A DNA stretch of 38,960 nt, taken from Prevotella sp. (lineage in GTDB: Bacteria > Bacteroidota > Bacteroidia > Bacteroidales > Bacteroidaceae). The notes under the pieces were generated by a model. It was not told where the DNA came from and did no database searches. It saw nothing but the letters and a program-made list of their open reading frames with translations. The stretch covers positions 1 to 38,960 of the forward strand of contig JAFUSV010000005.1 in assembly GCA_017467565.1 (NCBI GenBank), in the 5' to 3' direction. Shown here one piece after another: positions 1 through 38,960 of this stretch (position 1 is the stretch's first letter; the number at the start of each line of letters is the position of its first letter). Both the position numbers and the translations under genes were made by a program.

Positions 1-486
1 CTTGCCCGTGCCAAGGATGTCATCATCGTGCCTGGCTATGGCATGGCCTTGGCACAGGCTCAGCATCAGGTACGCCAGCTGGCCGACAAGCTGGAGAGCC
101 GTGGTGCCCGGGTGCGCTTTGCCATTCACCCCGTGGCCGGTCGCATGCCTGGTCACATGAACGTGCTGTTGGCCGAGGCCGATGTCGACTACGAAAAGCT
201 CTACGAGATGGATGCCATCAACGATGACTTCGCCAAGAGCGACTGCGTCATCGTTATCGGTGCCAGCGATGTGCTCAACCCCGCAGCCCGTCATGCCGAG
301 GGCACACCCATCTACGGCATGCCTGTGCTCAATGTCGATCAGGCTCCCGAGGTCATCATCTGCAACTACGACCTGAAGCCTGGCTATGCCGGTGTAGAGA
401 ATCCTATCTACACTCGCGAGAAAGGCGTCTATCTGGAACTCGGCGATGCCAAGGAGACCCTGATGCGCCTGATGAACGCCTTCTGA
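1..486 (+). CDS. pntB: NAD(P) transhydrogenase subunit beta, C-terminal part (partial)
   Basis: The gene is cut by the left window edge; the frame is open from base 1. The protein is domain III of the membrane-bound proton-translocating transhydrogenase, which binds NADP(H) and passes hydride between NADH and NADP+. Visible family signatures are the VPGYGMAVAQAQ-like loop (here PGYGMALAQAQ), the RVRFAIHPVAGRMPGHMNVLLAEA segment, the VIVIGASDVLNPAA loop and GMPVLNVDQA near the end. Only about 160 residues are present, so the membrane domain lies upstream. A strong hairpin terminator follows 25 nt after the stop, so this is the last gene of its operon. Confidence 0.95.
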   Translation, partial: LARAKDVIIVPGYGMALAQAQHQVRQLADKLESRGARVRFAIHPVAGRMPGHMNVLLAEADVDYEKLYEMDAINDDFAKSDCVIVIGASDVLNPAARHAEGTPIYGMPVLNVDQAPEVIICNYDLKPGYAGVENPIYTREKGVYLELGDAKETLMRLMNAF

Positions 487-510
487 CGGCCTCTCATTCG
501 TAAATACGGT

Positions 511-566
511 GAAAGCAGGCTGCCGCATCTCCCAGCGACAGCCTGCTTTCCCTTTCCCTTTTTTAA
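511..566 (+). terminator. Intrinsic terminator after pntB
   Basis: A perfect 12-bp stem (GAAAGCAGGCTG at 511-522 with CAGCCTGCTTTC at 539-550) has a 16-nt loop and is followed by a pyrimidine-rich tract ending in six T. It is placed directly after the pntB stop. Confidence 0.88.
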
Positions 567-591
567 CAATCAATAGCGTAATTGGGGTAGG

Positions 592-676
592 AGTTTCCTT
601 ACGGCAAACTCATAGTTTCCTTACGGCAAACTACCAGTTTCCTTACGGCAAACTCCAGGTTTCCTTACGGCAAACA
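592..676. repeat. Tandem array A, 22-bp period, 4 units
   Basis: Four units start at 592, 614, 636 and 658, exactly 22 bp apart. Each has a constant 19-bp block containing TTTCCTTACGGCAAAC and then 3 variable bases (cat, acc, cca). The constant block has GTTT/AAAC ends that could form a short hairpin. No convincing gene crosses it. Confidence 0.9.
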
Positions 677-687
677 TGCTGTTTGCT

Positions 688-753
688 GGCAGTAAGTATG
701 CTACTTCGTGGCAGTAAGTATGCTACTTCGTGACAGTAAGTATGCTATTTGCT
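688..753. repeat. Tandem array B, 22-bp period, 3 units
   Basis: Three units start at 688, 710 and 732 and share GCAGTAAGTATGCTACTT, the last being degenerate at its 3' end. The unit sequence is unrelated to array A, but the period is the same. The junction between A and B forms a GCAAAC/GTTTGC hairpin. The 16-nt start GCTGTTTGCTnGCAGT (678-693) recurs in the tyrA-ddh intergenic hairpin at 36998-37013. Confidence 0.88.
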
Positions 754-760
754 TATAGTT

Positions 761-848
761 GGAGCCTCCAAACGTATCGAATGGAGCCTCCAAACATGTC
801 GAATGGAGCCTCCAAACGCATCGGATGGAGCCTCCATTTGAATCGTTT
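761..848. repeat. Tandem array C, 22-bp period, 4 units
   Basis: Units start at 761, 783, 805 and 827. Each begins with the palindromic GGAGCCTCC followed by a variable AAACryrTCGrAT-like half. The fourth unit is diverged after GGAGCCTCC. This is the third unrelated sequence with the same 22-bp period in one 260-bp stretch. Confidence 0.88.
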
Positions 849-855
849 CGCAAAA

Positions 856-1063
856 AACTTGTCACCTTGTCACTCTGAAGCACCCGCAATCTCCTGAAAT
901 GCCGATATACAGGGCATTTCAGAAATCAAGCCTTCGTCCAACTTGTCACTCAACTTGTCACTCAACTTGTCACTGTACTTGTCACTCCGCTCGATCTCTG
1001 CTCGCTTCGCTTGCGAAGAACTTGTCACTTCTCACTTCTCACCTCTCACTTCTCACTTCTTAT
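856..1063. repeat. ACTTGTCAC repeat tract and TCACTTCTCACTTC tail
   Basis: The tract contains four 12-bp units of the form CAACTTGTCACT (939-950, 951-962, 963-974 and 975-986, the last beginning GT). It also holds a 10-bp hairpin (CTGAAATGCC at 894-903 with GGCATTTCAG at 913-922) and a run of TCACTTC/TCACCTC heptamer-like units to about 1063. The same words in reverse orientation make up the interspersed repeats at 1905-2005 and 12320-12445. No gene was seen. Confidence 0.75.
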
Positions 1064-1099
1064 TGTTGAGGTGCTGAGCGACAAGACGCTACCCTCAGG

Positions 1100-1441
1100 T
1101 TATAATGCTATTCCCAAAGCCCGGGCAACAGCATTCTTGATGAAAGAATTGATGGATACGCCTTCTCTTTGGGCTGCTGCAGCAGCACCGCTATGAATCT
1201 CTGGTGTGAGGCGGACGTTAAGAACGCCCGTATAAGGTTTTCTTGGTTCAATACCCTTTTCTTTACACAAGGAGAGATAATCATCCACAGCACCATGAAA
1301 ATCCTCCGTCAACTCCTCGAGAGAAGAACCTTCGTATGTGATGCTCTCCTTGGTCATACCTTGTACCTTGCCAAAAAGGCAATTGTCCTCTTCGCTATAA
1401 TCCACGCTACCCGTGTAGCCCTTATACTTCAAATATCCCAT
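1100..1441 (-). CDS. hicB: HicB family antitoxin
   Basis: This 113-residue protein has the HicB layout. An N-terminal partially degraded RNase-H-like half (YKGYTGSVDYSEEDNCLFGKV, then TYEGSSLEELTEDFHGAVDDYL) precedes a C-terminal ribbon-helix-helix DNA-binding segment (TGVLNVRLTPEIHSGAAAAA, then GVSINSFIKNAVARAL). It should neutralise the HicA toxin encoded immediately upstream (17-nt gap) and autoregulate the pair. The gene order toxin then antitoxin is the usual one for HicAB. No truncation is seen. Confidence 0.93.
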   Translation of the reverse strand: MGYLKYKGYTGSVDYSEEDNCLFGKVQGMTKESITYEGSSLEELTEDFHGAVDDYLSLCKEKGIEPRKPYTGVLNVRLTPEIHSGAAAAAQREGVSINSFIKNAVARALGIAL

Positions 1442-1458
1442 AATCTATCCTCCTCAGA

Positions 1459-1719
1459 TCATTTAATATAATTATTCTTTTGCAAAAAGTTCAAAATATC
1501 ACGCATCAGATAGCCTTTTATGATATTACTTGGATGGGGTTTGTGCATGATATAAGCACATTGGTCCTCTGCATTGTAGAACTTTACACGCGAACCCGAT
1601 GTGGCTCCCTTGTTCTCAAGTTCAAATCCATAGCTTTGGAACAAACTCAAAACCTCCTCAAAGGTGAAATCCTTGGGAAGTGTCCTGAATCGCTTAATTA
1701 ATTTCTCTTTTCTGTTCAT
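1459..1719 (-). CDS. hicA: HicA family mRNA interferase toxin
   Basis: This is an 86-residue double-stranded-RNA-binding-fold toxin that cleaves mRNA when released from HicB. The glycine-rich loop GATSGSRVKF (about residues 38-47) and the histidine segment MHKPHP, with the presumed catalytic His at about residue 59, are both intact. The C-terminal IKGYLMRDILNFLQ helix is typical of the family. The ATG at 1719 is the only plausible start, and the -7 promoter box ends only five bases upstream of it, so the message may be leaderless. Confidence 0.92.
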   Translation of the reverse strand: MNRKEKLIKRFRTLPKDFTFEEVLSLFQSYGFELENKGATSGSRVKFYNAEDQCAYIMHKPHPSNIIKGYLMRDILNFLQKNNYIK

Positions 1720-1724
1720 TGGTG

Positions 1725-1756
1725 CAAAGGTAACTATTTTTAGTCACACCACCAAA
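1725..1756 (-). promoter_or_regulatory. hicAB promoter
   Basis: Read on the minus strand, TTTG (1753-1756) is followed after 20 nt by TACCTTTG (1725-1732). This matches the Bacteroidota -33/-7 consensus. It sits directly against the hicA start codon. Confidence 0.75.
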
Positions 1757-1790
1757 TGATTACTGTTTTTTTTCAATTACGATTTGAGAA

Positions 1791-2118
1791 ATCACCGGGG
1801 ACGGAGCTACTGATCACTTCTCCAGAGTTTCATGTTTCACTATGAGAAGCAAAGCCGTTTCCCTTTTTCTGAAGGTCGTCAGAACCTCTTGAAGTGAGGT
1901 CTCAAGTGACAAGTAGAGTGACATGTTCAAGCAACATGTCACTCTCGCTTTCCCCTGTGTTTATCGGCATTTCCAGCGATTGAGTGACAAGGTGACAAGT
2001 TTTTGCGAAATCCCAGAAAACTGTTTTTTTTGCACGGGTTGTTGCCACCATACAACAAAGTGTCATACTTTCTCTGCATCACATATCTGCAAAATATGAT
2101 CAGCTCCGTCCCCGCTGA
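1791..2118. repeat. REP-bounded interspersed element, copy 1
   Basis: The left end is a forward copy of GGGGACGGAGCTACTGATCA (1797-1816). The right end (2098-2118) is an inverted copy that forms a perfect ATCAGC/GCTGAT hairpin around the TCCGTCCCC loop. Between them, about 1797-2004 matches 12210-12448 closely (shared words GAAGCAAAGCCGTTTCCCTT and CCTGTGTTTATCGGCATTTC). The inverted ends give it a MITE-like shape. No ORF of note is inside. Confidence 0.8.
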
Positions 2119-2126
2119 TTCCCCGT

Positions 2127-2192
2127 TACCAAAGTACAGGTTATAACTACGAGCTTCTCCGTCATGAGCTACTTACAGGAAAGATCGCTTGT
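2127..2192 (+). pseudogene. Remnant of a DUF3791 gene (last 22 codons)
   Basis: In frame from 2127 the sequence reads YQSTGYNYELLRHELLTGKI, nearly identical to the end of the intact DUF3791 protein at 3231-3293 (58 of 63 bases match by eye). The stop codon of the intact copy is lost here, and the similarity continues into the repeat downstream. Nothing of the 5' part survives; the REP hairpin ends 8 bases upstream. This is the 3' stub of a second, deleted cassette. Confidence 0.75.
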
Positions 2193-2275
2193 TCTTATTC
2201 TTATTCTTTGTACTTTAGCGCAGCGCTTTTCTTTATTCTTTCTTCTTTATACTTTAGCTTTGCGCATGGCGCCAA
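2193..2275. repeat. TTTATACTTTAGC repeat tract, copy 1
   Basis: Units of TTTATACTTTAGC or TTTGTACTTTAGC alternate with GCAGCGC or TTTGCGC and C/T-rich filler. The same tract lies behind the intact DUF3791 gene at 3297-3432, so tract and gene end were duplicated together. The open frame through it is repeat-derived and is not called. Confidence 0.75.
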
Positions 2276-2315
2276 GCGAAATAAATGTTAAATTGTTAAG
2301 ATTCCCAAAGAAAAG

Positions 2316-2347
2316 TTTGGCGTATCACAATAATTTCCTTACTTTTG
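2316..2347 (+). promoter_or_regulatory. Promoter of the DUF3791-DUF3990-DUF3791 cassette
   Basis: TTTG (2316-2319), a 20-nt spacer and TACTTTTG (2340-2347) form a near-ideal Bacteroidota promoter. It predicts a short leader of about 20 nt before the first cassette gene. Confidence 0.8.
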
Positions 2348-2371
2348 CACATGCCATTAATTAGGATAGAA

Positions 2372-2599
2372 ATGATGAGCAAAGAAATACAGAACAGAGT
2401 AACATATATGGTCTATTGTGTTAGTGCTTTCGCCTCCCGCTTCGGGCTTAGCATCAAACAGGCATATAGCTACCTCAACAGGTTTAAGGGCATTTCTTTC
2501 CTGGATGAGTGTTATGAGGCAGAACACCAGCTATCCATTCATGACGCTGTATCCGACCTTTCCGTTATCTGTCATCGCAATGGAGGGGCGCTTATATGA
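2372..2599 (+). CDS. DUF3791 family protein (first cassette gene)
   Basis: The protein has 75 residues from ATG 2372 (ATG 2375 is equally possible). The upstream in-frame codon at 2345 lies inside the promoter and is not the start. The RVTYMVYCVSAFASRFGLSI and QAYSYLNRFKGISFLDECYE segments match the DUF3791 pattern: small helical proteins found beside DUF3990. The stop overlaps the next start as ATGA, so translation is coupled. The likely role is antitoxin or accessory partner, inferred from context only. Confidence 0.82.
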   Translation: MMSKEIQNRVTYMVYCVSAFASRFGLSIKQAYSYLNRFKGISFLDECYEAEHQLSIHDAVSDLSVICHRNGGALI

Positions 2600-3078
2600 T
2601 TGCACTATATCATGGCTCAAATGTGGCTATTGACAAAATAGACCTCTCCAAGGGGCTAGTTGACAAGGATTTTGGAAAAGGCTTCTATCTTACAGATATT
2701 CGTTCCCAAGCTGAGGAAATGGCTAAACGACGCGCAAGAATTGTTGGAAATGGAGAGCCAACGGTTACGGCTTTCTCTTTTGACGATTCTTTATTAGTTT
2801 ATGGTGGACTAAATGTTAAAGTGTTTCCAGATAATCCATGTGAGGAGTGGGCAGAATTTGTCTATGCAAACCGTCATTCCTCCGAGACAGGCTACCATCA
2901 TTATTACGATGTGGTAGTTGGGCCGGTAGCCAATGACGGGGTGGCATTTCAGTTAGAGAGATATCAAGAGGGACTTATAGATTTAGCCACATTAACGCGT
3001 GAGTTGACATTTAGAAAGTTGAACCGCCAGTATTTCTTTGGGACAGAAATGGCAATAAAAGCATTGAAGAGACTATGA
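2596..3078 (+). CDS. DUF3990 family protein, putative ADP-ribosyltransferase-fold toxin
   Basis: This 160-residue protein carries LYHGSN at residues 4-9, DFGKGFYLTD at about 25-34 and a C-terminal QYFFGTEMAIKAL. This arrangement of a His-containing strand, a Gly-Phe-Tyr-x-Thr strand and a late polar segment is what places DUF3990 near the ADP-ribosyltransferase superfamily. It is flanked on both sides by DUF3791 genes with 4-base ATGA overlaps, so the three are one translationally coupled unit. Toxicity is inferred from fold and cassette; the target is unknown. No truncation is seen. Confidence 0.82.
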   Translation: MIALYHGSNVAIDKIDLSKGLVDKDFGKGFYLTDIRSQAEEMAKRRARIVGNGEPTVTAFSFDDSLLVYGGLNVKVFPDNPCEEWAEFVYANRHSSETGYHHYYDVVVGPVANDGVAFQLERYQEGLIDLATLTRELTFRKLNRQYFFGTEMAIKALKRL

Positions 3079-3296
3079 GTAAGGAGAATAAGTTTTTGAT
3101 AGACTCTCTCACAAAGAATCTGGTGCTCAAGGTAATGAACGACTTTGGCTATTCCATTACAGTCGCTATGGATGTCGTCTACAACTCCCAGCTTTATGAT
3201 AAGATTCTGGACTTAGAGACAGGCCTTTATTACCAAAGTGCAGGTTATAACTACGAACTTCTCCGCAATGAGCTACTTACAGGGAAGATCGCTTAA
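3075..3296 (+). CDS. DUF3791 family protein (third cassette gene)
   Basis: The protein has 73 residues. FLIDSLTKNLVLKVMNDFGY, then ITVAMDVVYNSQLYDKILDL, then GLYYQSAGYNYELLRNELL is the second DUF3791 variant, diverged from the first copy at 2372. The start overlaps the DUF3990 stop (ATGA). Its last 22 codons are duplicated as a remnant at 2127-2192. Having one DUF3791 on each side of the enzyme suggests two distinct partner surfaces or a heteromeric antitoxin; this is inference. Confidence 0.82.
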   Translation: MSKENKFLIDSLTKNLVLKVMNDFGYSITVAMDVVYNSQLYDKILDLETGLYYQSAGYNYELLRNELLTGKIA

Positions 3297-3432
3297 TCTC
3301 ATTCTTTGTACTTTCTTCTTTATACTTTAGCTTTGCGTTTCTCGCGCAGTGCTCTCGCGCAGCGCTTTTTCTTTATTCTTTCTTCTTTATACTTTAGCGC
3401 AGCGCTTGTACTTTATACTTTAGCTTTGCGCA
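3297..3432. repeat. TTTATACTTTAGC repeat tract, copy 2
   Basis: The tract has several TTTATACTTTAGC units joined by TTTGCG, GCGCAGCGC and TTTCTT filler. It is the same family as 2193-2275. It separates the toxin cassette from the structured RNA region and is not coding. Confidence 0.75.
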
Positions 3433-3491
3433 ATCTTTCGTACACTCAGACAAGGATTTCATACATGAAGATGAGAAATTCTTGTTTTTTT

Positions 3492-3523
3492 CTTGTCAGT
3501 TTCATTTTTATTTCTTAACTTTG
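3492..3523 (+). promoter_or_regulatory. Promoter of the structured RNA / TerB block
   Basis: CTTG (3492-3495), a 20-nt spacer and TAACTTTG (3516-3523) fit the Bacteroidota promoter, with one deviation in the -33 box. The predicted RNA start is near 3530. No comparable promoter was seen between 3823 and the TerB start. Confidence 0.65.
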
Positions 3524-3529
3524 CATCGT

Positions 3530-3822
3530 TTCACGCAGATGATGCATCCTAGGATGTGTCGGATGAGTGGAATGACATACATACTAAAGGCGTTTTCTGG
3601 ACGCTTTGGTTTTGACGTGTTGGAATCTCGCAAATTCAAACTATCTGTCAATAAACAAAGCAACGGGAACGCCCCTTGGAGGTGTAGTATCTAGACATAT
3701 TTTAATGATGTGTCTGCTACATACATCAGCGTGGGGGCTTTCGGCGTTGCTCGGTCAGACAGATAGGGCGATGCGAGAGCCTCAACACGTGGACCGGGCA
3801 CAGGACTGGCTCCACGTTTTTT
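3530..3822 (+). ncRNA. Candidate structured leader RNA or attenuator upstream of the TerB block
   Basis: About 290 nt separate a promoter from a terminator. Visible stems are AGACA/TGTCT (3693-3697, 3711-3715) inside GTAG/CTAC (3684-3687, 3717-3720). There is also a 14-bp stem with one bulge between 3736-3750 and 3768-3781, with three G-U pairs. AACGCC (3668-3673) can pair instead with GGCGTT (3743-3748), which would break the long stem, so two exclusive folds exist. The small frame over this region (from about 3482) is not supported by a family. Because the only promoter seen lies upstream, the RNA probably controls read-through into the genes from 3890; a free-standing small RNA is the alternative. 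I recognise no named RNA family. Confidence 0.55.
3786..3822 (+). terminator. Intrinsic terminator at the end of the structured RNA
   Basis: ACGTGGA (3787-3793) pairs with TCCACGT (3811-3817); CCGG/CTGG extends the stem past a bulge, and six T follow (3817-3822). It lies 68 bases before the TerB start. Confidence 0.75.
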
Positions 3823-3889
3823 GTGTGTATGCTGAAGCCTAAACAAATAATAGCTGCTGAGGTTGCCGGGCAGATTGATGCATAATAAT

Positions 3890-4285
3890 ATGGAAGAACT
3901 ATCAAAATCGCGTTTCCTGAGCCTTTACTGCATGGTTATGGCAGATGGCGTAGTGGAAGCGAAAGAACTGGAAACCCTTTATCGTATCGGACGTGAGAAT
4001 TATCACTTGACACCTGAAGAAATAAACAAGAATGTTGTTACGGCTGGTACATCGTTTGTGGCTCCGGACAAAATGGAAGAACGTATAAGTATACTATACG
4101 AAATGGCAGAAATTGCCTGGGCTGACGAAGAAATTGACGATACGGAGAAATCTTTACTTGCCCGTTATGCCGTTCGTCTTGGTTTCAAGGAAGAAAATGC
4201 TGCAGACATTTCAGACTTTATGCTCCAACAAGTACATGAAGGAGTGGGGCAAGACGAAGTGATACGACAAATTATGGATGCCTAA
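3890..4285 (+). CDS. TerB-like domain protein
   Basis: The protein has 131 residues from ATG 3890; ATG 3878 is an alternative start. Two TerB-type acidic helix pairs are visible: MVMADGVVEAKELETLYRIG near the N-terminus and EIAWADEEIDDTEKSLLARY in the middle. These acidic loops are thought to bind metal in the tellurite-resistance/stress TerB family. It opens a co-directional block whose next gene starts 6 nt after its stop. TerB domains recur in membrane-linked stress and defence gene sets with vWA proteins, and a vWA-like lipoprotein lies two genes on. A direct tellurite role is unlikely, as no other ter genes are present. Confidence 0.82.
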   Translation: MEELSKSRFLSLYCMVMADGVVEAKELETLYRIGRENYHLTPEEINKNVVTAGTSFVAPDKMEERISILYEMAEIAWADEEIDDTEKSLLARYAVRLGFKEENAADISDFMLQQVHEGVGQDEVIRQIMDA

Positions 4286-4291
4286 AGAATA

Positions 4292-5566
4292 ATGTATATG
4301 GAAAATCAGACATCGGAACAATCAAGAAAATGGGGTGACAAATTGCACGACCTCTTTTCGACCAGCAGGAAACCAAAGGAAAATGTCGTACAAGAAAAAC
4401 AAGTACAGTCGACTTCTCAAAGTCGTCGAAGTGGTGAAACCTACACACAATGGGGTACTCGTATTTGTGGTATAGTAGAGGGAAGTCTGACAGCCCTCCC
4501 TCCCTATTTGCAGAAGGTCTATAACTCTATCTATAATGAGCAGGCTGATAATGTTGAACTGCAGAAGGCTGCCCGTGCTAATACTCAGGCAGAGATAGAC
4601 AGGAAGAATGGGGAGATACGTGTGGTCAACGAGAAGATCGAAGGTGTAAACTCGGATATAGATGAAACAAACAAGAAGATTGAAGAGTTGAAAGCTGAGC
4701 GACAAGAAATAAAAAGCGGAAAGGAACAAGTGAACAAAGAACAGCGTCTGAAACTGATTATAGGGTTGATTATCATTATTCCGCTCACAATCTATCTGTT
4801 CCTGTTCTACAGTTCAACCTTCTATTCAGCATTTTTCCGCGACCCTTCAAGCATGACAACGGTCATGAATTCAATGTTTGACAGCCAAGCATTAGGCAAT
4901 GCTTATGCTGATGGTATTGCAGAACTTGGATTTGTGCTGAGTGCACCAATCATATTTCTCGGATTAGGTTTTGCGCTACATTTCTTCTCTGTGCAGGAGG
5001 GAAAAAAGAAATATCTGAAAATGGCAGCCATTCTGATTGTAACTGTAATGTTTGACTGCATACTGGCTTACAAGATCGGTGAGCAGATGCATACATTTGG
5101 AATTATCATCGGTCAATATCCGATTGGCGAGGTATATACCGTCAGCATGGCTTTGCACGACATAAACACGTGGGCAGTCATCTTTTGCGGTTTCATCGTA
5201 TATGTCATCTGGGGCATTGTTTTCGACATGTGCATGAGTGCATACGATAAAATGGATCTGAACAAGACCAGATTGGAGAACATAAAGAATAAGATTGATG
5301 AATTGGAACAGAAGATAATAGAAGAGAAAGCCCATATTCAATCTCTAAAGCAGCAAGAAACTGACGCTAAGAACCGTGTAAAGGACTTGATGGCGAAACT
5401 TGGACATGAAGTCTATATTGACTATGCAGCCATACGCACAGAAATGAATAACTTCTTCGCAGGCTGGATAAAGATGATGCAAGTGCTGTCAATCGGACAG
5501 GAGCTACAAGACGAGGCAAGCAGTATTTGTAAAAGCGAGATGTCTATGCTGATTCCGAAAAAGTAA
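4292..5566 (+). CDS. Four-TM membrane protein with flanking coiled coils, unknown function
   Basis: The protein has 424 residues; ATG 4298 is an equally good start. Residues about 80-150 form a charged coiled coil (repeated E/K heptads such as NGEIRVVNEKIEGVNSDIDE). Four hydrophobic segments follow at about 153-172, 208-235, 243-262 and 288-311. A second coiled coil spans about 315-365 (LENIKNKIDELEQKIIEEKA). The C-terminus is helical. The two coiled coils would lie on the same face of the membrane. I do not recognise a named family. Its position between TerB and the vWA lipoprotein suggests a membrane scaffold linking a cytosolic sensor to an envelope component. Confidence 0.78.
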   Translation: MYMENQTSEQSRKWGDKLHDLFSTSRKPKENVVQEKQVQSTSQSRRSGETYTQWGTRICGIVEGSLTALPPYLQKVYNSIYNEQADNVELQKAARANTQAEIDRKNGEIRVVNEKIEGVNSDIDETNKKIEELKAERQEIKSGKEQVNKEQRLKLIIGLIIIIPLTIYLFLFYSSTFYSAFFRDPSSMTTVMNSMFDSQALGNAYADGIAELGFVLSAPIIFLGLGFALHFFSVQEGKKKYLKMAAILIVTVMFDCILAYKIGEQMHTFGIIIGQYPIGEVYTVSMALHDINTWAVIFCGFIVYVIWGIVFDMCMSAYDKMDLNKTRLENIKNKIDELEQKIIEEKAHIQSLKQQETDAKNRVKDLMAKLGHEVYIDYAAIRTEMNNFFAGWIKMMQVLSIGQELQDEASSICKSEMSMLIPKK

Positions 5567-5588
5567 TAACATAAATTTCATAAAAAAA

Positions 5589-6425
5589 ATGAAGAAAATC
5601 ACATTAGGCTTAATTGCCATAGTTGGCTTTATTGCCATTTCATCCTGTGGTGGAGACCAAAAGAAAGGGACAGATACACCACAGCCGTTAAATATCTCAG
5701 TCTACCTTGATTTGTCAGATAGATTAATCCGTAGTGATATTACTCCAGACCAAACATATCGTGATACAGCCATTGTCAATTATCTGGTAGATTACTTTAA
5801 AAACCAAACACTCGGCCCATCCATTCTAAAAAGTGAAAACAAGATGAAGGTGTTTTTCTATCCAACTCCTGCAGACACGGAAATATGCACACTTGCTAAT
5901 GGACTCAGCGTAGATATTGGCGAGAAGAATGGTGTTGACAAGAGAAAGGCTCTTGAGGAAATGAAATCAGTTTTCCAAAACAATTTGAGCAGAATCTATG
6001 AGGAGACACTAAACCAGAAGAAATGGGTGGGGTGTGACATATGGGATTTCTTCAGCAATAAGAAAGTAGATAATCTTTGTATCAAGAATGGTGCAAGGAA
6101 CATTCTGGTTATCTTAACTGATGGCTATATCTTTGCTGAAAACAACAAAATCAAACAAGGAACTGCCTACTCATACATTTTACCTCAAACGCTGGCAGTT
6201 GACGGGTCGTCACTCATTGACAGGAGAAACGGAGAGCTAAAAGGGAAGGGACTTGAAGTCTTGATGTTGGAAATAAACCCTTATCAGCCAAGTCATCGCG
6301 ATAAAATGGTAAACGTGCTGGAAAACTGGTTCAGTGCCATGGGGGTTGAAAGATTCGTCGTAGCTGAAACAGATGCTAATCTTACGAACACACAGACTAT
6401 TATAAAGAATTTTCTTAACAACTGA
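5589..6425 (+). CDS. vWA-like lipoprotein
   Basis: The protein has 278 residues with a clear lipoprotein signal (lipobox ISSC, Cys at residue 20). The mature protein starts with a von Willebrand A-like metal-site strand, SVYLDLSDRL (Asp 41, Ser 43; the usual third Ser is Arg 45). It has a second MIDAS-type strand, NILVILTDGY, with Thr 177-Asp 178-Gly 179. It should be anchored in the envelope and bind a partner protein through a divalent metal. It starts 22 nt after the four-TM gene and is probably its partner. The substituted MIDAS residue means metal binding is not assured. Confidence 0.75.
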   Translation: MKKITLGLIAIVGFIAISSCGGDQKKGTDTPQPLNISVYLDLSDRLIRSDITPDQTYRDTAIVNYLVDYFKNQTLGPSILKSENKMKVFFYPTPADTEICTLANGLSVDIGEKNGVDKRKALEEMKSVFQNNLSRIYEETLNQKKWVGCDIWDFFSNKKVDNLCIKNGARNILVILTDGYIFAENNKIKQGTAYSYILPQTLAVDGSSLIDRRNGELKGKGLEVLMLEINPYQPSHRDKMVNVLENWFSAMGVERFVVAETDANLTNTQTIIKNFLNN

Positions 6426-6494
6426 TTCTTTTGTTCATAAAGTTTGAGTGAAAAAACAACAAAAAGAAGTGTTTAATAGATAAGGAATAGGACT

Positions 6495-7103
6495 ATGAGT
6501 GATTTTGATTCTAAAGGGTGTGGATGCTCTGTCATTATTTTGATTGTGGTCATTTTTGTCTTCAAAGAATGTACTGAAAAGATAGGAAAGGATTATGGAA
6601 ACAGCAGTCAGAAGACGGAGGCCTCTTATTATGGTGGGTCATTTAGTGAAGATGAACTGACTGAAGAGGACAAGAGGTATCTGACCAATTCATTGGCAAC
6701 TGGTGCTACTCCCTATGCGGAATACTATGGAGAAAACTATTATTGTCCCTATGCCCAATGTTCGGGGATAAAAGTAACGGCACCAAGAGAGTCGGACATC
6801 GTGGTTATTATTAAAAAGAACAATAAGGACGGTAAGGTGATAGCTCACGGCTACATCAAGGCTGGTAGTACATATCTATTTGACGTTCCTGACGGGACTT
6901 ACCAAACGTTCTTCTATTATGGTGAAGGATGGAATCCCAATAAAGATATGGGAAATGGTCTTAAAGGCGGATTCGTTAAAGATGAGATTGTCTCTAAAGA
7001 TAACCCACAAAATGTCTTTAGTGCGGTTTTGTCCTATGTATTGCAACTGCAAAGTAATGGAAATTTCCAAACTAAAGGAAGTAATAAGTCGGAATGCTTC
7101 TAA
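6495..7103 (+). CDS. Membrane-anchored protein of unknown function
   Basis: The protein has 202 residues. Residues about 9-25 (GCSVIILIVVIFVF) are one membrane segment preceded by Cys-Gly-Cys, giving a signal anchor. After an acidic linker, the C-terminal half (GIKVTAPRESDIVVIIKKNN, then AHGYIKAGSTYLFDVPDGTY) looks like a small beta-sandwich that would sit outside the cytoplasm. No named family is recognised. It follows the lipoprotein by 69 nt in the same direction and may belong to the same operon. Confidence 0.72.
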   Translation: MSDFDSKGCGCSVIILIVVIFVFKECTEKIGKDYGNSSQKTEASYYGGSFSEDELTEEDKRYLTNSLATGATPYAEYYGENYYCPYAQCSGIKVTAPRESDIVVIIKKNNKDGKVIAHGYIKAGSTYLFDVPDGTYQTFFYYGEGWNPNKDMGNGLKGGFVKDEIVSKDNPQNVFSAVLSYVLQLQSNGNFQTKGSNKSECF

Positions 7104-7196
7104 ATCATTAGTATAATGACAAAAAATGTCACGCCCTCTGATGGCAACTTCAGTACGCAGCAAAGCAATGCAGCAGAGATGTTTTAATTTGAAATA

Positions 7197-7427
7197 ATGA
7201 AGAAAATATTGTCATTGATCGTTTTCGTATCACTTGGTTTGTCATTTGGCATATCTGGCAATATGCCAAATGATACCTATGTTTATATATGTACAGGAAA
7301 AACCGCATATGCATACCATTGCAATAGAGGTTGTAGTGGGTTGAACAATTGCCAAGACGATATAGTGAAGGTAACGATTGAAAAGGCGAAATCCATGCAT
7401 CGAAAACCTTGTAAACGCTGTTATTGA
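7197..7427 (+). CDS. Small secreted Cys/His-motif protein
   Basis: The protein has 76 residues with an N-terminal signal peptide (KKILSLIVFVSLGLSFGISG). The mature part has YICTGKTAYAYHCNRGCSGL, then NCQ, and ends MHRKPCKRCY. The spacing YH-x-x-x-x-C ... A ... KPC-x-x-C resembles the small metal-binding motif found as an add-on in secreted nucleases and other bacterial proteins. The same layout reappears at the C-terminus of the next gene. The function is unknown; a zinc-binding or disulfide-stabilised fold is inferred. Confidence 0.72.
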   Translation: MKKILSLIVFVSLGLSFGISGNMPNDTYVYICTGKTAYAYHCNRGCSGLNNCQDDIVKVTIEKAKSMHRKPCKRCY

Positions 7428-7490
7428 AAAATGAATATGAATGCTCGGATATTATCCCTAATGAAACTTGGTTGAAATAAATGATATAAT

Positions 7491-8087
7491 ATGATTGTAA
7501 AGAAGGAGTCATTTCTTTCTAACTTGATTGGAGAAGACAGTTTTGAAAATTGTTCAGAATTATCAAAGATGATAGTAATTATTGGTGGAATATTGCTCCT
7601 CCTATTATTTATACTATCTCACTCTTTTCATTCTAATATAGTTAATTTGTTTTTACGACTCACCACTGGTCTTTCAATACTTTTTATAGGCTATGTAGTA
7701 ATGTGCATCATAGCTCTTGATATACGTGTTGAATATGAGGTTTCAGAAGAAAACTGGGTGGAAGAAAAAAAGAATTTCAAGAAAACTTTAAAGTATAAGC
7801 TAACTATTGTGTGGATGGTCATATTGATATTGCTTGGATTATTTGCTATCTATTTTACTGATAAATACAGGAATAAATACGATTTTGAATGTACAACATT
7901 TTGGGTAGACCATGCGGCTCATGTTTATCATTTGGATTGGAATGATGATTGTGAATATGCTGAGAATGCAGAGGAACTTGTAGAAATGAATGGGTATGAA
8001 ATAAGTGAATCTTATTCATTGTGTAAAGGTTGCAAAGAATGTGCAGAAGAAATGGAAATGGAGGATGACAGATTAATGAGAAGATAA
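7491..8087 (+). CDS. Three-TM membrane protein with C-terminal Cys/His motif
   Basis: The protein has 198 residues. Hydrophobic segments lie at about residues 26-44, 51-74 and 103-122. The C-terminal tail reads FECTTFWVDHAAHVYHLDWN, then DDCEYAENAEEL, then SLCKGCKECAEE. It has the same YH ... C ... A ... C-x-x-C order as the preceding 76-residue protein, so the two probably share a domain: one soluble, one membrane-bound. It starts 63 nt downstream in the same direction. No named family is recognised. Confidence 0.7.
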   Translation: MIVKKESFLSNLIGEDSFENCSELSKMIVIIGGILLLLLFILSHSFHSNIVNLFLRLTTGLSILFIGYVVMCIIALDIRVEYEVSEENWVEEKKNFKKTLKYKLTIVWMVILILLGLFAIYFTDKYRNKYDFECTTFWVDHAAHVYHLDWNDDCEYAENAEELVEMNGYEISESYSLCKGCKECAEEMEMEDDRLMRR

Positions 8088-8102
8088 GGAGAAGTTGGTT
8101 AA

Positions 8103-8258
8103 TATGTATACTTGCCTTTTGTCTATAAGAAACTTGACTTATACTATAATTCTGTAGACCAAGTTGAACGAATTGCCGGCTACGACTTCTTCCCTGCTCT
8201 GCCTGATGAAATAGAGGATGAAGTGGAACGAACAATTAATATGGAGGAATGGAAATGA
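8103..8258 (+). pseudogene. 3' fragment of a DNA/RNA non-specific endonuclease gene
   Basis: The frame, open from a TAA at 8100-8102, encodes LYYNSVDQVERIAGYDFFPA, then LPDEIEDEVERTINMEEW and a stop. The SVDxVExxxGxDFFPxLPDxxExxVE pattern is the characteristic C-terminus of the NUC1-type endonuclease family. The catalytic DRGH core and the N-terminus are absent. It lies between the Cys-motif membrane protein and a small membrane protein whose ATG overlaps its end. It is a gene remnant, not a functional nuclease. Confidence 0.7.
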
Positions 8259-8587
8259 CTCAACGGAAAAAGAATATGAACAAGAATGTGCTGGCACTGC
8301 TGAAACTGGGGTTGGCGGTGCTGTTGCTGCTGTGTTTGGCTGATATGCCTTACGGCTTCTACCAGCTGGTGAGATTTGCTGCCACGGCAGCGTTTGCCTA
8401 CCTGGCATACGACAGTTTCAAGCGGAGTGAGGACGGGAAGGGACTCCTGTTTGCTGCCCTGGCCGTGCTGTTCCAGCCCTTCTTCAAGATTGCGCTGGGA
8501 CGCCTGATCTGGAACATCGTCGATGTTGTGGTTGCTGTCGCCCTGATATACTTGGTGGTGACGACATTCAAGAAGAAAGGACGTTAG
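8249..8587 (+). CDS. Small membrane protein, DUF6804-like
   Basis: The protein has up to 112 residues. ATG 8249, 8255 and 8276 are all possible; the last (MNKNVLALLKLG) gives the cleanest membrane protein. Four hydrophobic stretches match the compact all-membrane pattern of DUF6804 (for example YGFYQLVRFAATAAFAYLAY, then LFAALAVLFQPFFKIALGR). Function is unknown. Its composition is GC-richer than the island genes before it. A perfect hairpin terminator follows at once. Confidence 0.75.
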   Translation: MEMTQRKKNMNKNVLALLKLGLAVLLLLCLADMPYGFYQLVRFAATAAFAYLAYDSFKRSEDGKGLLFAALAVLFQPFFKIALGRLIWNIVDVVVAVALIYLVVTTFKKKGR

Positions 8588-8589
8588 AG

Positions 8590-8632
8590 AAGATCCCCTC
8601 AAAGTGCCATGCTTTGAGGGGATCTTGTATCT
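8590..8632 (+). terminator. Intrinsic terminator after the DUF6804-like gene
   Basis: A perfect 15-bp stem (AAGATCCCCTCAAAG at 8590-8604 with CTTTGAGGGGATCTT at 8612-8626) has a 7-nt loop, followed by GTATCTTT. It starts 3 bases after the stop codon. Confidence 0.85.
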
Positions 8633-8648
8633 TTATCTCCCTGTGAGG

Positions 8649-8674
8649 ATCACCGGGGACGGAGCTACTGATCA
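8649..8674 (+). repeat. REP-like hairpin, solo copy
   Basis: ATCACC followed by GGGGACGGAGCTACTGATCA (core 8655-8674). The flanking GATCA/TGATC can pair. It lies just beyond the stop codon of the truncated gene at 8681-8758. Confidence 0.8.
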
Positions 8675-8680
8675 TATTTG

Positions 8681-8758
8681 TTACTCAGCCAATATCACAT
8701 CCGGATATTTCTTCAACAGCGTAGCAGGCTTCTTCCGTTTTGACTCTACGATAATCAT
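8681..8758 (-). pseudogene. Truncated DUF6939-like gene (first 25 codons)
   Basis: It reads MIIVESKRKKPATLLKKYPD then VILAE and a stop. The start matches a Bacteroidota family of roughly 140 residues that begins MIIVESKRKKPxTLxKKYP. Here the frame ends after 25 codons, 7 bases before the REP hairpin at 8649-8674. The ATG overlaps the stop of rhuM (ATGA), so it was once translationally coupled to it. It is probably non-functional, although a 25-residue product could still be made. Confidence 0.65.
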
Positions 8759-9792
8759 GGTTCACCGTTTTCGTCTATGAATGGCAGTTCTCCCAAGAAT
8801 CTGTCGAAATCACTTTGGAACAGCCTGTCTTGTATGATACGGTATTTCTCAAATTCTGTCTCTGCATGTTCCTTGGCCTCTTCCGCTGTCACCTTGCCAG
8901 GATTCTGCAGCACCTCATTACCACCAGCCGCAAGGATAGTATCTATCTGCTTGGACCAGTCCTCCATGGTCATGGGGATATGGCGTTTTGCCATACGTTC
9001 TGCCAGTTCTAGCACACCATTCACAAGTTGTCCCATGTCTGCCAGTTCTACCTCCTTCAGATAGTTCTTGGCTATCGACACGTCAGTCTTCACAATCTTA
9101 CCGTCTGGCGCATTCTCCCAGGTAGTGAGCCCCATGTGTTCCTGCTCTGCATCTGCACGCCCCACAATCAGTTCTGCGGCTGTATGTCCATGCACCGCAT
9201 AGTGCATTTTGTTCTGCATCATCTTGAAGAACATCTTTGTGGTGGGGGCATCGCGATTGTAATCTATGGCTGTAGCGTAAATATCTGTCAGTTTCTGGTA
9301 GAAACGGCGCTCAGAGAGACGTATCTCCCTAATCTCTGCTAACAGATGCTCGAAATAATCCTCATCTAGGAATGTGCCATTCTCCATTCGCTTCCTGTCG
9401 AGCACATAGCCACGAATAGCATACTCACGCAATACGCTCGTTGCCCACTGGCGGAACTGCGTGGCGCGGATAGAATTGACACGATAGCCTACGCTAATGA
9501 TAGCATCAAGGTTATAAAACTGCAATGTACGATTTATATCCCTGTTACCTTCGCGTCGAACTACCGAAATTTTCTCGGTAGTTGCCTCCTTGTTCAGTTC
9601 CTGGGTATCGTATATGTTTTGCAGATGCACACTGATGTTATCAGAACTGCAGTCGAACAGCATACCCATTGCCTTCTGGGTACACCATACCGTTTTGTCC
9701 TTATAGAACACTTCTACGCCTTGTTCCTTCCCTTCGATTTGGAAGATTAGGAACTCTGCTGTACTATTTCTTATTTCTTTCCTTTTTGCCAT
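8755..9792 (-). CDS. RhuM-family protein (virulence RhuM / Fic-associated type)
   Basis: The protein has 345 residues, full length for the family. The N-terminus FLIFQIEGKEQGVEVFYKDK, then VWCTQKAMGMLFDCSSDNIS is a winged-helix-like Bro-N-type half. RDINRTLQFYNLDAIISVGY, then RVNSIRATQFRQWATSVLRE is the family signature. A DYNRDAPTTKMFFKMMQNKM region and an acidic C-terminus follow. RhuM proteins are common in mobile and defence islands, often beside restriction systems; the biochemical role is not established. It is bracketed by direct copies of the REP hairpin at 8655 and 9894. Confidence 0.9.
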   Translation of the reverse strand: MAKRKEIRNSTAEFLIFQIEGKEQGVEVFYKDKTVWCTQKAMGMLFDCSSDNISVHLQNIYDTQELNKEATTEKISVVRREGNRDINRTLQFYNLDAIISVGYRVNSIRATQFRQWATSVLREYAIRGYVLDRKRMENGTFLDEDYFEHLLAEIREIRLSERRFYQKLTDIYATAIDYNRDAPTTKMFFKMMQNKMHYAVHGHTAAELIVGRADAEQEHMGLTTWENAPDGKIVKTDVSIAKNYLKEVELADMGQLVNGVLELAERMAKRHIPMTMEDWSKQIDTILAAGGNEVLQNPGKVTAEEAKEHAETEFEKYRIIQDRLFQSDFDRFLGELPFIDENGEP

Positions 9793-9812
9793 ATCTTATA
9801 ATCTTTCGACTA

Positions 9813-9820
9813 CAAAGCTA
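9813..9820 (-). promoter_or_regulatory. Possible -7 box of the rhuM promoter
   Basis: On the minus strand TAGCTTTG lies about 20 nt before the rhuM ATG. No good TTTG was found at the -33 position, so the call is tentative. Confidence 0.4.
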
Positions 9821-9886
9821 ATACTTTTATTCCATTTCTTTCTAGCATGGCATTCACCATCAATAATTTATTTCTCCTTTAACAAT

Positions 9887-9913
9887 AATCAGCGGGGACG
9901 GAGCTACTGATCA
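9887..9913 (+). repeat. REP-like hairpin, solo copy
   Basis: AATCAGC followed by GGGGACGGAGCTACTGATCA (core 9894-9913). ATCA and TGAT at the ends can pair around the conserved loop. It lies in the rhuM upstream region in direct orientation to the copy at 8655. Confidence 0.8.
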
Positions 9914-9971
9914 TTTCTTCTGGGGGGCTGGTACTTCGTGATGTTGTACTTTGTCCTCAGCTCTGCCATTG

Positions 9972-10100
9972 TTATACAGCCACAAAATCCAATGGATTTC
10001 GTTTGATGACGAGGGGATAGCGTTCAGGGTGGTGTAGGCCCTGGAAATTAATCATCAATACGCTTGTCGATGTGCTGCTGCGACGGAAATCAGGGCTCAT
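9972..10100 (-). CDS. Possible 42-residue protein with its own promoter
   Basis: The frame begins MSPDFRRSSTSTSVLMINFQ and ends KRNPLDFVAV. No family is recognised. It is called only because a strong minus-strand promoter (10150-10180) precedes it with a leader of about 45 nt. It could instead be the truncated start of a lost gene, since the REP hairpin at 9887-9913 lies just beyond it. Confidence 0.3.
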   Translation of the reverse strand: MSPDFRRSSTSTSVLMINFQGLHHPERYPLVIKRNPLDFVAV

Positions 10101-10149
10101 ATCTGTTTTGATGAAACTCTATTTATCGTTGTAATTGTTTATTCGTCTG

Positions 10150-10180
10150 CAAAGTTACGAATTCTTTTCCAATAAGCAAA
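10150..10180 (-). promoter_or_regulatory. Minus-strand promoter in the rhuM-ftsZ interval
   Basis: On the minus strand, TTTG (10177-10180), 19 nt and TAACTTTG (10150-10157) form an ideal Bacteroidota promoter. It points away from ftsZ. The only frame it serves is the 42-codon one ending at 9972. The rest of 9793-10288 shows nothing beyond this, the REP copy and the ftsZ promoter. Confidence 0.65.
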
Positions 10181-10220
10181 AGGAATAGAGGAAAATGTGT
10201 GTCGCAAGGCTTGCGAAGAT

Positions 10221-10251
10221 TTTGTCATGTCGGAATAGTTTTGTAATTTTG
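10221..10251 (+). promoter_or_regulatory. ftsZ promoter
   Basis: TTTG (10221-10224), a 19-nt spacer and TAATTTTG (10244-10251). The predicted leader is about 30 nt. Confidence 0.75.
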
Positions 10252-10288
10252 CAACCTGAATCGAATCATAATAAGAAGACGGAATGGT

Positions 10289-11566
10289 ATGGACAAAGGT
10301 AAGGACGAAATCATAGATGTTTTCAATCAGGTGGAAGACCGTTCACAGCATATTATTAAAGTGGTGGGCGTAGGCGGCGGTGGTTGCAACGCCGTGAGGA
10401 ATATGTACGAGGAGGGCATCGAGGGCGTGACGCTGGCTGTGTGCAACACGGACAGTCAGTCGCTGTCGAAGTCGCCGATACCTGTGAAGCTGCAACTGGG
10501 TCCGGAAGGACTGGGCGCCGGTGCCAAGCCCGAAGTGGGCAAGCGTGAGGCAGAGGCAAACATCGAGGATATACGCAAACTGCTGAGTGACGGCACTAAG
10601 ATGGTGTTCGTGACGGCGGGCATGGGTGGCGGCACAGGCACTGGTGCTGCTCCTGTGGTGGCTGGCGTGGCCAAGGAGATGGGTATCCTGACGGTGGGCG
10701 TGGTGACCATTCCGTTCTTTTTTGAGAAGAACCGCAAGATTATCAAGGCCCTGCAGGGCGTGGACGAGCTGCGCAAGAATGTCGACGCGCTGCTGATTAT
10801 CAACAATGAGCGTCTGTGTGATGTCTATGCCGACTCGGAAATCTCTATCAAGGAGGCGTTTGTCAGGGCTGACAATATCCTGAAGGATGCGGTGAAGGGC
10901 ATATCGGAACTTATCACGGTGCACAGCGACGGCAGTATCAACTTGGACTTCCGTGACGTGGAGACGACGGTGCGCAATGGCGGCGGTGCCATCATGGCGA
11001 TGGGACGTGCCAGCGGCGAGAAGCGTGTGGAAAAGGCTATCCTGAATGCCCTGGACTCGCCTCTGCTCTACGGCAGTGACATAGAGAAGGCCAAGCGCAT
11101 ACTGTTCAATATCTATTCGAGCGACGAGAAGCCTATCCTCGTCAGTGAGATGCAGGAGATAGACGAGTTCTTCGACCAGTTGGACCCCAACATCGACGTC
11201 ATCTGGGGCACATCGACGGACGACTCGCTGGGCGAAGATGCGAAGGTGACCATCCTGGCCACAGGACTGACTGACGGCATGGGCACGGGACAGGAGACTG
11301 AGGCTGACGTCAGGCACGACAATGTGTACTACGAGCAGTTGATAGCTCAGCTCTATAAGCCTATCAGGAAGGAGCCGAAGGAGCCTGTCGCTGAGCCGGT
11401 GTTCGAAGTGAAGCCGGCACCAGTGCCTGAGCCTGCTGTGGAACAGGAACCCGAAGAGGTAGAACAGGAGGATGACGGCGAAGGGGAAAGGAATGGCCGC
11501 CGACCTGGCATCCTGAAGAGGTGGCGTGACTGGATAAACGGTTTCTTGGACGCTGACGACGTATAA
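10289..11566 (+). CDS. ftsZ: Cell division protein FtsZ (tubulin-like GTPase)
   Basis: The protein has 425 residues. It polymerises with GTP into the division ring. Family motifs are the nucleotide loop VGVGGGGCNAV (about residues 26-36), the tubulin signature GMGGGTGTG at 111-119 and the catalytic T7 loop NLDFRD at 218-223, with both Asp present, so GTPase activity is expected. After about residue 345 a Pro/Glu/Val-rich linker leads to a basic, Trp-containing C-terminus (GRRPGILKRWRDWINGFLDA) rather than the usual DIPxFLR-type peptide. There is no ftsA, ftsQ or mur gene nearby, unlike a normal dcw cluster, so this may be a second FtsZ or a relocated one. An uncharacterised gene follows 5 nt after the stop. 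Confidence 0.93.
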   Translation: MDKGKDEIIDVFNQVEDRSQHIIKVVGVGGGGCNAVRNMYEEGIEGVTLAVCNTDSQSLSKSPIPVKLQLGPEGLGAGAKPEVGKREAEANIEDIRKLLSDGTKMVFVTAGMGGGTGTGAAPVVAGVAKEMGILTVGVVTIPFFFEKNRKIIKALQGVDELRKNVDALLIINNERLCDVYADSEISIKEAFVRADNILKDAVKGISELITVHSDGSINLDFRDVETTVRNGGGAIMAMGRASGEKRVEKAILNALDSPLLYGSDIEKAKRILFNIYSSDEKPILVSEMQEIDEFFDQLDPNIDVIWGTSTDDSLGEDAKVTILATGLTDGMGTGQETEADVRHDNVYYEQLIAQLYKPIRKEPKEPVAEPVFEVKPAPVPEPAVEQEPEEVEQEDDGEGERNGRRPGILKRWRDWINGFLDADDV

Positions 11567-11571
11567 ATGCT

Positions 11572-12183
11572 ATGGAAGAGCGTACAGCGGAACAGATAGC
11601 GAATGAGCTGAGGGAAAATGTGGCTCAGTTGGAGGCGATGGGGCGTAGTGACCTGTTGCTGCAGGCTATCGGTGTGCCCACATTGGAGCGGCTGAAGATG
11701 GAGGCGGCCCGGGGTAGGCTCAGCAGGCTGCGCATCACGGCCGACTATCGTTTCCTGCTGGTCGACATGGACAATCAGGAGGTGGTGCTGCAGCCTGTTC
11801 ACAAGGCTGTCTATCTGCTGTTCCTTGCTCATCCAGAAGGCATTGAGTTCAAGCGCCTGGCCGAATACCGCGAGGAACTGACGACTTACTATATGAGGGT
11901 GGCGCGACTGATGGACAAGCAGAAGATAGAAGAGAGCATTGAGCATCTGGTAAACCCGCTGGACAATGCTATCAACGAAAAGTGTTCGCGTATCAAGAAG
12001 GTGTTTGGGGCCATGATGGACGTGTACACGAGCAGCTACTACATCATCACTGGGCACGTAGAGAAGCATATCAACGGTTCCAACCACATCTGGTATGAGC
12101 GACTGAAACTGATAACTCTTCCTCGCCATCTGGTCATTATCGAGGGACCTCCGTTTTTTCCCGTTCGTCCTGCCACTGAATGA
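11572..12183 (+). CDS. Bacteroidota conserved protein of unknown function, coupled to ftsZ
   Basis: The protein has 203 residues and starts 5 nt after the ftsZ stop, so it is probably co-transcribed. The central part VVLQPVHKAVYLLFLAHPEG, then IEFKRLAEYREELTTYY, then NPLDNAINEKCSRIKKVF is a pattern I recognise from many Bacteroidota hypothetical proteins. It looks like a helical winged-helix-type domain, and the C-terminal HIWYERLKLITLPRHLVIIE is also typical. There is no signal peptide or TM. A DNA-binding or regulatory role is a guess. It ends against the repeat element at 12206. Confidence 0.75.
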   Translation: MEERTAEQIANELRENVAQLEAMGRSDLLLQAIGVPTLERLKMEAARGRLSRLRITADYRFLLVDMDNQEVVLQPVHKAVYLLFLAHPEGIEFKRLAEYREELTTYYMRVARLMDKQKIEESIEHLVNPLDNAINEKCSRIKKVFGAMMDVYTSSYYIITGHVEKHINGSNHIWYERLKLITLPRHLVIIEGPPFFPVRPATE

Positions 12184-12205
12184 CGGGCAAGCCGCCCCAA
12201 GGGGC

Positions 12206-12448
12206 CAGCGGGGACGGAGCTACCGATCACTTCTCCTGAGTTTCATGTTTCACTATGAGAAGCAAAGCCGTTTCCCTTTTCCTGAAGGTCGCCAGAACCT
12301 CTTGAAGTGAGGTCTCAAGTGACAAGTTCTTCGCAAGCGAAGCGATCAGAGATCGAGCGGAGTGACATGTTCAAGTAATATGTCACTCTCGCTTTCCCCT
12401 GTGTTTATCGGCATTTCCAGCGATGGAGTGACAAGGTGACAAGTTTTT
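12206..12448 (+). repeat. REP-bounded interspersed element, copy 2
   Basis: It begins with the REP core (12210-12229, one substitution) and is collinear with 1797-2004. It carries an extra block of about 30 nt (TTCGCAAGCGAAGCGATCAG region, near 12329-12360) that is also found reversed at about 988-1020. Its last base (12448) touches the stop codon of the TPR gene on the other strand. Confidence 0.85.
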
Positions 12449-14005
12449 CTAATCCCTGCCGTAACTTTTAATGGCTGTATCGAAATCCTTGGCGCCACCA
12501 GTTTCATTGAACAGTTTCTTCAGTAAGCGTACACGGGTGTTGGTGATGGACTGGGGTGTTGAAATTGTCAGCGTGGCAATTTCCGTCGGAAGGAAGCTGT
12601 GGACAGTCAGCAGACAAACCAGCTGTTCCTTGGCATAAAGTGGAGACAGCAGTTCTTGCAGTCGGGGACGCACGGCGTATGAGATCTGAGCCAGAGCATT
12701 CACGTCATCTGAAGATGCCGCTTTGCCTTTGTTGGCAGCGGCATGCAGGCGAGCCACAACATCCTTCATCTGGCGCGAGTTCTCTCGCTGTTCACGTTCC
12801 TTCGTCCGTCGCATCCTGGTCAGTTCTGTACGAGTCAGGTTATACTGTTGCTGACTTTCGATGAAGCGAGTATTGAGCATGTCAATACGATGATGGCTAT
12901 ATCTGATGATGACGGCAGAAAGAATAATAACGAGAATGATAGCGGACAGGAGCACTATGATAGTAAGATACTGTCTCCGTTCCTTGAGTTGCTCGTCATA
13001 CTGCGTCTGCATGTCAATGACGCCGGCGGCATCGTTCCGCTCGTAGAGTCTGTGATAGACCTCATTCAGCCGCTGACTGTATTCTGCAACGTCCGCGATG
13101 TCTCCCCGACGACTCATGTAGGCAATCAACTGCCGATATGACTGTATGGCGACATCAGGCGACAGGGAGTTGGCCAGACGATACCACTGCTGTACGGCTG
13201 CTGCCGTGTCGCCTTCCGCAACGTAGATATCGGCCAACAGCTGTTCTCCTCTGTCGGTTGGCGAGATGAGCATAGATTCTGTCAGACAGCGTTTTGCCTC
13301 CTGGTGTTTCCCTATGCTCTGCAGGTAACTGGCACGGTTGACCAGAAAGGTGGCACGCACCTCCCCGTCAGTATCGTCATAGTATGGCTGAGCCTGCTCG
13401 GTGTAGTGCCATAGGCTGTCCTTCTGTCCCAACAGGTCGAAGGTCATGGCAATATTGTTGAGCGTCTGAACCATCCATTGTCGGTTGTCGCATTGTCGGG
13501 CAGCGCTTAATGCCTTCTTGTAGTATTGCAGCGTCAGGCCATAATTGCCCACATTGTCGTTAACGTCGCCCAGCACTGAAAACAGGTACCACGCAAAGGC
13601 TGGCTGATTCATGCTGCCGGCCAGCTGTTCGGCCCGTTTCATAGCGAGCACAGCCTCGTGCGTCTGCTGTTGCTTGTACAGGATGATGGCATGATGGAGC
13701 AAAGCCCTGGCAAGATGTTCGTCGTCTCCACGTCGCTCGTAATAGTTCCTGCTGGTACGTATCAGCGAGTCGGACGGGGTGTTCAGTCCGCTCCGATGCA
13801 GGGCTTCGGTATAAAGCAGACCGAAGAGCGCGCGGTCGTCAGAGGTCATCGTCATGTCGTTATAATATGGAGCCAGCATCCTGACCACGGAGTCGGGCCG
13901 GGTAAAAACCATGCGCTCGGCTCTGTTCAGCAGCTCATTGTGGGACTGCTCATTCGAACAGCCCACAATGATGATGGTAAGTAATAGAGAAAAGAGGTGT
14001 TTCAT
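12449..14005 (-). CDS. TPR-repeat lipoprotein with TM helix and C-terminal HTH-like region
   Basis: The protein has 518 residues. A lipoprotein signal (LLLTIIIVGC, Cys at 16) is followed by tetratricopeptide-like helices to about residue 330. One TM helix spans about 348-369 (YLTIIVLLSAIILVIILSAV), then a coiled coil, then a C-terminal segment with the look of a LuxR-type helix-turn-helix (LVCLLTVHSFLPTEIATLTI, then SITNTRVRLLKKLF). This architecture is a common Bacteroidota one-protein sensor or regulator form. Its ATG overlaps the stop of the TonB-domain gene (ATGA). The gene ends exactly where the interspersed repeat begins. Confidence 0.82.
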   Translation of the reverse strand: MKHLFSLLLTIIIVGCSNEQSHNELLNRAERMVFTRPDSVVRMLAPYYNDMTMTSDDRALFGLLYTEALHRSGLNTPSDSLIRTSRNYYERRGDDEHLARALLHHAIILYKQQQTHEAVLAMKRAEQLAGSMNQPAFAWYLFSVLGDVNDNVGNYGLTLQYYKKALSAARQCDNRQWMVQTLNNIAMTFDLLGQKDSLWHYTEQAQPYYDDTDGEVRATFLVNRASYLQSIGKHQEAKRCLTESMLISPTDRGEQLLADIYVAEGDTAAAVQQWYRLANSLSPDVAIQSYRQLIAYMSRRGDIADVAEYSQRLNEVYHRLYERNDAAGVIDMQTQYDEQLKERRQYLTIIVLLSAIILVIILSAVIIRYSHHRIDMLNTRFIESQQQYNLTRTELTRMRRTKEREQRENSRQMKDVVARLHAAANKGKAASSDDVNALAQISYAVRPRLQELLSPLYAKEQLVCLLTVHSFLPTEIATLTISTPQSITNTRVRLLKKLFNETGGAKDFDTAIKSYGRD

Positions 14006-14406
14006 TTCAATCGGAATGATACGGGGAGCGTATATTGCACTCTGACCACTTTTCCTTTGTCTCTACCAGGAGTCCATTTGGGCATTGACTGCACGACCCT
14101 GACAGCCTCTGCATCGAGAGACGGGAACGTCTTCTTGGCCACCTTCACATCTGATATGCTGCCGTCTGTCTCAACAACAAACATGACCATAACCCGTCCC
14201 TCTACCTTCTGTTTCTCTGCATCTTTGGGGTACTGCATGTTTTTCATCAGGAATTCAAACATGGCAGGCATGCCGCCAGGGTATTCGGGCATCTGCTCTG
14301 CCACATCATAGACCTTCTGGTTCTTCTGCGACACCACCGTCTTCTGTGCACTTGCTGTCACAAGGCAGCATACTGCCATCAATGACATTAAAATCAGTTT
14401 CTTCAT
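14002..14406 (-). CDS. TonB C-terminal domain periplasmic protein
   Basis: The protein has 134 residues with a signal peptide (KLILMSLMAVCCLVTASAQ). The mature part is a TonB C-terminal-like fold: MPEYPGGMPAMFEFLMKNMQ, then YPKDAEKQKVEGRVMVMFVV, then DGSISDVKVAKKTFPSLDAE, then MPKWTPGRDKGKVVRVQYTL. It has no TM anchor or proline-rich linker, so it is not a complete energy transducer. Such single-domain TonB proteins are common in Bacteroidota. It is the first gene of a two-gene operon with the TPR lipoprotein. Confidence 0.88.
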   Translation of the reverse strand: MKKLILMSLMAVCCLVTASAQKTVVSQKNQKVYDVAEQMPEYPGGMPAMFEFLMKNMQYPKDAEKQKVEGRVMVMFVVETDGSISDVKVAKKTFPSLDAEAVRVVQSMPKWTPGRDKGKVVRVQYTLPVSFRLK

Positions 14407-14457
14407 CTTCTTTACTTTTTAAATGGTTCAACAATCAGTTTTGTTGTCCGGACGGTG

Positions 14458-14489
14458 CAAAAGTAGATATTTTTCAAGAACTATGCAAG
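14458..14489 (-). promoter_or_regulatory. Promoter of the TonB-domain/TPR operon
   Basis: On the minus strand CTTG (14486-14489), 20 nt, TACTTTTG (14458-14465). The leader is about 45 nt. The remaining sequence to 14690 is AT-rich with nothing else recognised. Confidence 0.6.
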
Positions 14490-14690
14490 AAATCCATTAC
14501 ACATTTTTACACCGAAATAAAACTAACCTGTAGTTCTTGCCAGACGTTTTTGACTGGCAAAGAATCCATTGGCAAAGTCACGGTATTTCTGACGTTCTAT
14601 TTAACGAGGCCAACTCTTAACAACAATTAACGGGAATGCCGAAATCTCATATTAAATTTGGTATTCTGCGCACATATTCGTGAGAACCAG

Positions 14691-15866
14691 CTATTTTCTC
14701 AGTCTTATCCATTCACCGTAGGTCAATAAGCGCCATATCCACTCTAACGGACCGAAGCGGAAGTAGCTGAGCCATAGCCGACAGAGCACGACCTCGAGGA
14801 GGAATACCAGTGTGGCAATACCTTCGATGGTGATAAGTCCGCAGCAGGTGCCCAGTCCGAAGCCGATGCCATAGAACAGAAGGATGCCGATGAGTGACTG
14901 TGTGATATAGCACGTCAGCGCCATGCGTCCTGCCGACTTCAGCCACTCGAATGGTTTCAGCCACAAGCATATGAGGAGCATATAGACGAGACCCATCGGA
15001 ACTACGCTGACGGCATAAAGCACAGAGTGGACAATCTGTCCCCAGGGGTGACCACTCATGGCACTCCATGCATATAATACGGAGGTGGGGAGAGCCCACG
15101 GCAGCATCAGGCGAACCCCTTTCTTCATCAGCGGACGTAGCTCGTTGAGGCGGGCATAGAGACGATTGCGTCCTATGTAGTAGCCTATCAGAAAGAGTCC
15201 CAGCACCTTGGGCAGACGATGACCTCCCACAAACTCCCACATACGTTCTATGGAACCCTGTTTCAGAAACTCGAACATGCCCCCATAGTCCTTGGCATCG
15301 CGCAACCACGAAGCAAAGTTCTCCTCAGTGATGCCACTGCTGTTGGCCTGTCGCCACCAGGCTTCATAGAGTGGGGCTGCGAAGTCGAACCCCCGCCATG
15401 CTGCGTAGGTCTCCAGGGCTACGGGCAACAGGATGAGCAGCAGGGCAACGGTCAGCAGCGAGCGGTTGGAGAGCCTCGTAAACAGAGGCAGCAACATACC
15501 GCCGACAGCATAGAGTAGCAGGATGTCGCCACTCCAGATAAACATCAGGTGCAGGAACCCTATCAGCAGCAGGATGCTCATGCGACGATAGAAGAGGCCG
15601 ACGCCTCGTCGCGACAGGGTGATGGAGAATCCGATGCCGAAGAGTATGGAGAAGATGGTATAGAACTTACCGTCAACGAACAGGTATTGCAGGAATCTCG
15701 TCACGTGGTCGGCATTGGCGGTAGGCATGGCTTCCTGTGCTTCGCTGGAAAGAAAAGTCCAAAGTCCGAACTCAGGGAAATTGGCCAGTGCAATACCCAG
15801 CAGAGCCAGTCCCCGCAGGGCATCGAGCACGACGTATCGTTGTTTCTCAGTTGTAGGTCCGTTCAT
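14691..15866 (-). CDS. DUF418 family membrane protein (YeiB-like)
   Basis: The protein has 391 residues. It opens RYVVLDALRGLALLGIALAN, the signature of the DUF418/YeiB group, and has about nine to ten hydrophobic segments. GKFYTIFSILFGIGFSITLS and the late SAGRMALTCYITQSLIGILL are typical conserved blocks. The family resembles acyltransferase-3-like membrane proteins; the substrate is unknown. It is monocistronic here, facing away from the methyltransferase gene. Confidence 0.88.
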   Translation of the reverse strand: MNGPTTEKQRYVVLDALRGLALLGIALANFPEFGLWTFLSSEAQEAMPTANADHVTRFLQYLFVDGKFYTIFSILFGIGFSITLSRRGVGLFYRRMSILLLIGFLHLMFIWSGDILLLYAVGGMLLPLFTRLSNRSLLTVALLLILLPVALETYAAWRGFDFAAPLYEAWWRQANSSGITEENFASWLRDAKDYGGMFEFLKQGSIERMWEFVGGHRLPKVLGLFLIGYYIGRNRLYARLNELRPLMKKGVRLMLPWALPTSVLYAWSAMSGHPWGQIVHSVLYAVSVVPMGLVYMLLICLWLKPFEWLKSAGRMALTCYITQSLIGILLFYGIGFGLGTCCGLITIEGIATLVFLLEVVLCRLWLSYFRFGPLEWIWRLLTYGEWIRLRK

Positions 15867-16183
15867 GGTTGGTCTCAGTCAAATGATGGCGCAAAGGTAG
15901 AAAAAATAAATGAAAATACGACATAATAATAAAATAATTTTCATCTATGCACAAAGTCCACTAATCTGGGCAAAGAGACAATACCTGAAACAAAGACCGT
16001 GTTCACGTAGATGATGATGACAAAGGGGTGGACGTCTTGGCCGTTATTTAAAGAGAACAGTGGTAAAGGAATCGTCCGTAGTATAGAACACGGATATAGT
16101 GATTGTATCGGAAAGAATCATAATGTTTTTTTAGGTTTTCTCCCGAAAATGTATTATCTTTGCAGCCAGTTAAGACACAAATA
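15867..16183. other. Intergenic region between divergent genes
   Basis: It holds a possible minus-strand -7 box TACCTTTG (15892-15899) for the DUF418 gene and a plus-strand -7 box TATCTTTG (16155-16162) for the small frame and methyltransferase. Neither has a clean TTTG partner. The rest is AT-rich with no repeat or RNA recognised. Confidence 0.45.
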
Positions 16184-16306
16184 ATGACACAGACAATGAC
16201 ACAGACAATGAAACAGTGGAAACTGCTTGCTGCCGTCATGATGTTAGGCGACGCCATGGGGCCCCATTTATCGTATAGAACAAAGCGTGACCACAAAGAT
16301 GAATGA
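16184..16306 (+). CDS. Possible 40-residue leader peptide upstream of the RNA methyltransferase
   Basis: The frame starts with the repeated MTQTMTQTMKQ, continues WKLLAAVMMLGDAMGPHL and ends RTKRDHKDE. Its TGA overlaps the methyltransferase ATG by 8 bases, so it could couple translation. It begins about 22 nt after the -7 box at 16155-16162. The hydrophobic middle is too short for a confident signal peptide. No family is recognised. Confidence 0.3.
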   Translation: MTQTMTQTMKQWKLLAAVMMLGDAMGPHLSYRTKRDHKDE

Positions 16307-17150
16307 TACGATTATAACAAGCGTGCAGAACCCGAAGGTGAAGCACGTGCTGCTGCTGCAGCAGAAATCGGCCGAACGGCGCAGGGAGGGACTCTTCGTC
16401 GTGGAAGGACGGCGCGAACTGCAGCATTGCCTGGAGGGCGGCTACGAGGTGGACAGCATCTTCTGCTGTCAGGAACTGACTGAGGCCGATGACATGTTTA
16501 TGCAACAATTGGCAAATATCAATTCTCCGTTATCCATCGTAGACAAACGGGTCTACGAGCGGATGGCCTATCGGGGCAGTACCGAGGGGGTGGTGGCACT
16601 GGTCAGGACGAAGAGCCGCCGACTGGAGGACCTGCAGTTGGGCGAGCATCCGCTGATCATCGTGCTGGAGCGTGTGGAGAAACCCGGCAACCTGGGGGCT
16701 GTGCTGCGTAGCGCCGATGCGGCCAAGGCCGACGCCGTCATTGTATGCGACCCGCTGACCGACCTGTATAATCCCAATCTGATACGCTCGTCCATCGGCG
16801 CCATCTTCACTGTGCCTACTGTGGCCTGCTCGTCGGAGGAGTGTATCAGCTTTCTGAAGAAAAGGAATATCCGCATTCTGACGGCTCAGCTGCAGGATTC
16901 CCGTCTGTACTACGATACCGACATGAGGGAGGCCACGGCCATCGTTATGGGGACGGAGTCGACGGGGTTGACCAATCAGTGGCGCGAGGCTGCCGATGCC
17001 CATATCCGCATACCGATGTTGGGACGGCTCGACTCGCTGAACGTATCTGTCAGCGCCGCCATCCTGCTCTTTGAAGCAGTAAGACAAAGAGAGGTTGAGA
17101 GTTCTTTGCAAGCAAAGCGAGCAAAACTCGAGCGAAGAGTTAAGAATTAA
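16299..17150 (+). CDS. SpoU/TrmH-family RNA 2'-O-ribose methyltransferase
   Basis: The protein has 283 residues from ATG 16299 (an upstream GTG at 16287 is less likely). The N-terminal substrate-binding part SVQNPKVKHVLLLQQKSAER, then GLFVVEGRRELQHCL is followed by the three SPOUT knot motifs: LERVEKPGNLGAVLRSADAA, then AIVMGTESTGLT, then IRIPMLGRLDSLNVSVSAAI. It should methylate rRNA or tRNA ribose using S-adenosylmethionine; the target position cannot be told. The last ~20 residues (EVESSLQAKRAKLERRVKN) come from the repetitive DNA that fills the following spacer, and the normal family end is near FEAVRQR. Confidence 0.9.
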   Translation: MNDTIITSVQNPKVKHVLLLQQKSAERRREGLFVVEGRRELQHCLEGGYEVDSIFCCQELTEADDMFMQQLANINSPLSIVDKRVYERMAYRGSTEGVVALVRTKSRRLEDLQLGEHPLIIVLERVEKPGNLGAVLRSADAAKADAVIVCDPLTDLYNPNLIRSSIGAIFTVPTVACSSEECISFLKKRNIRILTAQLQDSRLYYDTDMREATAIVMGTESTGLTNQWREAADAHIRIPMLGRLDSLNVSVSAAILLFEAVRQREVESSLQAKRAKLERRVKN

Positions 17151-17328
17151 GAGGTGTTGCCCTTTGGGCAATTAAGAATTAAGAGTTAAGAATTAAGAGG
17201 TGTCGCCTACGGCGAGTAAGAATTATAAATTAAGAATTAAGAATTATGCATTAAGAATTATGAATTATGCATTATGAATTATGCATCATGAATTATGCAT
17301 CATGCATTATGCATTATGCATTAAATAG
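17136..17328. repeat. TAAGAATTAAGAGG / GAATTATGCATTAT repeat tract, copy 1
   Basis: A dense mix of TAAGAATTAAG and GAATTATGCAT units contains two small hairpins: TTGCCC-TTT-GGGCAA at about 17157-17171 and TCGCC-TAC-GGCGA at about 17203-17215. It fills the whole spacer between two genes and intrudes into the end of the methyltransferase frame. Confidence 0.8.
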
Positions 17329-18036
17329 ATGAAACGGGCAATTGTTGTTGGAGCATCGTCGGGCATAGGGCGCGAGGTGGCTCGTGTGTTGAAAGAGAGA
17401 GGTTGGACGGTGGGTGTGGCAGCCCGTCGACTGGAGTTGCTGGGCGACTTTGAGCATGCTGCGCAGATAGACGTCAACAGCGAGGAGGCCGGACGGCAGC
17501 TGCTGGCGCTGATAGAGCGGGTAGGGGGCATGGACCTCTACTTCCATGCTTCGGGCATAGGCAAGCAGAACCCCGAGCTGCGGGAGGACATAGAGCTGCG
17601 TACCGTAGAGACCAACGGGCTGGGGTTCACCCGCATGGTGGGCACGGCCTATCGCTATATGGCCAGTCATGGCGGCGGACACATTGCCGTCATCTCATCT
17701 ATCGCTGGCACCAAGGGGCTGGGGCCTGCACCGTCGTACTCGGCTACGAAAGCCCTGCAGAACACATACATTCAGGCACTGGAACAGCTCTCGAACACCC
17801 GCAAACTGAACATCCGCTTCACGGACATCCGGCCGGGCTTTGTAGCTACCGACCTGCTGAACGACGGCAACAGCTATCCTCTATTATTAAATAAGGTGAA
17901 GGTAGCCGAGGAGATCGTCCGTAGTATAGAGCGACGTCGCCATGTACGCATTGTTGACTGGCGGTGGCGCATCATCACAGCCCTGTGGCGCCGCATACCG
18001 CGCTGCATCTGGCGTCGGCTGCCTTTGACGAAGTGA
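17329..18036 (+). CDS. Short-chain dehydrogenase/reductase
   Basis: The protein has 235 residues. The Rossmann loop GASSGIG lies at residues 8-14. The catalytic set is Ser in VISSIAGTKG and Tyr-x-x-x-Lys in YSATKAL (about residues 144-148). The C-terminus has a basic, Trp/Arg-rich stretch (VDWRWRIITALWRRIPRCIW) that may be membrane-associated. It is an NAD(P)-dependent oxidoreductase; the substrate is unknown. Confidence 0.92.
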   Translation: MKRAIVVGASSGIGREVARVLKERGWTVGVAARRLELLGDFEHAAQIDVNSEEAGRQLLALIERVGGMDLYFHASGIGKQNPELREDIELRTVETNGLGFTRMVGTAYRYMASHGGGHIAVISSIAGTKGLGPAPSYSATKALQNTYIQALEQLSNTRKLNIRFTDIRPGFVATDLLNDGNSYPLLLNKVKVAEEIVRSIERRRHVRIVDWRWRIITALWRRIPRCIWRRLPLTK

Positions 18037-18080
18037 ATCATTCGTGATTTCTTCAACAAATGAAGCATTATTTCCCTTTT

Positions 18081-18115
18081 TTTGCGACGTAATCAGAAAA
18101 TATTTTGTATCTTTG
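18081..18115 (+). promoter_or_regulatory. Possible promoter of the MFS-like gene
   Basis: TTTG (18081-18084) and TATCTTTG (18108-18115) are separated by 23 nt, longer than ideal. It precedes the start at 18161 by about 45 nt. Confidence 0.45.
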
Positions 18116-18160
18116 TGCCCGAAAGGAGTTTGAAGTTTGAAATTTGAGGTTTGAAGTCTG

Positions 18161-19135
18161 ATGATGAGACGAAGTGACAAGAATGTATGGCGGCTGACGG
18201 CCTTGGCCTCGGCGATGCACTTCCTGGTAGACGGGGTGTGCGTCTGCTGCCTGTATCAGCTGACGTTTCCCTTCAGCATCCCACATCTGTTGGCCATCTT
18301 CATGGCCTACAACGTGCTGGCCTTCCTCACGCAGCCGCTGACGGGTTGGGTGGCCGACCGCCTGCGTCATCGCCACTGGATGCTGTTCGCCTCGGTGCTG
18401 TTGCTCGGCCTGGCCGTGCTGTCGAGTGCCGTCATCACGTCGATAGCATCGCTGCAAGGCTCTGCGGTCGCCATGTTTGCCGTGGCCTCGCTGCTGGGCA
18501 TCGGCAACTCCCTGTTCCATGTGTGGGGCGGCAAGGAGACAGCCGTGAAGACTGGCAACGACATGCGTGCCCTCGGTGTGTTTGTGGCTACAGGCGTCAT
18601 GGGACTCACCATCGGTTTCCTCTACTATTCGTGGATGTTGCTCATCCTGCTGTTGCTGTTGGTGTGCATGATGGCAGCAGGCTACATCTGGCTGGACACG
18701 ACGCCTCTGGACGACCGTCGCCGACCAGCTGGCCACCCCCGGCAGGGATGGCTGTTGGCTGCGCTGGCTCTGCTCCTTATCATGGCTGTCGTCATGCTGC
18801 GCTCGTTTGTAGGCAGCGTGCTGTCAGCAGGCATGATGCGGGGCGAACAGATAGCCCTGCTCGTAGGACTGACGGCCATGCTGGGAAAGATGGCAGGCGG
18901 ATGGCTGGCCCGCTGGATGGGCCTTGTCGTCGCCCTCGGAGTGATGGTGGCGGTCGTCGTCGCCTGTGTCGTGCTGAAGACGGCTTCGCCCGTCGTACCC
19001 TTCATAGGGCTCTTCGCCGTCAACTGTACCATGCCTATCACGCTCTACCTGGCCAACCTGGTGCTGCCCGGACGCGAAGGCCTGGCCTTCGGCCTGCTGG
19101 CTGCCGCCCTGATGCCAGGATACCTTTTGAGTTAA
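18161..19135 (+). CDS. MFS-like multi-pass transporter
   Basis: The protein has 324 residues and about ten hydrophobic segments. The N-terminal LTALASAMHFLVDGVCVCCL and the loop QPLTGWVADRLRHRHWML look like the MFS signature between helices 2 and 3. GNSLFHVWGGKETAVKTGND is also conserved in related proteins. The substrate is unknown. It is shorter than a 12-TM MFS. Its frame stops (GYLLS) precisely at the start of a repeat tract, so the original C-terminus may have been altered. Confidence 0.8.
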   Translation: MMRRSDKNVWRLTALASAMHFLVDGVCVCCLYQLTFPFSIPHLLAIFMAYNVLAFLTQPLTGWVADRLRHRHWMLFASVLLLGLAVLSSAVITSIASLQGSAVAMFAVASLLGIGNSLFHVWGGKETAVKTGNDMRALGVFVATGVMGLTIGFLYYSWMLLILLLLLVCMMAAGYIWLDTTPLDDRRRPAGHPRQGWLLAALALLLIMAVVMLRSFVGSVLSAGMMRGEQIALLVGLTAMLGKMAGGWLARWMGLVVALGVMVAVVVACVVLKTASPVVPFIGLFAVNCTMPITLYLANLVLPGREGLAFGLLAAALMPGYLLS

Positions 19136-19253
19136 GAATTTAGAATTAAGAGTGGTCGCCTTTGGCGATTATGAATTATGCATTATGAATTATGCATTAT
19201 GAATTATGCATTATGAATTATTAATTATTAATTGTGAATTATGAATTATGCAT
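19133..19253. repeat. TAAGAATTAAGAG / GAATTATGCATTAT repeat tract, copy 2
   Basis: It has the same composition as 17136-17328, including the small hairpin TCGCC-TTT-GGCGA (about 19156-19168) and repeated GAATTATGCATTAT. It supplies the MNYAL codons of the following gene. Confidence 0.8.
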
Positions 19254-19576
19254 TGTGTGTACTGTCGACGCTCGTCCCTACCATACTGATCGAGCTGGCA
19301 GTGCTGTGGATGCTGTTAGAGGAACGGCCGCGCGTGCTCTGGTCGTCGGTGGTGATCAATGTGCTGACCAACGTGCCGCTCTGTCTCTGGTTCCTCGAGC
19401 ACGATACCACATGGACCGCACTGCTTGTGGCCGAGTTGCTGGTCTTTGTCATCGAGACACTTTGGTATCGTTACTGGGCAGGCGAGTGGGGTGATGCATT
19501 GCTCTATTCGTTTTTCTGCAATTCCATCAGTTTCCTGATGGGCCTGCTGTTCCAGCTGTTTTATAGTCTCATGTAA
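19241..19576 (+). CDS. Small four-TM membrane protein
   Basis: The protein has 111 residues. Hydrophobic stretches lie at about residues 8-26, 35-51, 59-78 and 88-108. The first five codons lie inside the repeat tract, so the ancestral start may have been elsewhere (LSTLVPTILIELAVLWMLLE looks like the natural beginning of the fold). It is co-directional with the transporter before it and the receptor operon after it. Function is unknown. Confidence 0.7.
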   Translation: MNYALCVLSTLVPTILIELAVLWMLLEERPRVLWSSVVINVLTNVPLCLWFLEHDTTWTALLVAELLVFVIETLWYRYWAGEWGDALLYSFFCNSISFLMGLLFQLFYSLM

Positions 19577-19603
19577 GTTTAACCCAATAATAGAAAAAAG
19601 ATT

Positions 19604-19861
19604 ATGGTTCCATTTTTAGACATCGCCCCTTATCCTCCTATCAAGGATATATCCCGTCCTATCCGCAACATCGTCAAGGACACGGTAGACACCGTCAGCG
19701 GTGTGGCCCAGCAGGTTTCCGACAATGTGCAGTCTACCGGCACAGGTGGCAAGATAGCCCTTTGGGGTGCCATCGCAGCTGCCCTGGTAGCCCTCGGCTT
19801 CCTCATCTTCTTCGTCGCTCAGTATCGCAAGCGTGCCCGGCTGGGTCATGCCATCGGGTGA
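19604..19861 (+). CDS. Small single-TM protein upstream of the TonB-dependent receptor
   Basis: The protein has 85 residues. A polar N-terminal half (ISRPIRNIVKDTVDTVSGVA) is followed by one TM helix at about 51-72 (IALWGAIAAALVALGFLIFF) and a basic tail (YRKRARLGHAIG). It lies 27 nt after the small membrane protein and 11 nt before the receptor ATG, so it is probably in one operon. Function is not recognised. Confidence 0.72.
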   Translation: MVPFLDIAPYPPIKDISRPIRNIVKDTVDTVSGVAQQVSDNVQSTGTGGKIALWGAIAAALVALGFLIFFVAQYRKRARLGHAIG

Positions 19862-19872
19862 GAGCATACGAT

Positions 19873-21951
19873 ATGATCGGGAAACGATGGTTGGGCGTAT
19901 GCCTGTTGCCTTGTATGTGTACCGCACCGGCGGTGGCGCAGACGGAGCATGTGCAGCGGGAAGATACACTCGAGGAGGTGGTGGTCACCTCGCGCTCGGC
20001 CCAGAAACGGCTGCAGGAAGTGCAGATAGGGGTGGAGAAGGTAGAGGTGGCTACACTGGCTAAGGTGCCGGCACTGTTTGGTGAGCGCGACATCATCCGC
20101 AGCCTGCAGTTGCTGCCCGGCGTGAAGAGCGAGAGCGAGGCTTCGGGCGGTTACGAGGTGAGAGGCGGTACGGCAGCACAGAACCTGATACTGCTGGACG
20201 GAGCGACGGTCTACAACGCGGGCCACCTGATGGGACTCTTCTCGGCCTTCAACGACGAGGCTCTCAGCAATGCCTCGCTCTACAAGGGACTGGTGCCGGC
20301 ACAGCTGGGCGGCGGGTCGTCGTCGGTCTTCGACATCAGCACCCGTTCGGGCGATATGCAGGACTATCACTTTGCCGGTTCGGTGGGTCTGCTGTCGGCC
20401 AAGCTCTCGGCCGAGGGACCTATCCAGCGGGGACGGTCGTCGTTTCTACTGGCTGGTCGCCGTTCGTACCTCGACCTCTTCCTGAAGGCGACCAAGGACT
20501 ACAAGAACAATACGATGCACTTCTACGATGCCAACCTGCGGCTGAACTTCCGCCTGTCACCGCAGGATGTGCTGTGGCTCTCGTTCTTTCGCGGACGCGA
20601 CAACATGGGGCTTGACGAACTGATGGACATGAAATGGAACAATACGACGGCGACGGCCAACTGGCTGCATACGTTCGACGACCGCCACTATGCCAACACG
20701 CAGCTGGTATATACCGACTTCGGCAGCGACGTGGGCATAGACATGCTGAACATCTACTACACGATGCAGGGCTACATACGCCACCTGACGCTGCGTCACC
20801 AGCAGACGCTACAGCCTGCTGACAGCCATCGGCTGAACATCGGGGCGGAGTCCACGATGCTGTGGCTGCAGTCGGCCGAGTGGGACATCAACCTGCTGCA
20901 CCAGCGGGAACGTCGGCGGGCATGGACCAATGCCGCATGGGTGAACGATGAGTGGCAGCTGGCACCCCGCTGGCAGCTGTCGGCAGGACTGCGCCTGCAT
21001 ACGTTCTCTGTGCTGGGCGGTGCTCCCTATTATGAAATAGACGGCGACGGCAACATCACGAAGACGATGAATCCCGCAGGCTTTGTCAAGACCTATGCCG
21101 ACCTGGAGCCGCGCCTCAGCGTGAAGTGGGCCGTCAACGACCGGCATAGCGTGAAGCTGGGCTACAGCCGTACGTCGCAGGACATACACGCCATTCGCGG
21201 CAACTCGATGTCGATGCCCTTTGACCGCTATACGATGACGAGCAATCTGGTGAAGCCCGAGCAGGCCGACCAGGTGGCTGTCGGCTGGATGGGCATGACG
21301 GCTAAGAGTGACTATGACCTGTCAGCTGAGGCTTACTACAAGCACATCCGCAACGTCTACGACTACCGCGACGGCAAGTCGTTCTTCTCGGAGATAGAGA
21401 TAGAGCGGCTGCTGCTGGGTGGAAAGGGTAGGGCATACGGGCTGGAGCTCTGTGCCCACAAGAACACGGGGCGGCTGACGGGCTGGCTGTCGTACACGCT
21501 GTCGTGGTCGGAAAACCAGATACGGGGCATCAACGGCGGACGATGGTACACGGCTTCCAACGACCGCCGGCACGACCTCTCGCTCGTGGGCATCTACAGC
21601 CTGACGCCGTCGTGGGAGCTGTCGGGTACGTGGCACTACAATACGGGGCAGGCACTGACGGCACCCAGCGGGAAGTACGAGATAGACGGCACCACCTATT
21701 ACTACTATGCCGAGCGCAACGGCTACCGTGCTCCGGCCTACCACCGGCTGGACCTCAGCGCCACACACACCAAGCGTCTTCGTTCAGGCATGACGCGCGT
21801 CTGGTCTTTCGGCCTGTACAATGCGTACTGCCGCTACAATCCCTTCGTCATCCGTTTCGAGAACGACGACGAGAGTCCGTCGGGCACCAAGGCCATGCAG
21901 ACCTCGCTCTTCGGCATCGTTCCCTCCGTCTCATTCACACTGAAGTACTGA
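19873..21951 (+). CDS. TonB-dependent outer membrane receptor
   Basis: The protein has 692 residues from ATG 19873, chosen because a signal peptide follows (WLGVCLLPCMCTAPAVAQ); the longer frame upstream runs through the previous gene. A TonB-box-like DTLEEVVVTSR is followed by a plug domain (LLPGVKSESEASGGYEVRGG, then LILLDGATVYNAGHLMGLFS) and a beta-barrel to the C-terminal aromatic residue (SVSFTLKY). It imports an unidentified ligand with energy from TonB. It is much shorter than SusC and is paired with a DUF4249 lipoprotein, not SusD. Confidence 0.93.
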   Translation: MIGKRWLGVCLLPCMCTAPAVAQTEHVQREDTLEEVVVTSRSAQKRLQEVQIGVEKVEVATLAKVPALFGERDIIRSLQLLPGVKSESEASGGYEVRGGTAAQNLILLDGATVYNAGHLMGLFSAFNDEALSNASLYKGLVPAQLGGGSSSVFDISTRSGDMQDYHFAGSVGLLSAKLSAEGPIQRGRSSFLLAGRRSYLDLFLKATKDYKNNTMHFYDANLRLNFRLSPQDVLWLSFFRGRDNMGLDELMDMKWNNTTATANWLHTFDDRHYANTQLVYTDFGSDVGIDMLNIYYTMQGYIRHLTLRHQQTLQPADSHRLNIGAESTMLWLQSAEWDINLLHQRERRRAWTNAAWVNDEWQLAPRWQLSAGLRLHTFSVLGGAPYYEIDGDGNITKTMNPAGFVKTYADLEPRLSVKWAVNDRHSVKLGYSRTSQDIHAIRGNSMSMPFDRYTMTSNLVKPEQADQVAVGWMGMTAKSDYDLSAEAYYKHIRNVYDYRDGKSFFSEIEIERLLLGGKGRAYGLELCAHKNTGRLTGWLSYTLSWSENQIRGINGGRWYTASNDRRHDLSLVGIYSLTPSWELSGTWHYNTGQALTAPSGKYEIDGTTYYYYAERNGYRAPAYHRLDLSATHTKRLRSGMTRVWSFGLYNAYCRYNPFVIRFENDDESPSGTKAMQTSLFGIVPSVSFTLKY

Positions 21952-21952
21952 T

Positions 21953-22807
21953 ATGAAAAGATTGCTATACCTTATTATATATATAATGACACTGACGGCC
22001 TGCGAGAAAGAACTCGACTTCGAGTATCATGAAACGGAGCCTGTCGTCGTGATAGAAGGACGTGTCACCAATGAGGGCACGGAGATACTCATTACCAAGA
22101 GCCGTTCGGTCACCGACTCTGTGAGAGGCCGTTGCAGGCAGGGTGCCCTGGTGGCAGTCAGCGTAGGAGGGAAAAAGATACCGGTAGAATACAATGCTGC
22201 GACCGACAGCTACCGATCGGCATTGGCAGGCGAGCCGGGACATACCTACACGCTGACGGTGGATTATGAAGGCCGGCACTACGAAGCCACGTCGACCATG
22301 CCGCCGGCAGCCCCCATCATCTCGGCCGAATTTCTGTGGCAGCCAGTCTTGAAAGAGCGCCTGTTGGTCTACGAGGTGTGGGCTGCCGACCCCGAACCTG
22401 ACGTGCGCAACTACTACTGGTACCGTATGGACAGGCGGTCAGAGCATCAGCATCTGAAAGACAAAGACCTGAGCCAGCCCTACCGATGGGCAGTATTCGA
22501 CGACCGCGGCAATCCGCCGGGACGCATCTATCGCGACCTGATGTGCACCTCGGAAAGGGCTATGGACGATGATAAGGAAGAGGACTGGGAGCGCCTGCTC
22601 TACGACGGCGACGAAATATCGTTCACGCTGATGACCATAGACCGCAGCGTCTACGACTACTATGCTTCGCTGCGTGCCGGACAGAACGGAGGAGCCAATC
22701 CCCGCAGCAACATCTCTGGCGGTTGCCAGGGCTACTTTGCTGCAGGCAGCGTCACTCGTACACAGCCGCAAGTATTCAGACGAGAAGATGTCTCGCTGCG
22801 CAATTAG
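21953..22807 (+). CDS. DUF4249 family lipoprotein
   Basis: The protein has 284 residues with a lipoprotein signal (IIYIMTLTAC, Cys at 17). PVVVIEGRVTNEGTEILITK, then YRSALAGEPGHTYTLTVDYE, then YEATSTMPPAAPI is the DUF4249 pattern, an immunoglobulin-like surface lipoprotein that accompanies short TonB-dependent receptors. It starts one base after the receptor stop. It probably forms a lid or ligand-capturing partner. It converges with the GH92 gene with 5 bases between stops. Confidence 0.9.
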   Translation: MKRLLYLIIYIMTLTACEKELDFEYHETEPVVVIEGRVTNEGTEILITKSRSVTDSVRGRCRQGALVAVSVGGKKIPVEYNAATDSYRSALAGEPGHTYTLTVDYEGRHYEATSTMPPAAPIISAEFLWQPVLKERLLVYEVWAADPEPDVRNYYWYRMDRRSEHQHLKDKDLSQPYRWAVFDDRGNPPGRIYRDLMCTSERAMDDDKEEDWERLLYDGDEISFTLMTIDRSVYDYYASLRAGQNGGANPRSNISGGCQGYFAAGSVTRTQPQVFRREDVSLRN

Positions 22808-22812
22808 GAGAG

Positions 22813-25050
22813 TCAAAGCGTGAACTCCAGGGTGCCGCCAGCCATGATCTGCTGGTGCGTGATGGTGTGGCCCTTGAGCGGCTGGCCGTTCAGGCGTACA
22901 CGCTTCACGTGGATGCGCTGGGGCGTCTTCCTGGGTGCGCTGATGACGAAGTCCTTGCCATCGGCGAGATGGAGAGTGGCACGGGTGAAGAGCGGAGTAC
23001 CTACGACATACTCGGCAGCACCGGCATGGAAAGGATAGAAGCCCAGGGACGAGAAGATGTACCAGGCCGACATCTGTCCGCAGTCGTCATTGCCGGCATA
23101 GCCGCAAGGGGTGGCACGGTAGAACTCGCGCCGAACCTGGTCCACCAGCTCCTGGGTGCGCTCAGGACGTCCTGCGAAGTTATAGAGATAGACGGTGTGG
23201 TGGCTGGGCTCATTGCCGTGGGCATACTGTCCGATGAAGCCGCTGGCATTGCCGTTCACCTCGCCACTGGTGGCGGTGAGCGAGAAGTTCTCGTCAAGTT
23301 TCTTCAGGAAGGCCTCCCGGCTGCCAAAGAGGTCGATGAGTCCCTGGGGGTCGTGGGGGGCAAACCACATGTATTGCCAGGCATTGCCCTCGACGAAGCA
23401 GGGCTGCTCGTAGGAGAGAGGGTCGAAGTCCTTCAGCCATTGCCCCTGCTCGTCCTTGGGACGGAAGAAGCCCGTGGAGGGGTCGAAGAGGTTGCGGTAG
23501 AAATGGCTGCGACGCAGGAACCGCTCGTAGTCGGCGGTGTGCCCCAGCTTGCGGGCCACGAGTGCCACGCAGGCATCATCGAAACTCTGTTCCATGGTGA
23601 TGCTGACACTGGTATTCTGCAGGGTCTGCGGCATGTAGCCATACTGTTCCCATATTTCAAAAGGAGAGTTGAAGTGACTGCGCGTGCTGCTCTCTACCAT
23701 AGCCTGGTAGGCAGCCTCGGCATCGATGCCGGGGAGGTCGGCCATGATGGCATCGGCAAGCACGGGAATGGCGTGGTTGCCTATCATGCAGTAGTTGTCC
23801 TGTCCCCAGAGATCCCAGATGGGCAGGTAGCCGTAGGTCTGGTGGTGGCGCACCATGTCGCGCACGAACTGGGCGGCAATGTCGGGGGCAATGAGTGTGT
23901 AGAGGGGGTGGGCGGCACGGAAGGTGTCCCAGAGGCTGAAGGTGCTGTGATAGACTTCGCCCGGGGGCATCTGGCATTGCTCGAAGTTGGTGTTTATGTA
24001 GCGTCCGTCCACATCACTCATGGTGTTGGGTTGCATGAGCACGTGGTAGAGTCCGGTGTAGAAGATGGTCTTCTGTTCGTCGCTGCCCTCGATGTCTATG
24101 CGGCTCAACTCGCGCTGCCAGCTGTCGTGGGCAGCTTTCACATAGTCATCGAACTGCCAGCCTGCAGCCTCGGCAGCCATGTTCCTCCGGGCTCCGTCGT
24201 AATCGACAGGCGAGATGGACACTTTCACTGTCAGCTGGCGACCGTCATGGGGACTGAAGGAGAGGGCAGTGCGCAGTTCACGACCATTGACCACGTTGCT
24301 CTTGCCCGCATTGCGCTTGCCGTCCATCAGCAGTCGCTGACTGAAAGGACGCGAGAACTCGGCACGGAAATAGACCTTGCGCAGCTTGGCCCATCCGGTG
24401 ATGAGTCGATAGCCCTCGATGGTGTGGTCGTCGACGATGCGCAGCTGACTCTGGATGATGTTGTACGACCGGCGGCCCGAGTAGTAGGCCTCGCCACGGA
24501 AGGTGCCTCGGTCCAGGTCGATGACAACGCTCTGAGGCTGCCCCTCGGGGAAGGTGTAGCGGTGAATGCCGGTACGGATGGTGGCCGAAAGCTCTACACG
24601 CACCTGGCTCTCCTGAAGCTGCACCATATAGTAGCCAGGGCTGGCTGACTCCTGCTCATGGCTGAAATGCTGGCCGAACATGCCCTCCGACAGTTGGGCG
24701 GGGGTGACGGTGGTGCTGAGTGGCATCAGGCTGATGTCGATGAGGTCGGTGCAGCCGGTGCCGCTGAGGTGGGTATGGGTGAATCCATAGATGATGTCCT
24801 TGTTGTAGTCGTAGCCCGAGCAGGGGTCCCAGGTGACCATCTGTTCGGTCTCGGGGCTTAGTTGCACCATTCCCTGCGGCAGGGTTGCCCCGGGGAAGGT
24901 GCTGCCGCTCAGGGCACCGCTCTCGTCGGTCTGTGTGCCGATGAAGGGGTTGACGTACTGTGTGTAATCTTTGTTGTCGGATGGCTGTGCGGTCAGGGGC
25001 AGTGACAGCATCGCCCAGACCGCGAGAAGAGTGGTTCGTTTCATTATCAT
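22813..25050 (-). CDS. Glycoside hydrolase family 92 (alpha-mannosidase)
   Basis: The protein has 745 residues with a signal peptide (MKRTTLLAVWAMLSLPLTAQ); ATG 25044 is an equally good start. GH92 hallmarks are YVNPFIGTQTDESGALSGST, then FPGATLPQGMVQLSPET, then GFTHTHLSGTGC near the N-terminus. In the catalytic half are WDTFRAAHPLYTLIAP, then GNEPSHHTVYLYNFAG and YAGNDDCGQMSAWYIFSSLG (acidic residues of the calcium-dependent active site). It is an exo-acting enzyme on alpha-mannosides of N-glycans or yeast mannan, secreted to the periplasm or surface. Confidence 0.95.
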   Translation of the reverse strand: MIMKRTTLLAVWAMLSLPLTAQPSDNKDYTQYVNPFIGTQTDESGALSGSTFPGATLPQGMVQLSPETEQMVTWDPCSGYDYNKDIIYGFTHTHLSGTGCTDLIDISLMPLSTTVTPAQLSEGMFGQHFSHEQESASPGYYMVQLQESQVRVELSATIRTGIHRYTFPEGQPQSVVIDLDRGTFRGEAYYSGRRSYNIIQSQLRIVDDHTIEGYRLITGWAKLRKVYFRAEFSRPFSQRLLMDGKRNAGKSNVVNGRELRTALSFSPHDGRQLTVKVSISPVDYDGARRNMAAEAAGWQFDDYVKAAHDSWQRELSRIDIEGSDEQKTIFYTGLYHVLMQPNTMSDVDGRYINTNFEQCQMPPGEVYHSTFSLWDTFRAAHPLYTLIAPDIAAQFVRDMVRHHQTYGYLPIWDLWGQDNYCMIGNHAIPVLADAIMADLPGIDAEAAYQAMVESSTRSHFNSPFEIWEQYGYMPQTLQNTSVSITMEQSFDDACVALVARKLGHTADYERFLRRSHFYRNLFDPSTGFFRPKDEQGQWLKDFDPLSYEQPCFVEGNAWQYMWFAPHDPQGLIDLFGSREAFLKKLDENFSLTATSGEVNGNASGFIGQYAHGNEPSHHTVYLYNFAGRPERTQELVDQVRREFYRATPCGYAGNDDCGQMSAWYIFSSLGFYPFHAGAAEYVVGTPLFTRATLHLADGKDFVISAPRKTPQRIHVKRVRLNGQPLKGHTITHQQIMAGGTLEFTL

Positions 25051-25079
25051 TATTACTTTTCCATTTAGTCAACTTTTTA

Positions 25080-25151
25080 TTACGACCACGAATTACACAA
25101 ACTGCACGAATGGCGGTCGCGCTTGACAATTCGTAGAATTCGTGGTCGTAA
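25080..25151. repeat. Inverted repeat TTACGACCACGAATT
   Basis: A perfect 15-bp inverted repeat (25080-25094 with 25137-25151) has 42 bases between the arms. It lies between glnA and the GH92 gene on the minus strand. It could end glnA transcription, although no T tract is obvious, or be a small mobile repeat. Confidence 0.7.
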
Positions 25152-25165
25152 GTATATCGTCAGGT

Positions 25166-26677
25166 CTATCCGCAGTGGAAGTACTGGCTGACGAGTTTCA
25201 TGATCTCGTCGGGATACTGCTCGATGTCCTTGCGCAGCGTCTTGTCGTCGTAGGCACGCAGCTGGGCAATGATGCCGTCAATCATGGCCGGTGAGAACAC
25301 GTCGTACTCTTCGAATACCTTGCGCTGACGTTCCAGACAGTCGGCAGAGGCTGCGCACGAGTCGGGCAGCTGGGCCAGCTGAGCCAGGCGGTCGGCATTC
25401 TGGGCATCGTGGATGTTGACGTTGACATAGTTCTTCTCGGCAACCTCGAGGGCATTCGCCATCTCGAAACCATGACGGCAGGCCACGCAGAGACCAGCCA
25501 ACAGCTGATAGAGGTCGGCAGAACCGTCGGGTGAGCGCATCTCTACCGTCTGCTTGCCGCTCATGTCGCGCTCCATGCGCTGCTCCAGCGGATTGGCCGT
25601 AGCCGACATGTCGACGCCAGCAGCCCATCCCAGAGGCACGCGCACCAATACCGAGCGGTTGCGGTCGCCCCAGCAAACGTTGGTGGGAGCCTCCTGATGA
25701 GGCACCAGGCGGAAGTAGCTGGTGGGGTTCTTATTGCCAAAGGCAGTGATGGCGGGAGCTACGTCCATCATGCCTGCTATCATGCGGCGGGCACTCTCTG
25801 AGAGTACGCCGTCCTTCAGCATCTGGTTCTGTCCGTCCTTGGTCATACGCATGTGGATGTGCAGTCCGCTGCCAGCCTTGCCCGTCGTAATCTTAGGTGC
25901 GAAGGTCACGTCGTAGCCCTCGTCGTAGGCCAGGTTGCGAATGACCCACTTGGCCAGCATCAGCTGGTCGGCAGCCTGCTCTACGGGAACGGGCAGGAAC
26001 TCAATCTCGTTCTGTTCGTAGGTCAGTCCGTCGAGCGTGAAGTTGCCCACCTCGGAGTGTCCGTACTTGATTTGTCCACCCGTCTGTGCGATGTACTTCA
26101 TGCACTTGGTGCGGAACTCGTTGGTCTTGGCATAGGGAGCCGACTCGTGGTATCCGTGCTGGTCGACGGCAGGAAACACCTCCTCGTCGGCAGAGATGAC
26201 GTAGTACTCCAGTTCGCCCATGGCCTCGAACTGGAAGCCGGTGACGCGGGTGAAGGCCTCCGAAGCCTTGCGCAGGGTCTGCTCGGGGGCGCTGGCCAGC
26301 GGCTGTCCGTCCTTGTCGAAGAACGAGCAGAGCATGCTGAGCGTAGGAATCTCGGCAAAGGGGTCGAGGAAGGCGGTGCGGAAGCGGGGCAGCACGTAGA
26401 GGTCGCTCGAGCCAGCCTGTATGAACGAGAAGAGGCTGCTGCCGTCGACGCGCTCGCCACAGGTCAGTATGGTGTCCAGATACTGCAGGTTGGTGATGAC
26501 GAAGTTGAGCGTCTTCAGCTTGCCGTCGCCGCCAGGGTACATGAAGTTAATCATGCGGATGTCGTTCTCGCAGACATAACGGATGATGTCTGCCTTTGTC
26601 AGTTGTTCTGCAGGCTTTTGCAGAAAAGCCACTACAGGGTTGGCATTCAGTGCCAACAGAGCATTGTTGTTGTCCAT
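25166..26677 (-). CDS. glnA: Glutamine synthetase
   Basis: The protein has 503 residues. It joins ammonia to glutamate with ATP. Type I motifs are present: VDGSSLFSF (about residue 77), GELEYYV with the metal-binding Glu (about 153), GKAGSGLHIHM (about 265), SYFRLVPHQEAPTNVCWGDR and RNRSVLVRVP, then VEMRSPDGSADLYQLLA. The Tyr-adenylylation loop of the classic beta subtype is not evident at the C-terminus. It lies 38 nt downstream of the aldo/keto reductase gene in the same direction. Confidence 0.93.
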   Translation of the reverse strand: MDNNNALLALNANPVVAFLQKPAEQLTKADIIRYVCENDIRMINFMYPGGDGKLKTLNFVITNLQYLDTILTCGERVDGSSLFSFIQAGSSDLYVLPRFRTAFLDPFAEIPTLSMLCSFFDKDGQPLASAPEQTLRKASEAFTRVTGFQFEAMGELEYYVISADEEVFPAVDQHGYHESAPYAKTNEFRTKCMKYIAQTGGQIKYGHSEVGNFTLDGLTYEQNEIEFLPVPVEQAADQLMLAKWVIRNLAYDEGYDVTFAPKITTGKAGSGLHIHMRMTKDGQNQMLKDGVLSESARRMIAGMMDVAPAITAFGNKNPTSYFRLVPHQEAPTNVCWGDRNRSVLVRVPLGWAAGVDMSATANPLEQRMERDMSGKQTVEMRSPDGSADLYQLLAGLCVACRHGFEMANALEVAEKNYVNVNIHDAQNADRLAQLAQLPDSCAASADCLERQRKVFEEYDVFSPAMIDGIIAQLRAYDDKTLRKDIEQYPDEIMKLVSQYFHCG

Positions 26678-26715
26678 AGTTGATTAAAGTTGTATTTATA
26701 AGTAATAATAAGGTT

Positions 26716-28098
26716 TTAGGTGTTGTCGCGTTTCAGTTGCTCCACCAGTTGTGCCACGCGCTCCAGTTCCTTGGGGATGTTGATTTTCTGCGGGCAGTGC
26801 TTCTGATGGATGCAGCGTCCGCACTGGATGCAGTGGTCGGGCTGGCGGTCGCGGGGTATGTTGCGGTCGAGGCTGATGAGGTAGTTGCGACGGTTGCGTC
26901 GGTAGTCTTCGGCCCCTTTGTCCTCAGGCAGCATGTTCTCCACCTTCCATTTGTTGTAGTGCAGGAAGATGCCGGGAATGTCGATGCCGTAGGGACAGGG
27001 CATGCAGTACTGGCAGTTGTTGCAGGGTATGGTGTCCTCCTCCATGATCTGGTGGGCGATGTCCCTGTCCAGGAATCGCTGCTCTTCCTCCGTGAGCGGT
27101 TCCAGCGGACAGTACGACAGCAGGTTGTCCTTCAGGTGCTCCATGTAGGTCATGCCGCTGAGCACGGTGAGTACCCCCTTGCGAGTGCCGGCATAGCGGA
27201 ATGCCCACGAGGCGATGGAGCGCTGAGGCTCGCGCTTCTTCAGTTCGTTGACGGCAAACTGCGGCAGGTCCTTCACCAGTCGGCCTCCCAGCAGCGGCTC
27301 CATGATGACGGCAGGAATGCCTCGTTTCTGCAGTTCGTCGTAGAGGTAGCTGGCGTCGGTGTTGCGCTTGTTCATCTCGTCGGCATAGTTCCAGTCCAGG
27401 TAGTTGAGCTGTATCTGCACGAAGTCCCAGTGGTACTTGTCGTTGTTGGCCAGCAGATAGTCGAAGACCTCGATGTCGCCGTGATAGGAGAATCCCAGAT
27501 TGCGTATGCGGCCGGCCTTGCGCTCCTCCAACAGGAAGTCGAGCATGCCGTTGTCCAGGTAGCGCTTGCTGAAGTTCTCCATGCCTCCGCCTCCTACGCT
27601 GTGCAGCAGGTAGTAGTCGATGTAGTCCACCTGCAGCTCCTTCATGGAGTCGTGATACATCTGTATGCTGGCTTCCTGCGACCAGTAGCTCTCGTCGAAG
27701 TTCGACAGCTTGGTGGCCACGAAATACTTCTCGCGGGGATGGCGGTGCAGGGCGATGCCCGTGCAGCGTTCCGACATACCGCGGCAGTAGACGGGTGACG
27801 TGTCGAAGTAGTTGAGTCCGTGCTCTATGGCGTAGTCCACCTGCTGGTTGATCATCTCTTGGTCAAACTCTTCCGACTCGTCTATTTGTGGCAGGCGCAT
27901 CATGCCGTAACCTAAGATAGACACCTTGTCGCCGGTGTTGGGGGTGGTGCGGTAGGTCATCTTGCCTACAGGCGGTTCGCTGACGGTCTGTTCCTCGTCA
28001 GTCTTCTTGCTGCCACATGCAGCAGCTATTGTGGTGGCGGCACCGGCTCCCATCAGTTTCAGGAAGCTGCGCCTTGATATCTGATTGTCCTTCTTCAT
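26716..28098 (-). CDS. Tat-exported aldo/keto reductase with C-terminal 4Fe-4S domain
   Basis: The protein has 460 residues from ATG 28098. A twin-arginine signal (ISRRSFLKLMGAGAATTIAA) is followed by an aldo/keto reductase barrel with the catalytic set Asp and Tyr in NYFDTSPVY, Lys in VATKLSN and His in YYLLHSVG. The C-terminal part holds two cysteine clusters, CNNCQYCMPCPYGID and CIQCGRCIHQKHCPQKINIP, for iron-sulfur clusters. It lies two genes downstream of tatC and 26 nt after the polytopic 4Fe-4S gene, so it is very likely a dedicated Tat cargo of this operon. The physiological substrate is unknown. Confidence 0.92.
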   Translation of the reverse strand: MKKDNQISRRSFLKLMGAGAATTIAAACGSKKTDEEQTVSEPPVGKMTYRTTPNTGDKVSILGYGMMRLPQIDESEEFDQEMINQQVDYAIEHGLNYFDTSPVYCRGMSERCTGIALHRHPREKYFVATKLSNFDESYWSQEASIQMYHDSMKELQVDYIDYYLLHSVGGGGMENFSKRYLDNGMLDFLLEERKAGRIRNLGFSYHGDIEVFDYLLANNDKYHWDFVQIQLNYLDWNYADEMNKRNTDASYLYDELQKRGIPAVIMEPLLGGRLVKDLPQFAVNELKKREPQRSIASWAFRYAGTRKGVLTVLSGMTYMEHLKDNLLSYCPLEPLTEEEQRFLDRDIAHQIMEEDTIPCNNCQYCMPCPYGIDIPGIFLHYNKWKVENMLPEDKGAEDYRRNRRNYLISLDRNIPRDRQPDHCIQCGRCIHQKHCPQKINIPKELERVAQLVEQLKRDNT

Positions 28099-28124
28099 AA
28101 CTCTCAATTCTCAATACTCAATAC

Positions 28125-29639
28125 TCAAATCTCCTTGTGCACCTCGTGCCCTTCCACATGAATAGCTGAGACGGGACGTACGGGACATACATATTCGCAG
28201 GCGCCGCATCCGATGCAGCGGTGCTCGTTGACGGTGGGCACCAGTGGCGACAGCTCGTCGTCGGGGTTGCTGGGCAGCATCTCGATGGCTCCCACCGGAC
28301 AGTGGCGGGCACAGTTGCCGCACTCGTCTTGGCCTGTGGCCGAGAGGCAGTGGGGAGCGATGATGACGGCATGACCTATCTGAATGCTCGATTTCGCTTC
28401 CTTGTCGATAGGCTTGATGGCACCGGCCGGACAGACGTCGGAGCAGCGTGTGCACTCCGGACGGCAGTAGCCGCGGTCGTATTCCATGGTGGGCTGCATC
28501 AGGTTCATCAGGTCGGTCGATGGCCGCAGCACATGGTTGGGACACTCCGACACGCAGAGCTGACAGCCCGTGCAGCGGGTTGCCATGTTCTTGGCCGAGA
28601 GCGAACCCGGCGGCGTCAGTGGCGTCTGGCGGCGTGGGGCAGCCTTGGGCTTGATGGGAGCCAGTTCGCCGTCGACGGCTTTCTTCTCTTCCTTGGCGAT
28701 GGCAGCCGTCGTGACCAGGGCTGTGGCCAGGAGGAAGGAGCGGCGGGACTGCTCTTGGGGGGATTGGGGCTCATGGGGGTCATGGGTCTCATGGGTCTCA
28801 TGGGGGTCATGGGGCTCATGGGTCTTGTAGGGTTTATAAGCCAGGGCGCCAAACTTGCAGCTCTCCAAGCAGTCGCCGCAGACGACGCAGCGTGAGTAGT
28901 CTACCCGGTGGTTCTTGAAGTCGATACACGAGGCTTTGCAGTTCTTCGTACAGAGTGAGCAGTTGCGACACTTGTCCTCGTCAAACTGAATCCTGAACCA
29001 CGAAAAACGTGCCAAGAACGACAGCACAGTACCTACGGGACAAATGGTGTTGCAATACGTGCGTCCTCCACGCCAGGCCAGGATGGCCAGTGCCACCAGT
29101 GTGACGACGGCGATGATGAGTACGGGCAGCGACTTAATCCATACGTCGACGGAGTAGAAGGCATAGCTGTCGGCACTTTCAGCAATGCCGGCCAGCAGGT
29201 TATTGCCCAGCTGCCACAGGGGTTGCAGCAGCATGGTGGCTATGCGTCCGAAGGCGCTGTAGGGTGCCAGCAGCTGTACGATGGTGCCTATGCCTGCCAG
29301 CAGGGCCAGGACAAGGAGTCCCAGCATGATGTAGCGCAGCCATGCTATCTCCTTGGAGTAGGTATAGCGGTTCTTGCGTGCCTTTTTGCCGAACCATCCG
29401 AAGATGTCCTGCATGATGCCGAGCGGGCAGATGACCGAACAGTAGATACGTCCGAAAATGAGTGTCAGTGCTATGAGCACCACTACGACCACCACATTGA
29501 TGGCCATGACGGCAGGCAGAAACTGCACCTTGGCCATCCAGCCCAGCCATGTATGGGCTGTGCCTGTGAAGTCGAGAAAGAGCAAAGTCAGTCCGATGAA
29601 GAACAGCGTTGCCAGGGTTATGCGAATCTTTCTGAGCAT
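28125..29639 (-). CDS. Polytopic 4Fe-4S electron-transfer protein (NapH-like plus ferredoxin domains)
   Basis: The protein has 504 residues. The N-terminal ~230 residues have five or so TM helices with the NapH-type cysteine loops CSVICPLGIMQD and CNTICPVGTVLS. Ferredoxin clusters follow at about 235-275 (CRNCSLCTKNC, CVVCGDCLESC). A repetitive His/Glu/Pro linker (KTHEPHDPHETHETHDPHEP, about 272-297) leads to an internal twin-arginine-like SRRSFLLATALVTTAAIA (298-315), then at least four more cysteine clusters (CTGCQLCVSECP, CSDVCPAG, CGNCARHCPVG, CIGCGACEYVCPV). It looks like a fusion of NapH- and NapG-like proteins that passes quinol electrons to a periplasmic partner, plausibly the reductase encoded next. 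Confidence 0.88.
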   Translation of the reverse strand: MLRKIRITLATLFFIGLTLLFLDFTGTAHTWLGWMAKVQFLPAVMAINVVVVVVLIALTLIFGRIYCSVICPLGIMQDIFGWFGKKARKNRYTYSKEIAWLRYIMLGLLVLALLAGIGTIVQLLAPYSAFGRIATMLLQPLWQLGNNLLAGIAESADSYAFYSVDVWIKSLPVLIIAVVTLVALAILAWRGGRTYCNTICPVGTVLSFLARFSWFRIQFDEDKCRNCSLCTKNCKASCIDFKNHRVDYSRCVVCGDCLESCKFGALAYKPYKTHEPHDPHETHETHDPHEPQSPQEQSRRSFLLATALVTTAAIAKEEKKAVDGELAPIKPKAAPRRQTPLTPPGSLSAKNMATRCTGCQLCVSECPNHVLRPSTDLMNLMQPTMEYDRGYCRPECTRCSDVCPAGAIKPIDKEAKSSIQIGHAVIIAPHCLSATGQDECGNCARHCPVGAIEMLPSNPDDELSPLVPTVNEHRCIGCGACEYVCPVRPVSAIHVEGHEVHKEI

Positions 29640-29680
29640 GATTTTTTTATTGTTGTTATTGCGTTAAGTCGTTATGGCGT

Positions 29681-30415
29681 TCATTTTCCTACCAGGAGGA
29701 TGCTGACTTCGTAGAGTAGCCAGATGGGCAGTGACACTATCATCAGCGTGAAGACGTCGGTAGTGGGGGTGATGATGGCCGCCACTACCAGGATGGCTAC
29801 GACGGCATGTCGGCGGTAGCGTCGCATCAGACTTCCGTTGACGAAGCCCATGCGGCCCAGGATGGTGCAGACGACTGGCAGCTCGAAGATGAGTCCTATG
29901 ACGAAGCTCATGGTGATGAGCGTGTCGATGTAGGACTGCAACGTCAGCATGTTGGCCACGTCGGCACTGACCTGATAGGTGCCCAGGAACCTGACGGTAA
30001 AGGGAAAGATGATGAAGTAGTTGACGGCCGTGCCCAGGGCAAACATCAGGTAGGACGAGCACACTATCCACGTGGCGGCGCGCCGCTCATGGCGGTAGAG
30101 TCCCGGCGAGATGAAGCGAAACAGCTCGTAGAGCACGTAGGGTAGGGCAAAGAGCAGCCCTGCGTAGACGGCCACCCGCATGTGGGTCATGAACTGCTCG
30201 GTGAGTCCGATGTTCATCAGGGGGATGGAGAAAGCCTCGGCCCCCATCAGGCGGTAAGTGACGAAGTCGCTGGAGCGCGGTGCCAGTACGACGGCAAAGA
30301 GCTGATCCTTCAGGCAGAACATGGCTACTGCGAAGACCACGACGACACCCAGTGAGCGTATGATGGCCCAGCGCAGTTCGTCGAGATGATCCCAAAAAGT
30401 AGCTTGTTCACTCAT
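29681..30415 (-). CDS. tatC: Twin-arginine translocase subunit TatC
   Basis: The protein has 244 residues with six TM helices. The N-terminal TFWDHLDELRWAIIRSL is the conserved TatC signal-recognition segment, and FRFISPGLYRHERRAATWIV is the conserved loop before helix 3. It recognises twin-arginine signals and builds the translocase with TatA. It lies 43 nt after tatA and 41 nt before the 4Fe-4S gene in one operon. Confidence 0.95.
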   Translation of the reverse strand: MSEQATFWDHLDELRWAIIRSLGVVVVFAVAMFCLKDQLFAVVLAPRSSDFVTYRLMGAEAFSIPLMNIGLTEQFMTHMRVAVYAGLLFALPYVLYELFRFISPGLYRHERRAATWIVCSSYLMFALGTAVNYFIIFPFTVRFLGTYQVSADVANMLTLQSYIDTLITMSFVIGLIFELPVVCTILGRMGFVNGSLMRRYRRHAVVAILVVAAIITPTTDVFTLMIVSLPIWLLYEVSILLVGK

Positions 30416-30496
30416 CGCTCCTTCACTTCTTCACTATTCACTTTTCACTCTTCACTTTTCACTTTTCACTTCTCACTTCTTCACTTTTCACTTCCT
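30416..30496. repeat. TTCACTTTTCAC repeat tract at the tatA-tatC junction
   Basis: Repeated TTCACTT/TTCACTC units span the tatC-tatA spacer and the last ~12 codons of tatA. The same family lies at 38792-38850 and, inverted, at 38939-38960. Confidence 0.8.
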
Positions 30497-30662
30497 CGTC
30501 GACATCCTTCATGCCGTCCTTGAAGCTCTTGACGCCTTTGCCCAAGCCGCGCATCAGCTCGGGTATCTTGGCACCGCCGAAGAGCAGCAGTACTACGAGG
30601 GCGATGAGCAGCACTTCCTGGCCGCCCAGTCCGAAGAGGAGCATCGTTTTCATTCCTGTCAT
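30459..30662 (-). CDS. tatA: Twin-arginine translocase subunit TatA
   Basis: The protein has 67 residues: a short N-terminal TM helix ([20 protein letters not shown]), the conserved [20 protein letters not shown] hinge and an amphipathic helix. The last dozen residues ([14 protein letters not shown]) are encoded by the intergenic TTCACTT-type repeat. It forms the translocation pore with TatC. No tatB is present, as is usual in Bacteroidota. Confidence 0.93.
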
Positions 30663-30681
30663 ATACCTTTTTAATTATTAG

Positions 30682-31560
30682 TTATATACCAAACGGGTTC
30701 ATGTTGGAGTAGGCCTGCTTGACGCGCTGCTCGATGCCTTCGGCAGAGTAGTCGCCGCTGACGTCGGCCATCTCCTGCGGATTCAGCTCCAGCACCTTCT
30801 GCATGTCCTCCTCGGCACCCTGCTTGTCGCCCATGTCGAACTTTATTTTGCCGCGTTCGCGATAGGCATCAATCTGGAATGGGTTGACGGCGGTCACTTC
30901 GTCATAGCGGGCTATGGCCTGCTGGTCCTGGCCGCAGGCATGCAGCAAGCGTGCGCTGAGCAGCAGCACGTCCTCCTGCCCCTCGGTGTGTTGCAGCAGG
31001 TAGTCAGCATCCTCCTGTGCACCCTTCAGTTCGCCCATCTTCAGCAGCGTCTGCCCTCTGAGCAGTCGTGCGTCCAGCAGTTCCTCGTCGAGGGCTATGG
31101 ACTTGGTCAGACGTGCGATGGCACCTATCAGGTCGCCATGTCCCAGGCAGGCCTGTGCATACTGGTAGTGCACCTGAGCCTGCTCAGGACTGAGCGCTTC
31201 GGCCTGCTGGCAGATGCTCTCCATCAGGTCGTAGTCCTCCTCCATGTAGGCCAGGTGGGCCATGTGTATGAGCAGCTGCACGTTGTCGGGCTGAGCCTGC
31301 GACATGATTTTCAGCTCGTCGATAGCCTCGGCAATGTTGCCGTTGCGGGTCAGGGCCTGTTGCAGGTAGTCGTGTACCTCCAGGTCGTCCTCAATCTTCA
31401 GCGCCTCGCGAAAACATTTGACGGCATAGTCAAACTGTCCCATGCGCATAGCCTTCACACCGTCGTATTTCAGCAAGTCAAACTGGCGTGCCTCACTTGT
31501 CTTCTTCTCATCCTCGGGTGCTTCATCGGCTCCCCCAAACAATGTTTTCCAGAATCCCAT
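30682..31560 (-). CDS. TPR-repeat protein
   Basis: The protein has 292 residues and no signal peptide. After a charged N-terminus (MGFWKTLFGGADEAPEDEKK) come about seven 34-residue helical repeats (for example YDGVKAMRMGQFDYAVKCFR, and ARLLRGQTLLKMGELKGAQE). It is likely a cytosolic scaffold. It lies 19 nt upstream of tatA and 16 nt after the Sel1 gene, so it is co-transcribed with the Tat genes. The partner is unknown. Confidence 0.88.
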   Translation of the reverse strand: MGFWKTLFGGADEAPEDEKKTSEARQFDLLKYDGVKAMRMGQFDYAVKCFREALKIEDDLEVHDYLQQALTRNGNIAEAIDELKIMSQAQPDNVQLLIHMAHLAYMEEDYDLMESICQQAEALSPEQAQVHYQYAQACLGHGDLIGAIARLTKSIALDEELLDARLLRGQTLLKMGELKGAQEDADYLLQHTEGQEDVLLLSARLLHACGQDQQAIARYDEVTAVNPFQIDAYRERGKIKFDMGDKQGAEEDMQKVLELNPQEMADVSGDYSAEGIEQRVKQAYSNMNPFGI

Positions 31561-31576
31561 AGTCGTAAAAAAGTAG

Positions 31577-32221
31577 TTATTTGTCTTCCTGTTCAGGTCC
31601 TGTCCACTGCGGATGGTTCAGTACCTCTTCATAGAGCGAGCGTGCCTTGGCCGTATCGGCGGGTGTGCCTATGCCGTTTTCGTAGAGGTAGGCCAGCTTG
31701 TATTTAGCCGTCAGCGACTTCCGTGCAGCTATCTCCAGGTAGGTAAATGCCTTCTCCTGGTCGGGGGCCATGCCGGCCTTGCCGTGCAGATAGATGTCGT
31801 AGAGCAGCATGGCGCTGAACAGCTTGCCTTTGGTGGCCAGTCGCTCGTGCTGTTCCAGCAGGCGGCTGTTGCCATCGTGGATAGAGCGGATGTAGAGCTT
31901 GGCTGCCGTGGTGGAGTCGGCCTCCACGCCGTTGCCCAGCTGGTAGCACATGGCCAGGTTGCCCACGGCATCGCTGTTGCCCTGCTGTGCGGCCAGTGCC
32001 CACCACTTGGCGGCCATGGTGTAGTCCTTGTCGAGTCCGCCAACGCCAGTATAGTACCATAGTCCCACTCTGTTTTGTGCCACGGCGTCTCCGTCATTGG
32101 CTCTTTGCAGATATTCTGCTACGGCCACCGAGTCTTTGTTTGCCTTGATCTGTGCGTGCATCACGACAGGTAAGCAGAGCATACCTGCCAGCAACGCGAT
32201 GAAAACCTTCATTCTTTTCAT
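31577..32221 (-). CDS. Sel1-repeat exported protein
   Basis: The protein has 214 residues with a signal peptide (MKVFIALLAGMLCLPVVMHA). Sel1-like repeats follow: AVAQNRVGLWYYTGVGGLDK, AAKWWALAAQQGNSDAVGNL, AMCYQLGNGVEADSTTAAKL and, late, AKYKLAYLYENGIGTPADTA. Sel1 repeats are protein-interaction modules. It is the first gene of the minus-strand run, with a promoter at 32433-32463. Confidence 0.88.
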   Translation of the reverse strand: MKRMKVFIALLAGMLCLPVVMHAQIKANKDSVAVAEYLQRANDGDAVAQNRVGLWYYTGVGGLDKDYTMAAKWWALAAQQGNSDAVGNLAMCYQLGNGVEADSTTAAKLYIRSIHDGNSRLLEQHERLATKGKLFSAMLLYDIYLHGKAGMAPDQEKAFTYLEIAARKSLTAKYKLAYLYENGIGTPADTAKARSLYEEVLNHPQWTGPEQEDK

Positions 32222-32248
32222 TATATTTAAAGTTAGGTATAAGTTAGT

Positions 32249-32383
32249 GACCCCACCCCTGCCCCATTCCCGAGCGAAGCTCGCCTACCCGTAGCCTTTC
32301 CCCTACAAGGGAGGGGAGCGGCTACCGCCATCCTATCCGCAGGGACTCCCCTCCCTTGTAGGGGAGGGGCAGGGGTGGGGTCA
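32249..32383. repeat. MITE-like inverted element, copy 1 (GACCCCACCCCTGCCCC ends)
   Basis: The ends GACCCCACCCCTGCCCC and GGGGCAGGGGTGGGGTC are perfect inverted repeats. An inner pair, CCCCTACAAGGGAGGGGAG with CTCCCCTCCCTTGTAGGGG, is also inverted. It is about 135 bp and lies in the untranslated leader of the Sel1 operon. Related elements are at 34848-34994 and 36066-36203. Confidence 0.82.
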
Positions 32384-32432
32384 GTATTGTTATAATTCAT
32401 TTCTGCTTTCGAATGATTCGAAAAGTTTGCTG

Positions 32433-32463
32433 CAAAGTTACTGAATATTTTTATAATTACAAC
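32433..32463 (-). promoter_or_regulatory. Promoter of the Sel1-TPR-tat run
   Basis: On the minus strand, GTTG (32460-32463), 19 nt, TAACTTTG (32433-32440). It is divergent from the aromatic operon promoter about 60 bp away. The leader would carry the MITE-like element. Confidence 0.6.
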
Positions 32464-32491
32464 GGAAAAAAGCAAAAAAAGTTGTGAATAA

Positions 32492-32523
32492 TTTGTTTAT
32501 TTGGAAGAAAAGTTATACTTTTG
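32492..32523 (+). promoter_or_regulatory. Promoter of the aromatic amino-acid operon
   Basis: TTTG (32492-32495), a 20-nt spacer and TACTTTTG (32516-32523) match the Bacteroidota consensus exactly. Transcription should begin near 32530, about 35 nt before the leader peptide. Confidence 0.85.
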
Positions 32524-32563
32524 CACACCAAACGGAATAAAAATCGAACAAAAACAAGACGAC

Positions 32564-32620
32564 ATGATGAATCTTAACGCATACTTTTACTTCTACTTTT
32601 ACTTTGCAAAGACATTGTGA
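32564..32620 (+). CDS. Phe/Tyr attenuator leader peptide
   Basis: The 18-codon frame encodes MMNLNAYFYFYFYFAKTL (ATG 32567 is an alternative start). Eight consecutive codons alternate Tyr and Phe (TAC and TTT/TTC). It lies between a promoter and a terminator upstream of pheA. The stop codon sits inside the antiterminator arm (32616-32626), the position needed for a ribosome reaching the stop to block antitermination. It works in cis through ribosome stalling when charged tRNA-Phe or tRNA-Tyr runs short; the peptide itself needs no function. Confidence 0.88.
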   Translation: MMNLNAYFYFYFYFAKTL

Positions 32621-32697
32621 AGCGGATGGTTGTGTATGGTTACAGAAGGATAAAGCATAAGGGCTCCGCTTCACAGTCAAGTGAAAGTGGAGCCCTT
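32616..32697 (+). promoter_or_regulatory. Ribosome-mediated attenuator of the pheA operon
   Basis: Antiterminator: TGTGAAGCGGA (32616-32626) is a perfect 11-bp match to TCCGCTTCACA (32665-32675). Terminator: AAGGGCTCC (32659-32667) pairs with GGAGCCCTT (32689-32697), and TTCAC/GTGAA extends the stem across an internal loop. The two stems share bases 32665-32674 and cannot coexist. The T tract is weak (TTCATTAT). A stalled ribosome on the Tyr/Phe codons frees the first arm and permits read-through; a ribosome at the stop covers it and permits termination. Confidence 0.85.
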
Positions 32698-32704
32698 CAT
32701 TATA
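32659..32704 (+). terminator. Attenuator terminator hairpin upstream of pheA
   Basis: AAGGGCTCC/GGAGCCCTT plus the TTCAC/GTGAA inner stem, loop of about 6 nt, followed by CATTATAATG. It ends about 40 nt before the pheA start. Confidence 0.78.
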
Positions 32705-32738
32705 ATGAATAATTGATAATGTATAATTGATAATTACG

Positions 32739-33569
32739 ATGAAACGGATAGCGATACAGGGGGAGATAGGTTCCTTCCATGACATAGCAGTACATCAGTA
32801 CTTTGCCAATGAGCAGATACAGCTCATCTGCTGTAGCACGTTCGAGCAAGTGTTCAGGGCCGTCAGCGACGATCCTACGGTGATAGCCATGACTGCCATC
32901 GAGAATACCATAGCGGGCTCGCTGCTGCACAACTATGAACTGTTGCGCGACAGCGGGGTCACCGTGGTGGGCGAGCATAAGCTGCACATCACCCACTGCA
33001 TCTGTTGCCTGCCTGAAGACGACTGGACGACCATCTCGGAGGTGCACTCCCATCCTGTGGCACTGATGCAGACGCGCCACTATCTGGCGCATCACCCTGA
33101 ACTGCGCGTGGTAGAGGCCGAGGACACGGCGGGTGCTGCCAAGATGATAGCCGAGGGACGGCATCGCGGATGGGCTGCCATCTGCCATGCTGAGGCAGCG
33201 CGCCTCTACGGTCTGAAGATACTCGAAGACGGCATAGAGGACAACAAGCACAACTACACCCGATTCCTGGTGTGCTCAGCCCCTCAGAAGGCCGACCTGC
33301 TGCGCCCGCTGGTAGAAGCCGACAAGTCGAGCATCGTCTTCTCGCTGCCTCACGAGGAAGGGTCGCTCTCGGCCGTGCTGGCCATCCTGTCGTTCTACAA
33401 GATTAACCTGACGAAGATACAGTCGCTGCCCATCATTGGGCGCGAGTGGGAGTACCTGTTCTATGTGGACGTGACGTACAGCGACCTGACCCGCTATCGC
33501 CAGAGCATCGACGCCATCATCCCGCTGACCCGCGACCTGAAGATACTGGGAGAGTATAGGGGGAATTAA
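32739..33569 (+). CDS. pheA: Prephenate dehydratase
   Basis: The protein has 276 residues from ATG 32739. It converts prephenate to phenylpyruvate in Phe synthesis. The catalytic domain has IAIQGEIGSFHDIAVHQYF at the N-terminus, the AIENTIAGSLLHNYELL block and the catalytic NYTRFLV (Thr-Arg-Phe). A C-terminal ACT domain follows from about residue 194 (SIVFSLPHEEGSLSAVLAIL). The usual Phe-binding ESRP motif reads QSLP here (INLTKIQSLPI). There is no fused chorismate mutase; that activity is on the DAHP synthase two genes on. It is the first structural gene after the attenuator. Confidence 0.93.
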   Translation: MKRIAIQGEIGSFHDIAVHQYFANEQIQLICCSTFEQVFRAVSDDPTVIAMTAIENTIAGSLLHNYELLRDSGVTVVGEHKLHITHCICCLPEDDWTTISEVHSHPVALMQTRHYLAHHPELRVVEAEDTAGAAKMIAEGRHRGWAAICHAEAARLYGLKILEDGIEDNKHNYTRFLVCSAPQKADLLRPLVEADKSSIVFSLPHEEGSLSAVLAILSFYKINLTKIQSLPIIGREWEYLFYVDVTYSDLTRYRQSIDAIIPLTRDLKILGEYRGN

Positions 33570-33672
33570 GAGTTAAGAGTTAAGAATTAAGAATTAAGAG
33601 GTGTCGCCTTCGGCGATTAAGAGTTAAGAATTAAGAATTGTCGCCTTTGGCGATTATGAATTAAGAATTATG
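33567..33672. repeat. TAAGAATTAAGAGG repeat tract, copy 3
   Basis: TAAGAATTAAG and TAAGAGTTAAG units carry two small hairpins, TCGCC-TTC-GGCGA (about 33603-33615) and TCGCC-TTT-GGCGA (about 33640-33652). It fills the pheA-aminotransferase spacer. Confidence 0.8.
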
Positions 33673-34884
33673 ATACAACCAGCAGATAGATTAAACTTAG
33701 TGAGCGAATATTACTTCAGCAGGAAGCTGAAGGAGGTGGCTCAGATGAATGCCGAAGGCAAGGACGTCATCAGCCTGGCCATCGGAAGTCCGGACATGCC
33801 GCCGTCGGAACGTACCGTGGAGCGGCTGTGCGAGGTGGCCCGCGACCCGTCGGCCCACGGCTACCAGCCCACGATGGGTACGACAGAGTTGCGCCAGGCG
33901 ATGGCTGCCTACTACGAGAAGACCTACGGCGTGGCTGTCGACGCAGCTACCGAGGTGCTGCCGCTCATCGGTTCGAAGGAGGGTATCCTCCACGTGACGC
34001 TTGCCTTCGTCAATCCTGGCGACACGGTGCTGGTGCCCAACCCGGGCTATCCCACCTACACGTCGCTCTCGAAGTTGCTGGGAGCCCGTGTGGAGTACTA
34101 CGACCTGAAGGAGGAGAACGGGTGGATGTCCGACTTCGACGATCTGTTCAAACGCGACCTGTCGCACGTCAAGCTGATGTGGACCAACTATACCCACATG
34201 CCGACAGGAACGCCAGCCAGCCAGGGACTCTACGACCGACTGGTAGAGCTGGCGCAGCGCAACCATTTCGTCATCATCAACGACAATCCCTATTCGCGCA
34301 TACTCAACGACCATCCGCTGTCCATCTTCAACGCCTGGCAGTGGTCTGACCGCAAGGGTGTGGCCCGCGACTACTGCATAGAGCTCAACTCGCTGTCCAA
34401 GAGCCACAACATGCCTGGCTGGCGTGTGGGCATGTGCGTCGCCAAGCCCCAGTTCATACAGTGGATACTGAAAGTGCAGTCGAACATCGAGAGCGGCATG
34501 TTCCGCGGCTTGCAGCTGGCTGCCGCCGAGGCACTGGAGGGCAACAGCGACGAGTGGCACCGGGAGTACAACGTCAACGTCTACCGCCGCCGGCGCCATC
34601 TGGCCGAGCAGATTATGCAGGCGCTGGACTGTACGTACAGCGAGAACCAGGTGGGCATGTTCCTCTGGGGGCGCATCCCTGAAAGATATAATCATGTGGA
34701 AGAGCTGACGGAGCACGTGCTCCACGAGGCCCGCGTGTTCATTACCCCCGGCTTCATCTTCGGTAGCAACGGCGAGCGCTACATCCGCATCTCGCTCTGC
34801 GCCAAGGAGGAGAAGATGCAGGAGGCTTTGCAGCGTATAATGGCCCACCCCCTGCCCCTCCCCAAGGGAGGGGAGCCTGAATAG
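33670..34884 (+). CDS. Class I/II pyridoxal-phosphate aminotransferase
   Basis: The protein has 404 residues. The fold-type I features are VISLAIGSPDMPPSERTVER, GYQPTMGTTELRQAMAAYYE, VPNPGYPTYTSLSKLLGA, NDNPYSRIL and the PLP-binding Lys in NSLSKSHNMPGWRVGMC (about residue 241). Given its place between pheA and the DAHP synthase gene, it probably transaminates phenylpyruvate and hydroxyphenylpyruvate; this is inferred from context. The last ~12 residues (HPLPLPKGGEPE) come from the MITE-like element that begins at 34848. Confidence 0.9.
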   Translation: MIQPADRLNLVSEYYFSRKLKEVAQMNAEGKDVISLAIGSPDMPPSERTVERLCEVARDPSAHGYQPTMGTTELRQAMAAYYEKTYGVAVDAATEVLPLIGSKEGILHVTLAFVNPGDTVLVPNPGYPTYTSLSKLLGARVEYYDLKEENGWMSDFDDLFKRDLSHVKLMWTNYTHMPTGTPASQGLYDRLVELAQRNHFVIINDNPYSRILNDHPLSIFNAWQWSDRKGVARDYCIELNSLSKSHNMPGWRVGMCVAKPQFIQWILKVQSNIESGMFRGLQLAAAEALEGNSDEWHREYNVNVYRRRRHLAEQIMQALDCTYSENQVGMFLWGRIPERYNHVEELTEHVLHEARVFITPGFIFGSNGERYIRISLCAKEEKMQEALQRIMAHPLPLPKGGEPE

Positions 34885-34994
34885 GCCTGGAGGTGGAATG
34901 AAGACAGAACTAATTAAACAAAAATAACACTAAAAAAAAGGAGACCCCAGTAGTAAACGAACTCCCCTCTCTTGGGGAGGAGTTGGGGGTAGGC
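34848..34994. repeat. MITE-like inverted element, copy 2
   Basis: CCCCTGCCCCTCCCCAAGGG (from about 34851) and its degraded inverse CTCCCCTCTCTTGGGGAGGA (from about 34963) flank about 80 bp of AT-rich sequence. The left end overlaps the aminotransferase stop region and the right end stops 2 bases before the next ATG. Confidence 0.78.
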
Positions 34995-34996
34995 TT

Positions 34997-36061
34997 ATGG
35001 AATTAGAACTTAAACCATTGAATTTGCCCAGCGACAACGAACGTCCGTTTGTCATAGCTGGTCCCTGCTCGGCCGAAACTGAGGAGCAAGTGATGACGAC
35101 AGCCCGCCAGCTGGCTATGAAGGGCTGCCACAATTTCCGTGCCGGCGTATGGAAACCGCGCACCAAGCCCGGCGGTTTCGAGGGCAACGGCGAGAAGGCG
35201 CTGCCCTGGATGCTGCAGGTGAAGAAAGAGACCGGCATGCTCATCTCTACCGAGGTGGCTACGCCCGAGCATGTGGAGCTGGCCCTGAAGTACGAGATGG
35301 ACATCCTGTGGATAGGAGCGCGCACGTCGGCCAATCCCTTTGCCATGCAGGCGCTGGCCGATGCGCTCAGGGGCGTCGATGTGCCGGTATTTGTGAAAAA
35401 CCCCGTCAACCCCGACCTGGAACTGTGGATAGGGGCCATGGAGCGTATCAATCAGGCCGGCGTCAAGCGTCTGGGAGCCATCCATCGCGGTTTCTCGTCC
35501 TACGACAAGAAAATCTACCGTAACATGCCCATGTGGCAGATACCCATCGAGCTCCACCGTCGCATACCCGAACTGCCTATCATCTGCGACCCCTCGCATA
35601 TCGGCGGACGTCGCGAGCTCATAGCCCCACTGTGCCAGCAGGCCATGGACCTGGGCTTCGACGGGCTCATCGTAGAGAGTCACTGCGACCCCGACAAGGC
35701 ATGGAGCGATGCTGCCCAGCAGGTGACACCCGACGTGCTGGACTACATCCTCTCGCTGCTGGTCATACGCGACGAGAAGGTCACCACCGAGGGCATACAG
35801 CAGCTGCGCAAGCAGATAGACGAGCTGGACAACCAGCTGATGGACCTGCTGGCCAAGCGTATGCGCGTATGCCGCGAGATAGGGCAGTACAAGAAGGAGC
35901 ACAACATGACCGTGCTGCAGGCCAACCGCTACAACGAGATACTCTCCAAGCGCGGCGCCCAGGGCTCGCTCTGCGGCATGGCCCCCGACTTCGTGGCCCG
36001 CGTCTTCGAGAACATACACGAGGAGAGCGTGCGCCAGCAGATAGAGATTATCAATCAGTAG
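34997..36061 (+). CDS. aroF: Bifunctional DAHP synthase / chorismate mutase (type II)
   Basis: The protein has 354 residues. Residues 1-260 are a type I-beta (KDO8P-synthase-like) DAHP synthase: FVIAGPCSAETEEQ, NFRAGVWKPRTKPGGFEGNG, WIGARTSANPFAMQALADAL, PVFVKNPVNPDLELWIGAME and CDPSHIGGRRELIAPL. Residues about 265-354 are an AroQ chorismate mutase (LRKQIDELDNQLMDLLAKRM, then CREIGQYKKEHNM). It catalyses the first shikimate step and chorismate to prephenate, feeding both pheA and tyrA in this operon. Both domains look intact. Confidence 0.95.
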   Translation: MELELKPLNLPSDNERPFVIAGPCSAETEEQVMTTARQLAMKGCHNFRAGVWKPRTKPGGFEGNGEKALPWMLQVKKETGMLISTEVATPEHVELALKYEMDILWIGARTSANPFAMQALADALRGVDVPVFVKNPVNPDLELWIGAMERINQAGVKRLGAIHRGFSSYDKKIYRNMPMWQIPIELHRRIPELPIICDPSHIGGRRELIAPLCQQAMDLGFDGLIVESHCDPDKAWSDAAQQVTPDVLDYILSLLVIRDEKVTTEGIQQLRKQIDELDNQLMDLLAKRMRVCREIGQYKKEHNMTVLQANRYNEILSKRGAQGSLCGMAPDFVARVFENIHEESVRQQIEIINQ

Positions 36062-36065
36062 CAGA

Positions 36066-36203
36066 CTCTCCCCCGACCCCTCCCTGGAGGGAGGGGAGTA
36101 GTCAGTTCTGATGCCAAATAGATTATAGATTAACAAATCAAGTAGATATTTCCCCGATAAGACTATCTACTCCCCTCCCTTAAGGGAGGGGCCGGGGGTG
36201 AGT
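36066..36203. repeat. MITE-like inverted element, copy 3
   Basis: Left CTCCCCCGACCCCTCCCTGG and right CTCCCCTCCCTTAAGGGAGG (from about 36171, then GGCCGGGGGTGAG) are inverted copies of one sequence, about 140 bp in total. It fills the spacer before tyrA and ends 8 bases from its ATG. Confidence 0.82.
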
Positions 36204-36211
36204 CTTCTTTT

Positions 36212-36988
36212 ATGAAAATATTAGTCATGGGAGCAGGCAAGATGGGGAGCTTCTTCATCGACCTGCTGAGTTTCGACCATGAGGTGGCCGTCTATGAGCG
36301 TGATGCCAGGCGCATGCGCTTCACGTACAACTGCCAGCGGTTCACAACTTACGACGAGATACGCGAGTTCCGGCCCGAGCTGGTCATCAATGCCGTCACG
36401 CTGAAATATACCATACCCGTGTTCCGCGAGCTGATACCCTGTCTGCCCAAGGAGTGCATCATCAGCGACATCGCCTCGGTGAAGACCGACCTCAAGGAGT
36501 TCTACGAGTCTACGGGCATGCGCTACGTATCGACCCACCCTATGTTCGGTCCTACGTTTGCCAACCTGCAGCAGCTCTCCGAGGAGAACGCCATCATCAT
36601 TAGCGAGGGCGACTACATGGGGCGCATCTTCTTCAAGGACCTCTACCAGAAGCTGGGGCTCAACATCTATGAGTACACCTTCGAGGAGCACGACCAGACG
36701 GTGGCCTACTCGCTCAGCATACCCTTCGTCTCCACCTTTGTCTTTGCCGCCGTCATGAAGCATCAGGATGCCCCCGGCACCACCTTCAAGCGCCACATGA
36801 AGATAGCCAAGGGTGTGCTTAGCGAGGACGACTACCTGCTGCAGGAGATACTCTTCAACCCCTACACCCACGACCAGGTGTCGCAGATACGCACCGAGCT
36901 GAAGGAGCTGCTGGAGATTATAGACCACAAGGACGGCCAGGGCATGAAGGCCTATCTCACCAAGATACGGCAGAACGTGGCGAAGTGA
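36212..36988 (+). CDS. tyrA: Prephenate dehydrogenase
   Basis: The protein has 258 residues. The Rossmann loop GAGKMG is at residues 7-12. STHPMFGPTFANL, with the substrate-binding His, and the EEHDQTVAYSLSIPFVSTFV segment are family hallmarks. It oxidises prephenate to 4-hydroxyphenylpyruvate for Tyr synthesis. There is no ACT or chorismate mutase domain, so it is the short form. It is the last gene of the operon, followed by two hairpins. Confidence 0.92.
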   Translation: MKILVMGAGKMGSFFIDLLSFDHEVAVYERDARRMRFTYNCQRFTTYDEIREFRPELVINAVTLKYTIPVFRELIPCLPKECIISDIASVKTDLKEFYESTGMRYVSTHPMFGPTFANLQQLSEENAIIISEGDYMGRIFFKDLYQKLGLNIYEYTFEEHDQTVAYSLSIPFVSTFVFAAVMKHQDAPGTTFKRHMKIAKGVLSEDDYLLQEILFNPYTHDQVSQIRTELKELLEIIDHKDGQGMKAYLTKIRQNVAK

Positions 36989-36997
36989 GCCGAAAGT

Positions 36998-37042
36998 GCT
37001 GTTTGCTCGCAGTGAATAGCCCATTCGCCGGGAGCAAACAGC
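36998..37042. terminator. Hairpin after tyrA
   Basis: GCTGTTTGCTC (36998-37008) pairs perfectly with GAGCAAACAGC (37032-37042) around a 23-nt loop. There is no T tract. Its left arm and the following CGCAGT resemble array B at 678-693. Confidence 0.6.
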
Positions 37043-37083
37043 CCTATCGCTGCCGACAACTATACAAGTCAAGGAAAAAACTC

Positions 37084-37107
37084 ACAGGGCGCAAAATTGC
37101 GCCCTGT
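37084..37107. terminator. Bidirectional hairpin between tyrA and ddh
   Basis: ACAGGGCGCAA and TTGCGCCCTGT form a perfect 11-bp stem with an AA centre, preceded by AAAAAA. It lies between convergent genes and probably ends both transcripts. Confidence 0.75.
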
Positions 37108-37129
37108 TGACTGCATGTGCGTTACAGCG

Positions 37130-38029
37130 TTACACCAAGTGGCGGATGTGCTCCTCGCGGTCGCCAGGCAGCATGTCGATGACGGGCAGCTCCACCATGG
37201 TGTAGCAGCCGGGCTGCTGGCGCATGGAGGCACGGGCCACGTTGACCAGCACCTGAGCCGTCAGGGCGGGGTTGTTGATCGACATGTTGAACTCGAAGCG
37301 CTGGTTCTGCGTCTTGCCGCTGACACCCTTGCGCACGAGGTGTACGCCGTGGCCCATGTCGCGCACGTCGTCGACCGACTCCACCTGGAACACATGCGTC
37401 TCGTCGTTGGCAAAGTATGGGTCGGCCTTGATGGCTGCCGTCACCTCGTCGAGGCTGGCGCCGTCCTCCAGTTCCACGTAGACCATGCGGCGGTGTATGC
37501 CCTCACCCAGGGGTATGGTCATGGACAGGGCGTTCCTGACGCCTGCCTTGGAGCGTACGCATACGCTGTGGCCCATGGACATGCCGGGGCCGAAGTTGGT
37601 ATAGCTGAGTCCCTTGGGAGCCAGCGTCTGGAGCAGCATGCGCACGATGCTGTCGCTGCCCGGGTCCCATCCGGCAGCAATGACGCTGACGGTGCCCGTC
37701 TTCTTGCACAGCTCCATCAGCGTGCGGCGGTAGTCGACGATGCCAGTGTGTATGTCAAACGAATCGACGGTGTTGATGCCCAGCGGCAGTATCTGCTTGG
37801 CATATTCCTCGCACGAGCGGGTAGGGGTGGCCAGGATGGCTACGTCGACATCGCGCAGCTCGCTGATGTCCTTCACCACCTCGTACTGAGCCAGTTCGGC
37901 TGGTTTGTCCTGGGCGCCGTTTCTGCGCACCACGCCTGCAATCTCAAAGTCGGGAGCTGCCTCGAGAGCCTCGATGGCATAGCGTCCGATGTTGCCGTAG
38001 CCTACTACGGCTGCTCTAATCTTCTTCAT
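37130..38029 (-). CDS. ddh: meso-Diaminopimelate dehydrogenase
   Basis: The protein has 299 residues. It interconverts meso-diaminopimelate and tetrahydrodipicolinate with NADP(H), the one-step lysine/peptidoglycan branch. VVGYGNIGRYAIEAL at the N-terminus is the Rossmann loop. AAGWDPGSDSIVRMLLQTLA, GPGMSMGHSVCVRSKAGVRN and FEFNMSINNPALTAQVLVNV are characteristic. A possible -7 box TAATTTTG lies at 38067-38074. Confidence 0.94.
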   Translation of the reverse strand: MKKIRAAVVGYGNIGRYAIEALEAAPDFEIAGVVRRNGAQDKPAELAQYEVVKDISELRDVDVAILATPTRSCEEYAKQILPLGINTVDSFDIHTGIVDYRRTLMELCKKTGTVSVIAAGWDPGSDSIVRMLLQTLAPKGLSYTNFGPGMSMGHSVCVRSKAGVRNALSMTIPLGEGIHRRMVYVELEDGASLDEVTAAIKADPYFANDETHVFQVESVDDVRDMGHGVHLVRKGVSGKTQNQRFEFNMSINNPALTAQVLVNVARASMRQQPGCYTMVELPVIDMLPGDREEHIRHLV

Positions 38030-38066
38030 GTTCTCTTGATTCGTTGTGTTGTGTTAAAAATCCGTG

Positions 38067-38074
38067 CAAAATTA
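38067..38074 (-). promoter_or_regulatory. Possible -7 box of the ddh promoter
   Basis: TAATTTTG on the minus strand, about 38 nt before the ddh ATG. There is no clear -33 TTTG. Confidence 0.45.
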
Positions 38075-38188
38075 CACTTTTTTCTCGAAAAACATATCAT
38101 TATGCCTCAGTTTTTTCATTTTGATACAATAAATTGTGGTCGTTATCGTTAATTGAGTGTATATATACTCAAAAAGGTTTGAAAACGT

Positions 38189-38791
38189 ATGATAGAATAC
38201 ATCAGGGGCGAGCTGACTGAGCTTACTCCCGCTTTGGCTACGGTTGAAGCCGCTGGCGTGGGCTACGGGCTGAATATCTCGCTCAACACATTCAGTGCCA
38301 TACAGGGCAAGAAGGAGGTGCGCCTCTATGTCTACGAGGCTATCCGCGAGGATGCACATCTGCTGTATGGCTTTTATAATAAAAAGGAACGCGAGATGTT
38401 CCAACTGCTCATCACCGTCAGTGGGGTGGGGGCCAACACGGCCCGCATGATGCTCTCGTCGATGAGTGTCGCCGAGCTGTGCAATGCTATCTCTACAGGC
38501 AATGCCAAGCTGATACAGGCCATCAAGGGCATAGGCAAGATGACGGCGCAGCGCATCATCGTAGACCTGCGCGACAAGATAGTGGCGCGGGGCGTGACCG
38601 ACGAGATACCTGCCGGCGGACAAATCATGTCGCCAGTGAACAACGAGGTGAAGGACGAGGCTGTCAGTGCGCTGACCATGCTCGGCTTCTCGCCTGCTCC
38701 CACACAGAAGGTGGTCGTCGACATCCTGCAGAAGCAGCCCGACCTGCCCGTGGAGCAGGTGGTAAAGCTGGCTCTGAAGCAGATTAAGTAA
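38189..38791 (+). CDS. ruvA: Holliday junction branch migration protein RuvA
   Basis: The protein has 200 residues. MIEYIRGELTELTPALATVE is the N-terminal OB-fold start. Helix-hairpin-helix motifs are LITVSGVGANTARMML and LIQAIKGIGKMTAQRIIVDL. The C-terminal domain (VKDEAVSALTMLGFSPA) binds RuvB. It targets RuvB to four-way junctions. The near-palindrome GAGTGTATATATACTC (38155-38170) lies just upstream and might be an operator; no clear TAnnTTTG box was found. Confidence 0.95.
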   Translation: MIEYIRGELTELTPALATVEAAGVGYGLNISLNTFSAIQGKKEVRLYVYEAIREDAHLLYGFYNKKEREMFQLLITVSGVGANTARMMLSSMSVAELCNAISTGNAKLIQAIKGIGKMTAQRIIVDLRDKIVARGVTDEIPAGGQIMSPVNNEVKDEAVSALTMLGFSPAPTQKVVVDILQKQPDLPVEQVVKLALKQIK

Positions 38792-38850
38792 AGGGAAAAG
38801 TGAAGAGTGAAAAGTGAAGAGTGAAGAGTGAAAAGTGAAGAGTGAAAAAT
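38792..38850. repeat. GTGAAGAGTGAAAAGTGAAG repeat tract
   Basis: Repeated GTGAAGA/GTGAAAA heptamers directly follow the ruvA stop. The inverse repeat occupies 38939-38960 at the window end, and the same family lies at tatA-tatC. Confidence 0.82.
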
Positions 38851-38864
38851 TTGCGACCGTGCGG

Positions 38865-38960
38865 ATGCTGCGCAACTTGGCTATAGTGCTGATTGTTGCA
38901 ATACCGTTGATGCTGTCATTGGGAATGGCGGCAGCAAATTCTTCACTCTTCACTCTTCAC
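38865..38960 (+). CDS. N-terminus of an exported protein (partial; possibly SprA)
   Basis: ATG 38865 begins MLRNLAIVLIVAIPLMLSLG followed by MAAANSSLFTLH and runs off the window. The hydrophobic core and AAA-N look like a cleavable signal peptide. In Bacteroidota the gene after ruvA is often sprA (type IX secretion outer-membrane protein), so that is the best guess, from position alone. The codons from about 38939 fall in an inverted TTCACTC repeat. Confidence 0.45.
   Translation, partial: MLRNLAIVLIVAIPLMLSLGMAAANSSLFTLH

Follow-up and report, generated by a model that had tools for sequence, protein, structure and literature searches.

A candidate ribosome-mediated attenuator with interleaved Tyr and Phe codons upstream of pheA in Prevotella and related Bacteroidia

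The enterobacterial pheA leader is a Phe-only leader, and in the ilvGMEDA and thrABC leaders of E. coli one leader reports more than one end product. In the trp attenuator, as the passage devoted to it sets out, the control codons are located in segment 1, a 1:2 hairpin is combined with a pause, and the 2:3 and 3:4 pairings are mutually exclusive (PMC1183508). For Bacteroidota, the pertinent passages describe strong clues of leader-peptide attenuation in amino acid operons of Flavobacterium psychrophilum, published in 2021 (PMC9723704), mention short ORFs reminiscent of leaders in B. thetaiotaomicron (PMC7366714), and present the Bacteroid-trp RNA RF01692 as a cis-regulatory candidate of Bacteroidetes (PMC2864571).

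In the window, by which we mean the whole 38,960-nucleotide stretch of Prevotella sp. DNA analysed, a locus on the plus strand in front of pheA contains the parts of such a switch. Very probably, it represents a ribosome-mediated transcription attenuator that would sense charged tRNA-Tyr and tRNA-Phe together. It opens with a Bacteroidota-type promoter sequence, TTTG-N20-TACTTTTG (32492..32523; TTTG at 32492-32495, TACTTTTG at 32516-32523), which we take to match the promoter consensus of this phylum. The promoter proposed in a first-pass annotation of this DNA is borne out by comparison, as the pattern TTKG-N17-23-TANNTTTG is present in 75 of 77 aligned loci, versus 47 of 4000 110-nt stretches drawn at random from the window. 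The leader peptide MMNLNAYFYFYFYFAKTL (ATGATG...TGA, 32564..32620) has 18 codons from the start at 32564 and 17 from an alternative start at 32567, and carries eight control codons, TAC TTT TAC TTC TAC TTT TAC TTT (32582..32605), in which Tyr and Phe alternate just as had been annotated. CTTTGCAA (32602-32609) pairs with TTGTGAAG (32615-32622) in a 1:2 hairpin (32602..32622), which is an addition to the annotation. Arm 2 of the antiterminator, TGTGAAGCGGA (32616..32626), and arm 3, TCCGCTTCACA (32665..32675), are perfect reverse complements, and the 11-bp antiterminator proposed earlier is therefore exact. The leader stop codon TGA (32618-32620) falls within arm 2. Arm 3 can pair either with arm 2 or with the 3' arm of the terminator hairpin 3:4 (32659..32697), and being common to both it renders antiterminator and terminator mutually exclusive. 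Predicted energies in the window are -5.2 kcal/mol for the 1:2 hairpin, -22.3 for the antiterminator and -24.9 for the terminator, and the region 32520-32710 folds with z = -2.89, with 2 of 200 shuffles folding equally well.

The first gene behind this element is pheA, encoding prephenate dehydratase (32739..33569; NCBIfam PRK11898.1, E 6.7e-58, 196 bits, under the curated cut-off of 219). It is followed by a PLP-dependent aminotransferase resembling LL-diaminopimelate aminotransferase (33670..34884; best NCBIfam E 9.8e-109, under the cut-off), by aroF/CM, a DAHP synthase-chorismate mutase fusion (34997..36061; the DAHP synthase part spans 14-252 and the chorismate mutase part about 265-348, both under their cut-offs), and by tyrA, encoding prephenate dehydrogenase (36212..36988; best NCBIfam E 1.7e-18, under the cut-off). 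All four are encoded on the plus strand, and the gene set thus makes both Phe and Tyr; it is probably transcribed as one unit. When other amino acid leaders were sought, hisG- or trpE-type families were not found in the window's own genome, which is 73% complete. Two kinds of repeats are present in the window. CTCCCCTCCCTT occurs in inverted pairs at 32307-32357, 34864-34973 and 36087-36181 (6 matches versus 0.15 expected), giving REP-like palindromes that adjoin or lie within the aromatic gene set, and GTTAAGAATTAAGAATT-like units form runs at 17139-17266, 19131-19147 and 33572-33669 (12 matches versus 0 expected), the last of which occupies the gap between pheA and the aminotransferase gene. 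Three genomes of the window's genus (G251, G287 and G331, rated 99% complete) have no pheA match at E 1e-20, possibly reflecting a loss of Phe synthesis.

According to the proposed mechanism, RNA polymerase would transcribe the leader and probably pause just behind the 1:2 hairpin, such that the ribosome can catch up. When Tyr or Phe is scarce, the ribosome would stall on the interleaved control codons and leave arm 2 free; the 2:3 pairing would then form and the polymerase would continue into pheA, the aminotransferase gene, aroF/CM and tyrA. When both are plentiful, the ribosome would reach or pass arm 2 and cover it, arm 3 would pair with arm 4, and transcription would end near 32700. Due to the alternation of Tyr and Phe codons, the first stall for either amino acid would occur at most one codon apart, as a switch of fixed geometry needs. 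When the transcript as it stands ahead of arm 4 synthesis was folded at equilibrium (n = 77), the predicted probability of the 2:3 pairing was 0.99 on average with the ribosome at the first control codon, and 0 with the ribosome at the stop, where arm 2 is covered and the pairing is excluded by construction. With no ribosome, the predicted mean was 0.73, with values below 0.5 in 22 of the 77 loci and 1.0 for the window, which suggests that, in the window's species, read-through would occur on a free leader.

The intergenic regions of the window are rich in short repeats, and it could be argued that the Phe/Tyr repeat was kept by chance or low complexity and has no switch function. Short ORFs with at least 7 F/Y in 10 codons, however, were found in 1 of 162 480-nt stretches of the window, this one being the leader itself, and in 0 of 408 further stretches from the loci; the looser threshold of at least 6 F/Y gave counts of 1 of 162 and 6 of 408. 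Given also the mutually exclusive stems and the covariation of the 1:2 and 3:4 hairpins described below, a chance origin is exceedingly improbable. Seven consecutive TWY codons occur three times in the window's genome, two of these overlapping within the leader and the third lying elsewhere, at a TTY run; as the reversed control pattern gave 4 hits, the TWY-run count is weak when taken alone.

The close set consists of the best 80 pheA-matching loci from Prevotella, Prevotellaceae, Bacteroidaceae and Bacteroidales together with the window, i.e. 81 loci. A Y/F-rich leader precedes pheA in 77 of these, window counted; three loci (L010, L027 and L030) are without leader, and L048 is truncated by a contig end, with arm and hairpin still visible and the leader not counted. 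Alignment and stem counts refer to the 77 leader-bearing loci, and relatedness is left in the shuffle controls. The 1:2 hairpin, CUUURCAA-loop-UUGUGAAG, is paired in 98.5% of 613 cells, its closing pair being A-U in 51 loci, G-C in 20, U-A in 1 and unpaired in 5, and its covariation score was reached by 0 of 500 shuffles. Terminator 3:4 is paired in 95.0% of 1068 cells and contains 57 double-change cells versus 19.9 in shuffles, a value that again 0 of 500 shuffles reach. The antiterminator, paired in 93.4% of 828 cells, is nearly invariant, and with 28 of 500 shuffles attaining the score, its covariation in the close set falls short of significance. Of the covariation that the first-pass annotation had proposed as a check on both exclusive stems, the terminator part thus holds; the antiterminator, which hardly varies, is supported by its complementarity in the wider sets. 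The competing terminator stem, present in the window and covarying in relatives, and the expected conservation of a Tyr/Phe-rich leader with its stems, are both substantiated. All 77 loci have TAC as their last Tyr codon and 75 of them TTT as their last Phe codon, and the earlier control codons vary, which is expected if the last ones double as segment 1. By eye, covariation seemed to support a longer 1:2 pairing, in which the first Ala-Tyr codons (GCWTAC) would pair with GTAWG behind arm 2; this was dropped, as wrong combinations were common and the counted columns misaligned. By eye, a clade with GAAGTTGCGTATAATTCAACTT (L049, L061, L071, L072 and L076) has a small additional hairpin, AAGTTG...CAACTT, immediately after arm 2, and the rows resembling L016 and L031 have CGTTG...CAACG.

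Arm 2 is translated as Cys-Glu-Ala in most leaders of the close set; in the window and in L020, L028 and L033 it stands in a different frame and the stop falls in arm 2. The frame was followed across all sets in those 166 of 242 leader loci in which GCGG lies within 40 nt of the control codons, leaving out the other 76. The GCGG arm is in frame 0 in 78, in frame 2 in 47 and in frame 1 in 6 of them, and in 35 the stop lies before or in the arm. Hence, the annotated stop codon within arm 2 is real in the window, but it is not the requirement that it was taken for, because 131 of the 166 leaders read into or through the arm. Arm 2 being found in several frames, or at or behind the stop, across lineages indicates that the RNA and not the peptide is kept. 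One might alternatively regard the leader peptide as the product, i.e. a small protein whose Y/F-rich sequence is recognisable across the whole class, and the hairpins as a plain promoter-proximal terminator. This is very unlikely, since past the control codons the same RNA lies in any of three frames or beyond the ORF, the stop is placed anywhere between -17 and +37 with respect to the arm, and the codon content tracks operon membership, as detailed below.

A further constraint consistent with an attenuator concerns a pyrimidine-G dinucleotide at positions 10-11 from the G of the arm-2 GCGG (32631..32632 in the window), which is present in 74 of 77 close loci and in 137 of 166 loci of the wide set (frame 0, 74 of 78; frame 2, 42 of 47; frame 1, 4 of 6; stop class, 17 of 35). 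It agrees with the elemental pause consensus, and RNA polymerase may well pause here. Conservation of this RNA whatever the reading frame thus points to a candidate site of polymerase pausing in a phylum whose transcription-translation coupling has, to our knowledge, been little studied. The position also matches that of the trp pause, which sits behind segment 2 according to the passage on that system (PMC1183508).

The U-tract that follows the terminator in the window, a second addition to the annotation, is poor, with 5 T of 10, and ranks among the ten lowest of the 77 loci. A simple terminator scan and a generic sigma-70 scan did not flag the element in the window. The poor U-tract suggests that the window's terminator may be leaky, and it could favor an alternative in which the same sensing leader controls translation, with the 3:4 hairpin or its neighbours masking the pheA start. 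However, a hairpin with a U-run (threshold 5 T in 9) is found at this place in 241 of 242 leader loci, though weak in the window, and the window's hairpin ends 41 nt ahead of the pheA ATG. Translational attenuation is therefore improbable, and an attenuator acting on transcription is the preferred reading.

Such attenuator-like leaders extend well beyond the close set. Wider sets upstream of pheA comprised 59 further genomes order-wide (two of the same family), 90 family-wide and 29 phylum-wide; the latter are the best-scoring of 137 matching genomes besides the window's own and, like a further 20 hand-picked genomes of the phylum search, no random draw, and species shared between the collections make the sets partly dependent on one another. 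Leaders precede pheA in 55 of 59 order-wide, 83 of 90 family-wide and 27 of 29 phylum-search loci. Leader and U-run hairpin occur together in 76 close, 55 order, 83 family and 27 phylum-search loci, L034 being the single leader locus in which no hairpin was found. Tested against 200 shuffles, the antiterminator pairs at p<=0.01 in 73, 49, 63 and 19 loci, respectively (204 of 259), and the mean antiterminator energy over 256 leaders is -18.5 compared with -8.9 when shuffled. The 55 loci that miss this threshold include 17 without leader, three of which have a short upstream stretch, 1 without hairpin and 37 with weaker pairing. In eight loci (L082, L089, L090, L092, L095, L099, L225 and L227), two leaders stand in series before pheA, each with its own hairpin and with antiterminator pairing at p<=0.02.

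Within the phylum-wide 29, 23 of 25 genomes of the same class have a leader, as do 4 of 4 from other classes (L234, L237, L239 and L255), whose Y/F-rich leaders are followed by a terminator and, in two cases, show antiterminator pairing at p<=0.01. Of the further 20 genomes, 5 belong to the class, 4 of them with a leader, and 15 to other classes, none of them with a leader, giving 27 of 30 and 4 of 19, respectively, for the combined search. The four leaders outside the class may reflect old inheritance, transfer or convergence. In the two genomes with leaderless pheA among the 25 (G421 and G456), aroF lies ahead of pheA, and G421 has a Y/F leader before this upstream aroF.

Rearranged operons provide a natural experiment on what the leader would sense. 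aroF was located in 159 of 178 genomes, leaving out 19 family genomes, and lies at most 5 kb behind pheA in 143, on another contig in 12, upstream in 2 and 8.4 kb away in 1, and was not found in 1. G281, in which the aminotransferase gene follows pheA up to the contig end, was counted as linked. Tyr and Phe codons were counted in the densest 12 codons, and where several leaders were present, the Tyr-richest was taken. Among the 144 genomes with linked pheA and aroF, 140 have a leader, always with at least 2 Tyr and at least 2 Phe codons; of the four without, G310 and G121 offer little sequence upstream of pheA, and G337 and G091 lack a leader despite sufficient upstream sequence. In the 12 genomes with split pheA, by contrast, five leaders are nearly Phe-only, with at most 1 Tyr in the control region (G018, G028, G038, G099 and G305), and seven genomes are without leader. 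The difference between linked and split genomes is significant by Fisher's test, with p 2e-9 uncorrected for phylogeny. The five genomes with nearly Phe-only leaders come from five different families, and the genus of G305 as well as the family of G018 also include linked genomes with mixed leaders. In G018, G028, G038 and G099, no aminotransferase, aroF or tyrA gene was found behind pheA within about 5 kb, and the low Tyr content in G305 was recorded before its operon status was known.

The split-off aroF genes show the reciprocal picture, as in all 11 resolved genomes their leader is mixed or Tyr-rich (G018, G028, G099, G108, G142, G248, G267, G300, G305, G329 and G340; G038 and G058 are outside this group). 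These leaders lie before the aminotransferase gene, except in G018, where the leader precedes a gene that resembles tyrA by eye (the window's TyrA gave no match in this genome at 1e-10); in G099, two leaders precede the split aminotransferase-aroF genes. The mean Tyr share is 0.43 in linked leaders (155) and 0.59 in split aroF leaders (11, leaving out the G248 leader, which is identical to that of G267), and it ranges from 0 to 0.18 in split pheA leaders (5). Two exceptions overlap this last range, namely linked G118, with a Tyr share of 0.17 and only two Tyr codons, and one of the two tandem leaders in linked G070, which is nearly Phe-only with a Tyr share of 0.11. This shift of leader codons with operon content is the strongest evidence for the proposed attenuator, and it supports the joint sensing of Tyr and Phe that had been predicted from the alternating codons.

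With some reserve, we favor a broader scenario in which the attenuator is at least as old as the Bacteroidia, extends to some further classes of the phylum, and has its codons rewritten upon operon rearrangement: joint operons would carry Tyr and Phe codons, a lone pheA would have a Phe-only leader or none, and a split aroF would have a mixed or Tyr-rich one. Some lineages would stack two complete attenuators, and in the window the untranslated leader would antiterminate, such that shut-off needs translation, unlike in trp. If true, the Bacteroidia, which are major members of gut and environmental communities, gain an amino acid sensing switch of the E. coli type. The split operons make the rule that leader codons mirror operon products testable across natural replicates, and the amino acids to which a rearranged operon responds could be predicted from its leader codons.

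Attenuation by leader peptides is an already known type of regulation; its Phe/Tyr version, its breadth and its apparent codon reprogramming were not found in the literature searched. The same search found no Tyr/Phe leader in Bacteroidota, and comparative attenuation studies by the Lyubetsky and Gelfand groups, outside its scope, could hold a pheA case from Bacteroidetes. At gathering score, Rfam gave 0 matches of any family in the window, including RF01692, T-box and other leaders, and none in 14 loci. The best match below threshold is RF01859 (Phe_leader), which aligns over its full length 1-125 at 32569-32703 with 23.9 bits and E 0.04-0.07, under the gathering score of 55. In 5 of 15 relatives tried, it scored 27.9-33.6 bits, likewise under 55, and there Leu_leader (up to 31.8 bits, cut-off 50) and Trp_leader score about equally, which indicates that the RF01859 match reflects the general layout.

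When compared with the described systems, RF01692 is, like the element in the window, a candidate from Bacteroidetes, yet the two differ to the extent that the window stays without RF01692 match at gathering score. The leaders of F. psychrophilum belong to the same phylum and also lie upstream of amino acid operons, but the passage concerned names neither a pheA case nor a Tyr/Phe leader (PMC9723704). The trp and his attenuators of E. coli and Salmonella have the same segment layout; in contrast to these, two amino acids would be sensed here, and since the window's 1:2 hairpin is weak relative to 2:3, its untranslated leader is predicted to read through, unlike that of trp. With the enterobacterial pheA leader (RF01859), the element has in common the gene, the leader peptide and the layout, whereas here Tyr and Phe codons alternate and the gene set also makes Tyr. 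Covering more than one end product with one leader is what it would share with ilvGMEDA and thrABC, from which it differs by the interleaving of Tyr and Phe codons, by the pathway and by the phylum.
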